From contig NZ_SSHJ01000022.1 in NCBI RefSeq assembly GCF_005925345.1, forward strand, positions 6,909 through 70,908: a stretch of DNA of 64,000 nt, written 5' to 3'. A model generated the notes under the pieces. It was given only the letters and a program-made list of their open reading frames with translations, searched no databases and was not told the DNA's origin. Both the position numbers and the translations under genes were made by a program. Within the stretch, counting starts at the first letter, position 1; every line of letters begins with the position of its first letter. The stretch is from Pedobacter ureilyticus. Lineage in GTDB: Bacteria > Bacteroidota > Bacteroidia > Sphingobacteriales > Sphingobacteriaceae. Shown here piece after piece: positions 1 through 64,000 of this stretch.

Positions 1-255
1 TTTTTGTAGGAACTTCTCCGCAGGAATAACTCTTTTATAAATATTCCCTAACTCCGCTCCTAGTTTTGCCTTAGTCTCTTTTCTAATTACAATAAAACGC
101 CAAGGCTCTGTTAATTTATGTGTAGGTGCATAATTAGCGCTTTCCAAAATTTGTTCAATAACATTACGAGGGATTTCCTCTTGCGTGTAGCTTTCTGGAA
201 AAACACTTCGTCTGCTTTTGATGATTTCCGATAGGATTTCTGCTTTAGTACTCAT
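1..255 (-). CDS. Nitroreductase family protein, 5' part only
   Basis: This is the amino-terminal 85 codons of an FMN-dependent nitroreductase; the rest lies left of the window. The protein starts MSTKAEILSEIIKSRRSV and carries the family's RRS(V) motif about 16 residues in. The stretch ANYAPTHKLTEPWRF follows, the usual FMN-phosphate-binding and NAPSxxNxQPW-equivalent region. Such enzymes use NAD(P)H to reduce nitro compounds, quinones or related substrates in the cytoplasm; the substrate here is unknown. The ATG is preceded by an AT-rich stretch without a clear ribosome site, as is common in Bacteroidota. The gene is transcribed away from the DUF2975 gene to its right. Confidence 0.85.
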   Translation of the reverse strand, partial: MSTKAEILSEIIKSRRSVFPESYTQEEIPRNVIEQILESANYAPTHKLTEPWRFIVIRKETKAKLGAELGNIYKRVIPAEKFLQK

Positions 256-386
256 GTTTCAAAAGTAAGGTTTTAGGTAAGATTTTAATGTTTAGTGTGT
301 GTAAAATTGAAACTTCAAAAATCTTTCATATTTATTTATCGTTTTTCAATAAATATTTATTTATAATTGCATATAATTATCAAAAC

Positions 387-938
387 ATGAGGAAACAAGA
401 AACCGCTACTTCTGGTAGAATTATAACTGTTATGAATGTGTTATTCTGGATTGTTTTTATCGGGTTATGCTACAAAACTGGAACCATACTTTTTTCTTTT
501 ATAGTTGGCTTGTTGGAAAATTCAATACCTACCGAAAAACTTTATTTAGAGCTAAATCTTTCAGAATTATACAATTTAGGCCTGTTTCATTACCTTAATA
601 TTGGATTAATCTTGATCATTGTGCCTGCATTGAAAACCTATATGGCCTACTTAGCCATTAAAATTTCAATGAAAATTAATTTAAAAGAGCCTTTTAGCAA
701 AGCAATTTGTAAATGGGTAGCGCAAATAAGCTATCTCGCATTAACAATAGGGATATTACAAATTTGTGGACAATCTTATTGCAAAGAACTCCTAAGGCGA
801 GGTTTTTCTTTATCCAACATCTCCGGATATTTCGGTTATGGGGGCGAGTTTCTATTTTTAGCGGGAATTATCTTTATTATTGCACAAGTTTTTAAAAGAG
901 GACTAGAAATTCAGTCGGAAAACGAACTAACGATATAA
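387..938 (+). CDS. DUF2975 family membrane protein
   Basis: A small integral membrane protein of 183 residues with about four hydrophobic helices. It ends with the family-typical AQVFKRGLEIQSENELTI. The frame is open further upstream, but the first 33 codons there are AT-rich and unlike the family; the ATG starting MRKQETATSG fits better. It lies two bases before a small Cro/CI-type regulator, the usual DUF2975 plus YozG-like pairing in Firmicutes and Bacteroidota. The biochemical role of DUF2975 is unknown; the pairing suggests the membrane protein and regulator act together. Confidence 0.8.
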   Translation: MRKQETATSGRIITVMNVLFWIVFIGLCYKTGTILFSFIVGLLENSIPTEKLYLELNLSELYNLGLFHYLNIGLILIIVPALKTYMAYLAIKISMKINLKEPFSKAICKWVAQISYLALTIGILQICGQSYCKELLRRGFSLSNISGYFGYGGEFLFLAGIIFIIAQVFKRGLEIQSENELTI

Positions 939-940
939 TT

Positions 941-1147
941 ATGCCCATAGTAGTAAATTTAGATGTAATGATGGCGAAGCGTAAAATGTCGTTGAATGAA
1001 CTTTCGCAAAAGGTAGATTTAACACTATCTAACCTTTCTATCTTGAAAACGGGAAAGGCGAAGGCAATACGTTTTAGTACTTTAGAGGCCATTTGTAAAG
1101 CATTAAATTGCCAACCGGGCGATATTTTAGAATATATAGAAGATTGA
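941..1147 (+). CDS. Small XRE/YozG-type helix-turn-helix regulator
   Basis: This 68-residue protein is almost entirely a Cro/CI helix-turn-helix. LNELSQKVDLTLSNLSILK forms the recognition helix pair, and FSTLEAICKALNCQPGDILEY is the conserved carboxy-terminal part of this small-regulator family. It presumably binds DNA as a dimer and may regulate its own two-gene operon. It begins two bases after the stop of the DUF2975 gene, so the two are almost certainly co-transcribed. The spacer up to the next gene (converging from the right) shows nothing distinctive. Confidence 0.85.
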   Translation: MPIVVNLDVMMAKRKMSLNELSQKVDLTLSNLSILKTGKAKAIRFSTLEAICKALNCQPGDILEYIED

Positions 1148-1287
1148 GTTTGCCGCAGATGCACGGATCAAATCTTTGGAAAATTGATAATTGCAACAAC
1201 TCTAATTAAGCTAATAACTTTAAACTACGTCATATCATTATACGCTAAAAAGTTAGGTGAAAAAAATCTGCTTACCTGCGGCTAATA

Positions 1288-1842
1288 CTATCTACTTTTC
1301 AACTGCTTTCTTATTTGCTTTACTTTTGCAAAAAATGCAACACTTTCTTTATCCACCAAATAATCCATTGTTTCTATAAGCTCATTTTTAATCCATGGGT
1401 GTTTTATAGATAAATTAGCCAAAATATTTAAGCAGTGCGATTTAATCGCCACAGGTACGTTTTCATCTATTAACCAAGCGAAAGCAGTTTCTACAAGTTC
1501 GTCGGTTTGATAATGATTGATGACCTCTCTGATTTCGGGCAGCGCATTCTTTTTTGTTAATAAAGCCAATATTTTACTGAAATGCCTGCGGGCAGATAGG
1601 TTATCCTGACGAGAAAAATTAGCAAAGAAATGAGTTAAATAAGGTAGAAAGGCGCTAGGGTTATTTACGTAGATGTTTTCCAAAATCCATGCGGCTCTAA
1701 ATCCAATTTGCTCTTCTTCGTGGAAAGTTAAATCGATAACTTCTTTTACAGCATTGGCTTGTTTGGCAGCAATTTGGGCCAATTGATCCACTTTTGTTTT
1801 TGCTAACGTAGTTTTGATATCTGCGATTAACTGATCTTTCAT
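1288..1842 (-). CDS. HEAT-like alpha-helical protein of unknown function
   Basis: A 184-residue cytoplasmic protein with no signal peptide or membrane segment. It reads as a series of amphipathic helices, for example EEEQIGFRAAWILENIY, SARRHFSKILALL and IKSHCLNILANLS, resembling HEAT or armadillo-type repeats. Such folds usually serve as protein-binding scaffolds. No catalytic motif is visible. It stands alone, with no clear operon partner. I recognise the fold type but not a named family. Confidence 0.6.
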   Translation of the reverse strand: MKDQLIADIKTTLAKTKVDQLAQIAAKQANAVKEVIDLTFHEEEQIGFRAAWILENIYVNNPSAFLPYLTHFFANFSRQDNLSARRHFSKILALLTKKNALPEIREVINHYQTDELVETAFAWLIDENVPVAIKSHCLNILANLSIKHPWIKNELIETMDYLVDKESVAFFAKVKQIRKQLKSR

Positions 1843-2202
1843 TGGTAGTTCTTTAAGCTATTTTCAAATTTACGAAGTTTAGCTTTTGTTGTTTAATTAT
1901 TTTCAGAAGTAAAGTTAAGAGCTTCGCCATTTTGCAACTTCGTAAGTCATGACAAAGAACAAAAGTGCCTACATTTTCATTTAGTTTGCCTTTGGTGCCA
2001 ATCTCGAAAGGTACTTTCATTGCGGCTAACGTTGGCAACATTTTATAAGAGTTTAAAATTAGCGCAGATATTAGGTTGATTAACCATATATGAAACTAGG
2101 GTTATTGAAACCAATGTTACGTTATGAACATTTTAGAATAAAAGCAAGTTTCGGATTTTAAAACCGTTTTACTCTAGTGATATTTGTTTAATTTTAAAGC
2201 TT
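1843..2202. other. Intergenic stretch without a confident gene
   Basis: 360 bases between a minus-strand HEAT-like gene and the plus-strand Ada-like gene. A 62-codon minus-strand frame is open in the left half, but it has no recognisable domain and I do not call it. The right half is AT-rich and should hold the promoter of the methyltransferase gene; no good TAnnTTTG box was found. Confidence 0.5.
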
Positions 2203-3045
2203 ATGAACACGCAAGAGGAAGTAAATTACCAAAGAATTGCAAAGGCTATTGATTATATCAAAACGCATTTCAAAAATCAACCCAATTTAGATGAAATAGC
2301 CGAAAAAATTAATTTGAGCCCATTTCATTTTCAAAGATTGTTTACAGAATGGGCTGGTGTAAGTCCGAAAAAATTTTTGCAATATGTGAGTGTAAACCAC
2401 GCCAAAAGTTTACTGCAAACCGAGCAAGCTAATTTATTCGATGTGGCTTTTGAAACTGGACTTTCGGGAACCAGCCGCTTGCACGATTTGTTTGTGAACA
2501 TAGAAGGCATGACTCCTGCCGAATATAAAAATGGCGGTAGCGAATTAACTATTAATTATAATTTTACAAGCACTCAATTCGGTGATTTACTTACTGCTTC
2601 TACTGAGAAAGGAGTTTGCTATACGGCTTTCTATGAAGATGAAGCAATTGCTTTAGTTTTACTTAAAGCAAAATTTCCTAATGCAAAATATATAGAAAAA
2701 CTGGATATAGCTCAACAAAACGCACTGTTTATCTTTGAAAAAGATTGGTCTAAACTTAAAGAGGTAAAACTGCATTTAAAAGGCACCCATTTTCAGTTAA
2801 AAGTATGGGAAGCATTATTGAAAATTCCAATGGGAAAACTTTCTACTTATGGAAAGTTAGCTAACGAAATAGGTAATCCGAGTGCGGCCAGAGCCGTTGG
2901 CACAGCTATTGGCAGTAACCCAATTGCATTTCTAATACCTTGCCACAGAGTGATACAAAACAGCGGAGATTTTGGTGGTTACATGTGGGGAAACACACGT
3001 AAAACTGCGATTATTGGTTGGGAGCAGGCTTTTGTTAGTGGTTAG
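2203..3045 (+). CDS. AraC-type HTH / O6-alkylguanine-DNA methyltransferase (Ada-like)
   Basis: A 280-residue fusion. The first ~110 residues are an AraC-type DNA-binding domain (IAEKINLSPFHFQRLFTEWAGVSPKKFLQY and a second helix-turn-helix ending MTPAEYK). The last ~85 are the methyltransferase domain with the active-site PCHRV motif; the acceptor cysteine is residue 247. The enzyme moves the alkyl group from O6-alkylguanine to its own cysteine. The amino-terminal phosphotriester domain of E. coli Ada is absent, so whether methylation switches it into an activator is uncertain. An AlkB dioxygenase gene follows after the four-helix gene, forming a small alkylation-repair group. Confidence 0.92.
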   Translation: MNTQEEVNYQRIAKAIDYIKTHFKNQPNLDEIAEKINLSPFHFQRLFTEWAGVSPKKFLQYVSVNHAKSLLQTEQANLFDVAFETGLSGTSRLHDLFVNIEGMTPAEYKNGGSELTINYNFTSTQFGDLLTASTEKGVCYTAFYEDEAIALVLLKAKFPNAKYIEKLDIAQQNALFIFEKDWSKLKEVKLHLKGTHFQLKVWEALLKIPMGKLSTYGKLANEIGNPSAARAVGTAIGSNPIAFLIPCHRVIQNSGDFGGYMWGNTRKTAIIGWEQAFVSG

Positions 3046-3068
3046 GTATTAGGTATTAGGTATTAGGC
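3041..3068 (+). repeat. TAGGTATTAGG short tandem repeat, left copy
   Basis: Three and a half tandem copies of the 8-base unit TAGGTATT, overlapping the last codons and stop of the Ada-like gene. The reverse complement, CCTAATACCTA, recurs on the far side of the four-helix gene and in a hairpin upstream of kynureninase, so this is a dispersed repeat family. Confidence 0.8.
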
Positions 3069-3120
3069 TTTAGTGAAGATTTTTTTTTAGTAGATTTATT
3101 CTTACATCAAACTACTACCT

Positions 3121-3477
3121 ATGTCTATTAAATGTTTTGAAGATGTTATTGCTTGGCAAAAAGCACAAGACATCGCAGTTATTGTATATAAAGAATTTAA
3201 AAATAATAACGATTGGGATTTTCGCAGCCAGATATGTAGAGCATCTGTTTCAATCTCGAACAATATTGCTGAAGGCTTTGACCGAGGTACTAAGCCTGAA
3301 TTTAAAAGGTTCCTTTATATCGCCTTAGCATCAAATAGCGAAGTTAGATCTATGTTGCATTTAGGCTTACGATTGGGTTATATTAATGAAAAGACTTTCA
3401 AAACACTTTTATCACAATCTGAAGAAGTTGCAAAGATTATCAGCGGACTAATCAAATCTCTAATACCTAAACCCTAA
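3121..3477 (+). CDS. Four-helix bundle protein (S23 / 23S rRNA intervening-sequence type)
   Basis: A 118-residue protein of the TIGR02436 four-helix family: F-DVIAWQKAQDIAV at the start, FRSQICRASVSISNNIAEGFDRG in the middle, and ALASNSEVRSMLHLGLRLGYI later. The family was first found in 23S rRNA intervening sequences and is related to the Avd accessory proteins of diversity-generating retroelements. Members form basic-faced pentameric or similar bundles; the role of stand-alone copies is unknown. No reverse transcriptase or variable-repeat target is visible here. The gene is flanked by TAGGTATTAGG repeats in opposite orientation, suggesting it moves or is maintained as a repeat-bounded unit (inference). 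Confidence 0.88.
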   Translation: MSIKCFEDVIAWQKAQDIAVIVYKEFKNNNDWDFRSQICRASVSISNNIAEGFDRGTKPEFKRFLYIALASNSEVRSMLHLGLRLGYINEKTFKTLLSQSEEVAKIISGLIKSLIPKP

Positions 3478-3597
3478 TACCTAGCTACTAATTAATCGAC
3501 TTATAAAGTCACTAATACCTAATTCCTAATACCTAGCCACTAATTAATCGAATTATAAAGTCACTAATACCTAAATCCTAATACCTAGCCACTAGAA
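3457..3597 (+). repeat. Tandem 52-bp repeat with CTAATACCTA motifs, right copy
   Basis: About 2.3 copies of a 52-base unit overlapping the end of the four-helix gene and running to the alkB start. Each unit contains CTAATACCTA-type blocks, then CACTAATTAATCGA, then a near-palindrome around TTATAAAGTC. The two full copies start at 3481 and 3533 and differ at only a few positions. The blocks are the reverse complement of the repeat on the left side of the four-helix gene. Confidence 0.85.
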
Positions 3598-4205
3598 TGA
3601 ACTTATTCTCAAACCAACACTCGCCATTAACCAACCTCCTCCCCAAAGATGGAACCGTAAATTACTATGGTACCATTTTTAGCAAAGCTGACGCTGATTT
3701 TTACTATGAACGTTTGTTAAACGACATGGCTTGGGAAAACGATCAGGCCATAATTTTTGGCAAGCTGATCACCACTAAACGAAAAGTAGCTTGGTACGGA
3801 GAAAAACCCTTTGAATATACGTACTCCAACATCAAAAAAATAGCGCTTCCATGGACTGAAGAACTATTAGCATTGAAGCAGAAAGTTGAAGAACACTCTG
3901 GAGAAACCTTTAATTCTTGCTTATTGAACCTCTATCATAACGGCAATGAAGGGATGGCTTGGCACAGCGATGGCGAAAAAGATTTGAAGAAAAATGGGGC
4001 TATTGCTTCAATTAGTTTCGGTGCCGAAAGAAAATTTGCATTTAAACACAAAGTAGATAAAACTACGGTTTCGTTGCAGTTAGCTCACGGGTGTTTATTG
4101 ATAATGAAAGATGAAACACAAACACACTGGCTACATCGCTTACCTCCTACTAAAATGATCAGTAAACCTAGAGTAAATTTAACTTTCAGAACTATTGTTG
4201 GATGA
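3597..4205 (+). CDS. alkB: AlkB-like 2-oxoglutarate/Fe(II) DNA repair dioxygenase
   Basis: A 202-residue AlkB-family dioxygenase, closest in layout to the ALKBH2/3-like subgroup. The iron ligands are H123 and D125 (WHSDGE) and H180 (HWLHRLP). R192 and R198 in PRVNLTFR bind 2-oxoglutarate and help place the substrate. It removes methyl groups from 1-methyladenine and 3-methylcytosine by oxidation, releasing formaldehyde. Together with the Ada-like gene upstream it forms a DNA alkylation repair group, interrupted by the four-helix gene and its repeats. The start codon lies at the edge of the 52-base repeat array, so its promoter must be inside or before the repeats. Confidence 0.92.
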   Translation: MNLFSNQHSPLTNLLPKDGTVNYYGTIFSKADADFYYERLLNDMAWENDQAIIFGKLITTKRKVAWYGEKPFEYTYSNIKKIALPWTEELLALKQKVEEHSGETFNSCLLNLYHNGNEGMAWHSDGEKDLKKNGAIASISFGAERKFAFKHKVDKTTVSLQLAHGCLLIMKDETQTHWLHRLPPTKMISKPRVNLTFRTIVG

Positions 4206-4220
4206 GAAAGTTAATAAGCA

Positions 4221-4301
4221 CGTCATTGCAAGGCACGAAGCAATCTTAAAGCAATAATAAGTAGCGACCGCTGTAAGATTGCTTCGTGCCTCGCAATGAC
4301 G
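4221..4301. repeat. Long REP-like hairpin in convergent junction (copy 1)
   Basis: Inverted repeat with 28-base arms that match at all but one position, separated by about 25 bases. The arm carries the core GGCACGAAGCAATC. It fills the junction where alkB and the DEAD-box-like gene converge, and may act as a two-way terminator. Related copies sit at two other convergent junctions in the window. Confidence 0.9.
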
Positions 4302-4310
4302 ACCTGAGAA

Positions 4311-5621
4311 CTACCCGTGCTTTTTGGCCTTATTCATCTTCGCTTTTTCACCACTGCTATAATTGGTAGTTTTTGCATTGCTATCCTTTTTAGGCTGAAA
4401 AGCTGCATTTTTAAAAGCTTCCTCTTCAGCTTTTGCACGTTCCAGTTCTTTAGCGTGTTTGCTTTTCTTCTTGGTAGTTTTGCTGTAATCTTCTATTAGT
4501 AAATCTTCGGGCAATTCGGCCTCCTCAATTCTCTGTCCCAAAGCTTGCTCTATTTTCCTTAACTCTGGCAATTCTAAATCTGTAATAAAATTTAGAGAAA
4601 CCAAATCAACTTCTTCTATTTTAATTACCCTGTTGATGTAACGTATTCTGTCTTCTGGCAGTTCAAAATGAAAAACGAAGGGAATTCCGCTCAAAGTTGC
4701 TTCTTCAAAATTTTCATTAGCTACAATCAACACCCTAGCTTTATCATTAACTTTAAAAGCATCTAAACTTTCGAACCCAGCTTCATCAAAAAACAGAGGT
4801 TTATAAACAAAAACATCTTCAGCTTTGCCATCAAAAAGATCTTTTGATAAAGTTTGGGCAGTTAAACGAGTATTTACGAAAACAATTACCTTATCAAAAA
4901 CCTCAGTATCCTTTAACAACAGGTTAAGTAAATTGAGTTTTGTACGAAAATTTGGTACATGATAAACCATTTGTGGATAGGTTTCTACTTCAGCTTCCAA
5001 TAGCTCATCTACTTCTATGGTAGCTGGCATTACCATAAAATCTTCGATCATGTATGCCAACTTCTCATGCATTACTTCGGTAAATACCAAATGTTGGCAT
5101 TTTTGGATACTTCTTGCCAGTTCATTTACCGGCAACTGTAGGCCTTGTTTTACTAAATCTGAAGCATCATCCAAAATCATCATCTGTATTTTATTGGTGT
5201 TTAAACCCAATTTCAGATAAATAGCCCTAGCTCTAGACGGAATAGCAACTACAATGTCAACGCCATCGGTTAAATGTTCAACCTGCTCATCAATAGGTGT
5301 ATCTGCATGTATGCCCACAATTCTAAATGTATCATTTCTATTCAGCTTTTCGAAATAAGCTAATACTTCCAATACTTTTTCTTTAGTGGGCACCAAAATC
5401 AAAGCCCTTGGCGCATCGCCCCCGCCAGTTTTTAAACGCATTAAAGTAGCCAATACATAAGTAGTTGTTTTTCCACTTCCCTCTGGACCAATGGCAATTA
5501 CATCTTGTCCACCCAAAATTCTGGACATGGTTTTTAACTGTACTTCTTTTGGCGACAAACATCCCAATGCACTCATGGCCGAAACCAATGGCTTACTTAA
5601 TTTTAACTGCTCTAACGACAC
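4311..5621 (-). CDS. DEAD-box helicase-like protein with degenerate motifs
   Basis: 436 residues with the two-domain layout of DEAD-box RNA helicases. Walker A is present (GPEGSGKT, K51) and the Q-motif region is recognisable. Other motifs have decayed: motif II reads DDAS (151-154) instead of DEAD, motif III SAT reads FTE, motif V ARGLD reads EATLS, and motif VI HRxGRxGR reads INRVIKIE. The carboxy tail (about 60 residues) is rich in Lys, Glu and Ala and is probably a disordered RNA-binding extension. The frame is intact, so this looks like a maintained protein with altered activity, possibly ATP-binding but not unwinding (inference). It converges with alkB. Confidence 0.8.
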   Translation of the reverse strand: MSLEQLKLSKPLVSAMSALGCLSPKEVQLKTMSRILGGQDVIAIGPEGSGKTTTYVLATLMRLKTGGGDAPRALILVPTKEKVLEVLAYFEKLNRNDTFRIVGIHADTPIDEQVEHLTDGVDIVVAIPSRARAIYLKLGLNTNKIQMMILDDASDLVKQGLQLPVNELARSIQKCQHLVFTEVMHEKLAYMIEDFMVMPATIEVDELLEAEVETYPQMVYHVPNFRTKLNLLNLLLKDTEVFDKVIVFVNTRLTAQTLSKDLFDGKAEDVFVYKPLFFDEAGFESLDAFKVNDKARVLIVANENFEEATLSGIPFVFHFELPEDRIRYINRVIKIEEVDLVSLNFITDLELPELRKIEQALGQRIEEAELPEDLLIEDYSKTTKKKSKHAKELERAKAEEEAFKNAAFQPKKDSNAKTTNYSSGEKAKMNKAKKHG

Positions 5622-5793
5622 GCTTTGATTTTTATTGAAGCCACAAATTTAAGGAAATAAAAAAGAATAGGTTAATTTTAAAATCTTTGTAGCGTTTTAT
5701 GTCAATAAGCCGTATAGACAGTAGATTAAGTTAAAGAACCGCTACATTTTGATGATGTAGCTAAGCCCAATCAAGAGGCTAATAGAAGAAAGA

Positions 5794-6342
5794 ATGCCAG
5801 ACAACCAGAGCTTAGTTGAGCTCATTGCTTCTTGTAAAAAAGGTGATTTACGCCAACAGGAATTGTTGTACAAACAGTTCTATGGCTACGCTTTGGGTAT
5901 TTGCATTCGTTACTTAAGCAATAGAGACGATGCGCTGGAAGCAGCAAATGATAGTTTTATCAAGGTTTTTAAATCTATCAATAGCTTTAACGAAGAAAAC
6001 GACTTTAAGCCTTGGTTTAGAAAAGTTTTAGTGAACACATCGCTTGATTACAAACGAAAATCGATGCGATTTAGCGAAGCCATAGAGCTAACTGATACCA
6101 TTCCACAAAGTACACACACCTCTGCCATCGATAAATTGAGCGCTCAAGATATTTTGGCACTAATGAAAAACTTAAATGAAATGCAGCGAACGGTCTTCAA
6201 CCTATATGAAATTGACGGCTACGCTCACAAAGAAATAGCAAGCATGTTAAATATCCCTGAAAGTTCTTCTAGAACCTACTTAACCAGGGCTAAACAAGCT
6301 TTACAACAATTATTAATTACCCACTCCATATACACTAAATAA
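5794..6342 (+). CDS. ECF-type RNA polymerase sigma factor
   Basis: A 182-residue sigma-70 family protein of the extracytoplasmic-function type. Region 2 reads LLYKQFYGYALGICIRYLSNRDDALEAANDSFIKVF, and region 4 contains NEMQRTVFNLYEIDGYAHKEIASMLNIPESSSRTYLTRAK, the helix-turn-helix for the -35 box. It directs RNA polymerase to a small regulon. Three bases separate it from the next gene, a membrane-anchored barrel-like protein that may sequester it, and a small lipoprotein gene follows; the three form an operon. Confidence 0.92.
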   Translation: MPDNQSLVELIASCKKGDLRQQELLYKQFYGYALGICIRYLSNRDDALEAANDSFIKVFKSINSFNEENDFKPWFRKVLVNTSLDYKRKSMRFSEAIELTDTIPQSTHTSAIDKLSAQDILALMKNLNEMQRTVFNLYEIDGYAHKEIASMLNIPESSSRTYLTRAKQALQQLLITHSIYTK

Positions 6343-6345
6343 AGT

Positions 6346-7710
6346 ATGAAAATGAGTGACGAAGAATTAGCACATCAGATTAAATCTGTTTTCGAAGACT
6401 ACGACGATGGTCTGGGAGAGCAAGGTTGGTCTGAGTTACGCAAAAAGTATCCTGAAAAGGAAAGTAAAAAGCTACCTATTTGGTGGTTAACTGGTATTGC
6501 AGCTACCCTACTGCTAGCGGTTGGCTTATATTTTAGCAATACATTTGATACCGATAAAGTAATTTTAAGCGCTGGAACTACACCAAAAGCAAATGCATTA
6601 CCAGAAAAAATTATCTCTGATGAAGTAAAGGGCGGCACTTCGCAAACACGATTAGATACGGTTAAAACGAACACGTATGCAATGCCCGAAAAATCAGGAA
6701 ATGAAAATATTGAGCCAGCAAAAGTTGCAAATACAGCTCAAAAATATATTGCACAGCACAATGCTATCGGCGATGTGAATGGTACACAAGAATTGGATGT
6801 AGTGGTTTCAAATTCTGAGGTGGCACAAACAAAGCCGCTAACTGTAATAGATAAAAACACCCCGATAGTAGCGGTAACTAAACCCGATGACAAGGTAACA
6901 GCAAATGCCATAATGACTAAAGATGAGCAACCAACTGAAAAATCTGTAAAACTAAAATTGTCTACCGAAGAATTTTTGAAAGAAGAAAGTAAGGCTTTAG
7001 CAAACCACGCCAACAAGGATAGCAAGAAAAATGGGGCGCCTACAACTACATTAGACGTGTTTACCGGGACTTTTTTTAACTATCACGATGATAATGAAGC
7101 AAAATTAAGTGCGGGAGTTGGGCTAAATGCAAACATTAAGGTTACTAAAAACTTGGTATTTAGCTTCGGCGCTGGCATTAGTCAGAATAAGGTGAGTTAC
7201 GAAAACAATGTACCGGCAGAAATTTCACAAGCAATGTTCGCTTCGAAAAGTGACGGCACAAATGCCATGAATGCCCCTGTTACCGGTTTAGCTTATTCTG
7301 TTACCGCTACCAATGATGTAAGTTTCAACGGGCAGTTGTTAAGTATAGATTTGCCCATGGTAGTTAAGTTTTTTCCTTCTAAAAAGCAGGATTTTTACAT
7401 TTCAACAGGTATTAATTCTAGTTCTTATATTACCCAAAAATATACTTACAACTACAATCAGAGCAATTTTGGGATAAGAAATGGAGAGGCTCAACCAAAA
7501 CGAGAAACAGAAAAAAGCAATTTAAAAGGATTTGATTTTGCCAATAGTGCCATTATATCTGTTGGTATAAACCAAAACGTAGGTAAAAATATTTTGATTT
7601 TCGAACCGTATTACAAGCCTGCGCTTAGCGCCATGGGCGATAAAAACCTGAGAATTAGCTCGGCAGGAATTAACCTTAAATTCAATTTCAACGGGAACAA
7701 TAAAAAATAA
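6346..7710 (+). CDS. Membrane-anchored protein with outer-membrane beta-barrel-like C-terminus
   Basis: 454 residues. The first ~45 are acidic and cytoplasmic (SDEELAHQIKSVFEDYDDG), then one transmembrane helix (WWLTGIAATLLLAVGLYF, about 47-64), a low-complexity Thr/Lys/Val linker to about 235, and a region of alternating beta strands resembling PorT-like outer-membrane barrels that ends in FNFNGNNKK. The position directly after an ECF sigma gene and the cytoplasmic N-terminus suggest an anti-sigma role, with the C-terminal part sensing the envelope (inference). No zinc-type anti-sigma motif is visible. Confidence 0.72.
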   Translation: MKMSDEELAHQIKSVFEDYDDGLGEQGWSELRKKYPEKESKKLPIWWLTGIAATLLLAVGLYFSNTFDTDKVILSAGTTPKANALPEKIISDEVKGGTSQTRLDTVKTNTYAMPEKSGNENIEPAKVANTAQKYIAQHNAIGDVNGTQELDVVVSNSEVAQTKPLTVIDKNTPIVAVTKPDDKVTANAIMTKDEQPTEKSVKLKLSTEEFLKEESKALANHANKDSKKNGAPTTTLDVFTGTFFNYHDDNEAKLSAGVGLNANIKVTKNLVFSFGAGISQNKVSYENNVPAEISQAMFASKSDGTNAMNAPVTGLAYSVTATNDVSFNGQLLSIDLPMVVKFFPSKKQDFYISTGINSSSYITQKYTYNYNQSNFGIRNGEAQPKRETEKSNLKGFDFANSAIISVGINQNVGKNILIFEPYYKPALSAMGDKNLRISSAGINLKFNFNGNNKK

Positions 7711-7715
7711 TTAAA

Positions 7716-8015
7716 GTGAGACAAATCTCTTATTTAGTACCATTATTGATGATGCTGTTAATTTCTTGCTATAAAGAAAGTTATACCAATGCAACCATCA
7801 TTAAAAACTGCACCGGAACCTATTTGAAAGTTTTGGATAAGGAATATTTAGTTTGCGGCAGTATAAGCAACGGTACGTTTGAGAACGGGCAAGCAGTTTT
7901 GGTTAGCTTTAAACTTACTAAAGAATGTGCAACCTCAACTGCTATACCGGCTACTTGCTTTATGCTATATCCAAATGATGGTTTAGTAAATATTATCGAT
8001 ATCAAGAAACTATAA
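7716..8015 (+). CDS. Small predicted lipoprotein
   Basis: A 99-residue protein starting at GTG five bases after the barrel-like gene. It has a lipoprotein signal (LVPLLMMLLISC, lipid-accepting cysteine at about residue 18) and three further cysteines in the mature part. No family is recognised. It is probably the third gene of the sigma-factor operon. The non-ATG start is chosen because the hydrophobic signal begins right after it. Confidence 0.65.
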   Translation: MRQISYLVPLLMMLLISCYKESYTNATIIKNCTGTYLKVLDKEYLVCGSISNGTFENGQAVLVSFKLTKECATSTAIPATCFMLYPNDGLVNIIDIKKL

Positions 8016-8107
8016 ACCGAGCTCATCCAAAATTTTTGATACAAAAGCTTAAATTCATGAACTATATGTAAGTTTATATCATCAATTAAACTTTATTACA
8101 CATTAAC

Positions 8108-10534
8108 ATGAAGAAAGTTATACTTAGCCTACTCTTTGCAGGTTTAGGTGGCGGTAGTATTTTAGCACAAGATGCCGTTACCTACCAGCTGCCGCCAAAA
8201 ATCATGGCCGATTTGCTATTGGCAAAACCAACCCCAAGCGTTAGTATAGATAGCAAGGCAGAATGGATCTTATTTAGTGATCGTAATCCGTACCCTTCTA
8301 TAGAAGAATTGGCCATGCCTGAGTACAAAATTGCAGGTATGCGTATCAACCCTAACAACTACGCTCCTAGCAGGCAAACTTATGTAAATAGCTTTAGCTT
8401 AAAAAACATTAAAACAGGTAAAACTAGCACAGTTACGGGCTTACCTACCACTTTATTTGCTGGAAATGTACGTTGGAACCCTAGCGAAAACAAAATTGCC
8501 TTTACCCAAACTTCGCAAGATAGAATTGATTTGTATGTAATTGATGTAGTTACAGCAAAAGCAACCAGAATTAATAAGCAACCTTTAAATGCAATTTTAG
8601 GTGCTAGCATTATGTGGGTAGATGATGCTACGTTGATTTACCAAGTAGCTACCAAGCCGGCAAGTGCCGCTCCAAAACGTCCATTGGCGCCAAAAGGCCC
8701 AACGGTACAAGAAAATTTGGGTAAAGTAGCACCAAGTGCAACCATCCAAGATTTAATCAAATCTCCTTATGATGAGCAATTGTTCGAGTTTTTTGCCACT
8801 TCACAACTAGTGCAAAACAAAGCTGGTGTAGAAACTCCAATTGGTGCACCAGCAATTTACAGTACGGTAAGCTTATCTCCCGATAAAAACTATTTAATGG
8901 TACGTACCATTAAGAAACCTTTTTCTTACTTAGTTTCAGCTTATGGCTTTCCTTCTACCGTCAAAATTATCAACAGAACTGGTAAAACGGTTAAAGTTTT
9001 GGCAGAGCTGCCATCTACCGAAGTTCGCCCATCTGGGTATGACAACGTGCAAAACGTACCTCGTGGTTTCGACTGGAGAGATGACGAGGCAGCAAGCGTA
9101 GTTTGGGCACAACCTTTAGATAGTGGCTTGATTAAGAAAAATGTGGAGTTTCACGATGCAGTCTACGAACTAAAAGCGCCATTTACAGGCACTAGCAAAG
9201 AGCTTTTTAAAACTAAGGCTCGCTATGCTGGTACAAGTTGGGGAAATGCTACCTTGGCATTGGTAAGAGAAATGTCTAGGGCCAAACAAAGCAGCAGATT
9301 AAGCAGATTTAACCCAACTACCGGTACTTTAGAAACTTTATACGAATTAAATACAACTGATGCTTACAACAACCCTGGTTTTCCAGTAACCGAGAAAAAC
9401 AAGTTTGGCCGTCAGGTAATTTTAACTACAGACAACGGTACTAAATTATTGTTAAACAACACCACGGGAGCTTCGCCAAAAGGCGATTTGCCTTTCATCG
9501 CTAAATTCGATTTGAATACTAAAAAATCTGAAATCTTATGGCGTTGTCAAGAAGGAACTTTCGAAGTAGTTACTGATGTTTTAGACCCTCAAAAATTAGT
9601 ACTATTAACCCGCAGAGAAAGTAAAACTGAAGTTCCAAACTATTTTGTTAAAAATTTAATGCTTCGCATTGCGGATAGACAAATTACCAACTTTACTAAT
9701 CCGTATACGGCCTTAGATGGAGTTACTAAACAAAAAATCACTTATAAACGTGCAGACGGCGTAGATTTAACCGGCGATCTTTATCTGCCAAAAGGATATA
9801 ACAAAGAAAAAGATGGACCTTTGCCAACTTTAATTTGGGCCTATCCTCGTGAGTTCAATTCAGCAAGTGATGCTGCTCAAATTCGCGGTTCAGAGAATAA
9901 ATTTATCACCATTAGCTCTGGCGGACCTATTTTTTACGTAACGCAGGGTTATGCAGTGCTAGATAACGCAGAAATGCCAATTGTGGCTGCAGCTGGCAAA
10001 CGCCCTAATGATTCGTTTGTAGAGCAGTTGAAGTTAAACGCTGAGGCAGCCATTAACAAGTTAAGTGAAATGGGCGTAGGCGATAGAAACCGTATGGCAG
10101 TTGGTGGCCATAGCTACGGCGCTTTCATGACCGCAAATTTATTGGCACATACTAATTTATTTAAAGCCGGAATTGCCCGTAGTGGTGCATATAACAGAAC
10201 CTTAACACCGTTTGGTTTCCAAAACGAAGATCGTACTTACTGGCAAGCGCCTCAGTTGTATTACGAGATGAGCCCTTTCAGTTACGCCAATAAAATTAAA
10301 ACACCTCTCCTATTAATTCACGGCGAAATGGACGATAACCAAGGTACATTCCCTATCAATAGCGAGCGTTTATTTAATGCCGTTAAAGGTCATGGCGGCA
10401 CTACACGTTTTGTGTACTTACCTTACGAAGCACATGGTTACCGAGCTAAAGAAAATATCTTGCACATGCTTTGGGAAACCAATAAATGGTTAGATACTTA
10501 CGTTAAAAATGCTAAGCCTACATCGGCTAAGTAG
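8108..10534 (+). CDS. Secreted S9-family serine peptidase (prolyl oligopeptidase-like)
   Basis: 808 residues with a cleavable signal peptide (VILSLLFAGLGGGSILAQ). The long amino-terminal part is expected to form a beta-propeller. The carboxy-terminal part is an alpha/beta-hydrolase: nucleophile motif GGHSYGAF (S669), acid D742 or D743 in GEMDDNQG, and H776 in YEAHGYR. S9C-type peptidases of this layout, including plant glutamyl endopeptidases, have similar length; the preferred peptide bond here is not known. It probably works in the periplasm on oligopeptides. The gene is monocistronic, with a strong terminator just downstream. Confidence 0.9.
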   Translation: MKKVILSLLFAGLGGGSILAQDAVTYQLPPKIMADLLLAKPTPSVSIDSKAEWILFSDRNPYPSIEELAMPEYKIAGMRINPNNYAPSRQTYVNSFSLKNIKTGKTSTVTGLPTTLFAGNVRWNPSENKIAFTQTSQDRIDLYVIDVVTAKATRINKQPLNAILGASIMWVDDATLIYQVATKPASAAPKRPLAPKGPTVQENLGKVAPSATIQDLIKSPYDEQLFEFFATSQLVQNKAGVETPIGAPAIYSTVSLSPDKNYLMVRTIKKPFSYLVSAYGFPSTVKIINRTGKTVKVLAELPSTEVRPSGYDNVQNVPRGFDWRDDEAASVVWAQPLDSGLIKKNVEFHDAVYELKAPFTGTSKELFKTKARYAGTSWGNATLALVREMSRAKQSSRLSRFNPTTGTLETLYELNTTDAYNNPGFPVTEKNKFGRQVILTTDNGTKLLLNNTTGASPKGDLPFIAKFDLNTKKSEILWRCQEGTFEVVTDVLDPQKLVLLTRRESKTEVPNYFVKNLMLRIADRQITNFTNPYTALDGVTKQKITYKRADGVDLTGDLYLPKGYNKEKDGPLPTLIWAYPREFNSASDAAQIRGSENKFITISSGGPIFYVTQGYAVLDNAEMPIVAAAGKRPNDSFVEQLKLNAEAAINKLSEMGVGDRNRMAVGGHSYGAFMTANLLAHTNLFKAGIARSGAYNRTLTPFGFQNEDRTYWQAPQLYYEMSPFSYANKIKTPLLLIHGEMDDNQGTFPINSERLFNAVKGHGGTTRFVYLPYEAHGYRAKENILHMLWETNKWLDTYVKNAKPTSAK

Positions 10535-10890
10535 ATACGAATATTAAGTTGCGAGAAATTCAGTATGAAAATATCCGATGGAGAATTAAATCCATCGGAT
10601 ATTTTTTTGACTTGATAAACAAGGCCAGTACAAATTGAAAGATATACTCCTTCCATTTATTAACATCTTTTTGCCAATATTAGCCCAGTGCAACCGACTT
10701 TCAAATAAATTTGTTTCGCAGCTATTGCATGGTTAGTGTCACAGTAAATTAAGCATCCGTTATGCTCAGTTTATTTCAGCATCAATTTTAAAATATGATT
10801 ATCAATCATTTAATAATGTAACTTAGGTTATCAGGTTTAAATTTCAAATAACTTACCGCATTTTCTAAAACTCACACTAAATGACCTCAA
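10535..10890. other. Intergenic region: terminator, then featureless AT-rich DNA
   Basis: Holds the terminator of the S9 peptidase gene near its left end. The remaining ~280 bases before the ThuA gene show no open frame, repeat or clear structure. Part of it must carry the ThuA promoter. Confidence 0.6.
10569..10608 (+). terminator. Rho-independent terminator of the S9 peptidase gene
   Basis: Perfect 13-base inverted repeat (arm ATATCCGATGGA) with an 8-base loop, followed by seven T residues. It lies 35 bases after the peptidase stop codon. Confidence 0.93.
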
Positions 10891-11730
10891 ATGATTTCTA
10901 AATTTAAAACCCAACTAGTAAGCACGTTATTGTTTTACATTGTATTTCACAATATTGCTTACGCTCAACAACCACAATTTAAGGTCATCGCTTTTTTCAC
11001 GGGTAAAAATGATATGGCTCATGTAAGCTACGTAAAGGAAGCAAACCAATGGTTTCCTAAAATAGCCGAGAAATATAATTTCAGGTACGATACGACCAGC
11101 AATTGGACAAACCTCAACGCAGCATTTCTTTCAAAATATCAAGTTGTTTTGTTTTTAGATACCAGACCAGAAGATCCTCAGCAACGCAAGGCTTTCGAAA
11201 ACTACATGAAAAATGGTGGCGCATGGATGGGTTTCCATTTCTCTGCTTTTGCGCTAACCCCCTCTGCGTTTAACCAAAATTGGGACTGGTACCACAATGA
11301 GTTTTTAGGCTCTGGCCAATACAGTGGTAACACATGGCGGCCAACATCAGCTACGCTAAGAGTAAACAAAAATCATCCCGCTACTAAAAAACTACCCACC
11401 ACATTTACATCACAACCTAACGAATGGTACAAATGGGAGAAAGATTTAAGGAAAAATGCTGATATAACCGTATTGTTGAGTATCGATCCGTCTAGTTTTC
11501 CATTGGGTACCGGGCCTAAAGCCCATGAAATTTGGCATCAGGGAGATTATCCGGTAGTTTGGACCAACAGAAAATATAAAATGATGTATGTAAACATGGG
11601 GCACAACGACATGGATTACGAGCGTAAGCATGCTAAAGAAATAACCTCATTGTCTCATACTTTCGAAAACCAAATGCAAAACCAAATGATTATCGATGCT
11701 TTACTATGGCTCGGCAATGCAAAAAAGTAA
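10891..11730 (+). CDS. Secreted ThuA-domain protein
   Basis: 279 residues with a signal peptide (TLLFYIVFHNIAYAQ) and a ThuA domain, a glutamine-amidotransferase-like fold. Typical elements are VIAFFTGKNDMAHVSYV at the start, VVLFLDTRP, the turn NGGAWMGFHFSAF, and YPVVWTNRKYKMMYVNMGHNDMDYE near the end. ThuA was linked to trehalose utilisation in rhizobia; many secreted Bacteroidota members accompany sugar-degrading enzymes, and the reaction is not established. No carbohydrate gene is adjacent. Confidence 0.88.
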   Translation: MISKFKTQLVSTLLFYIVFHNIAYAQQPQFKVIAFFTGKNDMAHVSYVKEANQWFPKIAEKYNFRYDTTSNWTNLNAAFLSKYQVVLFLDTRPEDPQQRKAFENYMKNGGAWMGFHFSAFALTPSAFNQNWDWYHNEFLGSGQYSGNTWRPTSATLRVNKNHPATKKLPTTFTSQPNEWYKWEKDLRKNADITVLLSIDPSSFPLGTGPKAHEIWHQGDYPVVWTNRKYKMMYVNMGHNDMDYERKHAKEITSLSHTFENQMQNQMIIDALLWLGNAKK

Positions 11731-11765
11731 ATTTAGCACCTATACTTTTCTAGCTTAAAGAAAAC

Positions 11766-11773
11766 TATCTTTG
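11766..11773 (+). promoter_or_regulatory. TAnnTTTG promoter box directly at the DinB-family start
   Basis: TATCTTTG matches the Bacteroidota -7 consensus exactly and ends only seven bases before the ATG. Transcription would begin at or within a few bases of the start codon, implying a leaderless or near-leaderless message. No good TTTG box is visible upstream. Confidence 0.5.
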
Positions 11774-11780
11774 TGGTATC

Positions 11781-12242
11781 ATGAACAAGATATTTGAAGT
11801 AATTAGAGCGAGCCGCAAGGCCTTGTTAAGTTTGGTAGAAGGCTTAAGCACAGAGCAAATGAACAAAATCCCGGCGGGTTTTAGCAACAATTTAGCTTGG
11901 CAAATTGGGCATTTGGTTGTTAGTCAGCAGGTATTATGCTATAAACTATCAAACAACGAGTTTGTAATAGATGCCGGCCTAATCGATAAATACAAAAATG
12001 GCTCTAAGCCCGAAAGTTTTATTTCGGCCCAGGAAATTGCCCAGTTGAAAACATATTTACTCGACACCATAGACCAACTAGAATTAGATTTAGCTACCAA
12101 TAAGTTTGAAAATTACATACCTTATACCATCAGTACTTACAAGGGTTATAGGTTAGAAAAAATTGAAGATGCTATAAAGTTTATCGTATCACATGATGGT
12201 TTGCACTATGGCTGCAGCTTAATGATGAAAAAATTCGTTTAA
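11781..12242 (+). CDS. DinB-family (DUF664-type) putative metal-dependent protein
   Basis: A 153-residue four-helix DinB-like protein. The first helix reads IRASRKALLSLVEGL; the metal-site histidines are in WQIGHLVVSQQ and, near the end, VSHDGLHYGC. Members of this superfamily bind a divalent metal; some act as thiol-dependent transferases, but the role of this subgroup is unknown. It lies eight bases before truA and is likely co-transcribed with it. It is unrelated to DNA polymerase IV (dinB) despite the name. Confidence 0.82.
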   Translation: MNKIFEVIRASRKALLSLVEGLSTEQMNKIPAGFSNNLAWQIGHLVVSQQVLCYKLSNNEFVIDAGLIDKYKNGSKPESFISAQEIAQLKTYLLDTIDQLELDLATNKFENYIPYTISTYKGYRLEKIEDAIKFIVSHDGLHYGCSLMMKKFV

Positions 12243-12249
12243 ATTTTTG

Positions 12250-13047
12250 ATGCGATATTTTTTTCATATTGGATATAATGGCCATACCTACAATGGTTGG
12301 CAAAGGCACCCCAAAGCTCATAGCGTACAAGAAGCCATTGAAGCTAAGCTGAGTAATATTTTTAAAACACCAATTGCTATTAATGGCTGTGGCCGTACAG
12401 ATACTAGTGTGCATGCCAGTCAGTATTTTTTTCACGTTGATATTGAACAAGATATAGACTTTGATCTCTTCTTTATCCTTAACAGGATTTTGCCCCATAA
12501 CATTGCAGTTTTCGATATCATCCCGATGGAGGGGAAGCAACACGCTAGATTTGACGCTGTGCAACGCAAGTACGATTACTATTTCCATACCTATAAAAAT
12601 CCATTTCTAGGCCAGCTGAGTTCTTACTACAATGTAAAAAATCTTAACCTACAAGAAATGAAAAAAGCAGTGGCGTTGCTGCCTAAATACAAAGATTATA
12701 GGGCATTTTGTACCGCACCAGATAAAAATGAGCATACCATTTGCAATGTAATGGATGCTAAACTGTATTGCTCTGCAAATGAGCAACATTTTAGATTTCA
12801 TATTTCATCTAATAGATTTTTAAGCAAAATGATTAGAATTTTAACTGGAAATCTATTAAAAATTGGAAAGAATGAGCTAAGCGTTGACCAATTTGAGCAT
12901 CATCTTTCTTCGAAAGAAATTCCAGAGAAGTTTGACATTGCACACCCTACCGGTTTGTACCTATCTAAAGTAACTTATCCCTACCTTAATCTAGAGCCAA
13001 GAACAGAGTTTAATAATTTCGCTAAAAGTGATTGGATAGAAATATAA
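12250..13047 (+). CDS. truA: tRNA pseudouridine(38-40) synthase TruA
   Basis: 265 residues. It carries the TruA catalytic motif GCGRTDTSVHA with the nucleophile aspartate, and the family's opening YFFHIGYNGHTYNGWQRHP. Conserved FRFHISSNRFLSKMIRILTGNLL follows in the second half. It converts uridines 38-40 of the anticodon arm to pseudouridine. A TTG codon precedes the ATG in frame; the ATG is the preferred start. The protein lacks nothing obvious compared with the usual ~250-residue enzyme. Confidence 0.94.
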   Translation: MRYFFHIGYNGHTYNGWQRHPKAHSVQEAIEAKLSNIFKTPIAINGCGRTDTSVHASQYFFHVDIEQDIDFDLFFILNRILPHNIAVFDIIPMEGKQHARFDAVQRKYDYYFHTYKNPFLGQLSSYYNVKNLNLQEMKKAVALLPKYKDYRAFCTAPDKNEHTICNVMDAKLYCSANEQHFRFHISSNRFLSKMIRILTGNLLKIGKNELSVDQFEHHLSSKEIPEKFDIAHPTGLYLSKVTYPYLNLEPRTEFNNFAKSDWIEI

Positions 13048-13108
13048 TTGATTGTTTAGAACATTCCGTCCTTTCCATTTGTTATTCATCAAATATTGAC
13101 CTATTAAG

Positions 13109-13300
13109 ATGAATATCACGGGAACTACGAAAGGTGGGAAAGATCCACAAAAAACAGATAAGAATATCAAACCTTTAAACTCAGTTAAAGAAGATATTGA
13201 AGATGGAAACATTAAGCCAATTAAAACACCTAATCCAGCTAAACAACGCGAACAAGCTGAACAGCCGGTCCATTCGGTTAAAAAAGCACCAAAGCAATAA
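13109..13300 (+). CDS. Small hydrophilic hypothetical protein
   Basis: 63 codons with strong Lys, Pro, Gln and Thr bias (for example KGGKDPQKTDKNIKP and KTPNPAKQREQAEQP) and no hydrophobic segment. Such short, probably disordered proteins are common in Sphingobacteriaceae. It is placed between truA and the tRNA-Arg gene with no clear promoter. I do not recognise a family; it may be a false positive in low-complexity DNA. Confidence 0.45.
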   Translation: MNITGTTKGGKDPQKTDKNIKPLNSVKEDIEDGNIKPIKTPNPAKQREQAEQPVHSVKKAPKQ

Positions 13301-13340
13301 AAATAAAAACCTCAACAGCTTAACTGATGAGGCTCTTTCG

Positions 13341-13412
13341 TGCTCCCGACGAGATTCGAACTCATATCGATGGTACCGGAAACCATAATTCTATCCATTG
13401 AACTACGGGAGC
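13341..13412 (-). tRNA. tRNA-Arg (anticodon CCG)
   Basis: A cloverleaf can be drawn on the minus strand: acceptor GCTCCCG pairing with CGGGAGC, D-arm GTTC/GAAT, anticodon stem ATGGT/ACCAT around loop TTCCGGT, and T-loop GTTCGAATC. The anticodon CCG reads CGG arginine codons. The 3' CCA is not encoded. A TATATTTG box lies eight bases upstream. Confidence 0.95.
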
Positions 13413-13420
13413 AAAGTGTG

Positions 13421-13428
13421 CAAATATA
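13421..13428 (-). promoter_or_regulatory. TAnnTTTG box upstream of tRNA-Arg
   Basis: On the minus strand the sequence reads TATATTTG, an exact -7 consensus, eight bases before the tRNA 5' end. No TTTG partner was found at the usual spacing. Confidence 0.5.
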
Positions 13429-13518
13429 GGTAACTCAACTTTTGTTTCCTAAACTGAAATTGCGGATAAATCAATTTTTTGTGCAATTTCAGTTTTATTA
13501 AATTTTTTATCATTCAAA

Positions 13519-14613
13519 TTAGAACAACAATCGCTGTTCTTCTATCCTATTACCTGTTTTAGGCTCGTTAAAGTTAGAAAAGCTAACACCAAGTAGTCGA
13601 ACGGTTTTACCTTCAAATTCAGTATTTTCTACCAATGTCCTCGCTGCTAAAATGGCTTCATCTTCGTTTGTAATGGAGTGCTCAAAAGAATGACTTCGGG
13701 TAATTTGCTTGAAATCTGCAAATTTTACTTTCACGGTAATGGTTCTTCCGTATAGTTGATATTGACTTACTCGCTTAAATGCCGCTTGCGTAATCTGCAT
13801 TAAACGCTCATAAAGCTCACTTCCCTTATCTAAATCGTAACCAAAAGTATCTTCCGAACTAATGGATTTAATCTCCCGATCAGGTTTTACGGCCCTTTTA
13901 TCAATCCCTCTAACAATGTTGTAAAAAAACTTGCCCGATTTTCCGAAAAGCAAAGTCAAACGTTCTTCGGTAAGTTTCTTTAAATCGCTTCCTTTCCTAA
14001 TACCCTGCATTTTCATGCGCTCTGCAGTAACTTTACCAACGCCATGAAATTTTTCTACAGGCAATTTCTCCATGAATTTTTCAATTTTTGAAGGTCCAAT
14101 GAAGGTCAAACCATCGGGTTTATTCATATCTGAAGCAATTTTAGCAACGAACTTATTGATAGAAATTCCCGCAGATGCGGTTAAATTGAGTTCATCTTTA
14201 ATGGCTTTTTTAATTTCTTCGGCAATGGTAATGGCAGAACCGATGTTCAATTTATCTTCCGTAACATCTAAATAAGCCTCGTCTAAAGAAAGTGGTTCGA
14301 TTAAATCAGTATAGCGACTAAATATTTCTCTAATTTGTTTAGAAACCTCTTTATAAGCCGCAAATCTTGGATATACAAAAATGGCATAAGGACAAAGTTG
14401 CTGTGCTTTTTTAGAAGACATGGCAGATCTAATACCGAAAGCTCTAGCCTCGTAGCTACAAGTAGCCACCACGCCACCTCTTCCCTCTGGCGAGCCCCCA
14501 ACTACCAGCGGCTTGCCTCTCAGTTCTGGAAAATCTCTTTGCTCTACAGAAGCATAAAAAGCATCCATATCGATATGAATGATTTTTCTAACTTTTGTTA
14601 CGGGCCTTTCCAT
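13519..14613 (-). CDS. dinB: DNA polymerase IV (Y-family)
   Basis: 364 residues with the Y-family palm motifs: IIHIDMDAFYASVEQRD with the first metal-binding aspartates, CSYEARAFGIRSAM, and SLDEAYLDVTED with the catalytic D-E pair. The thumb contains helix-hairpin-helix segments (FHGVGKVTAERMK), and the little-finger domain follows. It copies damaged DNA with low fidelity. The ATG overlaps the stop codon of the hydrolase gene upstream (TGATG), so the two are translationally coupled; a GTG one codon earlier is the alternative start. A beta-clamp-binding tail (QRLLF) is visible at the C-terminus. Confidence 0.94.
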   Translation of the reverse strand: MERPVTKVRKIIHIDMDAFYASVEQRDFPELRGKPLVVGGSPEGRGGVVATCSYEARAFGIRSAMSSKKAQQLCPYAIFVYPRFAAYKEVSKQIREIFSRYTDLIEPLSLDEAYLDVTEDKLNIGSAITIAEEIKKAIKDELNLTASAGISINKFVAKIASDMNKPDGLTFIGPSKIEKFMEKLPVEKFHGVGKVTAERMKMQGIRKGSDLKKLTEERLTLLFGKSGKFFYNIVRGIDKRAVKPDREIKSISSEDTFGYDLDKGSELYERLMQITQAAFKRVSQYQLYGRTITVKVKFADFKQITRSHSFEHSITNEDEAILAARTLVENTEFEGKTVRLLGVSFSNFNEPKTGNRIEEQRLLF

Positions 14614-15551
14614 CACTCTAAAATATAACTTTCGTAAGCTCGTTTATCCCAAAACTTGTAATTTTTATTTAAAAATTTAGTTCCATTCAACAAAAAATGG
14701 ATAAAACCATTTCTTTCTACCAGCACGGTATGAAATATTTTAGCTTCCGGATTTTTAATTAGTGTAAACAAAGAAGTATTGCGCTTGTCCTTCCAAAATA
14801 AGAAATCTTGTGTTTCCTCAAATTTGAAGTTTCCTAAATCCCTCGCCATTAGCTTACTTCTGTACCAAGTTCCTCCGGTTGCAGAAACGAGTGGCTTTCC
14901 GTTATAAACTACCACACTGTCATTATAAGCAATTACCTGTATAGCGTTTTCTTTTTCTAGTAACCAGGTTGTAAGCTTTTGTTGGTGTTTCTCGGTTTCA
15001 TAACCATACGTGGCATCTAAAAAGCCAAGTCTAGTAAGGTATTTAGGTAATTTCGCCTGCGCATTGATGTAGCCAAAAATAAAGCTACCGCCACCGCTGT
15101 GGCCACTTAACATAAGCTGAGGGCTTAAATTGGCGTATTTTTTATACACATCATTAACCATTTGAAGAATAATGCTATCACTATTGTTGGTTTGTCTGCG
15201 CCATTGCGGCCAACTTTTTAAATTGTTTTCTAAGTAAACAACGATATAGTTGGTGTTTATATCTACATCTCTAACAAACTTAGTTTGTGCGCCAATATGT
15301 TGTATATCAAAATGCCAATCATCGGCTTTGCCCAGTTTTTTACCAAACGTTTGAGCAGTTGTATTGCCGTTTGGCAAGGCATATAGGATAATTTTTGTAG
15401 GTTTCGAGCTAATGGATTTAGGTTCGTCGAAAGTAAGCGTAACGCCGTGATCTAACTTAGCAACTGGCATATTTTGCATTGCCTGGTCAAAAGGCAACTG
15501 AGCACCTGCGCTTATCGAGGCAAAAAACAGTATGATGAGGCAATACTTCAT
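14613..15551 (-). CDS. Secreted alpha/beta-hydrolase-like protein
   Basis: 312 residues with a signal peptide (YCLIILFFASISAGAQ). A GHSGGGSF nucleophile elbow (serine near residue 149) follows strand LSPQLML. LGFLDATYGYE supplies a likely acid, and ERNGFIHFLL a histidine. The layout suggests an esterase-like enzyme of the periplasm; the substrate is unknown. It is coupled to the polymerase IV gene by a one-base overlap, although no functional link is evident. Confidence 0.7.
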   Translation of the reverse strand: MKYCLIILFFASISAGAQLPFDQAMQNMPVAKLDHGVTLTFDEPKSISSKPTKIILYALPNGNTTAQTFGKKLGKADDWHFDIQHIGAQTKFVRDVDINTNYIVVYLENNLKSWPQWRRQTNNSDSIILQMVNDVYKKYANLSPQLMLSGHSGGGSFIFGYINAQAKLPKYLTRLGFLDATYGYETEKHQQKLTTWLLEKENAIQVIAYNDSVVVYNGKPLVSATGGTWYRSKLMARDLGNFKFEETQDFLFWKDKRNTSLFTLIKNPEAKIFHTVLVERNGFIHFLLNGTKFLNKNYKFWDKRAYESYILE

Positions 15552-15564
15552 ACCTCAAATTTAC

Positions 15565-16314
15565 TTATTTGCTTTTAGGTTTGCCACCTACATTGATAAC
15601 TGCTCCAATGGTAAAAACAGAATGGCCGGCATTTAAAAACTTACGATTACGCAAACCAATGTTGCTCCCGCTAGTGTATTGCAATTGAAATTGATCACTC
15701 AATACCATTCTGGTAAAGAAAACCGGCTCAATGAATATATTATCTTCATTAATTTGAGGTACGCCGTTTAGCTTGAAATCTTTCGTAGAAGCAAAACTTA
15801 AACGCCAAGCGGTTCCGTAGTTAAGTCCAAAATCTACCCCTAACAACCTTACTTTACTCGTTTTTTTTGAACTATAGTTGGCTTGCACAAACATTTTGGT
15901 ATAATCAGCATCGTAGATATCTGTACTGATCAAAACGTCATCATCGAAGTTTCTAACCACACGTTTACTGCTTGCCGTGCCCATGCCTGCATAAAACTCT
16001 AGTATTCTATTATCTTCAGGTCCGAAAGTTTTGAAATAGCCTCCACCAAACTCGAAATAGTTGTGTTTAACATCCCTTTTACTGCGCTCACTGTTCATAG
16101 CACCAAAGTTGACCATTGCCGCTAGATTATCGCTAAACGCATAGGCTGTATTAATGTTTACATTTCCTCTTAACGAAACGTGGGCACCAGCCGCAACTTC
16201 GCCTTTAGTGGTTAGCATTGGCGTATTGGGAACACCTGGCATGTAAATAGACGAACAACTGCTCATCAATAAGACAGCGGAAACGAGCGTAAGTAGCTTA
16301 TATTTTAACGGCAT
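15565..16314 (-). CDS. Predicted outer-membrane beta-barrel lipoprotein
   Basis: 249 residues with a lipoprotein signal (LLTLVSAVLLMSSCSS). The mature part alternates short aromatic beta strands and turns (FEFGGGYFKTFGPEDNRILEFYAGMG) typical of small barrels or barrel-like envelope proteins. It ends in the basic, polar SKSK rather than an aromatic residue, which is unusual for a barrel. It lies 13 bases upstream of the hydrolase gene on the same strand and may share its transcript. Function unknown. Confidence 0.65.
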   Translation of the reverse strand: MPLKYKLLTLVSAVLLMSSCSSIYMPGVPNTPMLTTKGEVAAGAHVSLRGNVNINTAYAFSDNLAAMVNFGAMNSERSKRDVKHNYFEFGGGYFKTFGPEDNRILEFYAGMGTASSKRVVRNFDDDVLISTDIYDADYTKMFVQANYSSKKTSKVRLLGVDFGLNYGTAWRLSFASTKDFKLNGVPQINEDNIFIEPVFFTRMVLSDQFQLQYTSGSNIGLRNRKFLNAGHSVFTIGAVINVGGKPKSK

Positions 16315-16353
16315 AATTCTACTAATAACACAAATAATTCTTAAAAATTGTTT

Positions 16354-17037
16354 TTAGATGCTAAAATTCATTAAAATCATCATTCTCTTAAACTCTTCTT
16401 GCACATCTGCGGTAATGGTAATTTGCCGCTTAGTTACAGGATGCTCAAAGGTTAAGCTCGAAGCATGTAGCATCATCGTGTTCATTTGAAGATGCTCTTT
16501 AAAATAGCGATTTTGTTTATTACAACCGTGCGGCCTATCGCCAATAATTGGATGAAAAATATGTGCAAAGTGCTTGCGTAACTGGTGCATTCTCCCTGTT
16601 TTTGGGTTTGCTTTAACTAAACTGTACCTAGATGTAGGATGTTTCCCTATCTCCAAAGGAATTTCTGACTGCTGTAGCGTAATAAAACTGGTTTGTGCTT
16701 CTTGCAGCGTACCATTTTCCTTCGCTAAAGGATAATCGATTTCCATCTCTAAAGGCGCATAACCTCTTACAATGGCTAAATAGTTCTTATCTACCAAGCT
16801 TTCCTGAAACTGTTTTTGCATAGCAATTTCTGTTTCCTTATCAAACGCAAAAAGTAAAACTCCCCCCGTTTTTCTATCTAATCTGTGGGTTGGGTTAACG
16901 TGACGACCAACCTGATCCCTTAACATTTGTAAGGCAAACTCCTTGGCATCATCAGCAATTTTAGAGCGGTGCACCAACAAGCCGTGGGGTTTATTGATGG
17001 CGATAAGATATTCGTCTTGATATACTATTTCTAACAC
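16354..17037 (-). CDS. RluA-family tRNA pseudouridine synthase, TruC-like
   Basis: 227 residues with the RluA catalytic motif HRLDRKTGGVLLFA (aspartate nucleophile) and the family's YLIAINKPHGLLVHRS opening. The second half has TGRMHQLRKHFAHIFHPIIGD. Length and the lack of an S4 domain match TruC, which modifies U65 of some tRNAs. Which RNA is the target here is not proven. It shares strand and close spacing with the barrel-like lipoprotein gene. Confidence 0.86.
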   Translation of the reverse strand: MLEIVYQDEYLIAINKPHGLLVHRSKIADDAKEFALQMLRDQVGRHVNPTHRLDRKTGGVLLFAFDKETEIAMQKQFQESLVDKNYLAIVRGYAPLEMEIDYPLAKENGTLQEAQTSFITLQQSEIPLEIGKHPTSRYSLVKANPKTGRMHQLRKHFAHIFHPIIGDRPHGCNKQNRYFKEHLQMNTMMLHASSLTFEHPVTKRQITITADVQEEFKRMMILMNFSI

Positions 17038-17053
17038 AAGGCGAAGATAGAGA

Positions 17054-17608
17054 TTAATTCAAATCAAAAGGAACTACTTTTTTCAGTTCATGGAAGGTAG
17101 CTAAGTCTGCATCAGGATGACCGCCTTTGCTCAATTTTCCGTTTAAATCTGTAGTAAAATTGTGCTGCTCGGCCTTAATAATATCATTACCAGATTTTAC
17201 TTCTGTAAAGTTTGTCCTATAGTTAAACCTCTGCTGCGATACATTAACCATCTTATTCATAAATTTATAGACATAATAAGACTTTCCAGTTTCTCCGTAA
17301 AAGGTAATTTCTATTTTGTCGATCTTATTTTCTTTATAAAATGCCTTTCCCTCATTACCTTCAGCACTAAAATCACCTTCTAAAATAAAAGTATACCCCG
17401 TAGTATCGATACTATATTGATTGCGTATGAGCGCTTTAACAGAGTCCAAACCTGTCATCGCATCTTTAATCGAATTTTCTTGACGAAGTTGTAGTTTCGC
17501 TATACTATCTTCAAGTTTTAGATTAACTTCTTTTTTTGATTTCTCGACGTTACTGCAGCCAGCGTATAGAAAACTTAGTATAAGCATTGAATGAAGTATC
17601 TTTACCAT
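17054..17608 (-). CDS. Predicted lipoprotein of unknown function
   Basis: 184 residues with a lipobox (ILSFLYAGCSN) followed by a short charged coiled segment (EKSKKEVNLKLEDSIAKLQLRQENSIK) and a compact domain with strands KIDKIEITFYGETGKSYYVYKF. I do not recognise the family. It is 16 bases upstream of the pseudouridine synthase gene on the same strand, so the two probably share a transcript. Confidence 0.65.
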   Translation of the reverse strand: MVKILHSMLILSFLYAGCSNVEKSKKEVNLKLEDSIAKLQLRQENSIKDAMTGLDSVKALIRNQYSIDTTGYTFILEGDFSAEGNEGKAFYKENKIDKIEITFYGETGKSYYVYKFMNKMVNVSQQRFNYRTNFTEVKSGNDIIKAEQHNFTTDLNGKLSKGGHPDADLATFHELKKVVPFDLN

Positions 17609-17702
17609 TTATCTAAAATAGCTAATACATTTCTAACAATCTTTAAATCTCATCTTTTTTTCTAACTATCTAAATATTATTTTCGTAAACAAAACCTATG
17701 AT

Positions 17703-19307
17703 ATGCATCACGATTTACTTTTAGTTTTAGCCCTACTTTTTGTTGTTTTTCTTTTGGTCATGTTGGCTCAAAGAATTAGGGTAGCCTACCCTATTTTTCT
17801 AGTTGTAGCCGGTTTGGGCATTAGTTTTATTCCAGGTATGCCTGTTTTACATCTAGATCCAGATCTAATTTTTCTGATTTTTTTGCCGCCTTTATTGTAT
17901 GAAGCTGCTTGGTATACCTCTTGGAATGATTTCTGGAAATGGAGGCGACCAATAGCATTGTTAGCCTTTGGGCTGGTATTTTTTACTTCTACCATTATTG
18001 CTTACACATCAGCGTCATTAATTCCAGGTTTTACTTTGGCGTTGGGCTTTTTATTGGGCGGTATCGTTTCTCCGCCAGATGCAGTAGCTGCCGCTACGGT
18101 ATTAAAGGGGATAAAGGTACCGAAACGACTGCTTACTATACTAGAAGGCGAAAGTTTAGTGAACGATGCCTCATCGCTAATTGTGTTCAAATTTGCTTTG
18201 GCAGCAGTACTAACGGGCACTTTTTCTATGCAGCAAGCTACTGGGCAGTTTTTCTTAGTAGCCGGAATGGGCATTGTAGTTGGCTTGGTGGGTGCAAATA
18301 TCATGTACGTAATCCATCGCTTTTTACCAACTACCCCAGCAATTGATGCGGCTTTAACGGTAATGACACCCTACGTCTTGTTTTTAGGTGCAGAACAGTT
18401 TCATTACTCTGGTGTAATGGCTGTTGTTAGTGGTGGTCTTTTTATTTCTTGGCGTTCGCACGAAATATTTAGAACTGGCAACACCAGACTAAATATGCTT
18501 GGCGTTTGGACTACGCTAATTTTCGTGATGAATGCCTTAGTTTTTATACTTATTGGTTTAGAACTGCCAGAGATTATACACGGGTTAGGAGAATATTCGA
18601 TATGGGATGGTATTAGATACGGATTAATTATCAGCGCTATCACTATCGCCTTACGTTTTTTATGGATTTACCCAGCGGCTTTTATACCGAGGTGGTTAAG
18701 CGCCAAAATTAGAAAAGATCCTTCGCCAGGCTGGAAAGGACCTTTGGTAATTGGCTGGGCAGGAATGCGTGGGGTAGTTTCTCTGGCTACGGCGCTGTCT
18801 ATCCCGCTACTCATGGATGGCAACGCATTTCCACATCGAAATTTGATTATTTTCATCACATTTGTAGTTATTTTTATCACGCTGGTTGTTCAGGGATTAA
18901 CGCTGCCATTTGTCATCAAGTTAATTAAGCTAAAAGAAATTGACAACATTGCACGTAGCGAAGAGCAGCAAACAGGCATTCAATTAAAGTTAGATGAATT
19001 GGCCTTAGCGTTAATCAATCAACAGCATTTAGATCAAGCTAAAGAAAACGAATTGGTCGGTTTTTATAAAGATGGATTAGAAACTAGCATTACCGAAGGA
19101 AGAAAACAACTGGCGTCTTTAGAATGCAACGAAACGGAGATTGAGGAAATTCATGTGTACCAACATGTGTTATTAGGTATTTACGCAGAACAGAGAAAAG
19201 AGCTTTTTAAGCTTCGTAAGGGGAAGTTATATACCGATGAAGAAATTAGAAAAGCTGAACTACAACTAGATTTGAACGAATTAAAAATTACAGGCTTAGG
19301 CCACTAA
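17703..19307 (+). CDS. CPA1-family Na+/H+ antiporter
   Basis: 534 residues with about 11-12 membrane helices. Ion-site motifs are SPPDAVAAATVLKG and EGESLVNDASSLIVFKFAL, characteristic of CPA1 exchangers. The helices end near residue 400; the remaining ~130 residues form a charged cytoplasmic tail with coiled-coil character (KLDELALALINQQHLDQAKENELVGFY). It exchanges protons for sodium or potassium across the inner membrane and supports pH and salt homeostasis. A bestrophin-type channel gene starts 11 bases downstream, so anion and cation transport are likely co-expressed. Confidence 0.92.
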   Translation: MHHDLLLVLALLFVVFLLVMLAQRIRVAYPIFLVVAGLGISFIPGMPVLHLDPDLIFLIFLPPLLYEAAWYTSWNDFWKWRRPIALLAFGLVFFTSTIIAYTSASLIPGFTLALGFLLGGIVSPPDAVAAATVLKGIKVPKRLLTILEGESLVNDASSLIVFKFALAAVLTGTFSMQQATGQFFLVAGMGIVVGLVGANIMYVIHRFLPTTPAIDAALTVMTPYVLFLGAEQFHYSGVMAVVSGGLFISWRSHEIFRTGNTRLNMLGVWTTLIFVMNALVFILIGLELPEIIHGLGEYSIWDGIRYGLIISAITIALRFLWIYPAAFIPRWLSAKIRKDPSPGWKGPLVIGWAGMRGVVSLATALSIPLLMDGNAFPHRNLIIFITFVVIFITLVVQGLTLPFVIKLIKLKEIDNIARSEEQQTGIQLKLDELALALINQQHLDQAKENELVGFYKDGLETSITEGRKQLASLECNETEIEEIHVYQHVLLGIYAEQRKELFKLRKGKLYTDEEIRKAELQLDLNELKITGLGH

Positions 19308-19318
19308 AAATCTAACTT

Positions 19319-20326
19319 ATGAATAGTGGAAGAATTTATAAACTACAACATTTCATCCCATGGACAAGGAAGAAAATATACTATTTGATTGTAATTAGTG
19401 CTATTCCTACCATCTTGTATTACTTTTTTGAATTGAAATGGCTAGCCATACCTTGGGTGCCAGTTGCCTTGGTGGGTACTGCAACAGCTTTTATTGCAGG
19501 TTTTAGAAACACTCAAACCTATAACAGATTATGGGAAGCCCGACAAATTTGGGGAGCCATTGTAAATAATAGCCGCACTTGGGGCATTTTGGTTAAAGAT
19601 ATGGTTAGAGATACTGAGGTTGGCGCCGAAAAAAGTTTGCATCGAGATTTGATTTATCGACATTTTGCGTGGTTAACTGCTTTGAGATTTCAATTGAGAG
19701 AAAGCAGAGGCTGGGAAAATGTAAAGACCAAAAGCTATAACAGAGAGTACCTAAACTATTACAAAGTACCGGAATGGGAAGGTAGTTTAGCTGAAGAACT
19801 TCAAAATTATGTAACAGCAGATGAGCTTGAGTATATTTTGAAAAAGAAAAATAAAGCCGCACAAATTTTGGCGTTGCAATCGGCACGTTTACGAGATTTA
19901 AACCAACAAGGCAAAATAAACGATTTGAATTATGTAGAAATGCAGGCATTACTAAAAGAGCTTTATGACCAACAGGGCAAAAACGAGCGCATAAAGAATT
20001 TTCCTTATCCAAGACAATTTGCGAGCATCAATGTGATGTTTGTATATCTGCTTTCAATAGTTTTACCATTGGGTTTTTTAAGCGAATTTGCTAAGATTAG
20101 CGCCAATTGCGTATGGTTTACTATCCCAATTAGTGTGATTGTGGGTTGGGTGTTTTTTACGTTGGAGCAAGTTGGAGAAAGTAGCGAAAACCCGTTTGAA
20201 GGTAGTGCGAACGACGTGCCAATTACTTCTATGAGCCGAGCCATAGAAATTGATTTACGTGATATGCTAGGAGAAGAAAATTTACCCGAACCTTTGGTTG
20301 CTAATACCAATAATATTTTGATGTAG
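19319..20326 (+). CDS. Bestrophin-family (UPF0187) channel, copy 1
   Basis: 335 residues. Two hydrophobic hairpins (YYLIVISAIPTILYYFFELK and, late, VYLLSIVLPLGFLSEF with a further helix) flank a long soluble part. Family motifs include FRNTQTYNRLWEARQIWGAIVNNSRTW near residue 60 and ENPFEGSANDVPITSMSRAIEIDLRDML near the C-terminus. Prokaryotic bestrophins form pentameric ion channels, with cation or anion selectivity varying by member. It lies directly after the antiporter; a second family member lies about 1.1 kb away on the other strand. Confidence 0.9.
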   Translation: MNSGRIYKLQHFIPWTRKKIYYLIVISAIPTILYYFFELKWLAIPWVPVALVGTATAFIAGFRNTQTYNRLWEARQIWGAIVNNSRTWGILVKDMVRDTEVGAEKSLHRDLIYRHFAWLTALRFQLRESRGWENVKTKSYNREYLNYYKVPEWEGSLAEELQNYVTADELEYILKKKNKAAQILALQSARLRDLNQQGKINDLNYVEMQALLKELYDQQGKNERIKNFPYPRQFASINVMFVYLLSIVLPLGFLSEFAKISANCVWFTIPISVIVGWVFFTLEQVGESSENPFEGSANDVPITSMSRAIEIDLRDMLGEENLPEPLVANTNNILM

Positions 20327-20346
20327 ATTGTTGTCTTTAAAAATAA

Positions 20347-20410
20347 CGTCGTTGCGAGGCACGAAGCAATCTATATACGCTTTAAGATTGCTTCGTGCTT
20401 AGCAATTACG
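20347..20410. repeat. REP-like hairpin in convergent junction (copy 2)
   Basis: Inverted repeat whose left arm holds GGCACGAAGCAATCT and right arm AGATTGCTTCGTGC, with a ~10-base loop. Same family as the element after alkB. It sits between the converging bestrophin and deacetylase genes. Confidence 0.88.
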
Positions 20411-20435
20411 CATATCGAGCAAATCTATTTATTTC

Positions 20436-21338
20436 TCAACTGATCAAATCAAAAGCTGTTCTGAAGGTATTGCAATGTGCATCCACAATAACTTTAATAT
20501 CTTCAGAATAGCCTCCGCCCATGCTTACCTGTACGGGCAAACCAGCTTTAATACAATTTTCGAAAACGATCTGGTCACGTTGTTTGCAAGCTGCTTTACT
20601 CAATGCTAATTTGCCTAGCTTATCGCTTTCTAGCACATCAACTCCAGATAAATAGAAAACAAAATCTGGCTGATGCTTTTGAATGATCAATGGAAGCTTT
20701 TCGTTCAGGATATGAAGAAACTCGTCATCTGTTGTTCCATCTGCCAAAGGTACATCTAAATCTGACTTTTCTTTTCTAAATGGGAAGTTCTTATCGCCAT
20801 GCATAGAAAATGTAAAAACCCGATCTTCATTTTCGAATATTTGGGCAGTGCCGTTACCCTGATGTACGTCTAAATCGACAATGAGAATGCGCTTTGCCAA
20901 CTCATTATTGAGCAAATAATTTGCAGCTATTGCTTGGTCGTTGAGTAAACAGAAGCCTTCGCCCCAATTACTACCTGCATGGTGTGTACCACCCGCTACA
21001 TTAAAGGCAATACCGTTTTGCTGTGCATAGATAGCGCCATCAATTGTACCTTGCGCAATTCTAATTTCTCGTTCTACCAATTGTGCATCTAGTGGAAACC
21101 CTATTCTACGCTGTTCTTGATAAGGTAAAGTGAGTTCTTTTAATTGCCGCCAGTATTTGGCGTCATGAGTAGTTATTATATTTTCTTCATTCGTTGGTTC
21201 TGGGGCAAACAAATTACGTTCTTCTATAGTCCCTTCGTGTAATAATTGCGCAGGTATCAACTCGTATTTCAGCATCGGAAAGCGATGTCCAGCAGGTAAA
21301 GGATGTGCGTATACAGGATGGTAGGCTATTTTAATCAT
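20436..21338 (-). CDS. Histone-deacetylase-family protein
   Basis: 300 residues of the arginase-fold deacetylase family, class IV-like. The active-site signatures are GGTHHAGSNWGEGFCLLND (the HH pair), IVDLDVHQGNGTA (zinc-binding D and H) and FYLSGVDVL (third zinc ligand). The enzyme removes acetyl groups from lysines or small acetylated amines. Bacterial members commonly act on polyamines, amino-acid conjugates or proteins; the substrate here is unknown. A TAGGTATTAG-related sequence lies just upstream. Confidence 0.9.
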   Translation of the reverse strand: MIKIAYHPVYAHPLPAGHRFPMLKYELIPAQLLHEGTIEERNLFAPEPTNEENIITTHDAKYWRQLKELTLPYQEQRRIGFPLDAQLVEREIRIAQGTIDGAIYAQQNGIAFNVAGGTHHAGSNWGEGFCLLNDQAIAANYLLNNELAKRILIVDLDVHQGNGTAQIFENEDRVFTFSMHGDKNFPFRKEKSDLDVPLADGTTDDEFLHILNEKLPLIIQKHQPDFVFYLSGVDVLESDKLGKLALSKAACKQRDQIVFENCIKAGLPVQVSMGGGYSEDIKVIVDAHCNTFRTAFDLIS

Positions 21339-21407
21339 TTAAAAAAGTGGACAGGGATTAGGAGTTAGGTATCAGATAAACAATTAAGCAATTTCAACAC
21401 CTAACCG

Positions 21408-22268
21408 TCAACTCAAAATCTCCCCTACGTGTTTCTCAATATTGTTAGATATTTCATCTACAGGTAAATCATTTGCATCAACACCAAATGGATTTTCAAT
21501 TTCTTCTGCAATAAGCTCTAAACTGGCCAATACGTAAAGGATAAAAGGTACAATTGCCACCACAAAATAACCCAGACTAAACACCCATCCGAACGGTAAA
21601 GTAATTACATAAACAAAAATGAATTTTTTAATGAAAGCACTATAAGAATATGGAATTGGCGTATTTTTAATCCGTTCGCAAGCACCGCAAATATCTGTAA
21701 ACTGGGTGCTGTCTTTACTTAACGTAATTAACTGTTCTCCTGTGATTTTACCAGCTCTATTTAAATCAAAAAGTTTGTTGGTTATACTTACTGCCACTTG
21801 GTTTGGAATATGCTTGCCACCATCTATTTCTATTAAAATACTGTTTTTTCCAAAGTATTGTTTTTCACGTAAATGCTCTTTGAGCGCAAAAGCATATTTT
21901 GGGATGGCATACTTGAAAAATGCTCTGTCCTCTACGCTTAGGTTAAGTGCATTCAGTCTGATAGCAAAATTTCTACTTACATTTACCAATCCGCCAAGCA
22001 ATTTCCTACCTTCCCACCACCTATCGTAAGAGGTGTTGGTTCTAAAAACCAGCAACATAGAGATCACAAAACCTAGTAAACTATGCATCATTCCTACATT
22101 TTTGATGTAAGTAGTTTCCGCTAATTTAATATGGTTAAGTTCTAGATAAGCAATAATTCCAGAAAATACAGAAACACTCAACATCAATTTCCAAAGCTTA
22201 TGGAACGTATCAGCCTTGTGAAACTGAAATATAAAACTAATCCACTCTTTAGGGTTGTAATTAATCAT
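21408..22268 (-). CDS. Bestrophin-family (UPF0187) channel, copy 2
   Basis: 286 residues with the family motifs FRTNTSYDRWWEGRKLLGGLVNVSRNF near residue 75 and IENPFGVDANDLPVDEISNNIEKHVGEIL at the C-terminus. It is about 50 residues shorter than copy 1 and clearly diverged, so it is not a recent duplication. It overlaps the 3' end of kynureninase by eight bases, suggesting co-translation with that gene. A link between an ion channel and tryptophan breakdown is not obvious. Confidence 0.9.
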   Translation of the reverse strand: MINYNPKEWISFIFQFHKADTFHKLWKLMLSVSVFSGIIAYLELNHIKLAETTYIKNVGMMHSLLGFVISMLLVFRTNTSYDRWWEGRKLLGGLVNVSRNFAIRLNALNLSVEDRAFFKYAIPKYAFALKEHLREKQYFGKNSILIEIDGGKHIPNQVAVSITNKLFDLNRAGKITGEQLITLSKDSTQFTDICGACERIKNTPIPYSYSAFIKKFIFVYVITLPFGWVFSLGYFVVAIVPFILYVLASLELIAEEIENPFGVDANDLPVDEISNNIEKHVGEILS

Positions 22269-23553
22269 TGTTTACTGATTTACTAACGGCTAAAAGTAAT
22301 TCTCCTGTGCTAAAAACATCTTCAAAACTGTTGTACATAGGCACGGCACTTAATCTAATCACATTGGGCTCTCTCCAATCGCCAAGTACATTATTTTTTA
22401 CCAAATGGTCGAAGATTTTCTTTCCATCTTTTTTTGCGATAATGGAAACCTGTGCACCTCGCTCATCCTGATTTCTTGGCGTAATGATCTTAAATTGCTC
22501 AAAACCAATTGCTTTATTTACCTCATCTACAATGAAAAACAAATATTCAGTTAAAATTCTACTTTTCTTCCTTACTGGCTCCATAAAACCTACTTTCTCG
22601 AACAATTGCAGGGAAGCGTGATATAAAGCCATTGGCATTACCTGTGTGCAACTTACCTGCCAGCCATCTGCCCCTGTCTCCGGAACGAACCCTTTTTCCA
22701 TTAAGAAACGGTTTTTTTCTTGGTAGCCCCACCAGCCCGCAAAGCGATGTAAAGACTGATCTGAAAAATGTTTTTGATGTACAAAAATACCACTGATACC
22801 ACCTGGGCCAGCATTTTGATATTTATAGGAACACCAACAAGCAAAATCAACGTCCCAATCGTGCAAATGTAAAGGAACATTTCCAGCTGCATGAGCCAAG
22901 TCGAAACCAACTTTTGCACCAACTTGGTGGCCAGCTTTGGTAATGGTTTTCATATCAAACAACTGTCCCGTAAAGTAGTTGATCCCTCCAAAAAGTACTA
23001 AGGCGATTTCAGCGCCATTAGCTGCTATAGCAGCCACAATATCTTCTGTTTTTAGGGTGTATTCGCCTTCTTTAGGTGCTACTTCAATAATGGCTTCTTT
23101 GGGGTCGAAACCATGAAAACGTACTTGACTTTCTATTGCGTACTGATCTGAAGGGAAAGCTCCCGCTTCCATGATGATCTTAAAACGTTCTTTTGTTGGG
23201 CGATAAAAACTTACCATTAACAAATGTAGATTTACCGTTAAAGTGTTCATCGGGCAAACCTCATCCACAGAAGCCCCAACAATTGGCGCCATCAGTCTTT
23301 TCAGTTCTTTGTGGTAGAACATCCAAGGTTCGTTACCTTCAAACCAGCCTTCTACCGCAAGGTTTTGCCAATTATCCAATTGTTTGCCTAAAACCTCTTT
23401 TGCTACTTTAGGTTGCAGTCCTAAAGAGTTGCCACACAAATAAATAAAAGGTTTTCCATTTTGTTGCGGAAAAAGGTATTCTTCTCGCATATCTTTCAGC
23501 GGATCTTGCAGATCCATCGATTTTGCGAAAGCTAAGGTATTTTCGAAAGTCAT
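22261..23553 (-). CDS. kynU: Kynureninase
   Basis: 430 residues, the usual length for this PLP enzyme. The cofactor lysine lies in SYKYQNAGPGG, the aspartate in KVGFDLAHAAGN, and PFIYLCGNSLGLQP opens the fold. It cleaves kynurenine to anthranilate and alanine, or 3-hydroxykynurenine to 3-hydroxyanthranilate, in tryptophan degradation or NAD synthesis. No other kynurenine gene is in the window. It overlaps the bestrophin gene by eight bases; a repeat hairpin lies just upstream. Confidence 0.95.
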   Translation of the reverse strand: MTFENTLAFAKSMDLQDPLKDMREEYLFPQQNGKPFIYLCGNSLGLQPKVAKEVLGKQLDNWQNLAVEGWFEGNEPWMFYHKELKRLMAPIVGASVDEVCPMNTLTVNLHLLMVSFYRPTKERFKIIMEAGAFPSDQYAIESQVRFHGFDPKEAIIEVAPKEGEYTLKTEDIVAAIAANGAEIALVLFGGINYFTGQLFDMKTITKAGHQVGAKVGFDLAHAAGNVPLHLHDWDVDFACWCSYKYQNAGPGGISGIFVHQKHFSDQSLHRFAGWWGYQEKNRFLMEKGFVPETGADGWQVSCTQVMPMALYHASLQLFEKVGFMEPVRKKSRILTEYLFFIVDEVNKAIGFEQFKIITPRNQDERGAQVSIIAKKDGKKIFDHLVKNNVLGDWREPNVIRLSAVPMYNSFEDVFSTGELLLAVSKSVNND

Positions 23554-23564
23554 TTTTATATAAG

Positions 23565-23640
23565 AGTTAGGAATTAGGTATTAGTTGGGCAAAGTTTGAA
23601 AAACACTAGTTCCTAATTACTAGCCCCTAATACCTAAAAA
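23565..23640. repeat. TAGGTATTAG inverted-repeat element upstream of kynU
   Basis: The arms TTAGGTATTAG (23574-23584) and CTAATACCTAA (23627-23637) are perfect 11-base reverse complements. The motif is that of the repeats flanking the four-helix gene. The element occupies the whole spacer between the exonuclease stop and the kynU start. Confidence 0.85.
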
Positions 23641-24579
23641 CTATTTTCCAAATTTCATTTTCAGTTGATCCAACATATCATTGGTAACCGGTTTAGCAGG
23701 TTCAGATTTCCTAGGTTGAGGGTTTGGCTTTTGCGTAGAAGCTTGTTGGCTCCTAGCTTGTTTTTGCTCTTCCTTTTTCTTCGACCAACGCTTCCAAATT
23801 TCTTCTAATTTCTTTTTGGTAAACAAAGGAAAATCTCCCTGCATCATCCATGCATAGTAACTTGGTTCAGTATCAAAAATACTTTCTACGGTTTTACCTT
23901 TGTGTTTGCCAAAGTTGATACACTCCTCTCCTTTGTCGTTATATACGATACGCCCAGCATAATCTACCGACTTGTTCATGTTGGTAAAGGCATGTAATGC
24001 TTCCACATCATTTTTTACAGGAATAGAAACATTTCCTTGTTTGTCTTCAAATTCCGTATGCTCATACTTGTCCAATTGCGCCAATAAAACTTCATAAGTA
24101 GCTCTGATATCGGCTTCTGCAGAATGGGCATTTACCAAATCTTTCTCGCAATAAAACTTGTATGCAGCTTTTAAAGTACGTTGTTCCATTTGATGGAAGA
24201 TATTTTGCACATCAACAAACTTTCGATCGCTCATATCCAAATCTACACCAACACGTAAAAATTCCTCCAATAACATCGGAATATCAAACTTATTAGAATT
24301 GTAGCCTGCTAAATCTGCATCGCCAATAAAATCTGCTATGTCTTGAGCAACATCTCCAAACTTAGGTGCATCTTTAATATCTTCATCGTAAATACCATGT
24401 ATTAAAGAGGTTACCAATGGAATTGGCATTTCTGGATTGATACGTTTGGTTAAGATTTGTTCTGTACCATCTGGCATTGCTTTTAAAATAGCAATTTCCA
24501 CAATTCTGTCTACTCCTACATTTATGCCTGTGGCTTCGAGGTCAAAAAATGCTAAGGGGCGTTTTAAATTTAATTTCAT
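23641..24579 (-). CDS. DnaQ-like 3'-5' exonuclease
   Basis: 312 residues. The DEDDh exonuclease fold fills the first ~180: LAFFDLEATGINVGVDRIVEIAI (first acidic pair), LAGYNSNKFDIPMLLEEF (second) and AHSAEADIRATYEVL (final H and D). A domain containing NFGKHKGKTVESIFDTEPSYYAWMMQGDFP follows, a small putative DNA-binding module seen in similar Bacteroidota proteins. The tail is rich in Gln, Lys and Pro. It may trim DNA 3' ends as a proofreading or repair nuclease; whether it joins the replicase is unknown. Confidence 0.9.
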   Translation of the reverse strand: MKLNLKRPLAFFDLEATGINVGVDRIVEIAILKAMPDGTEQILTKRINPEMPIPLVTSLIHGIYDEDIKDAPKFGDVAQDIADFIGDADLAGYNSNKFDIPMLLEEFLRVGVDLDMSDRKFVDVQNIFHQMEQRTLKAAYKFYCEKDLVNAHSAEADIRATYEVLLAQLDKYEHTEFEDKQGNVSIPVKNDVEALHAFTNMNKSVDYAGRIVYNDKGEECINFGKHKGKTVESIFDTEPSYYAWMMQGDFPLFTKKKLEEIWKRWSKKKEEQKQARSQQASTQKPNPQPRKSEPAKPVTNDMLDQLKMKFGK

Positions 24580-24709
24580 ACCGATTTATATCTTCCAAAT
24601 TTGCTAAAAACCTAGCGTAATTTTCTTTTTTAATTAAAAAAGCTATGAAAAAACTACTTATTTACGTCGCATATCTTAAATTGCAGTATCATATCATCTA
24701 AAATTATTT

Positions 24710-26686
24710 ATGCGTAAAGCCCTAGTTATCGCCCTTTTATTAGCACCCTTTTTTGCTGCGTCTCAAGAATTTGAATTTGGTAAGATCAGTAGTGAAGACC
24801 GTTTATTTGATAAAAACAAAATAGACAGTAATGCCAATGCTGTTTTTCTTAACGAATACGGTACCACTCGCTTTTCTTTTGATTCGGAAACGGGGCACAT
24901 GAGGTTAATCCATAAATATCATGCTCGTATTAAACTTTTTAATAAAGAAAGCTTTGATGCCGCCAATATAGTAGTGCCTATTTACAAAAGCGGAAGCGGT
25001 AATAACGACCAAGAGTATATTTCCGATATACGGGCTTCCACATTCAATGATCAAAATGGAGAGTTAGTAGAAACCGAAATGTCAAATAAGGGCATTTTTC
25101 TTGAAGATAAATCTAAATACTTAAGCCTTAACAAATTTACCTTACCAAACATCAAAGAAAACTCTATTATTGAATATCAATACACCATAGAAAGTCCCTA
25201 CCTATTCAATTTTAAAACTTGGCATTTCCAAACCAGTTTACCTAAACTCAACAGTACTTATGTAGCTTACATTCCAGCCAACTACAAATACAATGTTTCT
25301 TTACGCGGTTTTTATAAGCTTACAGAAAACAAGGCCGAGTTAAGTTCTGGCTGTTTACGTATTGTTGGAAAAGACATGGATTGCTCTATGCTTACCTACA
25401 ACATGAAAAATGTACCAGCGTTTGTAGAGGAAGACTACATGACGGCACCAAGCAATTACAAATCTGCTATTTACTTCGAACTGGAAGAAGTACATTATCT
25501 CAATGGTTCTAGTCAAAAATACACCAAATCTTGGAAAGATATTGATTATGAATTAACTAGCAACAGAGAATTTGGTGCACAAATGAAACGCAAGGATGTT
25601 TTTAAGCAAATACTACCTGGTATTATTGCCAACAGTGCAGACGAACTGCAAAAAGCAAAGGCAATTTTCGATTATATTAAAAAACAGATTAAATGGAATG
25701 GTTATACTGGAAAATATAGTGAAACAAGTGTTAAGGAAGCCATGGAAAAACGAAACGGAAATGTGGCCGACATTAACTTTGCACTTATTTCTGCTTTGGC
25801 AGCTGCTGATTTTGATGTGGAAGCAGTAATGCTATCTACTAGAGATAATGGAACAGCAAACAAACTTTATCCTATTATTAGTGATTTTAACTACGTGATA
25901 GCTAAAGTAAATATTGGCGAAAACAGTTATTTGCTTGATGCTACCGAGCCACTATTACCTTTTGGGCTACTACCACTAAGATGCATTAACGATCAAGGAC
26001 GCGTAATTAATCTGAAGAAGCCTTCCTACTGGATAGACCTAAAAGCAACTAGAAGAAGTTCAGTAACACATAGTTTATTTGGCGAATTAACTAATGATGG
26101 AAAAATAGTAGGCACCATCACCTCTATTTCCTCTGGTTATGATGCTCTAAATAGCAGAAAAGAAATTAAACGATATACTTCTGTGGATGAATACGTTGAA
26201 AAACTTGATGAACGTTTAACTTATCTCAAAATAAAGGATTTTAAGATAACTAATGTAGATAGTGTGGAGCATACGCTAATAGAAGAATATAAAGTAGAAT
26301 TTAGTATTGGCGAGCCAGGTCAAGAAGAGAACCGCTTTAGTCCATTCTTCTTAAATGCGATCAGAAAGAACCCGTTTAAACTGAATGAACGTAATTATCC
26401 AGTAGATTTGGGCGCTGCCAGTGAAGAGAGAATTTCTATTAGTATTGCTTTGCCAGATCATTTTAAGCTAAAAGAACAACCAAAAGATTTGTCTGTAGGT
26501 TTGCCCAATCAAGGTGGAAGGTATTTACTACAAACCAAGTTGTTGAATAATAACTTAACCGTCAATCAGCAATTACTGTTTAGTAAAGCAATCTACACTT
26601 CAGAAGAATACCATTACCTCAAAGAGTTCTACAATAGGATTATTCAAGCACAAAAAACAGATATCGTTTTATCAAAAGCCAACTAA
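24710..26686 (+). CDS. DUF3857 / transglutaminase-like protein lacking the catalytic Cys
   Basis: 658 residues with a signal peptide (ALVIALLLAPFFAASQ), a DUF3857 domain in the first ~240 residues and a transglutaminase-like domain after that. Where the next gene's protein has GDCKALVN, this one has GNVADIN (350-356); where that one has NHVI, this one has NYVI. So the Cys-His pair of an active transglutaminase is missing. It is probably a periplasmic or exported protein of structural or binding role. The stop overlaps the start of the next gene (TAATG). Confidence 0.82.
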   Translation: MRKALVIALLLAPFFAASQEFEFGKISSEDRLFDKNKIDSNANAVFLNEYGTTRFSFDSETGHMRLIHKYHARIKLFNKESFDAANIVVPIYKSGSGNNDQEYISDIRASTFNDQNGELVETEMSNKGIFLEDKSKYLSLNKFTLPNIKENSIIEYQYTIESPYLFNFKTWHFQTSLPKLNSTYVAYIPANYKYNVSLRGFYKLTENKAELSSGCLRIVGKDMDCSMLTYNMKNVPAFVEEDYMTAPSNYKSAIYFELEEVHYLNGSSQKYTKSWKDIDYELTSNREFGAQMKRKDVFKQILPGIIANSADELQKAKAIFDYIKKQIKWNGYTGKYSETSVKEAMEKRNGNVADINFALISALAAADFDVEAVMLSTRDNGTANKLYPIISDFNYVIAKVNIGENSYLLDATEPLLPFGLLPLRCINDQGRVINLKKPSYWIDLKATRRSSVTHSLFGELTNDGKIVGTITSISSGYDALNSRKEIKRYTSVDEYVEKLDERLTYLKIKDFKITNVDSVEHTLIEEYKVEFSIGEPGQEENRFSPFFLNAIRKNPFKLNERNYPVDLGAASEERISISIALPDHFKLKEQPKDLSVGLPNQGGRYLLQTKLLNNNLTVNQQLLFSKAIYTSEEYHYLKEFYNRIIQAQKTDIVLSKAN

Positions 26687-28584
26687 TGAAAAAGATTTTA
26701 ACCTTTGCCTTATTATTGGTTTGTTTGGTAGCCGAAGCACAAAACTATGCTGTTGATCTTATTCCTACCGGTCTGAAAAATAGAGCTCATGCCATTATAA
26801 GAGATAGCAAAACTGTGGTGGATATGCGCTCTCCTGATCAAGTACTACTAAATGTACATACCAGTATCACGGTACTCAACAAAAATGGAGACAGGCAGGC
26901 TCAGCTTGCTTTATTTTACGATAAGAATACCGTAATAAAATCGGCTAAAGGCGAAATTTATGATGAATTTGGAAAGCAAACCGGTAAATTTTCATTAAGC
27001 AATTTTAAGGATGAAAGCGCCGTTAGCGATTTTTCTTTATTTGAAGACGATCGGGTAAAATACTATATCCCGCAAGTAAATACCTACCCGTATACCATTG
27101 TTTATCACTACGAAATTAAAAACAAACAAAACTTGATTATCCCCGAATGGAGGCCAATAGCAAATTTTGACGTTGCCGTAGAAAAAAGCAGTTATCAGTT
27201 CATCTATAATTTAACAGATGAGATTAGAATTTACACCAACAACTACAAAGGCCAAGCAGAAGAACAAACGTTAGAAAAACAAAAAAGCATGACCTGGAGT
27301 GTTGAGGGGCTTCCTGCAGTTAAACACGAACCTTATTCTCCTAATCCAGATACTTATTTTACTTCTGTCAAGGTGGCTCCTAAAAATTTCAGCTATTATA
27401 ATTTTAAAGGTAGCTATACAGATTGGCAAGGCTTAGGCAAGTTGAGTTATGATTATTTGTTAAAAGACCGACGTGCTTTGCCCTTAGAAACGGTTCAATT
27501 GATTAAAGATTTAGTTAAAGATGAAACGAGCGATAAAAGCAAAGCAAAAAAGATTTACGAGCATTTTCAGAAGAAGACACGTTACATTAGTGTGCAAATT
27601 GGAATTGGTGGCTTTATGCCAATAAAGGCTACTGAAGTGGATAAATTGGGTTATGGCGACTGTAAAGCGTTAGTAAACTACATGCAAAGTTTGCTAGATG
27701 TTGTGGGCATTGATTCATATTATTGCGTGGTAGATGCAGGGGAAGAAAAAACAGACTTAATACCCTCTTTTGCTAGCATGGAACAAGGCAATCACGTTAT
27801 TTTATGTTTACCATTAAATGGCGATACCACCTGGCTAGAGTGTACCAGTCAGGATGCGCCATTTGGTTATTTAGGTTCTTTTACCGATGATAGGTGGGTT
27901 TTAGCCTGCACTAAAGATGGCGGAAAGCTACTAAAAACGCCCAAGTTTGAAACCGCCAAAAGTCAGCAAGTTCGTACCGCCGAACTATTTTTATCAAAAG
28001 ATGGAAAAATTTCTGGCAATTTAACTACCACTTTTACCGGTTCCCAATTTGATAACCATTACTTCTTGATTAAAAAATCTTCAGCAGAGCAGCAAAAACA
28101 ATTAAAATACCTGTATGACATCAATAATATTGAGTTTAACTCGATAAACTTAACCGCAAATAACGACGTTCCTATTTTTACAGAACAGCTAGCGGTAAGC
28201 ATAGCGCATTATGGAAATCCTAATGATAGTAGGGTAAGTTTTATGCCAAATGTTTTTAACCTGAAACGTCCAGTTCCAGCCGTACGCAATAGGACTTTAC
28301 CGTTACATTTAAAACGTGGCTACACCGATGTAGATAGCCTATTGTTCCAATTAGACGAAAATGTGATACCTGTTATTTTACCAAAAAAAATGGAAGTGAC
28401 GGGTAAATTTGGAACTTACATAGCCGAAATAAAAATGAAAGACGGCAAGTTATTCTACTACAGAAAACTGATGATGAATGATGGCTTATTTAAACCTGTG
28501 GACTATGAAGCTTTCGAAAACTTTGTAAATGAGGTGGCCAGTTACGACAGAATTAGGGTTACGCTGGCGTTGAAGAACAAATAA
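26686..28584 (+). CDS. DUF3857 / transglutaminase-like protein with intact catalytic Cys
   Basis: 632 residues with signal peptide ILTFALLLVCLVAEAQ, the DUF3857 region, and a transglutaminase-like core containing GYGDCKALVNYM (C326) and NHVIL (H370). It could hydrolyse or crosslink peptide bonds in the envelope; no substrate is known for the family. It is translationally coupled to the Cys-less paralogue upstream, which suggests the two form a complex in which one partner is the active subunit (inference). Confidence 0.85.
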   Translation: MKKILTFALLLVCLVAEAQNYAVDLIPTGLKNRAHAIIRDSKTVVDMRSPDQVLLNVHTSITVLNKNGDRQAQLALFYDKNTVIKSAKGEIYDEFGKQTGKFSLSNFKDESAVSDFSLFEDDRVKYYIPQVNTYPYTIVYHYEIKNKQNLIIPEWRPIANFDVAVEKSSYQFIYNLTDEIRIYTNNYKGQAEEQTLEKQKSMTWSVEGLPAVKHEPYSPNPDTYFTSVKVAPKNFSYYNFKGSYTDWQGLGKLSYDYLLKDRRALPLETVQLIKDLVKDETSDKSKAKKIYEHFQKKTRYISVQIGIGGFMPIKATEVDKLGYGDCKALVNYMQSLLDVVGIDSYYCVVDAGEEKTDLIPSFASMEQGNHVILCLPLNGDTTWLECTSQDAPFGYLGSFTDDRWVLACTKDGGKLLKTPKFETAKSQQVRTAELFLSKDGKISGNLTTTFTGSQFDNHYFLIKKSSAEQQKQLKYLYDINNIEFNSINLTANNDVPIFTEQLAVSIAHYGNPNDSRVSFMPNVFNLKRPVPAVRNRTLPLHLKRGYTDVDSLLFQLDENVIPVILPKKMEVTGKFGTYIAEIKMKDGKLFYYRKLMMNDGLFKPVDYEAFENFVNEVASYDRIRVTLALKNK

Positions 28585-28593
28585 GCTTAAAAA

Positions 28594-28675
28594 TGTTATT
28601 TCGAGACACGAAGCAATCTCCCAAATATTGAAAAATTAATAGTCGCTTGCGATTGCTTCATGCCTTACAATTACG
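28594..28675. repeat. REP-like hairpin in convergent junction (copy 3)
   Basis: Diverged member of the same family: left arm CGAGACACGAAGCAATC, right arm GATTGCTTCATGCC, about 25 bases apart. It sits between the DUF3857 and thioredoxin-like genes, which converge. Confidence 0.8.
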
Positions 28676-28694
28676 AAAATGCACTATAAAAGTA

Positions 28695-29315
28695 CTACCT
28701 ACTCATTTCTTTTTTCCATTTAATGGTACAACCAATAGCTTTAGTATTACTTACACTTGGCTTCTCCCCTTTCAACAATTGATTTACGGCATTTTGCACA
28801 TAATTCTCTCTTTCTGGATTTGCCTCTTGCTGGTCGTTATCTATAGCACCAATGTAAACCACCTCATTTCCTTTAGCTGTTTTCTGTAAAACGAATACGT
28901 GAGGTGTACGCATTGCACCATATTTTTTGGTGTAAACATGATCCGGATCTTCTAAATAAGCAAAGCTGAATTTCTTCTCTTTGGCTCTTTCCTGCATTTT
29001 AGCATAGGTATCTCCGGGAGAAGCCACCGGGTCATTGGTATTTAAAGCTACCACTGGATATCCCTTTGTAGCGTACAATTTATTCAAGTTTTCTACACGA
29101 GCCTCGTAAGCTTTAGAAACAGGGCAAGTATTGCAAGTAAATACCACAATATACCCTTTCGCATTTTGATAACTAGCCAAAGAAATTTGCTTTCCGTCTA
29201 CATTTTTTAAATTAAAATCTGAAGCTACATCGCCTACTTTATAACCAGTTTGGGCATTTGCCGCAGTAACCATAAATAAGGTTAAACTTGCCAATATTAA
29301 CTTTTTCATATTCAA
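28695..29315 (-). CDS. Exported redoxin-like (AhpC/TSA fold) protein 1
   Basis: 206 residues with a signal peptide (LILASLTLFMVTAANAQ) and a peroxiredoxin-like thioredoxin fold: VASDFNLKNVDGKQISLASY, VVFTCNTCPVSKAYEARV (CNTC holds the reactive cysteine pair), and TPHVFVL with the cis-proline. It likely acts in periplasmic thiol chemistry. Two further thioredoxin-fold genes follow upstream on the same strand with 14-base spacers, forming an operon that starts with the NlpC/P60 gene. Confidence 0.88.
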   Translation of the reverse strand: MNMKKLILASLTLFMVTAANAQTGYKVGDVASDFNLKNVDGKQISLASYQNAKGYIVVFTCNTCPVSKAYEARVENLNKLYATKGYPVVALNTNDPVASPGDTYAKMQERAKEKKFSFAYLEDPDHVYTKKYGAMRTPHVFVLQKTAKGNEVVYIGAIDNDQQEANPERENYVQNAVNQLLKGEKPSVSNTKAIGCTIKWKKEMSR

Positions 29316-29329
29316 TTATATTTAAATGA

Positions 29330-29818
29330 TTAAGGTTTAATTGCTGTCGATATGGTTTTCGTAAGTTGCTCGTAGGTAAATGTTCTTTCGTGAAATGATC
29401 TTACTTTTTTGTTTGTATTTAAGATTAATGTTGCAGGTAAAGCGCCCGACCAATTTTTATCTACACGGTCTATCATTTTTTGTTGATCTGTTTCATTAAC
29501 CACATAAACTTCAGATTTGATTTGATGCTTAGCTACAAAAGGTATCACATCAGTTTTTAATTTCGATTTAAAATCTAAACTCATCAGTATTACCTTCAAT
29601 GGGTTTTTCGCATTTTCATTGTTCAATCTTTCAAAATACGGCAATTCTTCTACACATGGCCCGCACCAAGTAGCCCAAAAGTTAACCACGTAAGTAGTGT
29701 CTTTTCCGTTGGCTACCCTTTGCTCTAATTCATTTAAAGTTAGTAATTTAACCTGTGCACTGGCAATGTATCCTACAAAAACCAATAACATTGTTACGAT
29801 AATTTTAAACATAAGCAT
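29330..29818 (-). CDS. TlpA-like thiol-disulfide reductase
   Basis: 162 residues with a signal or anchor (IIVTMLLVFVGYIASAQ) and a classical TlpA active site WATWCGPCVEELPYF. SGALPATLIL contains the cis-proline loop. It reduces or exchanges disulfides outside the cytoplasm. Middle member of the three-gene thioredoxin group; close spacing on both sides indicates co-transcription. Confidence 0.9.
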   Translation of the reverse strand: MLMFKIIVTMLLVFVGYIASAQVKLLTLNELEQRVANGKDTTYVVNFWATWCGPCVEELPYFERLNNENAKNPLKVILMSLDFKSKLKTDVIPFVAKHQIKSEVYVVNETDQQKMIDRVDKNWSGALPATLILNTNKKVRSFHERTFTYEQLTKTISTAIKP

Positions 29819-29832
29819 CTGTTATTTAGTAA

Positions 29833-30393
29833 TTAACGAACATCGATCAACAGTAATTTGTTTACTGCCATCTCAACATATCTCTTTTTAGGCACTTTCT
29901 TTTCGTTAGGTTCGTCATCAATATTACCAATATAGGTTACCAAAAAGCCGTTTTTATTTCTTTTGATTACAACAGCTTTGGGTGGTTGTTTAATATCAAA
30001 AAGCCAAGTGTATTTAAATTTTTCATCTGCCAAATAAGGAAAAGTAAATGCTTTTTCTTGCGCTAGCTTTTTCATTGCCGGCATGGCATCATAAGGGTAA
30101 TCTTTCTCATTATCTCCGTAAGGGCCAATAGCAACAACTGGAAAACCCTTGGCTTGATACTTTGCATTAAGCGCCAATACTCTACTAACATAGGCTAGGC
30201 AATGGTCACAACTTGGCGTCATAAAGACGATAATGCAACCCTTTGTTTTATTCTGATTAAGATCGTAAACAACCCCATTTGTACTTTTAAGGTTGATATT
30301 AGTTAACGTATCGCCTACTTTTTTAACTTCTTGTGCGTTAACAAATAATGCAGTAGCAAAGAGCATAAAAAGTGTGCCTATCAACTTTTTCAT
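29833..30393 (-). CDS. Exported redoxin-like protein 2
   Basis: 186 residues with signal peptide LIGTLFMLFATALFVNAQ and a redoxin fold. VFMTPSCDHCLAYVSRVL carries a CDHC pair in the usual active-site place, and QPPKAVVIKRN the cis-proline region. It shares its start codon's last base with the stop of the NlpC/P60 gene (one-base overlap), so it is translationally coupled to it. Reaction partner unknown. Confidence 0.88.
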   Translation of the reverse strand: MKKLIGTLFMLFATALFVNAQEVKKVGDTLTNINLKSTNGVVYDLNQNKTKGCIIVFMTPSCDHCLAYVSRVLALNAKYQAKGFPVVAIGPYGDNEKDYPYDAMPAMKKLAQEKAFTFPYLADEKFKYTWLFDIKQPPKAVVIKRNKNGFLVTYIGNIDDEPNEKKVPKKRYVEMAVNKLLLIDVR

Positions 30394-30890
30394 TAATTTA
30401 AGGTTCCGGTTTTCACAATCGCTTTTTGGTACACAGGCAATGTCAAATCATCAACAATAACTCCTCTAGAGGTAGAGGCATGCACAAAAAAATCATTATT
30501 TAAATAAATGCCCACATGATCTACTTCTCTACCACCAAAGGAAAAGAAAATCAAATCTCCCTCCTTTAAATTAGCCAAACTCTTTTTTTTGATGGCATCT
30601 GCCTGATCTCTGGATCTTCTTGGAAGTGATTTTCCATAGATATCACGCTGTAGCAAAAGTGCAAAACCAGAACAATCTATTCCGCTTTTGTCTAAACCAC
30701 CAAACTTGTATCTTACACCAGTCCAGTTGTTAATAAAGCGATAAAGTGGTTTGCTTTTTAAATTAGCCATAGCATCGGCAGCTCGGGCCGCTTTGGTAGT
30801 ACTGGTAGGTTTTCTGCTACCGCACGACGATAAAGAAACCGTAATTATTAAAAATATAGAAAAGAAAAATAGTACTCTTGATTTTATCAT
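30393..30890 (-). CDS. NlpC/P60 family cell-wall peptidase, lipoprotein
   Basis: 165 residues with a lipoprotein signal (FFSIFLIITVSLSSCGS) and a C40 peptidase domain: GIDCSGFALLLQRDIYG (nucleophile Cys), EVDHVGIYLNN (His) and FFVHAST (third polar residue). It cuts stem peptides of peptidoglycan, similar in build to E. coli Spr (MepS). It is the first gene of the run leading into three thioredoxin-like genes. Confidence 0.93.
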   Translation of the reverse strand: MIKSRVLFFFSIFLIITVSLSSCGSRKPTSTTKAARAADAMANLKSKPLYRFINNWTGVRYKFGGLDKSGIDCSGFALLLQRDIYGKSLPRRSRDQADAIKKKSLANLKEGDLIFFSFGGREVDHVGIYLNNDFFVHASTSRGVIVDDLTLPVYQKAIVKTGTLN

Positions 30891-30937
30891 TTGCTAAACT
30901 TTAGTTTGCGATGCGGCAACTTATATCTTCAATCCTT

Positions 30938-33547
30938 TTAGTTTTTTATCAGCCTTTGAATTTCGTCTAATTTCAATAACGCTTCTACAGGTGTTAATAT
31001 ATTTACATCTAGGTTGTTCAACGAATCGCGTATTTTAACCAACACGGGGTCATCTATGGCAAACATCTGCAACTGATAGGCTTGATTTTGAACCTTCTTG
31101 ATACTGTCTTTAATACTTTGCCCTTCGGTTCTATCAATCTCCAAACGCTTTAGTATTTCATTTGCTCTACCAATCAGCTTTGCTGGCATGCCCGCCATTT
31201 TAGCTACCTGGATACCGAAGCTATGCTCGCTACCACCTGGAACTAATTTACGTAAAAAAATGATTTTATTTTGCAGTTCCTTGCTGGTCACATTGTAATT
31301 CTTAATGCGGCTCATGGTATTTTCCAAATCATTAAGCTCATGATAATGCGTAGCGAATAAGGTCTTTGGCCTCGCCGTGGGATGTTCATGCAGGTATTCT
31401 GCAATAGCCCAAGCAATAGAAATGCCGTCGTAAGTACTGGTGCCACGACCAATTTCATCTAATAAAATCAAACTTCTATCAGAGATATTATTCAGAATGC
31501 TGGCGGTTTCGTTCATTTCCACCATGAACGTACTTTCTCCACTCGAAAGATTATCCGAAGCTCCTACCCTAGTAAAAATCTTATCTACAATACCAATTGT
31601 TGCCGATTTTGCAGGCACAAAACAGCCCATTTGCGCCATCAAAACAATTAATGCACTTTGGCGCAGAATGGCCGACTTACCCGACATGTTAGGTCCGGTA
31701 ATCATCATAATTTGTTGTGTATCATTATCCAAATACACATCGTTGGTAATGTACTCCTCGCCTACTGGCAAACGTTTCTCAATTACCGGATGGCGACCAC
31801 CTTTGATATCTAACTCTTTTTTGTTGTTGAGCTCTGGTTTAGTGTAATAATTTTTAACGGCCAGTTGAGCAAAGCACAATAAAACATCCAGTTGCGCCAC
31901 CAAATAAGCATTAAGTTGTATCGGCTTAATAAAATGCGCAACCTGATACATCAACTCATTATATAAACGAACTTCAATAGCTTGGATTTTTTCTTCGGCA
32001 CCTAAAATCTGCTCTTCGTACTCTTTCAATTCTGGCGTAATGTATCGCTCTGCGTTAACCAAAGTTTGTTTACGTATCCAGCCTTCAGGAACTTTATCTT
32101 TGTGAGTATGGGTTACCTCTAAATAATAACCAAAAACGTTATTAAACGATATTTTTAAGGATGGAATACCGGTAGCTTCTATCTCACGACGTTGAATTTC
32201 TACCAAAAACTCCTTACCACCAAAAGCTATTTTACGCAGCCTATCCAGCTCGTCATCAATGCCATCGGCAATTACATTTCCTTTTACCAATAAAGCAGGC
32301 GGGTCGGCCTGTAATTCTCTTTCTAACTTATCTTTTATGGTAGTGCACGGGTTAAGTTGCGAAGCTAAAACCTCTAAATACGGGTTTTTACTTTCTTCAG
32401 CCAACCGTTTAATCTCTTCTGTATGGGTTAGGGCACGTTTCAATTGCAGCAATTCCCTCGGGCCAGCTTTTTGTAAACCCACCTTAGATATCAAACGTTC
32501 CAAATCTCCAATGGGTTTAATGTGTTGTAGCAACTCATCGGCAAGCATTTCATTTTTCACCAAATAATCTACCATACCTAAACGCTCCTGAATTGGTTTC
32601 AGTTCCTTTAGCGGCATGATGATCCATTTGTGCAACAACCTTGCGCCCATTGGCGTACAAGTATCATCTAAAACCTCAAATAAGGTGACGGCATTATCGT
32701 TAGCAGAACTTACCAACTCCAAATTTCTAATGGTAAAGCGGTCTAGCCACATGTATTTTTCTTCTTCTACACGAGAAATTGAAGTGATGTGCTGGAGATT
32801 TCTGTGTTCAGTTTCGCCAAGGTAGTAAAGCACCACACCAGCAGCTACAATGCCCGCAGTAAGTTTATCTACGCCAAAACCTTTTAGTGAATTTACCTCA
32901 AAATGTTTGGTCAATATTTCGGTAGCATAATCTTCAGTAAAAGCCCAATCATCAATATGGTAAGTATAAAATTTATCGCCAAACAAAGTGGCAAAATCAA
33001 CTCTTTTACTTTTTTGAAAAACTACTTCTGTAGGCTTAAAGCTCTGTAATAGTTTATCTACATACTCGGCACTGCCTTGGGCTACTAAAAATTCTCCAGT
33101 AGAGATATCGCAGAAAGCCACACCCATAGCATTTTTTTCAAAGTAAACAGCAGCGAGGTAATTGTTTGATTTTTGGCTAAGAATGTTATCGCTATAAGCA
33201 ACACCAGGGGTAACCAATTCTGTAACACCACGTTTAACAATAGTCTTGGTCGTTTTGGGGTCTTCCAATTGGTCGCAAATCGCTACCCTTTGCCCTGCCC
33301 TTACCAATTTCGAAAGGTAATTTTCTAACGAATGATGCGGAAAGCCAGCTAGCTCTAATGCGCCATTGGGTCCAGTACCGCGTTTGGTTAAAACAATTCC
33401 TAAAATATTGGCAGTTTTAATGGCATCCTCACCAAAAGTTTCGTAAAAATCTCCTACTCTAAATAACAATAACGCACCAGGATATTTTGCCTTAATGGTA
33501 TTGTATTGCTGCATTAACGGGGTAACTGTTTCTTTTGCTTTGGCCAA
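30938..33547 (-). CDS. mutS: DNA mismatch repair protein MutS
   Basis: 869 residues, full length. The mismatch-reading motif [11 protein letters not shown] is near the amino end, and the ATPase carries Walker [31 protein letters not shown] (Walker B and signature) and FATHYHEL. It finds base mismatches and starts their repair with MutL. It is probably a single-gene unit; the upstream spacer carries an unusual inverted-repeat segment. Confidence 0.97.
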
Positions 33548-33858
33548 AATCTTAAAAATTTACTAAAGTGTAAAGATAACATCTTGCTTGGTAGCCTTAA
33601 TGTTTTTGTGGAGAAAATATCAAGATGTTGAGAGGAAAAACAAAATTTATTTTTTTGAAAAGCAAATGCCATCGATTTTATTAAAGTAAGCCCTGCTGTT
33701 CATTATAGCCCTCATGCTTCGGGGCTGCCATTTCCATCAGGTTTATTTAACTTAGGCTAGTGCAATAACCTTGTCTATCTTATAAGCAAAACGAAAATCA
33801 ACATTGACAAAGCTCAATTTGGCTATTTCTGTAAAAAAATGGCTCTCTTTACTGAGCT
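33548..33858. other. Upstream region of mutS with nested inverted repeats
   Basis: 311 bases between mutS and the phosphoesterase gene. Positions 33686-33760 hold nested arms: outer AGCC/GGCT, then CCTG/CAGG, then a 5-base stem AGCCC/GGGCT around a 10-base loop. On the minus strand the same segment contains a short open frame (ATGGAAATGGCAGCC onward, about 18 codons). It could be a structured RNA, a dispersed repeat, or part of the mutS leader; I cannot decide. The rest is AT-rich without features. Confidence 0.4.
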
Positions 33859-34434
33859 TTAAAATAAACTTTGCTGTGTCTCCTCTATACGCGTTAATCC
33901 CAAAAACGGAAAATCCTCCGAAAAAACTACATACTGTTTGATCTTGTGATTAAATTTCCTCAACACTAGATTAGCGCAGTTAAATTCTAACTTAGCCCCT
34001 GCAAACATGTCCAATGCTAGCGCTACATTTTCCTCGCTCAGCTTTCTTCCTATAGACATGTGTGGCGATTTGCTTTTATATTGATTTGTAACACCTAGAT
34101 TTTTCTGAACCCTAACCATCAACGCTGTTAAGGGAGCCTTGGTTTCGGCATCAGGTTTTAAGAATACCGCTCCATTAGCATAACTATCTACGCCATCAAA
34201 AACCAAATGATGTGGAACTTCATAGCTGGCAATCTCTTTCAAATCATTAATAACTCGATCCAATTCATCCAAATCGGCAGTAAATTCACATACGGTAACG
34301 TGCGCTTTGGCATTTCTACTATTATACCATCCTATTTTATCATTTAGCTGATTTTTTAGGTTAGCAACATAGTCAATTCCTTCTTGTGGAGGAAGCAGTA
34401 CGATAGAATATTGTGGCTTTGCAGACAGAATCAT
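33859..34434 (-). CDS. 2H phosphoesterase (2'-5' RNA ligase-like)
   Basis: 191 residues with the two HxT/S motifs of the 2H superfamily: AHVTVCEF and PHMSIGRK. Such enzymes hydrolyse or join 2'-5' or cyclic phosphodiesters in RNA or nucleotides. The frame extends 72 codons further upstream, but those overlap the divergent gene's start and lack similarity to the family; the ATG of MILSAKPQYSIVLL is chosen. Substrate unknown. An ATG 19 codons earlier is the next best alternative. Confidence 0.85.
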   Translation of the reverse strand: MILSAKPQYSIVLLPPQEGIDYVANLKNQLNDKIGWYNSRNAKAHVTVCEFTADLDELDRVINDLKEIASYEVPHHLVFDGVDSYANGAVFLKPDAETKAPLTALMVRVQKNLGVTNQYKSKSPHMSIGRKLSEENVALALDMFAGAKLEFNCANLVLRKFNHKIKQYVVFSEDFPFLGLTRIEETQQSLF

Positions 34435-34524
34435 TCGTCTAAAATAAGTAAATCTACCGTATGCAGCACAAAAAACAATAATTAGCTTCATTTTTAAGCA
34501 TTTTATGAGCCGAATACTAATCCT

Positions 34525-34532
34525 TATATTTG
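34525..34532 (+). promoter_or_regulatory. TAnnTTTG box of the Lys/Ala-tail protein gene
   Basis: TATATTTG is an exact match to the Bacteroidota -7 consensus, 20 bases before the ATG. It lies in the divergent spacer shared with the phosphoesterase gene. Confidence 0.55.
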
Positions 34533-34552
34533 TAAACATATAAAATATATAC

Positions 34553-35098
34553 ATGGCAATTTTACATCGCAAAGAAGAAAAAATACAAGTAGTATTAGGT
34601 AGGTTGCCTAAGAAATATACCCATGAGCAGTTTGTGGAAATGTTTATCAAACTTTATTCTAAAGATTGGGGAAAAATTAAATCGGCTTACATTAAACAAT
34701 CTCAAGACAAAGAACCTGGAACGGTAATAACCATGCCAAAACCAGATTTATACCTTAAACAAGTGTTAGACGCATATTTAACGGCTGCTCCAATAAAACC
34801 TGAAGCCCCTGCACAGCGTATTGCACATGAGAAAGAAAGTCAGGTCATAAATGCTGAGGTGGCAGTAAAAAAACCAATAAAAACTACCAAAAAATTAGCT
34901 CCAAAGCAAATAGAAGCTACAGAGGCTGATACAGCCCCCGTTAAAGAAGCTAAAACAGCTACAAAGAAAAAAGTAGTTAATAAAGGGGCTACAGCAGAAA
35001 CAGTTAAGGAAGTTAAAATGAAGGCACCCGCGAAGAAAAAGGTAGCAAGCGATGAATCTCCTGTAAAGGTTAAAAAGGCAAAAGCTGTAGATAAATAG
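34553..35098 (+). CDS. Small protein with histone H1-like Lys/Ala-rich tail
   Basis: 181 residues in two parts. The first ~75 form a globular domain with no family I can name (VVLGRLPKKYTHEQFVEMFIKLYSKDWGKIKSAYIK). The rest is low-complexity and basic: repeated Lys, Ala, Thr, Val and Pro (EVKMKAPAKKKVASDESPVKV) like histone H1 or bacterial AlgP/Hc1 tails. This suggests binding to nucleic acid (inference). It is monocistronic, with its own promoter box and a strong terminator. Confidence 0.75.
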   Translation: MAILHRKEEKIQVVLGRLPKKYTHEQFVEMFIKLYSKDWGKIKSAYIKQSQDKEPGTVITMPKPDLYLKQVLDAYLTAAPIKPEAPAQRIAHEKESQVINAEVAVKKPIKTTKKLAPKQIEATEADTAPVKEAKTATKKKVVNKGATAETVKEVKMKAPAKKKVASDESPVKVKKAKAVDK

Positions 35099-35170
35099 AA
35101 AAAAATTCTAATACTTACAATAAAATAATCTTTTAGATGTTTATATATCTGAGAGCGTTAATTTAGATGG

Positions 35171-35210
35171 CGGGGATCAAATCCATAGTGATTGATCCCC
35201 GTTTCTTTTT
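35171..35210 (+). terminator. Rho-independent terminator
   Basis: Stem GGGGATCA pairing with TGATCCCC, followed by GTTTCTTTTT. It is about 75 bases after the stop of the Lys/Ala-tail gene and before the response-regulator gene. Confidence 0.88.
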
Positions 35211-35324
35211 GCCTATAGCATGTACACTTTTTTAAGAAAGGTTGATAACTCTATCATTGTGAACAATTAACGTAAACTACTGATTTACAACTTTTGTTCA
35301 TATAGCAAACTAAAGTTTAAAGTT

Positions 35325-35702
35325 ATGGAAGCAACAGATAAAAAATGTGTTTATGTGTTGGAAGATAATGCCAACATAGCAGACATTATTGAGTTTTTGT
35401 TAGTGGAAGAACTCTACGAAGTGAAAGTTTGCAAGAATGCAAATACCTTTTGGAAAGAGATGCAACAGCATACTCCAGACATGATCGTATTAGATGTTAT
35501 TTTACCCGATGCCAATGGCTTGGAAATTTGTACAAAATTGAAAAGAGACATCAGAACACATCGCATTCCAATTATGATGATGTCTGGAAATAATTATTTG
35601 AGTAAAGTCAAATCTAAGTGCGATGCAGATAGCTATATCAATAAGCCTTTTGATTTAAACGACTTTATGGAACGTGTTAACTACTACAGTCATATCGCAT
35701 GA
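35325..35702 (+). CDS. Single-domain response regulator (CheY-like)
   Basis: 125 residues, a lone receiver domain. Acidic pocket E13-D14, phospho-acceptor D57 (MIVLDVILPD), S87 in MMMSGNN, and K107 in INKPFD complete the switch set. There is no output domain, so it acts by protein contact, receiving phosphate from a kinase not encoded beside it. No kinase or chemotaxis gene is adjacent. Confidence 0.92.
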   Translation: MEATDKKCVYVLEDNANIADIIEFLLVEELYEVKVCKNANTFWKEMQQHTPDMIVLDVILPDANGLEICTKLKRDIRTHRIPIMMMSGNNYLSKVKSKCDADSYINKPFDLNDFMERVNYYSHIA

Positions 35703-35897
35703 AGTTGAAAATAGTAGCAAATGCATAAAAAGTTAAATGCACAAAAGTGTATGCGTTGGCAGCTATGTTAAAGATTATAGTATAGCAACAGTACTATTTT
35801 AGCCATACTATCATCCATTAAATTTAGTCGTTACCAAAAAATAATAAAACAAGGCAGATTGCAACCGTGTGCACAATAGCTTGTCTTTTCTTCCTAA

Positions 35898-36395
35898 TCA
35901 GATTCTATTGATGGAAGGAGCTAGAAATTTGCTCCAATTAGCGGGATACTTAGCATCAAGATATACTTGTTTACTGGCAATTTCTTTCAACTCTCCATTA
36001 GGTTCTTCTCGTAGCAATTTATAGCAATTTAAACCTTTAGCAGGCTCAACATCATGAAAAATATAGAGTGATGGTTCACTGGCATCTGCCAAAATTAACT
36101 TTTCGCCTATTTTGGAAAAATTTTGTTGTCCCTCACTTCTATAAATCAAGTATTTGCCCCCTCTAACATCAATACCAGACCACGTTAAGATCGTTTGGTT
36201 CGATTGAACGATGATATTAAAATTGGCTTTCCTTTTAGAAAAAGTGTCTAACGAAAATGGAGTAAATTTAGTTTTAGAAATTCCACTTTTTTTATCCGTG
36301 GTAGGATTTTTAGCAAAAGAAGAAGAGGTAATAACACAAGCAAACAACACACAGCAAAGCTTGCATTTCAGATTTTGAAATGTATTTTTAATCAT
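35898..36395 (-). CDS. Secreted protein with fibronectin III-like strand pattern
   Basis: 165 residues with a signal peptide (CKLCCVLFACVITSSSFA) followed by about 110 residues of likely beta structure (FNIIVQSNQTILTWSGIDVRGGKYLIYRSEGQQNFSKIG) resembling one Ig or fibronectin-III domain. The frame opens 16 codons earlier, but the signal peptide fits the internal ATG. No catalytic motif; role unknown. Confidence 0.6.
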   Translation of the reverse strand: MIKNTFQNLKCKLCCVLFACVITSSSFAKNPTTDKKSGISKTKFTPFSLDTFSKRKANFNIIVQSNQTILTWSGIDVRGGKYLIYRSEGQQNFSKIGEKLILADASEPSLYIFHDVEPAKGLNCYKLLREEPNGELKEIASKQVYLDAKYPANWSKFLAPSINRI

Positions 36396-36439
36396 ATAAG
36401 TTTTTAATAGATAGCGTGTTGCAAAACTACTAATAAAAA

Positions 36440-37165
36440 TCACAATTCTGTAACGTATTTCAAAAAAAGGTCTTTAGCTTTTATTTTTTCTGCTGTAAGC
36501 TCGAAGTTTAATTTATCACTAAGATAATCTGCAATATCTATTCCTTTAATAGCAGGCAATTGATTTATTACTGTCGGAATATTAGCAATGCCTTCTGCCA
36601 ACGCCATATCAAAATCCTTTAAAAATTCTTTTGAAATGGCTTTGTTAGCCACCCAAGCGGCATACATAAACGGTAGACCTGTAAAGTTCATCCACTCTTC
36701 TCCCATATCGTAAACGTAGTTGAAGTCTGGCTTACGGCCAAAAGTTCTATCGCCAATTAGTACAATTGCATCTGTAGTAGCAGTTTGATCTGTGGTATAG
36801 GTAACCTCTACCTTAAAGTGGTGCTTTAATAGCACTTTTGCTAAATTGTTGGAAGTACGAGATTGAGGATCTAGTTTAACTGTCTTGATTTTGTTTACAG
36901 GTACATCAGAAAAAATAAATACTGAATTTACAGCACCAATGGAGCCAATACAAAATGAACTGATAATTTGTGCGTTCGGTACAAATGGAATTGCCGCAAC
37001 CGGAATTAAGCCAATATCCACTTGGTTTTCTATGAGCTTCTTAGCGCAATCTGATGGAATATCTAAGCTTAAGTCTATTTGTTTCAATACCTGCGCATGT
37101 TGGATGCCGTAAATAAACGGCTTGGTATTGGTGTAAGAAACGGCAGAAATTTTTATCTTCTCCAA
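36440..37165 (-). CDS. mqnA: Chorismate dehydratase MqnA
   Basis: 241 residues of the MqnA/MqnD family. ISAVSYTNTKPFIYGI opens the fold and DIGLIPVAAIP follows, matching chorismate dehydratase. It makes 3-enolpyruvyl-benzoate, the first step of the futalosine route to menaquinone. Two genes upstream on the same strand is mqnE, which acts next; a histidine-phosphatase gene lies between. MqnC and MqnB are not in the window. Confidence 0.9.
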   Translation of the reverse strand: MEKIKISAVSYTNTKPFIYGIQHAQVLKQIDLSLDIPSDCAKKLIENQVDIGLIPVAAIPFVPNAQIISSFCIGSIGAVNSVFIFSDVPVNKIKTVKLDPQSRTSNNLAKVLLKHHFKVEVTYTTDQTATTDAIVLIGDRTFGRKPDFNYVYDMGEEWMNFTGLPFMYAAWVANKAISKEFLKDFDMALAEGIANIPTVINQLPAIKGIDIADYLSDKLNFELTAEKIKAKDLFLKYVTEL

Positions 37166-37171
37166 AACGAT

Positions 37172-37786
37172 TTATAATTGTGCTAAGTGAGAAGTATTGT
37201 TCGAGTCAATTAGGTCGAACTTCTCTCCATCGTATTGTAAACGGTATAAAGTGGTATTTGAATGTGGAAACTCCTCCATGTCACTCATTGGCCTATCCAA
37301 CAGTAGGCATAAAAGTAAGCGCATTGCCCTACCATGCATACAGACCAAAATTAACTTTTCTTCAGTTTGTTTTTTAATATGATCCATGGCTTTTGCCATA
37401 CGGGCGGCCACTTCGTTCGGACTTTCACCGCCACCAAATTTAGCATCATAATTACCCAATTGCCATTCTTTAACCACTGCTCTAAAAGCTATCCTAGCTT
37501 CTTCGGTATTGGGTTTGCCTTCCCATTCTCCCCAAGCCAATTCGTCTAATCCGTCTAGTTGTTCCCAAGGTAAACCTAAATCTATAAAGCCTTTAACTGT
37601 TTGGTGCGTTCTAACTAAAGATGAAGTATATACTTTATCAAATTTAACTGACTTATACTTATTAAAGAATGCAGCGGCTTGTGCAATTCCAGTATCATTT
37701 AAGTCGGCATTCACGCCTCTTCCCTGCACTATGCCTAATCTGTTCAGTTCTGTTTCTCCGTGGCGTATAATATAAAGTTCTTTCAT
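37172..37786 (-). CDS. Histidine phosphatase family protein
   Basis: 204 residues of the phosphoglycerate-mutase-like superfamily. The catalytic RHG motif is in LYIIRHGETELN; VCMHGRAMRLLL holds the second histidine. It removes phosphate from a small molecule or peptide; the substrate is unknown. It sits six bases from mqnA, so it may serve a menaquinone-related or unrelated housekeeping role. Confidence 0.9.
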   Translation of the reverse strand: MKELYIIRHGETELNRLGIVQGRGVNADLNDTGIAQAAAFFNKYKSVKFDKVYTSSLVRTHQTVKGFIDLGLPWEQLDGLDELAWGEWEGKPNTEEARIAFRAVVKEWQLGNYDAKFGGGESPNEVAARMAKAMDHIKKQTEEKLILVCMHGRAMRLLLCLLLDRPMSDMEEFPHSNTTLYRLQYDGEKFDLIDSNNTSHLAQL

Positions 37787-37868
37787 TAATGAGTGAATTT
37801 TGACTTATAGAATGATTGAATTTTGGATAGTAATCGTTTACTTATTCTAAATTCAGTCATTCGAAATT

Positions 37869-39053
37869 TTAATTGACCACAGGTAATTTATAATAAGACG
37901 GTTTTACCTCTTCTTCAAAAACAACTTCTGAGTAATCAGTAATTACATTGTATAGCGTATCTCTTTCAATTGGTTTGCGCTTTACGTTCTTAATCAATTC
38001 TACCAATTCTTTAGTACTCATGGCCGGTGTTTGTTCTTCCGCACCCGCCATTGAATAGATTTTCGTGGTATCATCTAAAGTACCATCAATATCATCTACG
38101 CCAAAATTTAAACTCAATTGAGCGGTCTCTCTACTAATCATGGCCCAATACGCTTTAATATGTTCAAAATTATCTAGGTAGATACGTGCGATAGCGTAGT
38201 TACGTAAATCTTCTACTACAGATACTTCAGCTACATCACTCATTTGGTTGTTTTGGTTTCTAAACTTCAAAGGAATGAAAGCTTGAAAACCACCAGTTTT
38301 ATCTTGTAACTGGCGCAAACGCTCCATGTGATCTACCCTGTGCCAAAACTGCTCAATATGACCATATAGCATGGTGGCATTAGAGCGCATTCCCAATTTG
38401 TGAGCCTGCTCGTGAATATCTAGCCATTGTTCCGCATTACATTTATCATGGGCAATTTTTTCTCTAACCTCTGGATGAAAAATCTCTGCACCACCACCAG
38501 GCATCGAATCAAGTCCTGCTTCTTTTAGATATTTCATACCATCATAGTGACTTAATTTTGCTTTTTTGAAGATGTAGTAATACTCTACTGGCGTTAAGGC
38601 TTTAATATGTAAATCAGGGCGATGTGCTTTTGCTTTGCGGAAAAAATCAGCATAAAAATCTAAGTTTTGCTTAGGTACCACGCCACCAGTAATATGTACT
38701 TCAGTTACCGGTTCATCATCATATTTCTTAAGGATATCGATCATGCCATCCACTTCCATCTCCCAACCTTCTTCACGCTGCTTAATCATCCTGCTGTAAG
38801 AGCAAAACTTACAATCGTACACACAGATATTGGTTGGCTCAATATGGAAATTCCTGTTGAAATAGGTTTGATCTCCATATTTTTGCTCACGGATATAATT
38901 GGCCAATGTGCCTAAATAACCTAATTCGGCATGTTCGTATAAATAAACCCCTTCATCAAAACTGATACGTACGCCATCTTTTACTTTAATAGCGATATCT
39001 TTTAATGGTTGAGCTAAATTTGGATTTTGTATCAATATATCTAACGACTGCAC
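37869..39053 (-). CDS. mqnE: Aminofutalosine synthase MqnE (radical SAM)
   Basis: 394 residues with the radical-SAM cluster ligands C77, C81 and C84 (CVYDCKFC) and MqnE-typical SMPGGGAEIFHPEVRE. It joins 3-enolpyruvyl-benzoate with SAM to give 6-amino-6-deoxyfutalosine. The radical chemistry uses a [4Fe-4S] cluster in the cytoplasm. It belongs with mqnA nearby; the 83-base spacer to the phosphatase gene shows no clear terminator. Confidence 0.93.
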   Translation of the reverse strand: MQSLDILIQNPNLAQPLKDIAIKVKDGVRISFDEGVYLYEHAELGYLGTLANYIREQKYGDQTYFNRNFHIEPTNICVYDCKFCSYSRMIKQREEGWEMEVDGMIDILKKYDDEPVTEVHITGGVVPKQNLDFYADFFRKAKAHRPDLHIKALTPVEYYYIFKKAKLSHYDGMKYLKEAGLDSMPGGGAEIFHPEVREKIAHDKCNAEQWLDIHEQAHKLGMRSNATMLYGHIEQFWHRVDHMERLRQLQDKTGGFQAFIPLKFRNQNNQMSDVAEVSVVEDLRNYAIARIYLDNFEHIKAYWAMISRETAQLSLNFGVDDIDGTLDDTTKIYSMAGAEEQTPAMSTKELVELIKNVKRKPIERDTLYNVITDYSEVVFEEEVKPSYYKLPVVN

Positions 39054-39182
39054 TGCTTTTTCTCCTTAAATTTTACGCAAAAGTACGTTTAATTGTTTAA
39101 TAGTCGGAGGTTAGAAGTCCGAAAGTCGGATGATATTGACGGACAATTGACGAAGCCCAAGCAACAAACCAACTAAACAACT

Positions 39183-39190
39183 TACCTTTG
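39183..39190 (+). promoter_or_regulatory. TAnnTTTG box directly at a thioesterase start
   Basis: TACCTTTG, an exact -7 consensus, ends four bases before the ATG. As with the DinB-family gene, the message would be leaderless or nearly so. No TTTG partner at normal spacing. Confidence 0.45.
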
Positions 39191-39194
39191 TGCA

Positions 39195-39614
39195 ATGATA
39201 CAGAACCAATATAGCATTTTTGAAAGTGAGTTAACTGTTCGTCCAGATGATATTGACATGTTTAACCATGTACATAACAGCAAATATTTAGATTATGTAC
39301 TAGCTGCACGTTATGAGCAAATGGAGAAATTTTATGGTATGAGCTGGGAGAAATTCGAGGAAATGGGTTTTGGTTGGGTGGTCTCTAAAGTGACCATCGC
39401 TTTTAAACGCCCCTTAAAAATGGGCGACCAAATGCTGATTAGAACTGGTATTTTGGAAATGAACGAAAAAGGCAGCAACGTTCAATTCGAAATCATCAAC
39501 AAAAAAACTAGCAAAGTAGCTTCAGATGGTGTATTTGAATATGTGATGATTGATTTAAAAACGCAGCGTTCTTGTAAGGTAACGCAAGAAATGATTGAAG
39601 CTTATAGTATCTAG
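39195..39614 (+). CDS. Hotdog-fold acyl-CoA thioesterase, copy 1
   Basis: 139 residues with a 4HBT domain: LTVRPDDIDMFNHVHNSKYLDYVLAARYEQM has the aspartate and asparagine of the active-site helix, and GWVVSKVTIAFKRPLKMGDQMLI the central strands. It hydrolyses acyl-CoA or a related thioester. A degraded copy of its last codons and the following bases appears again 0.6 kb downstream. Confidence 0.9.
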   Translation: MIQNQYSIFESELTVRPDDIDMFNHVHNSKYLDYVLAARYEQMEKFYGMSWEKFEEMGFGWVVSKVTIAFKRPLKMGDQMLIRTGILEMNEKGSNVQFEIINKKTSKVASDGVFEYVMIDLKTQRSCKVTQEMIEAYSI

Positions 39615-39628
39615 AAAATGGTAAGCAC
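39600..39628 (+). repeat. Direct repeat, left copy (end of thioesterase gene)
   Basis: 29 bases beginning GCTTATAGTATCTAG, including the last codons and stop of the thioesterase. The right copy, at 40192-40220, differs at only five positions, all transitions, and keeps the Ala-Tyr-Ser-Ile-stop reading. Confidence 0.8.
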
Positions 39629-39645
39629 ACGCCGCAGGCGTGCGC
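39625..39645 (+). repeat. REP palindrome 1
   Basis: GCACACGCC, three bases, GGCGTGCGC: a palindrome with one mismatched pair, followed by TAGC. Same family as the two palindromes flanking the RAYT gene. Confidence 0.85.
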
Positions 39646-39681
39646 TAGCAGAGTATGGATTGTTTAGATAATAATAATTTC

Positions 39682-40176
39682 ATGAGACATTTATTTCTTT
39701 ATTTATTTGCTGTTATGATAAGTTATTCTTGTAATAGTAAGCCTACTAATAAGATAGATAATTTGTTAATTCTTGATAGGGATGTAAGAAAGCATACGTC
39801 ATTAAATCAATTTACAAGTTTTTGTGTTTCCAAGAAGACAATAAATAATACTGCAGTATGCGATTCTCGGAGTGAAAAATGTCGACCAGGTGAGCATGAC
39901 TATAAAAAAGTTTTGAAAAAGATTGGTATTACTGTAAAAATCTTTGACTCACTAAACCAAAGACTTTGTAGAGATGGGTTCAAGACTTATTATCGATATG
40001 GAGACTATTCAATTTGGGTTGAGGATGGTGCTTTTGGCGATATTTATGGATATCTCATCAATCACAACCATTTGATTTCAGAAGTAAAATCTTTCGAGTT
40101 CGATAATAAATACCATATTGGAATTGGTAAGAAGGTTGACAAGAATGTTTATTATTTTTCAAGTAATTTTAATTAA
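39682..40176 (+). CDS. Predicted lipoprotein, unknown function
   Basis: 164 residues with a lipobox (LFAVMISYSCNS). The mature protein holds four further cysteines (SFCVSKK, AVCDSRSEKC, LCRDGF), which may form disulfides. No family recognised. It sits between two near-identical copies of the thioesterase 3' end and between REP palindromes, so it may have arrived or been fixed there by recombination (inference). The frame is open nine codons earlier, but the signal peptide fits this ATG. Confidence 0.65.
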   Translation: MRHLFLYLFAVMISYSCNSKPTNKIDNLLILDRDVRKHTSLNQFTSFCVSKKTINNTAVCDSRSEKCRPGEHDYKKVLKKIGITVKIFDSLNQRLCRDGFKTYYRYGDYSIWVEDGAFGDIYGYLINHNHLISEVKSFEFDNKYHIGIGKKVDKNVYYFSSNFN

Positions 40177-40191
40177 TTAATATTAAGCGGG

Positions 40192-40220
40192 GCTTATAGC
40201 ATTTAGAAGATAGTAAGCAT
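40192..40220 (+). repeat. Direct repeat, right copy (remnant of thioesterase end)
   Basis: 24 of 29 bases match the end of the thioesterase gene; the changes are all transitions, two of them synonymous in the remnant frame. It abuts REP palindrome 2. Confidence 0.8.
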
Positions 40221-40231
40221 ACCCCATGCTG

Positions 40232-40252
40232 GCGCACGCCTGTGGCGTGTGC
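40232..40252 (-). repeat. REP palindrome 2 (downstream of RAYT)
   Basis: GCGCACGCC, TGT, GGCGTGTGC: reverse orientation relative to REP 1 and 3. It lies 12 bases after the RAYT stop. Confidence 0.88.
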
Positions 40253-40264
40253 ACACAAATATCA

Positions 40265-40807
40265 TTACAGATGAGTAACTTCTATTAAACCTTTTCCGCC
40301 ACTATAATCAATAGCACTACTGCGCCACTCATGCGGCTCGTTCACAAAACCCGCTACCACTGGATTATAGTGTATGTAGTTAGCTTTTTGCTCAATTACT
40401 TCAACACTCCATAGCTCAATTGGATGATTATCGTGTTGCCAAAATTGATATCCTTTTACGTTACTACTTTTAGCACCTGCTCGTTTGAACATCCACAGCA
40501 TCCACTCTCGCCTACTTTCTTTTGCATTTTCTTGAATAGCTTTCACTATTTGTTTTGAAGTGGGCTCTTTCAACCTGCCCAAAACCATTTGTGGGCTTTT
40601 ATCATCTGTTCTAAATATTAAATGTACATGACTAGGCATGATGCACCAACAAAACACCTCCATTCCTAAGTTTTTTCTGCAATAATTAAAACTCTCCAAT
40701 AAAATCTCGCTGTAAATAGGCCGAACGAATACATCAATCCAATTTACTACTGCAAAGCTCACGAAATATAAGCCTTCTTTATTATGAAATTTATATTTGC
40801 TACTCAT
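40265..40807 (-). CDS. REP-associated tyrosine transposase (RAYT, Y1/HUH family)
   Basis: 180 residues of the Y1 transposase family. The metal-binding HUH motif is MPSHVHLIF (H60, H62); the catalytic tyrosine is in QKANYIHYNPVVAGFV (Y144 or Y147). RAYTs cut and join single-stranded REP hairpins and are thought to spread them while staying domesticated in the genome. Here the gene is bracketed by REP palindromes in opposite orientation, the usual RAYT unit. The frame is intact, so the protein is probably active. Confidence 0.92.
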   Translation of the reverse strand: MSSKYKFHNKEGLYFVSFAVVNWIDVFVRPIYSEILLESFNYCRKNLGMEVFCWCIMPSHVHLIFRTDDKSPQMVLGRLKEPTSKQIVKAIQENAKESRREWMLWMFKRAGAKSSNVKGYQFWQHDNHPIELWSVEVIEQKANYIHYNPVVAGFVNEPHEWRSSAIDYSGGKGLIEVTHL

Positions 40808-40845
40808 ATTAGATAAATGAATTTACGATTTTCTTTTAATTAAAA

Positions 40846-40866
40846 GCACACGCCAAAGGCGTGCGC
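40846..40866 (+). repeat. REP palindrome 3 (upstream of RAYT)
   Basis: GCACACGCC, AAA, GGCGTGCGC, followed by TAGC as in REP 1. It lies about 40 bases before the RAYT start, on the opposite side from REP 2. Confidence 0.88.
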
Positions 40867-40934
40867 TAGCGCTGAGAAATTTTAAAAGCGATTTACCTAG
40901 GCTCAGTAAGTTTTAAAAGTTTCGATTTTTTTTA

Positions 40935-40964
40935 TTTCTATTTTCAACTTTTTTCCTACTTTTG
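40935..40964 (+). promoter_or_regulatory. Promoter of the leader peptide and MATE pump
   Basis: A TACTTTTG box (40957-40964) matches the Bacteroidota -7 consensus exactly; a weak TTTC lies 18 bases before it at the -33 place. The start site would be near 40971, giving a ~135-base leader before the MATE gene. Confidence 0.6.
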
Positions 40965-40985
40965 AGTATCAAAATCTCAACAACC

Positions 40986-41021
40986 ATGAAGTTTTTTGCA
41001 GTCCGCATCAGAATAGCTTAA
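40986..41021 (+). CDS. Candidate regulatory leader peptide (MKFFAVRIRIA)
   Basis: An 11-codon frame ending in TAA, about 15 bases after the predicted transcription start and 85 bases ahead of the MATE pump gene. It contains Arg-Ile-Arg. Arg/Lys-X-Arg/Lys motifs in short leaders are known to stall ribosomes bound by macrolides or ketolides, for example in ErmD leader peptides. A hairpin sits between the leader and the pump. This suggests translation-dependent control of the pump by an antibiotic (inference). Random short frames are common, so the position and promoter are the main support. Confidence 0.45.
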   Translation: MKFFAVRIRIA

Positions 41022-41055
41022 CAAAGCAGGGCTTCTACATCTTAAAACAATTAAT

Positions 41056-41074
41056 GATGCTAGCTTTTAGCATC
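41056..41074 (+). promoter_or_regulatory. Hairpin between leader peptide and MATE gene
   Basis: Perfect 7-base stem GATGCTA/TAGCATC around loop GCTTT. T-rich sequence follows about 12 bases later. The left arm's GATGC can also pair with GCATC inside the leader (41005-41009), over the codons for Arg-Ile, so alternative structures are possible. Confidence 0.5.
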
Positions 41075-41105
41075 TCATGGTATTTCCTTTTTATTATCTT
41101 TATAT

Positions 41106-42530
41106 ATGACACAACCTATTGAGGCAAAATCACGTTTGTCTAATTTTTTTAACGTACTTGTACAGGCATTTAAAGGTGCCGAAATCGATTATACTTCCAT
41201 CAGTATCAGAAAAGCTATTGTACTTTTGGCAATTCCAATGATGTTGGAAATGATTATGGAATCGGTTTTTGTATTGGTAGATCTTTACTTTGTAGGGCAT
41301 TTACCTAATAGCGCCGAAGCCATCCAAATTGTAGGCTTAACCGAATCTGTTTTAACTATTATTTACTCTTTAGCTATGGGTTTGGGCATGGCCGCTACGG
41401 CTGTAGTTGCCCGCAGAATTGGCGAAAAAAATACCGAAGCAGCATCAAGAGCTGGTATGCAAACCATTGCTATCGCCGCAACAATAGCTATCGTAATCAG
41501 TATTATAGGTTTAATTTTTGCCAAGGATATTTTATTACTGATGGGCGCTACAGAAAGTACTGCTACAGAAGGAATTACCTTTGTAAGAATAATGATGGGT
41601 ACCAGCATAGCCATCATGTTACTGTTTCTTATTAACGGTATTTTTAGAGGCGCTGGTAACGCAGCTATCGCTATGCAAAGTTTGTTTATAGCTAATATCA
41701 TTAACATTACCTTATGCCCTATTTTAATACGTGGCCTAGGCCCAATACCCGCCCTAGGTTTAACCGGCGCTGCTTTGGCTACTGCAATTGGTCGTAGCAC
41801 AGGTGTGCTGTATCAAATTTTCCATCTGGCAAGAGGCAGTAACAATTTACAAATGAAGCTGGCTTACCTAAAGCCTCAGACGGCTCAAATTAAAGCGATC
41901 GTCAAAATTGCAGCGCCGGCAGTTTTTCAATTTAGCATTGCTTCTTGTAGTTATATTTTTTTACAAGAATTGGTAGCTACCACCGCCGGGGAAGTTGGTT
42001 CTGCGGGCTTTTTAACTGGGTTGCGGTTAATGATGTTTTTCATTTTACCAGCTTGGGGACTGAGCAATGCAGCCGCCACTTTAGTTGGTCAGAACATGGG
42101 AGCTGGAAGAATGGACAGAGCAGAACAATCTGTATTGGTAACGGTAAAGTATGCTGCAATTTTTATGGCAGTAGTTACTATATTGTTTTTAACCTGTGGA
42201 CACTTATTTGCGTCGTTCTTTACAGAAAACCAAGAAGTTAGGAAGGTAGCCGTTGAAGCTTTAAGGATAATGAGCTACGGATTTGTACTTTATGGTGTAG
42301 GAATGGTGCTTATAAGTGCATTTAATGGCGCTGGCGATACTTGGACACCCACTAAAATTAACGTGTTTGTATTTTGGTTGTTCCAAATACCTTTAGCCTA
42401 CTTCCTCGCTAAATATTTAACAATGGGACCAACGGGTGTATTTATAGCCATTCCAGTAGCCGAAATTGGAATTACTATTGCTGCTTATTTTATCTTTAAG
42501 AAAGGTAATTGGAAGAAAATAGCGGTTTAA
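41106..42530 (+). CDS. MATE-family multidrug efflux transporter
   Basis: 474 residues with about 12 transmembrane helices in two repeated halves. Typical features are the starting segment RKAIVLLAIPMMLEMIMESVFVLVDLYFVGHL and RMVG-type loops (GFVLYGVGMVLISAFNGAGDTWTPTKIN in the second half). It exports drugs or metabolites by exchange with Na+ or H+ in the inner membrane. It is preceded by a leader peptide and hairpin, so expression may depend on an inducing drug. Confidence 0.93.
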   Translation: MTQPIEAKSRLSNFFNVLVQAFKGAEIDYTSISIRKAIVLLAIPMMLEMIMESVFVLVDLYFVGHLPNSAEAIQIVGLTESVLTIIYSLAMGLGMAATAVVARRIGEKNTEAASRAGMQTIAIAATIAIVISIIGLIFAKDILLLMGATESTATEGITFVRIMMGTSIAIMLLFLINGIFRGAGNAAIAMQSLFIANIINITLCPILIRGLGPIPALGLTGAALATAIGRSTGVLYQIFHLARGSNNLQMKLAYLKPQTAQIKAIVKIAAPAVFQFSIASCSYIFLQELVATTAGEVGSAGFLTGLRLMMFFILPAWGLSNAAATLVGQNMGAGRMDRAEQSVLVTVKYAAIFMAVVTILFLTCGHLFASFFTENQEVRKVAVEALRIMSYGFVLYGVGMVLISAFNGAGDTWTPTKINVFVFWLFQIPLAYFLAKYLTMGPTGVFIAIPVAEIGITIAAYFIFKKGNWKKIAV

Positions 42531-42539
42531 TCGTTTAAA

Positions 42540-42609
42540 ACTGTCATTCTGAGCGCAGCGAAGAATCTACTTAATTGATTAAGATTTCTCGTAGCCTCGG
42601 AATGACAGT
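42540..42609. repeat. Inverted-repeat element in convergent junction (second family)
   Basis: Arms of about 28 bases (left core CTGTCATTCTGAGCGCAG, right CGGAATGACAGT) around a short loop. Sequence differs from copies 1-3 but the location, between converging MATE and ddl genes, is the same. Confidence 0.85.
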
Positions 42610-42623
42610 AGGTTAATGTTCCT

Positions 42624-43604
42624 CTAAATAGTTTCCTCTATTACCTGCGTGTAAAAATCTTGCAATTTCATACCCATAGCAGCTACTTGTTGTGGTATAA
42701 AGCTGGTAGCAGTTTGTCCAGGAATGGTATTGATTTCTATAAAATAAAATTTGCCGGTATGATGCTCCAAGAAGTAATCGATACGCACAATGCCGCGACA
42801 GTTCAGTTTTTGGTAAACGTCGGCCACTACCTGCTCTACCCTAGCCTTCTCTTCTTCGCTCATATCGCCAGGCGTAATTTCTTCGGTAACTCCGGGAGTA
42901 TATTTGGCATCAAAATCGAAGAACTCATTTTTGGTTTTAACCTCGGTAGTTGGCAAAACCACAATCTTTCCTTTGGTTTTAAAAACACCAATAGAAAACT
43001 CTCTGCCTTCTACAAACTCTTCAACCAATACTTGCGTGTCCTCATTAAAAGCTTTATCCAATGCAGCCTGTAAGTCATCAAAGTTTTTAACCTTACTCAT
43101 CCCAATACTACTTCCGCCGTTGTTGGGCTTTACAAAAAGTGGGAGTTTCAATTGCGATTTTACCTCTTCTATACTATAATCTTCCTTAAATAGCTGTAAA
43201 GATTTTGCCACGTTTAGGTTTTTGATACCATCTACAATTGCCTTAGTATAGCCTTTGTTCATGGTAATTGAACTAGTTAAGGCATTGCACGTGGTGTAAG
43301 GAATACCCAACATATCGAAATAACCTTGCAATTTACCATCTTCGCCTGGCGAACCATGAATAGCGATAAACACCCCATCAAAAACGATTTTTTTTCCTTT
43401 CAGATGTAAAGAAAAATCATTTTTGTCTACTTCTATTTTTACCGAATCCGCAGGTTCATAAAACCACCCGTTTTCGGTAAGCATAATTTTATATACTTCG
43501 TATTTTGTTGTATCTATGTTATGGGCAATAGTTGCAGCACTTTTAACGGAAACAACCCACTCTCCGGTTGTTCCTCCTGTTAGTAACGCAATGGTTTTTT
43601 TCAT
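42624..43604 (-). CDS. ddl: D-alanine--D-alanine ligase
   Basis: 326 residues of the ATP-grasp ligase family: AIHGSPGEDGKLQGYFDMLGIPYT, LPLFVKPNNGGSSIGMSKV (ATP-binding loop), EEFVEGREFSIGVF and FIEINTIPGQT, the closing catalytic segment. It makes the D-Ala-D-Ala dipeptide of peptidoglycan. It is separate from the usual division cluster. Divergent from the PASTA gene, so the spacer between them should hold both promoters. Confidence 0.95.
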   Translation of the reverse strand: MKKTIALLTGGTTGEWVVSVKSAATIAHNIDTTKYEVYKIMLTENGWFYEPADSVKIEVDKNDFSLHLKGKKIVFDGVFIAIHGSPGEDGKLQGYFDMLGIPYTTCNALTSSITMNKGYTKAIVDGIKNLNVAKSLQLFKEDYSIEEVKSQLKLPLFVKPNNGGSSIGMSKVKNFDDLQAALDKAFNEDTQVLVEEFVEGREFSIGVFKTKGKIVVLPTTEVKTKNEFFDFDAKYTPGVTEEITPGDMSEEEKARVEQVVADVYQKLNCRGIVRIDYFLEHHTGKFYFIEINTIPGQTATSFIPQQVAAMGMKLQDFYTQVIEETI

Positions 43605-43735
43605 TATATTTTAAGGTTGGTTAACTGGCTAATCGCCTCTTTTCAAATCCAAAAATAGATAGATTTGTTTTTAATTCACTATAAATATTTTTTTAAGCTA
43701 AATTTGGGCTTCAATTTATAAAACATATACTGCTA

Positions 43736-44503
43736 ATGGGCAACTTTATCGAGTACCTTAAAACCAAATCATTCAGAAGAAATTTAATCGCTGCGATTTG
43801 TACATTTTTTGGTCTACTATTAATTGCGTTTTTTAGTCTTCGCTATTACACCAAACACGGCGATGGCCTAAATGTACCTAACTTAAAAGGACTTAAAATT
43901 GAAGATGCTATTAGTAAATTAGAAGGACTAGGCTTACGTTACGAAATTGATTCGGTATATATCCAAGATCAACCTCCAGGTATAGTAACCGATCAAGACC
44001 CTGACCCACAAACATTTGTAAAAGACAACAGAACCATTTATTTAACAATTAACACAAATCAGGCTCCAAATGTGAGGTTTCCAGATATAGAAATGAAATC
44101 GCTTCGTGAAGCCAAATCTATTATAGAAAGTTACGGATTAAAATTAGGAGATACTACCTACAAACCAGATGTAGCTAAAGATGTAGTTTTGGAGGTGGTG
44201 TTTGGCGGCCAACCAATTAGATCAGGAGAAAGTTTACCCAAAGGCTCAAGAATTAATTTGGTGCTAGGCGACGGGCGTGGCAGCGAAGAGATAGAATTGC
44301 CTAATTTAACTGGATTAACCATAGATGAAGCTAAGTTTTCATTAAAGGGCGCCATGTTAACCTTAGGCACCATTAATTATGAAGGTACCATCACAGATAC
44401 TGCCAACGCGGTAATTATTTCTCAATTTCCGTTAGTAGCCGATAGTATAACGAAAGTTCGTATCGGTACACCGATAAACTTAACGCTGGCAAACAAACCC
44501 TAA
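43736..44503 (+). CDS. Membrane-anchored three-PASTA-domain protein
   Basis: 255 residues. One transmembrane helix (NLIAAICTFFGLLLIAFFSLRYY) after a short cytoplasmic part is followed by three PASTA repeats (VPNLKGLKIEDAISKLEGLGL; FPDIEMKSLREAKSIIESYGL; LPNLTGLTIDEAKFSLKGAML). PASTA domains bind peptidoglycan or lipid II fragments. There is no kinase domain, unlike PknB-type proteins. It opens an operon with mltG and a thioesterase. Confidence 0.92.
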   Translation: MGNFIEYLKTKSFRRNLIAAICTFFGLLLIAFFSLRYYTKHGDGLNVPNLKGLKIEDAISKLEGLGLRYEIDSVYIQDQPPGIVTDQDPDPQTFVKDNRTIYLTINTNQAPNVRFPDIEMKSLREAKSIIESYGLKLGDTTYKPDVAKDVVLEVVFGGQPIRSGESLPKGSRINLVLGDGRGSEEIELPNLTGLTIDEAKFSLKGAMLTLGTINYEGTITDTANAVIISQFPLVADSITKVRIGTPINLTLANKP

Positions 44504-44511
44504 ACACTACA

Positions 44512-45561
44512 ATGAAAACAAATCAGAACAATAAAAAAACACTTCAAATTGCTGCTGTAATTTTGGCACTAGTATTGGCCATAGGCGGATATTTTAGCTT
44601 CAAATTTTACAGCGTTTATTTTGCACCCAACGTAACCGCCAATCAAAAATATCTTTATGTAAAAACGGGCTTTGTATTTGAAGATTTAGTGACCGACCTC
44701 CGAAACAAGGAGGTATTGCATGATATAGGTAAATTTTGGGAAGCCGCAGAAAAGATGAACTTACAAGGCGTTTTAAAACCTGGAAAATATCGCCTAAAAG
44801 AAGGCATGAATAACCGTACTTTGATTAATATGTTAAAAGCCGGCAATCAGGAAGCTGTAAAACTGAAATTCCAAAACATTAGAAAAATAGACGGTTTAGC
44901 GAGTTTACTGGCCAAGAATTTAGAACCAGACTCGGCAGCTTTTATGCGCTTGCTAGACTCTGCCGCTTACGTGGAGAAATTTGGTTTCAACACCGAAACG
45001 GTTTATACCATGTTTATTCCAAATACCTATGAAATGTGGTGGAATACCTCTCCAGAAGAATTTTTCAAGAAAATGAATACAGAGTACCTTAAATTCTGGA
45101 ATGATGAACGCAGAAAGAAAGCAGCTGCCGTAGGTTTAGATCCTATTAAGGCAACGATATTAGCCTCTATAGTAGATGCAGAAGCACTTTACGATAAAGA
45201 AATGCCAACTATTGCTGGCCTTTACTTAAACCGCCTAGAAAGAGGTATCTTATTACAGGCCGACCCAACGGTAATTTTTGCCAATAATGATTTTACTGTA
45301 AAACGTGTTACCGGAGAATTGTTGAGGGCAGACTCGAGATATAACACCTATAAGTATGCTGGTTTGCCTCCTGGACCAATCAACATGCCAAGCATTAAGG
45401 CTATTGATGCTGTATTAAATAAAGAAGACAACAATTACCTTTATATGTGCGCTAAAGAAGATTTTTCTGGTTACCATAACTTTGCTGCAACGGTACAAGA
45501 ACACAATATTAACGCTAAAAAATATAGAGAGGCCTTAAATAAAAGAAATATATTTAGATAA
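44512..45561 (+). CDS. mltG: Endolytic murein transglycosylase MltG
   Basis: 349 residues with an N-terminal anchor (IAAVILALVLAIGGYFSF) and a YceG/MltG domain. The catalytic region reads ATILASIVDAEALYDKEMPTIAGLYLNRL; the second glutamate of the usual E-x-E pattern is kept, the first is Asp. ILLQADPTVIF and YAGLPPGPINMPS are also family hallmarks. It cuts nascent glycan strands to release or end them. It ends inside the start codon of the thioesterase gene and follows a PASTA gene. Confidence 0.93.
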   Translation: MKTNQNNKKTLQIAAVILALVLAIGGYFSFKFYSVYFAPNVTANQKYLYVKTGFVFEDLVTDLRNKEVLHDIGKFWEAAEKMNLQGVLKPGKYRLKEGMNNRTLINMLKAGNQEAVKLKFQNIRKIDGLASLLAKNLEPDSAAFMRLLDSAAYVEKFGFNTETVYTMFIPNTYEMWWNTSPEEFFKKMNTEYLKFWNDERRKKAAAVGLDPIKATILASIVDAEALYDKEMPTIAGLYLNRLERGILLQADPTVIFANNDFTVKRVTGELLRADSRYNTYKYAGLPPGPINMPSIKAIDAVLNKEDNNYLYMCAKEDFSGYHNFAATVQEHNINAKKYREALNKRNIFR

Positions 45562-45968
45562 TGTTTACCTACGAAACACAAGTTAAAGTTAGATACGCAG
45601 AAACCGATCAGATGGGTGTAGTGTACCACGGCAACTACGCACAGTATTACGAAATAGCACGTACAGAGTGTTTTGAAGCTTGTTCTGGCATGACTTACGC
45701 CTCCATGGAAGCAGATGGTGTAATGTTGCCTATATTAGAGTTGCAATCTAAGTATTTAAAGCCCGCTTTATATAATCAAGTATTAACGATTAAATCTATT
45801 GTAAAAGAACTGCCTACCGTACGCTTACACGTAGAATATGAAATTTATAACGAAGCAAAAGAACTGATTAATATAGGCAAAACAACTTTAGTTTTTGTGG
45901 ATAAAGAAACCCGTAGACCTTGTCATCCGCCAGAGAATTTCATGAAAAATGTAAGGCAATACTTTTGA
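45561..45968 (+). CDS. Hotdog-fold acyl-CoA thioesterase, copy 2 (YbgC-like)
   Basis: 135 residues with VRYAETDQMGVVYHGNYAQYYEIARTE, containing the catalytic Asp of the 4-hydroxybenzoyl-CoA thioesterase/YbgC type. It hydrolyses short acyl-CoA esters. It is translationally coupled to mltG (TAATG overlap), as is common in Bacteroidota. It is not closely similar to the other thioesterase in the window. Confidence 0.92.
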   Translation: MFTYETQVKVRYAETDQMGVVYHGNYAQYYEIARTECFEACSGMTYASMEADGVMLPILELQSKYLKPALYNQVLTIKSIVKELPTVRLHVEYEIYNEAKELINIGKTTLVFVDKETRRPCHPPENFMKNVRQYF

Positions 45969-46105
45969 TCAGATAGGTATAAGATTGCGATTTTAAAAAG
46001 ACAGCTTTAGATCGAACCGCAAATTGGCAAATGGTAAGCTTTTAAAATTTTAAATGAGTGGTAGAACAATCGTAATTCATAAATCTAAAACCGTAAGTAT
46101 AGCTA

Positions 46106-47092
46106 ATGAAATGGTTACACAAACATCTTTTAAAGTTTAAGCCTTACTCCTTATTTATAGAGTGGACCAAGGCTTGTGTATTGCCAGGCTTTAGTCCGCT
46201 GCCCTTATATACCGTTGCTACATTTTTTTTTAGGGAAATTGGGAAGGAAACCCTAGTTAATAAAGCTTCTTCCCTAGCCTATAATTTTATGTTGGCTATT
46301 TTTCCTGGCATCATTTTCTTGTTTACAGTAATACCTTATATACCCAAACGTATTGGTTTTCAAGAAGGATTGATGTCTTTATTAGCTCTGGTGCTGCCAA
46401 CAAATGCTTATGTTGCTTTCGAAGAAACCATTGAAGATATTGTAAATAAGCAAAATGGAAGTTTGTTATCTATCGGCTTTTTTCTCTCGTTATTTTTTGC
46501 TACCAACGGGGTGCACAATCTTATGATTGCGTTCAATAAATCATCTTTAATAGTAGAAACAAGGTCACTCTTAAAAAGAAGGTTAGTAGCTTTAATTTTA
46601 ACCATCGTATTGGTACTATCGATGATTGTTTGCATTACCGCAATGACAGTCGGCGTAATTTCTATCAATTACCTAAAAGAGGAAATGAACTATGATGGCA
46701 ATTTAACCATTTACGCCATACAACTTACCCAATGGGCACTGCTGGGGACACTTTATTTCATCAACGTTTCTATATTATACAGGTACGGCCCTGCACATGC
46801 CAAAAAATGGAAGTTTTTTAGTGCAGGATCTTGGCTAGCCACCATTTTGGCCTTTTTAACCATCTGGGGATTTTCTTTCTACATCAATAACTTTAGTGCT
46901 TATAACAAACTTTATGGCTCTATAGGTACTTTAATGGTAGTTATGATTTGGCTTTACCTTAACTCCCTAATTTTGCTGATTGGTTTTGAGCTTAATGCCA
47001 GCGTGGATTTATCCAAAAGAAGTGTTAAAATTATTAGGCCTAATTTTAACTTGTTCAAAAGCAATACCGAAAATACAAAGAATAGAAACTGA
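46106..47092 (+). CDS. YihY/BrkB-family inner-membrane protein
   Basis: 328 residues with six hydrophobic helices. Family hallmarks are KASSLAYNFMLAIFPGIIFLFTVIPYIP, the long helix LMSLLALVLPTNAY, and the late AYNKLYGSIGTLMVVMIWLYLNSLILLIGFELNA. Formerly called ribonuclease BN by mistake; the real activity is not known. It stands about 140 bases after the thioesterase gene and upstream of tRNA-Ser. Confidence 0.9.
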   Translation: MKWLHKHLLKFKPYSLFIEWTKACVLPGFSPLPLYTVATFFFREIGKETLVNKASSLAYNFMLAIFPGIIFLFTVIPYIPKRIGFQEGLMSLLALVLPTNAYVAFEETIEDIVNKQNGSLLSIGFFLSLFFATNGVHNLMIAFNKSSLIVETRSLLKRRLVALILTIVLVLSMIVCITAMTVGVISINYLKEEMNYDGNLTIYAIQLTQWALLGTLYFINVSILYRYGPAHAKKWKFFSAGSWLATILAFLTIWGFSFYINNFSAYNKLYGSIGTLMVVMIWLYLNSLILLIGFELNASVDLSKRSVKIIRPNFNLFKSNTENTKNRN

Positions 47093-47275
47093 TATTTTTA
47101 AATAAGCTGATATTTCCATTTTTATACACTACGCGTTACCCCTCTCTCAATTCATAATTTTTGGTTTTACTAGACCTATCAGCTATTATTTCGCTGTAAA
47201 CCTCTTGCCATTTATATTTTTTCAGACTGATAACTAAGCTCTTAAAACAAAGTTTAGGAAATAGCAATTCTTTAG

Positions 47276-47306
47276 TTTGTAGAATTGCTCAGAGTTTGTA
47301 CTTTTG
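47276..47306 (+). promoter_or_regulatory. Bacteroidota-type promoter of tRNA-Ser
   Basis: TTTG (47276-47279), 19 bases, then TACTTTTG (47299-47306), five bases before the tRNA. Both boxes match the known Bacteroidota consensus. It is the best promoter match in the window. Confidence 0.85.
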
Positions 47307-47310
47307 CAGC

Positions 47311-47398
47311 GGAGAGCTGGCAGAGTGGTCGAATGCGGCAGTCTTGAAAACTGTTGACTGTAACAGGTCCGGGGGTTCGAATCCCTCGCTCTCCGCCA
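47311..47398 (+). tRNA. tRNA-Ser (anticodon TGA)
   Basis: Class II tRNA with a long variable arm. Acceptor GGAGAGC/GCTCTCC, anticodon loop CTTGAAA reading TGA, T-loop GTTCGAATC, encoded CCA at the 3' end. A strong terminator follows. Confidence 0.97.
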
Positions 47399-47405
47399 GA
47401 AAAAT

Positions 47406-47446
47406 ACAAAGGGGATGTCTTTTTATAGACGTCCCCTTTGTGTTTT
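47406..47446 (+). terminator. Terminator after tRNA-Ser, shared with the kinase gene
   Basis: About 15-base stem (arm ACAAAGGGGATGTCT) with a short loop, followed by TGTTTTT. The right end touches the stop of the convergent TPR kinase gene, so it may serve both strands. Confidence 0.92.
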
Positions 47447-49266
47447 TAGCTATTAAAAGCCAAAGGAATAGAAACAATTACCTCGGTGCCTTTATCATTC
47501 GAATTGATCTGTGCTCGACCATTGAGGAGCTCGGCTCGTCGAAAAATAGACTGTAAACCAATATTTGATTTCAGACCACCTGATACATCCCTACCCAAAC
47601 CAATTCCATCATCACTAATGTGTAACAACAATGTATTTTCTTCTTCATAAACCAAGATATTTACGCATTTTGCCTTAGCATGCTTAATGATATTGGTTAC
47701 CGCCCCCTGTATAATGCGAAGTAGCGAAATTCTGGTATCCATATCCACACCCGCAAGCGAATTATCATCTATTAAAATAGTTTTGGTATAACGATTATCT
47801 GGAAGGGAGATTTCGGTAAGTAATTTAATCTGTTTTTCAAAAGACTGTTCTTGTTGCCCATCAGCTTGTATAAACCACTCGTGGCTTTTATTTCGAGCTA
47901 CCATATAGGCTCTTTCTGTTTCAATCTGTAGCTTGGTTAACTTAGATTTCAATTCATTGCTATCAGCATCCATTATCAACACTTCTAACTGGTGCTTTAT
48001 AGCGGCAATTGATGATGACAGACCGTCATGTAGATCCTGTCCCAATCTTTGTTGTTCTTCCCTTACTGCCTGATATTTCGCTTCCTCCATTGCCATAACC
48101 TGTAACCTAGTGGCCTCATCTAGAGCCGCCAACTGCTCACTTACTTTCTTTTTTTGGCGCAGCATTATTAAATAAATGCTAAGTACAATCACTACCGATA
48201 CAGCTGATATGATGATTAACCAAAGTGTAATTTGTGTAGTTTTTTTACTTAAAAGGAGATTATCAGTCTGTATGGCATTGTATTTCACATAATCGCCCAT
48301 AAACTTTCTGGATTTTTCCCAATCTCCAGACATAGCTTTATCTAGCTGTGCATACACTTTAATAATTTCGTCCTTATTATTTATATTTTTTGCTATAGCT
48401 AAGGCATTATTTAAAATATAGATCTCGATGTAGCTATAGCCACTTGCATTTGCCGCCTCATAGGCTTTGTAGCAATGCTCTAATGCCATCTTAGGATTAG
48501 TTTCTGCATAACCAACCATTAAAAATCGAGCGTTGATTTCTATGTCCCTATTACCAATATGCTGCGCTTCGGTGATCAATTGTTTCACTAAAGGAAATGC
48601 TTTTGATAATTTTCCATCTAAAATTAATAATCGGGCCTCCCATATCCGATTAAACATCATCATGTGCTCGTCTTTATAACGATGTGCAATTTCTCTTGAT
48701 TTGCTTAAATAATAATGAACACTGTCTGTTGATAGACTTGGATTTCTATTACAATAACTTAAATAAACCTGCGACATTATACTATCTTTTTTAAGGTTTT
48801 TTCCTAAACGTATTGCTTTTTGCATTAACGATATGATTTTCGGCCTTTCGGAAATTCCTTTGTTAAGCACCTCTACCATATTCAGGTATATTTTAATAAT
48901 GTTTTCTGTGTCGTTATTTTGCTCGTAATAAGGTAATGTTTTGCTAAGTAATTCAAGAGATTCTGCATATATACCCATTTTAAAAAAGGAGAAGGCAATT
49001 ATCAAATCTGCATCCGCTTGCCCTTTTTTGTAACCTATATTAACTGCTAACTTCTTAGATTTTAAACCGTAGTAAAAGCAACTATCGGCATTTCTAGTTG
49101 TATAAAGACTGCCTATTCTGTTAAAAACATCTACTAATTGAGTACGCTCTTTTGTTGCGGCAGCTATTTCTAATTCTTTTCCAATTTGTTTAATTTGTGC
49201 ATTTACCGCATTGATCAGAAAGAAAAAGAAAAAAAGTGAACCAAAAATATTTTTAAAAAGTTTCAT
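47446..49266 (-). CDS. TPR sensor histidine kinase (HisKA_3 type)
   Basis: 606 residues. A signal peptide ([15 protein letters not shown]) is followed by about 340 residues of TPR-like helices outside the cell membrane, a transmembrane helix ([22 protein letters not shown]), a dimerisation helix with the phospho-histidine in [16 protein letters not shown], and an HATPase domain ending [17 protein letters not shown]. The later ATG is chosen because the signal peptide follows it; the frame is open 46 codons further. The usual LuxR-type partner regulator is not adjacent. Confidence 0.92.
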
Positions 49267-49574
49267 TGTTACGTATCGTCTAGTTGCTAAGATAGTGCAT
49301 TTGAGATATAATCTTAACGCTCTCTTTTTATCACTTTTTAAATTAGATGACAATTTTGTTTGTAACAGATATAAAAATTTGATTCGGATATAGACATTCT
49401 TCAAGGAAAAATCTATTCAAGACGAGACCCCTAAAAAAAGATGATGATTAATGTGATTGTAGCTAAAGAATAATTTAGATCATGGGCATTATGAAAAACA
49501 AATGCTCATGCTAAGATAGCTATTGATGTATATATTTCACCAGTATACAACTGGCACTTGATAAATCTAAAATA
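49267..49574. other. Spacer between mtaB and the TPR kinase gene, with a hairpin
   Basis: 308 bases, AT-rich. The kinase promoter must lie in the left part. An inverted repeat (see separate entry) is near the right end. Otherwise nothing is seen. Confidence 0.5.
49481..49510. terminator. Hairpin downstream of mtaB
   Basis: Arms CATGGGCATT and AATGCTCATG, ten bases each with one mismatched pair, ten-base loop. In the mtaB direction no long T-run follows, so it is an imperfect terminator candidate. Confidence 0.45.
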
Positions 49575-50897
49575 CTAATGATGTGCGTAAACAGTTTGCA
49601 GTTCTGCAACCTCGACCTCTCCTTCTGGACTGAGCTCAACCAACTTTACATTTTTAAGCTCGTTAACCATTAACGGATCATATTTGGCCTTTACCTTTAC
49701 ATAGTTCTTGGTAAAACCGTGCATAAATCCATTTTTCTGATCATCTTCAAAAAGTACTTGAGCCTCGGCACCTATTTGAGATTGATAAAATGCCCTTCTC
49801 TTTTTATCAGATAAAATATGAAGCATTTTGTTGCGCTCAAAACGTGTACTTCCAGCTACTTTGCCTTGCATTACTGCAGCTTCGGTTTGCTCGCGTTCGG
49901 AATAGGTAAATACGTGCAGGTAAGAAATATCCAAAGCATTTAAAAACTCGTAGGTATCTAAGAAATCTTCTTGCGTTTCACCCGGAAAACCCACAATCAC
50001 GTCTACACCTATACAACAGTTAGGCATCAACTCTTTTATTTTAGCTACCCTATCTACGTACAGTTCCCGTTGATACCGGCGTTTCATTAAGCCTAAAATC
50101 TTATTAGAACCAGATTGTAAAGGAATGTGAAAATGTGGCACAAATCGTTTAGAGGTGGCTACAAACTCGATGATATCGTTGCTCAATAAATTAGGTTCTA
50201 TGGAAGAAATACGAATTCTTTCAATACCTTCAATTTCATCTAAGGCTTTTACCAAATCAAAGAATCGATCCTCTCGCCTGCCTTCTCTAATCCCAAAATC
50301 TCCCAGATTAACACCAGTAAGCACAATCTCTTTAACACCGCTGGCTGCAATCTGCTGCGCCTTTTGGACAACACTTTCAATAGTGTCACTTCTGCTGCCA
50401 CCACGAGCTAAGGGAATGGTACAATAGGTACATGGGTAATCACAACCGTCTTGAACTTTCAAAAAAGTACGCGTTCTATCCCCAATAGAATAAGCGGCAA
50501 TAAAATTATGATTTACTTTTTCAATATCCTGCTGATGTACAACTGCTTTCGGTTGCTTAGTTAAATCGGTGATAAATTCGACAATACGAAATTTTTCTGC
50601 CGCACCCAAAACCATATCTACCCCCTCTATTTCGGCAATTTCTTGAGGTTTTAATTGTGCATAACAGCCCACAATAGTTACGTAGGCATTTGGCGAATAT
50701 TTAAGTGCTTCTTTTACTACTTTTCGGCATTTCTTGTCGGCATGATCGGTTACAGAACAGGTATTAATCACGTACACATCAGCTGCGTCTGTAAATTCTA
50801 CCACACGATAACCAGCATCGGTAAATAACCTACCAATGGTCGAAGTTTCAGAGAAATTCAACTTACAGCCAAGCGTATAGAAAGCAACTTTTTTCAT
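49575..50897 (-). CDS. mtaB: tRNA t6A37 methylthiotransferase MtaB
   Basis: 440 residues of the methylthiotransferase family. An N-terminal UPF0004 part begins VAFYTLGCKLNFSETS with the first cluster cysteines. The radical-SAM cluster CDYPCTYCTIPLARG follows, and a TRAM-like domain ends the protein. It adds a methylthio group to t6A at position 37 of tRNAs reading ANN codons. The start skips an upstream in-frame ATG four codons earlier, because MKKVAFYTLGCK matches the family start. Confidence 0.93.
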   Translation of the reverse strand: MKKVAFYTLGCKLNFSETSTIGRLFTDAGYRVVEFTDAADVYVINTCSVTDHADKKCRKVVKEALKYSPNAYVTIVGCYAQLKPQEIAEIEGVDMVLGAAEKFRIVEFITDLTKQPKAVVHQQDIEKVNHNFIAAYSIGDRTRTFLKVQDGCDYPCTYCTIPLARGGSRSDTIESVVQKAQQIAASGVKEIVLTGVNLGDFGIREGRREDRFFDLVKALDEIEGIERIRISSIEPNLLSNDIIEFVATSKRFVPHFHIPLQSGSNKILGLMKRRYQRELYVDRVAKIKELMPNCCIGVDVIVGFPGETQEDFLDTYEFLNALDISYLHVFTYSEREQTEAAVMQGKVAGSTRFERNKMLHILSDKKRRAFYQSQIGAEAQVLFEDDQKNGFMHGFTKNYVKVKAKYDPLMVNELKNVKLVELSPEGEVEVAELQTVYAHH

Positions 50898-51005
50898 ATT
50901 AATGCGCAAAGATAAGAAATTGTAGTAAGTTGTTAGTTCTAAGTGGTAAGTTTTAAGTCATATCTCAACACTATAGCACTACTTTGAACGTTGCTTTTCC
51001 ATCCC

Positions 51006-51578
51006 TCAGTCGTTCCAACGGTAGCTCGACTTTTCTAAACCAGCCAAGTCGATTACCCTATCTACCACCGTTTGAGCGAGCGCTTCAATGGAGTTAGGCA
51101 AACTGTAAAACGACGGGCTTGCCGGACAAATGATCCCTCCTGCTTCGGTTATTATTTTCATGTTATTTAAATGGATCAGGCTAAGTGGTGTATCCCTTGC
51201 TACTGCAATCAGTTTTCTGCGCTCTTTTAAAATTACATCCGCCGCCCTAGAAATCAAATCGTTAGATATACCGTGTGCTATGCGCCCTAGCGCCCCCATG
51301 GAGCAAGGCACAATAATCATCGTGTCGTACTTAGCCGAACCGGATGCAAATGGAGCATTAAAATCCATCTTTGCGTAAAAATCAAAATCGTAGTTGTTGT
51401 AGTCATCATTGCCCAACTCGTAACGCCATACTTCTTTGGCATTATCAGACATTACCACACCCACTTTATCAACTTGCTGATGTAGTGCCTTTAAATTATC
51501 TAAGAGTAATTTGGCGTAAATAGCGCCGCTGGCACCAGTAATGGCTACAACAATTTTCTTTTTGTTTTGCATAAACAA
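51006..51578 (-). CDS. ubiX: UbiX-like flavin prenyltransferase
   Basis: 190 residues with the flavoprotein fold: VVAITGASGAIYAKLLLDNL at the start, MIIVPCSMGALGRIAHGISNDLISRAADVILKERRKLI (FMN phosphate loop) and AVARDTPLSLIHLNNM. It makes prenylated FMN, the cofactor of UbiD-type decarboxylases. No UbiD gene lies in the window. It precedes tRNA-Lys and the island. Confidence 0.93.
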   Translation of the reverse strand: MFMQNKKKIVVAITGASGAIYAKLLLDNLKALHQQVDKVGVVMSDNAKEVWRYELGNDDYNNYDFDFYAKMDFNAPFASGSAKYDTMIIVPCSMGALGRIAHGISNDLISRAADVILKERRKLIAVARDTPLSLIHLNNMKIITEAGGIICPASPSFYSLPNSIEALAQTVVDRVIDLAGLEKSSYRWND

Positions 51579-51728
51579 ATATACAACCTCTAAGCGCTAG
51601 CCAATATCAAAAAACTATTTATGTTACATTATGCTGTTTTTTCAACCAAAAGCTACAAATTCTGCCTATCCTATTTTCAAAATAATTAAACTCTAAATCA
51701 ATGCACTACAACTTATCTTTCTTTTTTA

Positions 51729-51760
51729 TTTGGAGGTAACTGATCATGTTTCTATATTCG
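51729..51760 (+). promoter_or_regulatory. Promoter of tRNA-Lys
   Basis: TTTG (51729-51732), 20 bases, TATATTCG (51753-51760); one mismatch from TAnnTTTG. The tRNA begins about 20 bases later. Confidence 0.7.
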
Positions 51761-51780
51761 CAGCTCCTTAAACAAAGGAA

Positions 51781-51853
51781 GATTCCGTAGCTCAGCTGGT
51801 AGAGCATTACACTTTTAATGTAGTGGTCCTGGGTTCGAATCCCAGCGGGATCA
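51781..51853 (+). tRNA. tRNA-Lys (anticodon TTT), island attachment gene
   Basis: Acceptor GATTCCG/CGGGATC with one G-T pair, anticodon loop CTTTTAA, T-loop GTTCGAATC. The anticodon TTT reads AAA and AAG. No CCA is encoded. The integrase gene starts 227 bases downstream in the same direction, so the 3' end of this tRNA is the likely attachment site. Confidence 0.96.
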
Positions 51854-51855
51854 CG

Positions 51856-51882
51856 AAAGGCGCAAGAAATTGCGCCTTTTCT
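51856..51882 (+). terminator. Terminator after tRNA-Lys
   Basis: Stem AAAGGCGCAA/TTGCGCCTTTT with a four-base loop, then CTG. It lies three bases after the tRNA. Confidence 0.92.
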
Positions 51883-51952
51883 GTTTAAAAGATATTTTAA
51901 ACCGCAATTCTGAAAAAATAATAAGTCATTTCAAACCATCTTAAACCACTAC

Positions 51953-52004
51953 AACTGGTGCCCTAACTGGTGCCCAATTTTAGTTGGTAAATTTGGGCAC
52001 CAGT
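51953..52004. repeat. AACTGGTGCCC repeats between tRNA-Lys and integrase
   Basis: AACTGGTGCCC occurs twice in tandem (51953 and 51965, period 12) and in inverted form as GGGCACCAGT at 51995-52004. Two direct and one inverted site within 52 bases, just upstream of the integrase, fit arm-type or regulatory sites of a recombinase (inference). Confidence 0.75.
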
Positions 52005-52080
52005 CATACCTGATCGAATTGATCTAAGTACTGAAGAACAATCTGAAAACAAACAAAATGTTTTACAAAAAGATTGAGAA

Positions 52081-53367
52081 ATGAAAAGTAACCAAACCCT
52101 TAAAATCCTGTTCTGGCACCGTAAATCAAAGGCCGATTCGAAAGCCTTTGCCCCTATTATCTGTAGAATATCTATAGATGGAAAAGATGCAGAATTTTCT
52201 ACCTCACAAAAAGTACATCTATCGGAATGGGACGTTAAAACCAAAAAGGTCATAGGATCTATCAATTCAAAAAAAATCAATTCAGCACTCAATCACATCG
52301 AGAGTTCCTTGGAAATTAATTTTACGGTACTCAAAACCAAATTTGATGATGTCACACCAATAATGCTGAAAAATGTATTTCTGAATTTTCCTAGGGAAAA
52401 CGACAATAACAAAATTGAACAAGAAATTCCTCAATTACTGGAATTAACCAATATCCACATCAATGATTTTGCTGAACTGGTAGAAAAAAAACTAAGGTCG
52501 AGCGAGACATTAAAGCAATGGAAAGCAACAAAGAAGAAAATAGTTGAATTTCTGAGATTTGAGTTCAAAGCCAACGACATTGAATTATCATCCATTCAGT
52601 ATTCATTCGCACAGAAATTTTATAAGTTTCTTGCCGTAAAAAGAATTCCTGCACTAAAAGATCCTGCTGCAATGAAACAGATCAAAAATTTGAAACAGAT
52701 ATTAAATATAGCAGAGGCTAACCTTTGGATTGCAAAGAATCCAATTGCGAAATTCAAATGTGGCTCAGAAGATCCGGAAATAATGCCTCTTGAAATTTTT
52801 GATGTGGAAAAACTGTGGCGAAAAAAAATCAGTATCGAGCGTATCGCTAAAGTCAGGGATGCATTCATATTCCAATGCTTCACTGGATTTGCCTATCAGG
52901 ATATCTATAACCTAAGCAAGGACCACATTATATACGTAGGACCACAAAACGAACCTTGGCTGGTAAAAGAACGGGGAAAAACAAAAGTTACTGAAATGGT
53001 ACCTATACTTCCGATTGTAGCCGAACTAATTGAGAAATATAAGAATGATAAATATTGTAGGGTTTACAACAGATTGATGCCTGTAAACAGTAATTTTAGG
53101 TACAACGTTTATCTCAAAGAACTATCTGATATATGTAACATAGGAAGATCTTTAAATAGTCATTTAGCGAGGCACACATTTGCCGATATGATGCTAAATG
53201 TGCTAAACTTTTCATTAGAGGATGTAAGTAAAATGTTGGGGCACAAGAACATTCGCACTACTCAGAGATATGCCAGAGTAAAGAAAAGCAGGATTGGTAA
53301 AAAGATGAATGAATCAAAAAGTATATTATTTGATAAAAAAGGAGAACTGAGAAACACTTTTCAATAG
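52081..53367 (+). CDS. Tyrosine site-specific recombinase (island integrase)
   Basis: 428 residues. An Arm-DNA-binding domain is followed by a SAM-like core-binding domain (about 145-240) and a catalytic domain with SHLARHTFADMML (H-x-x-R-H) and LGHKNIRTTQRYARV (the nucleophile tyrosine). The first catalytic arginine box reads FTGFAYQDIYN, without the usual arginine, as in several Bacteroidota integrases. It likely recombines at the tRNA-Lys end. Confidence 0.93.
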   Translation: MKSNQTLKILFWHRKSKADSKAFAPIICRISIDGKDAEFSTSQKVHLSEWDVKTKKVIGSINSKKINSALNHIESSLEINFTVLKTKFDDVTPIMLKNVFLNFPRENDNNKIEQEIPQLLELTNIHINDFAELVEKKLRSSETLKQWKATKKKIVEFLRFEFKANDIELSSIQYSFAQKFYKFLAVKRIPALKDPAAMKQIKNLKQILNIAEANLWIAKNPIAKFKCGSEDPEIMPLEIFDVEKLWRKKISIERIAKVRDAFIFQCFTGFAYQDIYNLSKDHIIYVGPQNEPWLVKERGKTKVTEMVPILPIVAELIEKYKNDKYCRVYNRLMPVNSNFRYNVYLKELSDICNIGRSLNSHLARHTFADMMLNVLNFSLEDVSKMLGHKNIRTTQRYARVKKSRIGKKMNESKSILFDKKGELRNTFQ

Positions 53368-53641
53368 ACCAATTAGCTACCGATCAGGGAGTTTATTTTT
53401 GACATCTAAAGCGTTTTTTAATGCTTACAGAGGAGATTACTGAAGATTTAATTTGCACCTAGCAACTTCAATGCTATCTGCTTCCACGGCGTCAACCTGT
53501 GATTTTGCTATGTTTGTACCTCCAATAACGAATACTCTGAGCAGTAACGCCTTAAAATTAATTCCTATTCCTTTTCCGTGATCTATATAACTGACACGAA
53601 AAATAGAATGGAAATCCATAGTAATCCTGTGGCTTAAACGC
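53368..53641. other. Spacer between integrase and TonB-type receptor gene
   Basis: 274 bases with no confident gene. A 60-codon minus-strand frame is open here, lacking similarity to anything I know. The 3' ends of the integrase and the receptor gene converge on this spacer; no strong terminator was seen. Confidence 0.4.
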
Positions 53642-56059
53642 TTAAAACTTATAGCTATACCCTAGCCTAAAAACCTGTGTTTCCAAGTAATCTGTACTGT
53701 TGTAGGTGAAACCATTTCCAATAATGCTCCTCTTTGTTTTAAGTGTACCCAAAATATCTGTTCCATTTAGGAAGAGTTCGCCTTTTCCTTTTTGAATCTG
53801 TTTCTTAATGCCCATATCCACAGAAAATCTTGAACCTATTGTTCCCTGCGGGATGATATCTTTGGCCAGATAAACACCGGAAAGCTGTACCTGTGTTCCG
53901 CCTTTTAGCTTGAATATATTGTTGAGCTTAAAATTTCCAGAGGTGATGCTTTCTTCTGCCATGTTATAAACCGTTGGCACGGGATATCTATTGGTGATCG
54001 TAAAAGCATCGATTTTGTTTCGATAGATTGCCGCACTGGTGTTAAATGAGTACCAAGGTGCGAGTTCCTGTTGAAGAACAACCTCTCCACCTGTTTGATA
54101 GCTTTTTCCAGCATTTTGGAAAATATTATAAAGTATGGTACTGCCCGGAACCTGTGTTGCAATCCGAGTAATCGTTGCATTGATCATTTTGTGGTAGAGA
54201 GATGAATAGATGTTTCCCTTTTTCCAGTTCAAACGGTAGCCCAGTTCAACTGTATTTGTAAACTGTGGTCGCAATGTCGGATTACCCACTTTTAACAGTT
54301 CGGGCTCATCATACTTCGGAAAAATACGGATATCAACCTCGTTAGGCCTATCAACCCTCCTATTGTAAAATATCGAAAGTTTGTTGTTCCCGTCAATTTT
54401 ATAGGCCAATCTCAAATTTGGAAAGGGACGAGCATAATCATACCCATCGCTCTGATAGGTATTGTGGTTGGAATTAACATCATATTGTACTTTTACATAT
54501 TCAAACCTTAAACCTGCTTCCATCTCAAAATGATTGGTCTCCAGCACATAATTGGCATAAGCGGCAGGAATGGTTTCCTTGTAATCTGCCCATCCACCTG
54601 CGTTAACATCTATAGGCGAATTAAGACCTGGAAAAAACTGCATATCAGTCGGGATGGTTCTCCTCCTAAATTTTAGTCCCATTTCTATTCGTCCCTGTTT
54701 TAATGGTCTGATATAATCGAGGTTAAAGTCCGCTACATGTTCATCTGATAATAGTGCAAACGAATCCTCGCCCGTAAAAGTAGGCATGATGTTGGTGAAG
54801 AAATACTTTTCGTCTTCCCTATGCCAGGTGTAGTTAAAGCCTATGTTGAGCAAATGCCCTGGCTGACTGAATTTATGTTGATAGCTTGCCGATCCTGTTG
54901 CCGTATATTTCACTTCATCCTCTAAAAACTGCCACAATCTTAACCGTTGCATGCCTCCATTGAAATACGGTATATCTCCCTTATCGATAATCTTTTCCCT
55001 GTTGAAATACCCAGAAATTGTCAAAGAATTATTGTCATTTGGATTCCAGTCAATGCCCGTTTTTACGGTTGTATAATCAGTTGTCCTGTTCCTTTTTACC
55101 TGTTGGTTGATGATAGTTCCATCAGTATAGGTTCTTGTTGCAAACTCGTTCCTATTTAAAGTTTGCGTATAAAGGTAATCGCCCTGCAAAAAGGTGTTCA
55201 GCTTGTTTTTCCTGTAATTGAGAGAGAGTGAGGGATTGATTTTTGGAGTTGCCTGAAACTGCGGACGGATGGTAGGCAGATTTTCTCTTCTTTCCCAAAG
55301 TGAGCCAAGTCCTGTCGTCAATCCGATCTTTCCATTAAAGCCTTCCTGTTTGTTCTTTTTATAGATGATATTGATAATCCCTGCATTACCATTTGCATCA
55401 TATTTTGACGATGGATTATTTATGATCTCTATTCTTTCTATTGCAGAGGCTGGAATATTGTCCAAGCCTGTTTGGGTGCCGAAACCTGTCATCGCATTCT
55501 GCTTTCCATCAACCAGAACTGCAACCTTATCATTTCCACGAAGTTGGATCTTACCGTCCTGCAAGGTTACTCCCGGCAGGTTCTGCATCGCCTGCAAAAC
55601 CGATCCTCCCGATTGGGCAACATTGTTTGCAAGGGTAAACGTTTTTTTGTCCATCTTATCCGATAGCCCATCTGTATTATTTTGACCGACAACATTAACC
55701 GTATTCAGGGTCTGTGCATCTTCTGTTAAGATGATTTCGCCCAGGTCTAAAAAAGCATTTAGTGAGCCGACTGTAATATCTTGGCTTTTCTTCTGATAGC
55801 CAACAATGGTAAATTCAAGCGAGTAGTTTCCAGCTGAAAGATCTGCCAGTTTGAACCGACCTAGCGAGTCGGTGATCGTACCTGTGACAAATTTCTGATC
55901 AGTTTTCTGTTTAACTATAACATTTGCATATTCAATCGGTGCCCTGTTCTTTGCATCCTTAACAATTCCAGATACGGTTACTTTTATACTTTGTGCATTT
56001 GAAAAGTAACATGTAAAAATCAATAACAAGAGCAGCAAAAATTTCTTCTTAAAAATCAT
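53642..56059 (-). CDS. TonB-dependent-receptor-like outer-membrane protein
   Basis: 805 residues with signal peptide (LLLLLLIFTCYFSNAQ). A CarboxypepD_reg-like domain (VSGIVKDAKNRAPIEYANVIV) is followed by a plug (LPGVTLQDGKIQLRGNDKVAVLVDG) and a long barrel ending FRLGYSYKF, aromatic at the C-terminus. Sequence is of the OMP_b-brl_3 type, common near sigma or two-component regulators. It may bind or import an unknown ligand. It is divergent from the EamA gene, with the two promoters in an 89-base spacer. Confidence 0.93.
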   Translation of the reverse strand: MIFKKKFLLLLLLIFTCYFSNAQSIKVTVSGIVKDAKNRAPIEYANVIVKQKTDQKFVTGTITDSLGRFKLADLSAGNYSLEFTIVGYQKKSQDITVGSLNAFLDLGEIILTEDAQTLNTVNVVGQNNTDGLSDKMDKKTFTLANNVAQSGGSVLQAMQNLPGVTLQDGKIQLRGNDKVAVLVDGKQNAMTGFGTQTGLDNIPASAIERIEIINNPSSKYDANGNAGIINIIYKKNKQEGFNGKIGLTTGLGSLWERRENLPTIRPQFQATPKINPSLSLNYRKNKLNTFLQGDYLYTQTLNRNEFATRTYTDGTIINQQVKRNRTTDYTTVKTGIDWNPNDNNSLTISGYFNREKIIDKGDIPYFNGGMQRLRLWQFLEDEVKYTATGSASYQHKFSQPGHLLNIGFNYTWHREDEKYFFTNIMPTFTGEDSFALLSDEHVADFNLDYIRPLKQGRIEMGLKFRRRTIPTDMQFFPGLNSPIDVNAGGWADYKETIPAAYANYVLETNHFEMEAGLRFEYVKVQYDVNSNHNTYQSDGYDYARPFPNLRLAYKIDGNNKLSIFYNRRVDRPNEVDIRIFPKYDEPELLKVGNPTLRPQFTNTVELGYRLNWKKGNIYSSLYHKMINATITRIATQVPGSTILYNIFQNAGKSYQTGGEVVLQQELAPWYSFNTSAAIYRNKIDAFTITNRYPVPTVYNMAEESITSGNFKLNNIFKLKGGTQVQLSGVYLAKDIIPQGTIGSRFSVDMGIKKQIQKGKGELFLNGTDILGTLKTKRSIIGNGFTYNSTDYLETQVFRLGYSYKF

Positions 56060-56148
56060 AACTTAAATTTATGGGGTATTAATAGATTCCGTAATTTCAG
56101 TACATAGTTAATAGGCAAATCTGTTGGAAATTAGAAGTTGAAAACGCC

Positions 56149-56562
56149 ATGTGGAAATTTTATGCAATACTTTCGGCTTTTTTTGCGGCTGCAACTGCAA
56201 TCTTGGCCAAAATCGGTATCAAAGGAGTAAGCGGAAATCTTGCAACCGCAGTAAGAACGATCATTATCCTTTTTATTGCCTGGGGAATAATCTCGGTTAC
56301 AGGAGAAGTCCGCGAATTAAAGACACTTACAAAGAATAACCTCCTATTCCTTGGGTTATCTGGGATAGCAACTGGTCTTTCATGGATCTTCTATTTCAAG
56401 GCACTGGAAACCGGAGAGGTATCAAAGGTTGCCCCGATAGATAAATTGAGCGTAGCAATTGGACTTGGTTTGGCATTTTTGATCTTAAAAGAACCTATCG
56501 AAATCAAGACCCTGATTGGGGCTACACTTATTATAGCTGGAACAATTGTTATAATTTTATAG
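56149..56562 (+). CDS. Single-domain EamA-family transporter
   Basis: 137 residues with about four helices and one EamA domain: ATAILAKIGIKGVSG early and SWIFYFKALETGEVSKVAPIDKLSVAIGLGLAFLILKEPIE late. Short EamA proteins work as dimers in transport or flipping of small molecules. It is half the size of the common ten-helix members. Its neighbours suggest an envelope role, unproven. Confidence 0.9.
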   Translation: MWKFYAILSAFFAAATAILAKIGIKGVSGNLATAVRTIIILFIAWGIISVTGEVRELKTLTKNNLLFLGLSGIATGLSWIFYFKALETGEVSKVAPIDKLSVAIGLGLAFLILKEPIEIKTLIGATLIIAGTIVIIL

Positions 56563-56687
56563 GAATACTGATTTGCTACAGAATTTAAACGTTAATTTAC
56601 TTTAATGAACCATAATTGGCATACCTCTTAAAAAATATTGACACTTGCCAATTATAGCTCATCACCATTAAAAAGCAATAAACACTA

Positions 56688-57365
56688 ATGAAAATATTGG
56701 TCATAGAAGATGAAGAATCGCTTAGGGAAAGTATTGTTGTCTATCTAAAAGGTGAAGGCAACATTTGTGAAGTGGCAGGCACTTATTGGAATGCAATGGA
56801 GAAGATCAACCTTTATAGTTATGACTGCATTCTGCTCGACCTTACTCTTCCCGGGGGCGATGGGCTTAAGATCCTGAGCGAAATCAAAAACCTGAACAAA
56901 ACCGAAGGTGTGCTGATCATTTCCGCCAGGCATTCGCTGGATGATAAACTAAGTGGGCTGGAAATGGGTGCAGATGATTATCTGGTCAAGCCTTTCCATC
57001 TTTCAGAACTTAAGGCAAGGATCATGGCCATAGTAAGGAGAAAGAATTTTAGCGGAAGCAATTTAATGTCCTTCAACGAAATAAACTTAGACCTTTTGGC
57101 CATGGAAGTAAGGATAAAAGAGAAGCTGGTTACCTTAACTAAAAAGGAATACGATCTGCTTATCTATTTTATTTCCAACCAGGGCAAGGTCATCACCAAA
57201 AATGCCATTGCCGAACATCTTTGGGGCGATGAGATCGATATGTCCGATGATTTTGATTTTATCTATACCCACATCAAAAACCTCCGAAAAAAATTGGTAG
57301 AAGCTGGGGCTAAAGATTATATTAGATCGATGTACGGCGTTGGTTACAAATTGGAGAATGTATGA
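56688..57365 (+). CDS. OmpR-family response regulator
   Basis: 225 residues: receiver domain with D51 (CILLDLTLPGGDG) and K100 (YLVKPF), then a winged-helix DNA-binding domain (VTLTKKEYDLLIYFISNQGKVITKNAIAEHLWG). It pairs with the histidine kinase gene that follows after 95 bases. Likely targets are the co-located envelope genes. Confidence 0.94.
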   Translation: MKILVIEDEESLRESIVVYLKGEGNICEVAGTYWNAMEKINLYSYDCILLDLTLPGGDGLKILSEIKNLNKTEGVLIISARHSLDDKLSGLEMGADDYLVKPFHLSELKARIMAIVRRKNFSGSNLMSFNEINLDLLAMEVRIKEKLVTLTKKEYDLLIYFISNQGKVITKNAIAEHLWGDEIDMSDDFDFIYTHIKNLRKKLVEAGAKDYIRSMYGVGYKLENV

Positions 57366-57460
57366 ACCCGACATGGTCAAAATAATCATTTCTTTCCTGA
57401 CAATTATTATTTTGATTATCAAAGGCTCCATCTGACAATAAAAACAATAAATAGACACAG

Positions 57461-58711
57461 ATGAAATTAGCACAGCGATATAACAGGGCAAACCTGATTA
57501 CCTCGTTCATTATTTTGACGATTACCGGGGTCATCTATTATATAGCCATCCACTTTATCCTTACTGGGAAACTGGATAAAGATCTGGTAATCGAGGAGAA
57601 GGAAATTGAAGCGTATGCAAGGAATAATGGTAAGCTCCTTTCTCCAGGAGATTTCCTGCACCAAAAAGTTACCTATCAAAAGCTAACTACTGGACAAACC
57701 ATCGAACGTAATTTCCTTTATGCCGAATTCTATAATGAAGATGAGAAGGAAATTGAACCTGGAAGAAGCCTGATTACAAGCGTGAATATAAATGGGCAGA
57801 ACTATCAGGTAACCATCAGCAAATCCAGAGCAGAATCAGAAGACTTGATCCAATTGATCTTTATGATCACTTTGGCTGTTACCATCCTATTATTGGTTTC
57901 ATTGCTGCTCATCAACAGGTTCGTGCTTCAGCGTATCTGGAGCCCGTTCTATTCAACACTGGGGATGATGAAAGCTTTTAATATCGCCCAAAAAGAGGAA
58001 ATCAGACCTCAACTGACCAAGATCGATGAATTTAATGAACTGAACAAATCGGCAAATGCGATGGCTGCCAGGGTGAGGAAAGATTATCGGGAACTTAAAA
58101 ATTTCACGGATAATGCCTCACATGAAATGATGACACCTTTGGCCATCATCAATTCCAAACTCGACAGCCTACTTCAGACAGGGACTTTTTCATCGGAACA
58201 AGGAGCGCTAATAGAAAACATTTATACTGCCATCGGAAGATTGATCAAACTGAACCAATCATTGTTGCTATTGGCCAAGATTGAAAACAAGCTGATTTCC
58301 GATGTCCAGGATATTGATATGCAGCAGTTGGCCCGAGATAAGGCGCTGCAGTTTCAGGAACTTTTCGAAAAAGATCGGCTGACATTGGAACAAGAAATGC
58401 AACCCTGTAATATAAGGATGAGCAAATATCTGGCGGACATCCTATTGAACAATCTTTTCTCAAATGCCATTCGGCACAACCATTCTGGGGGAAGCATTGA
58501 AGTTGTTTTACGGGCAGGTCTGCTTACTATCTCAAATACCGGAAAAAGCGAAGGACTGGATAATCAGCTTTTCGAACGGTTCTCAAAATCGGCTTCTTCT
58601 GAAGGAACGGGCCTTGGTTTGGCCATAAGCAAGCAGATCTGTACACTATATGGATTTACCCTAACTTACCAACATCTTGAAAACAGGCACCAATTCCTGG
58701 TTAAATTCTAG
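57461..58711 (+). CDS. Sensor histidine kinase, partner of the OmpR regulator
   Basis: 416 residues. Two transmembrane helices (13-33 and 130-151) enclose a ~95-residue periplasmic sensor. H221 in NASHEMMTPLAI is the phospho-acceptor; DILLNNLFSNAIRHN (N box) and SEGTGLGLAISKQI (G box) complete the kinase. Signal unknown. It is followed after 75 bases by the PepSY-like gene, so the two-component pair and effectors likely share a transcript. Confidence 0.93.
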   Translation: MKLAQRYNRANLITSFIILTITGVIYYIAIHFILTGKLDKDLVIEEKEIEAYARNNGKLLSPGDFLHQKVTYQKLTTGQTIERNFLYAEFYNEDEKEIEPGRSLITSVNINGQNYQVTISKSRAESEDLIQLIFMITLAVTILLLVSLLLINRFVLQRIWSPFYSTLGMMKAFNIAQKEEIRPQLTKIDEFNELNKSANAMAARVRKDYRELKNFTDNASHEMMTPLAIINSKLDSLLQTGTFSSEQGALIENIYTAIGRLIKLNQSLLLLAKIENKLISDVQDIDMQQLARDKALQFQELFEKDRLTLEQEMQPCNIRMSKYLADILLNNLFSNAIRHNHSGGSIEVVLRAGLLTISNTGKSEGLDNQLFERFSKSASSEGTGLGLAISKQICTLYGFTLTYQHLENRHQFLVKF

Positions 58712-58786
58712 ATAGATTTAAGCTGGTACACAGCTACAGAATTGCTACATAATCTACACCTAGTTTTATATCAAAATTATAAAGCC

Positions 58787-59197
58787 ATGAAGAAAATAGT
58801 TTATTTTATCGCATTGCTGATGTTTGTTGTTGCAACCAGCCATGCCCAAAAATTAAATACTGCTGAAGTGCCAGTAGCCGTTAAGTCGGCTTTTTCAAAA
58901 ACACACGCCAAAATATCAAAAGTAAGTTGGAGCAAAGAGGATGCGAATTTCGAAGCTGAATTTACCGTAAATGGTAAAGAGACAAGTGAGGTTTACACTG
59001 CAACGGGAATTTTTGTAGAATCAGAAGTAGAGATGAAAGCCTCTGAACTGCCCGCCGCAGTTAAGATGAAACTGAAAGACCATAAAATTACCGAAGCAGC
59101 AAAAATTACCAGAGCTAATGGTTCGGTAATCTACGAAGCAGAGATTAAGGGGAAAGATCTTTTGTTTGATGCCAACGGCAATCCTGTCAAGTTGTAA
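58787..59197 (+). CDS. Periplasmic PepSY-like domain protein
   Basis: 136 residues with a signal peptide (IVYFIALLMFVVATSHAQ) and two PepSY-like halves: VAVKSAFSKTHAKISKVSWSKEDANFEAEF and AAVKMKLKDHKITEAAKITRANGSVIYEAEI. This small family often sits beside envelope-stress two-component genes and may interact with the sensor or an effector. The start is the ATG with the signal peptide, 15 codons after the first in-frame ATG. Confidence 0.85.
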   Translation: MKKIVYFIALLMFVVATSHAQKLNTAEVPVAVKSAFSKTHAKISKVSWSKEDANFEAEFTVNGKETSEVYTATGIFVESEVEMKASELPAAVKMKLKDHKITEAAKITRANGSVIYEAEIKGKDLLFDANGNPVKL

Positions 59198-59199
59198 CA

Positions 59200-60003
59200 A
59201 TGGGCATTTGGAAAGGTAAAATAACAATCAGTTTGCTTTTGGTAACAATGGCAACTGTTTGTTTAGCGCAACAACAGGATACCACCTCAAATGTTCGGCT
59301 AAACCCAATCGCGGTTACAAACATTACCGAAGAAATCAAACCAGAAAAATTTAAGGTTACCCATTTTATTGCACCAGCAGTTTTAATTGGTTACGGTTTT
59401 ACAACGGTATATGATCATGGCGCATTAAAAGAGCTAGATCTAAGTACCAGAGCCGAGTTACAGGAAGATCATCCCAGATTTGCCTACCATGTTGATGACT
59501 ATGCTCAATTTGCTCCCGCAATTGCTGTTTATGGCCTGAACCTAGCAGGTGTAAAAGGCAGACACAATCTTTTTGACGCATCCATGTTGTATGTAACCTC
59601 TGCAGCCATTATGGGTCTATCTACCCATTTTGTAAAACGAGGTGTGCATCGTTTAAGACCAGATGATTCGGGATATAATTCCTTCCCATCTGGGCATACA
59701 GCTTCAGCTTTTGCCGCGGCAGAGTTTTTATACCAGGAGTTTAAATATAAATCGCCATGGATCGGGTATGCAGGCTATTTTGTTGCAACAGCAACAGGTA
59801 CATTGAGATTGTACAACAACAAACATTGGTTTAGTGATGTGGCTGCAGGGGCAGGTTTTGGTATTGCTTCCACCAAACTGGGCTATCTGGTCTATCCCCA
59901 AATCAAAAGATGGATTGGTGGGCATGGACAGAAACAGAATCTGAGTTTTACGCCAGCCTACGAGCACCACCAACTAGGTTACAGGCTTACCTATAAGCTA
60001 TGA
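59200..60003 (+). CDS. PAP2-family membrane phosphatase
   Basis: 267 residues. The acid-phosphatase motifs are KRGVHRLRP, NSFPSGHTASAFA, and RLYNNKHWFSDVAAG, the three PAP2 signatures. Substrates of relatives include lipid A phosphates, undecaprenyl-pyrophosphate and phosphatidyl lipids. A signal peptide-like start (ISLLLVTMATVCLAQ) is followed by a ~75-residue linker before the core helices. It follows the PepSY-like gene by two bases. The 3' end overlaps the converging HD-domain gene by 13 bases. Confidence 0.93.
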   Translation: MGIWKGKITISLLLVTMATVCLAQQQDTTSNVRLNPIAVTNITEEIKPEKFKVTHFIAPAVLIGYGFTTVYDHGALKELDLSTRAELQEDHPRFAYHVDDYAQFAPAIAVYGLNLAGVKGRHNLFDASMLYVTSAAIMGLSTHFVKRGVHRLRPDDSGYNSFPSGHTASAFAAAEFLYQEFKYKSPWIGYAGYFVATATGTLRLYNNKHWFSDVAAGAGFGIASTKLGYLVYPQIKRWIGGHGQKQNLSFTPAYEHHQLGYRLTYKL

Positions 60004-60593
60004 TTTAAAGCACTCTTAAGGTTGTCGATATTCTTCTGCTTTCTTTGTTGCAGGATTGTTTTCCCATAGCCGGTAAAATACTGATGGTTTGTAAGCATCG
60101 CCAAATTGAGTGCATTCCACTGCTCGGTTGTGTAATGTATATTCAGGCAGGTTTCCCATTCCATGCGGAGTGAAGCTTCAAATGTTGGATAGTTCGTTCT
60201 AGAAAAATGGTAGAAATCTGCATCGCACAGTACCATCTCCAAAATGTTTTTTGGGCTTTGTGGAAACGTGGTCGCCAGTATGCAAGAAGTTATCTTCTCC
60301 ATATGCTGGGCATCAAGTCCGTTATCAGCTAAAAAATCCCTTGCGATATTTACGCTCAATTGTTCATGACCTGCATATCCCCTGGTATATCCGGTATCAT
60401 GGAACCAGGCCGCAATGGTCACAAGGTCAAGTTCTTCAGAAGACAATCCAACTTTAACCCCGATTTCTTGTGCGGCTATCACCACATTCCCCGTATGATG
60501 GGCGCTATGAAAACTAAGCTGCAGACTTAGTTCATCAGCAAAAAGTGTAGTTACAAATTTGCTTGAAAGTTCAACAAGGAATTTCAGGTCCAT
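59991..60593 (-). CDS. HD-domain protein (predicted metal-dependent phosphohydrolase)
   Basis: 200 residues with HD motif ligands HHTGNVVIAAQEIG, AAWFHDTGYTRGYAGHEQLS and VLCDADFYH. The family hydrolyses phosphodiester or nucleotide substrates; which is unknown. The frame extends 67 codons upstream, overlapping the start of the LtaS-like gene, but the ATG of MDLKFL suits the family and avoids the overlap. It converges on the PAP2 gene and diverges from the LtaS-like gene. Confidence 0.82.
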   Translation of the reverse strand: MDLKFLVELSSKFVTTLFADELSLQLSFHSAHHTGNVVIAAQEIGVKVGLSSEELDLVTIAAWFHDTGYTRGYAGHEQLSVNIARDFLADNGLDAQHMEKITSCILATTFPQSPKNILEMVLCDADFYHFSRTNYPTFEASLRMEWETCLNIHYTTEQWNALNLAMLTNHQYFTGYGKTILQQRKQKNIDNLKSALNHSL

Positions 60594-60714
60594 AGGATAA
60601 AAGATGTACACAAGGGTACGGTTAGAATCTGTAGCAATGTTGGAGTAGGCAAGTTCAGATTCTCTCCAGAATTCAAAGTTAGCTTTGGCCGTCGGCCAAT
60701 ATATATCAATACCA

Positions 60715-62652
60715 ATGAACACCTTTAAAAAACTGAATACTTTATTCCAGTACAGGTTTGGAACTGTACTTCTAGCGGTAATATTGTTATGCACCGCTTC
60801 CCTACTTACCAGGATTATGCTATTGGTCTATTCATCGTCATCTTTTGAGTGGGGCCTGATCAATCTCTTTAAAGTATTTTTTATTGGATTATTGTATGAT
60901 CTGGCAGCTGCATCCTATGCAATTATTCCCTTAGTTCTTTACCTGTGGATATTTCCATTCAGATGGTACGGTAAAAAACTGAACAGGATTTTGCTGATTT
61001 CCTATTTTTTTGTTGTAATCCTCACGCTCCTATTCAATGTGGTTTCAGAATGTATTTTCTGGGAAGAATTTTCGGTACGCTATAACTTCATTGCTGTTGA
61101 TTATCTGGTCTACACCACTGAAGTAATCGGAAACATCAGGCAGTCATATCCTGTCAATACCCTTTTGACGATCCTCATTATCCTTTCGGCATTTATAACA
61201 TACCTATTGAGGAAAAAAATATGGCAATCCGATGTCGTGCCAATGCGATTTGGTAAGCGTTCCAAGTTCCTATTGCTTTTTTTGGTTGCTCCCATTGCGA
61301 CCTATTTTTTGGTCAGCCATAACTGGAAAAACCACAGCCGCAACCAATATGTAAACGAGCTTTCGGGCAATGGCATGTATGATTTTGGCTTTGCATTCTG
61401 GCACAACCAATTGGATTATGACACCTTCTATAAGACCATACCAATAAAAAAGGCATTGTCAATCATCAGGAAGAATCTTGGATTTGTACCAAACAACGAA
61501 AAGGATCAGAATACCGTTAGAAATATCACAGCTGATTCGGCAGAGAAACGCATGAACGTAATCATGATCAGTGTTGAAAGCCTGAGCGCAGAATTCTTAG
61601 GCAGTTATGGCAATATGCAGGGCATTACACCAAACCTGGATTCCCTTGGGAAAGAAGGGCTTCTGTTTACCAATCTATATGCATCGGGAACACGAACAGT
61701 TCGTGGCCTTGAAGCATTATCACTTTGTATTCCTCCAACACCTGGGCAATCTATCGTAAAACGGCAGGACAACAGAAACCTATTTACATTAGGAAGTGTA
61801 TTCAGATCGAAAGGCTATAACAGTAGATTTATTTATGGGGGTTATGGCTATTTTGATAACATGAACGAATTCTTTTCCCAGAATGGCTATGAGGTAACCG
61901 ACCGAAATGCATTGAGCGAAAAGGAAATCCATTATGAAAACACCTGGGGTGTAGCAGATGAAGATCTTTTTACGCTTTCGCTCAGGGAAGTTGATAAAGA
62001 TTACAAAAATGGAAAGCCTTTCTTTGCGCAGATCATGACAGTTTCCAACCATCGCCCGTACACCTATCCAGAGGGAAGGATTGACATCCCATCCCATACC
62101 GGGCGGGAAGGTGCGGTAAAATATACCGATTATGCAATTGGCAGATTTATCAGGGAAGCAAAACTTAAGCCTTGGTTTAAGAACACATTATTTGTAATCG
62201 TCGCAGATCACTGTGCATCAAGTGCGGGAAAGGTCGAACTGCCTGTAGACAAATATCATATCCCAATGATTATGTATGCTCCAGAACATATCAAACCGGG
62301 CAAATTTGAAAAACTTGTGGCGCAGATTGATATTGGTCCTTCCATACTGGGCCTATTAAACTTCAGCTATCAAAGCAAGTTCTTTGGGCAGGATGTTTTT
62401 AAGATGAAAGATGAGCAGCAACGGGCATTTATCAGCACCTATCAAAGCTTGGGTTACATCAAGAATAATAAACTTCTAATCTTAGATCCAAACAAGAAAT
62501 TAAGCACATTTATCCCGAATTTTAAAACTGGAGCTTCGAAATCGATCCCTCCTGAACGTTGGCTAACGGATGAGGCAATTGCCAATTACCAATTGGCTTC
62601 TTATTTGTATTCGAATGGAGGATATCAGATGATTTCTAATTCAACCAAATAA
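60715..62652 (+). CDS. LtaS-like alkaline-phosphatase-fold phosphotransferase
   Basis: 645 residues. About five transmembrane helices in the first ~210 are followed by an extracellular sulfatase-type domain: VIMISVESLSAEFLGSYG (first metal ligand), SGTRTVRGLEAL (catalytic threonine) and VIVADHCASSAG (second D and H). Relatives transfer glycerophosphate (LtaS) or phosphoethanolamine (EptA-type). Here, in a Gram-negative, it may decorate lipid A or an outer-membrane glycan (inference). The start skips ten codons with no likely signal. Confidence 0.9.
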   Translation: MNTFKKLNTLFQYRFGTVLLAVILLCTASLLTRIMLLVYSSSSFEWGLINLFKVFFIGLLYDLAAASYAIIPLVLYLWIFPFRWYGKKLNRILLISYFFVVILTLLFNVVSECIFWEEFSVRYNFIAVDYLVYTTEVIGNIRQSYPVNTLLTILIILSAFITYLLRKKIWQSDVVPMRFGKRSKFLLLFLVAPIATYFLVSHNWKNHSRNQYVNELSGNGMYDFGFAFWHNQLDYDTFYKTIPIKKALSIIRKNLGFVPNNEKDQNTVRNITADSAEKRMNVIMISVESLSAEFLGSYGNMQGITPNLDSLGKEGLLFTNLYASGTRTVRGLEALSLCIPPTPGQSIVKRQDNRNLFTLGSVFRSKGYNSRFIYGGYGYFDNMNEFFSQNGYEVTDRNALSEKEIHYENTWGVADEDLFTLSLREVDKDYKNGKPFFAQIMTVSNHRPYTYPEGRIDIPSHTGREGAVKYTDYAIGRFIREAKLKPWFKNTLFVIVADHCASSAGKVELPVDKYHIPMIMYAPEHIKPGKFEKLVAQIDIGPSILGLLNFSYQSKFFGQDVFKMKDEQQRAFISTYQSLGYIKNNKLLILDPNKKLSTFIPNFKTGASKSIPPERWLTDEAIANYQLASYLYSNGGYQMISNSTK

Positions 62653-62701
62653 ATTTCTTAAATCAAGTAAATCAGTATAATAAAAAAACTTAAAATGTTA
62701 G

Positions 62702-63032
62702 TTACGTTGTTCTTGGAGCATATATTATAATACATACACCAATCAATGCTATGGCTGCTCCAATAATATCGTAGTTGTCAGGCTTAAAACCATCGACTTT
62801 CCAAGCCCATAATAGTGCCATAACAATGAATACTCCTCCATAGGCAGCATAAACCCTACCGAAATTTGCTGATTGCCATGTTGCTACAACTCCGTAAGCA
62901 ATTAGTATAATTGCACCAATTAAACCAAACCACATTGGTTTATCTTCTTTTAACCAAAGCCAAATAAGATAACCACCACCTATTTCGCACAGTCCAGCCA
63001 GAACATATTAATAAAGACTTTATAATTTCCAT
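62702..63032 (-). pseudogene. YnfA-family small membrane protein, frameshifted
   Basis: The complete family sequence is present but in two frames. The start MEIIKSLLI (63032 leftward) is followed near 63005 by a shift into the frame of [21 protein letters not shown], which runs to [20 protein letters not shown]. Removing one base would restore a 109-residue protein, the usual family length. A shorter frame starting at the internal ATG of MWFGLIGAI remains open. Function of YnfA is poorly defined (multidrug or cation transport has been proposed). It is probably inactive, barring a sequencing error. Confidence 0.75.
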
Positions 63033-63130
63033 ATTTCAAATTTACTGATTTCGATTATTAAAGTTTGTTCAACATTTTATTAAAAAAATCACCTTTAAAA
63101 ACATTCAAAGCACTTAAGGCGCCGGCATAA

Positions 63131-63167
63131 AAATGCCCTTTCCATTAAATTAATGAAGTGGGCATTT
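63131..63167 (-). terminator. Terminator downstream of the DUF932 remnant
   Basis: On the minus strand, AAATGCCC and GGGCATTT pair around a ~20-base loop that has a nested CATT/AATG pair, and a T-run follows in that direction. It lies 15 bases after the DUF932 stop. Confidence 0.8.
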
Positions 63168-63182
63168 ATTTACTATTTCAGC

Positions 63183-63848
63183 TTAATTTAAAGCATCTAC
63201 GCCATTTTTAGCAAAGCTACTACATAAATCAAATGCGGTTTGACTTCTTTGCAAACCAGTTCCGTACATGATGGATTTGAATTTACTTTCATCGTCTTTA
63301 TAATTTCTTACATTTTGAAAATAACCTGTCACCGCATTGTAAGCACCAAACACAGTTCCTTTTGTACTCACTTCCTGCTGGGTCGGACTTGTTAATGCAT
63401 ATTCCAAAACATTATTTACTATATTGGTATATGCACTTGAAAAATCATCCTGTTTATTGGTTTTAAGGTTGTTCAAAGTTTCTTTATTTGGAGCCATTGC
63501 CAACTGAACCAATCTTTTAACTTGCCTATCCGTAATCCTAACTTTCGACCAATGGTTAAAAACCTCTTCTAATTCATTAGCCAATTGGTTGGTAATTCCT
63601 AAAAGTTGGTTCGCCTGTTTTAGCCTTTCCTGTGCGCTTGCGGTGTGACGTATCTTGATGGAATTTGTATGATTTTTTAGTGCTGCATTCAAAGTATTTT
63701 GGCAACAAATTCTAACTGGTGTAAAGGATGCAGTAATACTGCCAAAACCATCATGGGAAGAAGTAAGAAACAAGTATTTTTCAATGCAATCTGCCCTACC
63801 TACACGGATATAATCGGGTAGTTTTGCAGTAATAAAAATGCGCTCCCC
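63183..63848 (-). pseudogene. DUF932 (phage/plasmid-like) protein, 5'-truncated
   Basis: About 220 residues of the conserved C-terminal part of the DUF932 family: GERIFITAKLPDYIRV, TASFTPVRICCQNTLNAALKNH, IKIRHTASAQERLKQ, ITDRQVKRLVQLAMAPNKETLN, GTVFGAYNAVTGYFQNVR. The usual first ~130 residues are missing. Upstream the frame soon meets a stop, with no start codon except the TTG at 63773. The homology ends at about 63848, a few bases before a palindromic dif-like site. DUF932 genes are typical of Bacteroidota plasmids and conjugative elements. Confidence 0.85.
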
Positions 63849-63852
63849 TTTG

Positions 63853-63905
63853 TTATGTAAAGCTTTACATAATAAAGGTTATGGAAAGTAATAGATTATG
63901 TAAAG
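63853..63905. repeat. dif-like (XerC/XerD-type) palindromic site cluster
   Basis: The half-site TTATGTAAAG occurs at 63853, inverted at 63863 (so 63853-63872 is a perfect 20-base palindrome), again with one change at 63879, and at 63896. The pair 63863-63872 and 63879-63888 has arms CTTTACATAA and TTATGGAAAG around the six-base spacer TAAAGG. This CATAA, six bases, TTATG arrangement is that of chromosome dif and plasmid pdif sites. Confidence 0.7.
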
Positions 63906-63915
63906 TCATATTATA

Positions 63916-63948
63916 AAAGCCGCTGAACTTCTAAAATTCAGCGGTTTA
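63916..63948 (-). terminator. Terminator at the right edge
   Basis: CCGCTGAA and TTCAGCGG form the stem around a nine-base loop; on the minus strand a CTTTT run follows, so it probably ends a minus-strand gene beyond the window. Confidence 0.75.
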
Positions 63949-64000
63949 ACTTCATTTCTACTTTACATTATTTTGTTGGCGGCAATAATGCCTTAACGAT

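Follow-up and report, generated by a model that had tools for sequence, protein, structure and literature searches.

Introduction

The leader peptide of ErmDL and ErmK (MTHSMRLRFPTLNQ) undergoes macrolide- and ketolide-induced ribosome arrest at its Arg-Leu-Arg (RLR) motif (PMC8298421, PMC4335068). Specifically, arrest on ErmDL places Leu7, the middle residue of Arg6-Leu7-Arg8, in the P site (PMC8298421). Ketolides stop ribosomes mainly at Arg/Lys-X-Arg/Lys (+X+) sequences, yet not every +X+ arrests and the context matters (PMC8298421). For erythromycin acting on ErmDL the motif is less critical, and Ser4, which lies two residues before the first Arg, can be replaced only by Ala or Gly (PMC8298421). 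Leaders of the sequence MTASMRLR control the macrolide efflux genes mef(E)/mel by transcriptional attenuation, and the variant MTASMRLK is listed at msr(A) (PMC4335068). Among Bacteroidota, Flavobacterium psychrophilum is reported to control operons for amino-acid biosynthesis by leader-peptide attenuation (PMC9723704). Additionally, Bacteroidetes mRNAs are described without Shine-Dalgarno sequences, with initiation tuned by structure and by an A at -3 (PMC6847099). No title among the literature matches listed, which were mostly the best 10-20 of more and covered few subscription papers, concerns a MATE leader or MATE attenuation in Bacteroidota.

The present analysis concerns a 64,000-nucleotide stretch of Pedobacter ureilyticus DNA (contig NZ_SSHJ01000022.1), referred to as the window, in which a short open reading frame (ORF) with a +X+ motif precedes a MATE family efflux transporter gene.

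Results

The MATE locus and its leader

The features of the leader and pump region are collected in Table 1. The MATE protein of the window matches Pfam MatE with an E-value of 2.4e-55 and TIGR00797 with 248.8 bits (cutoff 147.4), and no equivalog model reaches its cutoff for this protein. By sequence, the solved proteins nearest to it are PF0708 (E 2.4e-38) and, lower on the list, BH2163 (1.2e-30), and Pedobacter helvus is among the nearest named relatives, with 87% identity (best 80 of 223 confirmed loci). In the window, Rfam 15 at gathering scores returns three tRNAs only, and the leader region matches no Rfam family.

Table 1. Leader, RNA helices and pump gene in the window (positions counted from its first nucleotide).
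Feature	Position	Strand	Remarks
Bacteroidota -7 promoter box TACTTTTG	40957-40964	+	presumed leader-MATE transcript
P0 5' strand ACCATGA	40983-40989	+	overlaps leader start codon; in MFE fold
Leader ORF MKFFAVRIRIA and stop	40986-41021	+	11 codons; ATG 40986; TAA 41019-41021
P1 outer 5' arm AGTCC	41000-41004	+	leader codons 5-7; covariation
+X+ motif Arg7-Ile8-Arg9	41004-41012	+	within leader ORF
P1 inner stem GCTT/AAGC	41016-41019 / 41024-41027	+	leader stop codon spans 5' arm and loop
P1 outer 3' arm GGGCT	41029-41033	+	shortly after leader stop; covariation
P2 hairpin GATGCTA-GCTTT-TAGCATC	41056-41074	+	perfect 7 bp; arms 41056-41062/41068-41074
P0 3' strand TCATGGT	41075-41081	+	25-31 nt before MATE start codon; in MFE fold
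MATE family efflux transporter gene	41106-42530	+	474 aa; subfamily TIGR00797; Pfam MatE

The box upstream of the leader conforms to TAnnTTTG, which we take to be the Bacteroidota -7 promoter consensus. Of the 91 +X+ leaders, 85 have this pattern 26-36 nt 5' of their ATG, compared with 2/91 for a control stretch 90-150 nt upstream, and the position of the box suggests that leader and pump share one transcript.

A gene for a REP-associated tyrosine transposase lies upstream of the leader at 40265-40807 on the - strand (NF047646, 90 bits, cutoff 80), and a palindrome beside it, at about 40845-40880 (by eye), likely makes the two a REP/RAYT pair. Additionally, an imperfect inverted repeat, GTCATTCTGAGCGCAGCGAAGAATCT ... 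AGATTTCTCGTAGCCTCGGAATGACAG, is seen by eye 3' of the MATE gene at about 42541-42610; it is REP-like and perhaps also a terminator.

Conservation of the leader across relatives

MATE orthologues were drawn from named genomes (80 loci, the best of 223 confirmed), from the genus (111/119 genomes at E <= 1e-80), from the family (96/301 genomes at E <= 1e-150) and from the class (13/295 genomes), and 100 further upstream stretches were fetched beside the loci returned by the ortholog searches. The leader scan considered ATG frames starting 95-140 nt 5' of the pump in 223 upstream regions, 206 of them distinct, and the class-level loci L257-L265 were read separately. The scan falls into a Flavobacterium set of 69 regions (loci L011-L081, among which a few records bear other names) and 138 regions outside it, one locus (L052) being counted in both halves.

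Outside the Flavobacterium set, a short frame of some kind is found in 122 of the 138 distinct upstream regions. In 91/138, a count of related sequences and not of independent events, the ORF at the leader position carries the +X+ motif, and a short ORF of about 8-20 codons, upstream of a resistance or efflux gene and transcribed with it, is a hallmark of the ErmDL/Mef(E)L class. The 91 leaders group into class A (MKFFAVRIRIA, the form of the window; nine leaders), class B (MIVSREKFGC; seven), class C (MIVSAIRLRF; 45) and class D (MKVFAVRLRF; 24), with six others; singleton forms include MKFLVVRTR, MIVLKARYVQ, MIVVATLRIR and MKIAIVPMRFKIRG. The commonest form is MIVSAIRLRF, the RLR of which is that of ErmDL and Mef(E)L. 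When 54 MATE proteins are placed in a tree, their clades match leader classes A, B and C, which indicates that these leaders are inherited together with the gene; class D is represented in the tree by one row only (L010), on a long branch.

A sequence-only reading of this DNA had described the promoter box, the 11-residue frame, a perfect 7-base hairpin and T-rich DNA ahead of the MATE gene, all of which are present, and had suggested searching related Sphingobacteriaceae for a short frame with Arg-X-Arg before MATE orthologues. Such a frame does recur there, in the 91 regions above; frame and motif are both conserved, and the codons do not drift without synonymous bias (see below). We have little doubt that the short frame is conserved and translated, and that it serves the pump as a regulatory leader.

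Several orthologues, among them L175, L176, L180, L181, L205 and L215, show a different arrangement by eye. Their leader is absent, and 20-45 nt ahead of the MATE gene lies the stop of an upstream frame whose last residues are AYSI or AYSV, as if the pump had been taken over by another promoter.

The Arg/Lys-X-Arg/Lys motif

The motif is RLR in 58 of the 91 leaders, RIR in 12, RFR in 11 and REK in five, and RGK, RTR, RAK, KAR and KIR occur once each, which puts Leu, Ile, Phe, Glu, Gly, Thr or Ala at X. The first charged residue is encoded by CGT in 74 leaders, AGG in seven, CGC in six, CGA in two and AAA in two, and the second by AGG in 70, AGA in nine, AAA in seven, CGC in four and CGT in one. 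The charged residues are thus retained through synonymous codons or Arg/Lys exchange as X drifts, which fits the charge rule of +X+ arrest and not arginine starvation. Arg-X-Arg occupies codons 7-9 in 77 core leaders, a set that like the 91 was selected for +X+, so that the constancy of both charged residues inside either set is circular. Two positions ahead of the first Arg, 72 of these 77 have Ala, two Ser, two His and one Tyr (Ala/Ser in 74/77); by eye, a small residue two before the first charged residue is absent in the REK, KAR and LRIR forms.

A less biased estimate comes from R1, a model of the leader, which matches in 98 of 150 sources, or 93 distinct loci once five loci fetched twice are removed. 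A +X+ motif in an ATG frame is kept at 86 of these 93 loci, with the reservation that R1, built from 79 +X+ leaders, itself leans to the motif, and the corresponding background is 147 of 1045 unrelated ATG frames of 9-14 aa at the same loci. Leaders without +X+ or ATG account for the remaining 7/93: L089 and L114 (RIH), L100 (HLR), L170, L178 and L195 (RTC), and L192, in which AVRLRF is readable by eye with no in-frame ATG. Peptide-level selection on a +X+ motif within about the first ten codons, as in the ErmDL/Mef(E)L class, is therefore indicated by 86/93 against 147/1045, and the Flavobacterium set does not share it.

RNA structure of the Sphingobacteriaceae leader

RNAalifold on alignment A1 (79 leader regions) returns one helix, the outer part of P1, in which codons 5-7 pair with the bases just past the stop. 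Within this helix, 98.5% of the cells are paired and double changes occur at 4/5 pairs; pair 38-72, for instance, is AU in 44 and GC in 33 sequences of A1. The covariation amounts to 0.279, compared with 0.156 (sd 0.011) in shuffled alignments and at most 0.094 in slid ones. The inner stem has a counterpart in other classes, GGTT/AACC (by eye). The 5' arm of P1 would be covered by a ribosome arrested on the motif. The outer helix is missing from the window's own MFE fold, and folding of the P1 region in Sphingobacteriaceae is barely better than in shuffles (mean z -0.69). The P2 stretch folds better than shuffles, with a mean z of -1.88 over 91 sequences and of -2.04 over 67 of the Flavobacterium set.

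The P0 duplex, which joins the leader start to a region 12-45 nt ahead of the pump, beats shuffled controls in classes A-D (-12.33 vs -9.05 in class A, for example), and the own pairing averages -9.94 vs -9.18 for partners from other classes (better in 53/91, worse in 23/91). It is not stronger than within-class swaps, so that support for P0 is moderate. An additional short hairpin after the stop, RAGG..CCUY, which is mutually exclusive with P1, occurs in 40/45 leaders of class C and 21/24 of class D (23.1 and 7.6 expected with downstream letters shuffled), and in 0/9 of class A, 0/7 of class B and 0/6 of the others.

The sequence-only reading had also proposed that GATGC of the hairpin (41056-41060) pairs alternatively with GCATC (41005-41009) over the codons CGC ATC. 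The two are complementary in the window. With G-U pairs allowed, this pairing is kept in 7/9 class A leaders (0.6 expected) and 33/45 of class C (20.8), as against 7/24 of class D (10.0), 0/7 of class B and 0/6 of the others; with Watson-Crick pairs only, it is found in 2/9 of class A, 1/24 of class D and no other. In a looser test, the longest pairing between codons 6-10 and the 5' side of P2, own and shuffled values are 5.33 and 4.24 for class A, 6.29 and 5.86 for class B, 6.64 and 5.97 for class C, 5.5 and 5.58 for class D, and 4.17 and 4.22 for the others. Because the alternative is present in class A, and above chance in class C, and is not kept in the other three of the five leader groups, it may act in the window's own clade and is rejected as a general switch. 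Of the earlier interpretation, the conserved short frame and its Arg-X-Arg stand, and the alternative fold does not extend beyond classes A and C. The fold of the window RNA, which the same reading had put forward as a check, is not unusually stable (z -1.07, a stability equalled or exceeded by 30/200 shuffles).

In Sphingobacteriaceae, opening the pump start costs 3.85 kcal/mol, so that it is already fairly open; here, as in the duplex and loose-pairing figures, a small error comes from class D, in which the MATE start was placed by homology 3 bases past the likely ATG. With a ribosome parked at X, this start opens no more easily (mean +0.09 kcal/mol; easier in 12/91, harder in 17/91), and with a terminating ribosome, in class C, it is harder to open in 15/45 and easier in 2/45. 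Hiding of the pump start was rejected for Sphingobacteriaceae, with duplexes between leader and pump start weaker than shuffled ones in classes A-D. A pairing of the class C leader with MATE positions +25 to +36 was likewise dropped (-12.95 vs -13.08 for within-class swaps; shuffled -12.44). Since the start is already fairly open and a parked ribosome does not ease it, the output step in Sphingobacteriaceae would be sought in P0, in transcription (Rho) or in RNA stability.

A leader complementary to the pump start in the Flavobacterium set

Of the 69 regions in the Flavobacterium set, 58 have a leader that reads MIVSA and then stops, and +X+ occurs in 0/69 of the leaders. The leader codons GUUUCUG pair with CAGAAAC of pump codons 2-4, with a mean pairing probability of 0.92 (67 sequences). 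Across 60 distinct pairs, the duplex averages -12.6 kcal/mol for own partners, -11.7 for within-set swaps, -7.0 for partners from other classes and -6.3 for shuffled ones, and among 34 haplotypes the own pairing beats the swapped one in 24 and loses in seven. Changes on both sides are also seen. In L072 and L045, U-A becomes A-U and the pump codon ACA becomes its synonym ACT; L061 and L071 combine leader ATT with pump AAT and leader TTT with pump AAA.

In line with this pairing, an initiating ribosome on the leader is predicted to cut the opening cost of the pump start by 5.3 kcal/mol (easier in 67/67), and a terminating ribosome by 3.1 kcal/mol (easier in 57/67, harder in 3/67). Given this pairing with the opening codons of the pump, a ribosome on the leader would free the pump, and we accept hiding of the pump start by the leader as the predicted arrangement for this set. 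RNA pairing, and not the peptide, may explain why MIVSA is so constant. A leader ORF antisense to a pump start is described by no title among the literature matches listed.

TAnnTTTG is found in 7/67 of the Flavobacterium set only, and many of its members show TATATTTA (by eye). The 3' arm of P1 in this set is also complementary, by eye, to the bases just before the MATE start (TTAGGATA/TATCCTAA), a possible second switch.

Specificity of the leader and the macrolide site

Model R1 gives one match in each positive genome, 33 of 201 family genomes, with 15 candidates scored per genome under strict filters. All 30 of the match loci that were fetched carry MATE (30/30, tblastn), and the other three adjoin MATE by coordinates. 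A 21-base pattern of the leader end has 11 exact matches in 151 genomes, ten of them at MATE and one away from it (G233, contig 1, 44526-44546); its one-mismatch matches in the same 151 genomes resemble background. Four further loci read by eye (L266, L270, L277 and L279) show no leader-like arrangement. The placement of R1 and pattern matches at MATE indicates that, within the reach of these searches, the leader is specific to this pump.

In 42 of 60 genus genomes, including that of the window, a match was found to a 23S pattern with three positions left open, and every listed copy reads CGGAAAGAC, which we take to be the macrolide-binding form of 23S (A2058 numbering). In those genomes, therefore, the macrolide site is not blocked by sequence. 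To our knowledge, there is no evidence of macrolide export by this MATE subfamily.

Discussion

We consider it reasonably probable that the leader is a ribosome-occupancy attenuator which, in Sphingobacteriaceae, would be tuned to drug-arrested ribosomes. We give about the same probability to +X+ acting as a drug-dependent arrest motif in this family. In the mechanism that we propose, one promoter would give an mRNA with a short leader, mostly of 9-11 codons, and then the pump gene. In Sphingobacteriaceae, the leader start region would pair with the stretch just before the pump (P0); in Flavobacterium, the leader codons would pair with the first codons of the pump; and P1 would cover the leader end. 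With no drug, the leader would be translated fast, the RNA would refold and pump expression would be low. A compound in the exit tunnel, macrolide- or ketolide-like, would stop ribosomes at Arg/Lys-X-Arg/Lys once X has reached the P site, and the parked ribosome would hold P1, perhaps also P0, open, upon which the pump would be made. The pump is likely switched on through leader occupancy, a direction to which predicted folding in the Flavobacterium set lends support, and the leader probably lets the bacteria turn on the pump when they meet a ribosome-blocking compound.

Other explanations were weighed against this one. The best of them regards the region as a structured RNA regulator, bound by a protein, a small RNA or a metabolite; the short frame would then be incidental, and the constancy of its codons would reflect RNA pairing. 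P1 does overlie leader codons and covaries, and the constant MIVSA codons of the Flavobacterium set are explicable by pairing with the pump start. However, the charged residues persist in rearranged Sphingobacteriaceae leaders (REK, KAR, RTR and KIR), with Arg/Lys exchange and synonymous codons, the base at -3 of the leader ATG is A in 59/91 and a purine (A or G) in 86/91, and the motif is mostly absent from the two other reading frames of the 91 leaders, with 5 and 0 occurrences. We therefore hold this explanation to be unlikely.

Somewhat less probable again is arrest-controlled, Rho-dependent transcription attenuation, for which TnaC is the model by analogy, and in which the parked ribosome would hide a stretch after P1 that has more C than G, or couple transcription. 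Between the leader stop and the pump ATG, C makes up 20% and G 12% (mean of the 91 leaders, and of these leaders only). A simple scan of 40850-41150 returns no intrinsic terminator on the + strand, its one match being on the - strand. The pump start is, as noted, fairly accessible, which makes a step before translation attractive.

The two remaining explanations are both very improbable. Attenuation by charged tRNA-Arg, sensed at two Arg codons, could draw on the fact that most leaders have two such codons, the second usually AGG or AGA and beside the hairpin, but Lys replaces Arg in nine leaders, seven times at the second and twice at the first position (AAA in each), the downstream gene is a MATE efflux gene and not an arginine gene, and the locus, with no + strand terminator by the simple scan, lacks the marks of an amino-acid biosynthesis attenuator. 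A short ORF that senses nothing and only boosts or adjusts translation of the pump, through coupling or reinitiation, would agree with the general function proposed for leader peptides (PMC4833913) and with the predicted opening of the pump start by leader occupancy in the Flavobacterium set, yet it leaves the specific +X+ constraint unexplained, and the 84 nt between leader stop and MATE start in the window are judged long for reinitiation.

We return to the leader as an occupancy attenuator. More tentatively, and at somewhat under even chances, a chromosomal MATE pump in Bacteroidota may be under an antibiotic-sensing attenuator peculiar to that phylum, spread over at least two of its families and working by ribosome occupancy of the leader, with a leader antisense in Flavobacterium and +X+ arrest in Sphingobacteriaceae. 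The compounds that act on the Sphingobacteriaceae leader would then perhaps be natural products of neighbours and not clinical macrolides. If this is true, RLR-type arrest leaders, described at resistance genes of Gram-positive bacteria, would also serve as native, vertically inherited control of a MATE gene in Bacteroidota. It would further suggest that the pump is meant for ribosome-targeting compounds, with the leader offering a direct assay for which ones, and would provide a natural test of attenuation in bacteria that initiate without Shine-Dalgarno pairing. A simple mechanism is suggested by the form in Flavobacterium, a leader ORF antisense to the pump start.

Compared with the leaders described in Bacteroidota, those of F. 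psychrophilum, the present ones are alike in being structured 5' leaders, some with short peptides (PMC9723704), and differ in that the attenuation section in the main text of that report names no MATE leader (PMC9723704). Likeness to Mef(E)L and Msr(A)L lies in a +X+ leader before an efflux gene and in the use, in both, of Lys for the second Arg. On the other hand, mef/mel are mobile-element genes of Gram-positive bacteria with a strong intrinsic terminator (PMC4335068), whereas here the gene is a MATE gene, leader classes A-C follow the gene tree, and a simple scan gives no terminator.

The resemblance to ErmDL and ErmK extends to a short leader before a resistance-type gene and to a hairpin over the leader end. 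With ErmDL in particular, the leader shares RLR(F) at nearly equal codons, X being codon 7 in ErmDL and codon 8 in the core leaders here, and, in most core leaders, a small residue two before the first Arg. It differs in standing before a MATE pump in Bacteroidota, where initiation proceeds without Shine-Dalgarno pairing (PMC6847099), and may differ in its output: the alternative hairpins of ErmDL/ErmK hide a start or form a terminator, and here the simple scan of the window gives no terminator and a parked ribosome is not predicted to ease the pump start in Sphingobacteriaceae. By analogy, we propose that this leader may work like those of ErmDL and Mef(E)L, as a candidate member of their class.
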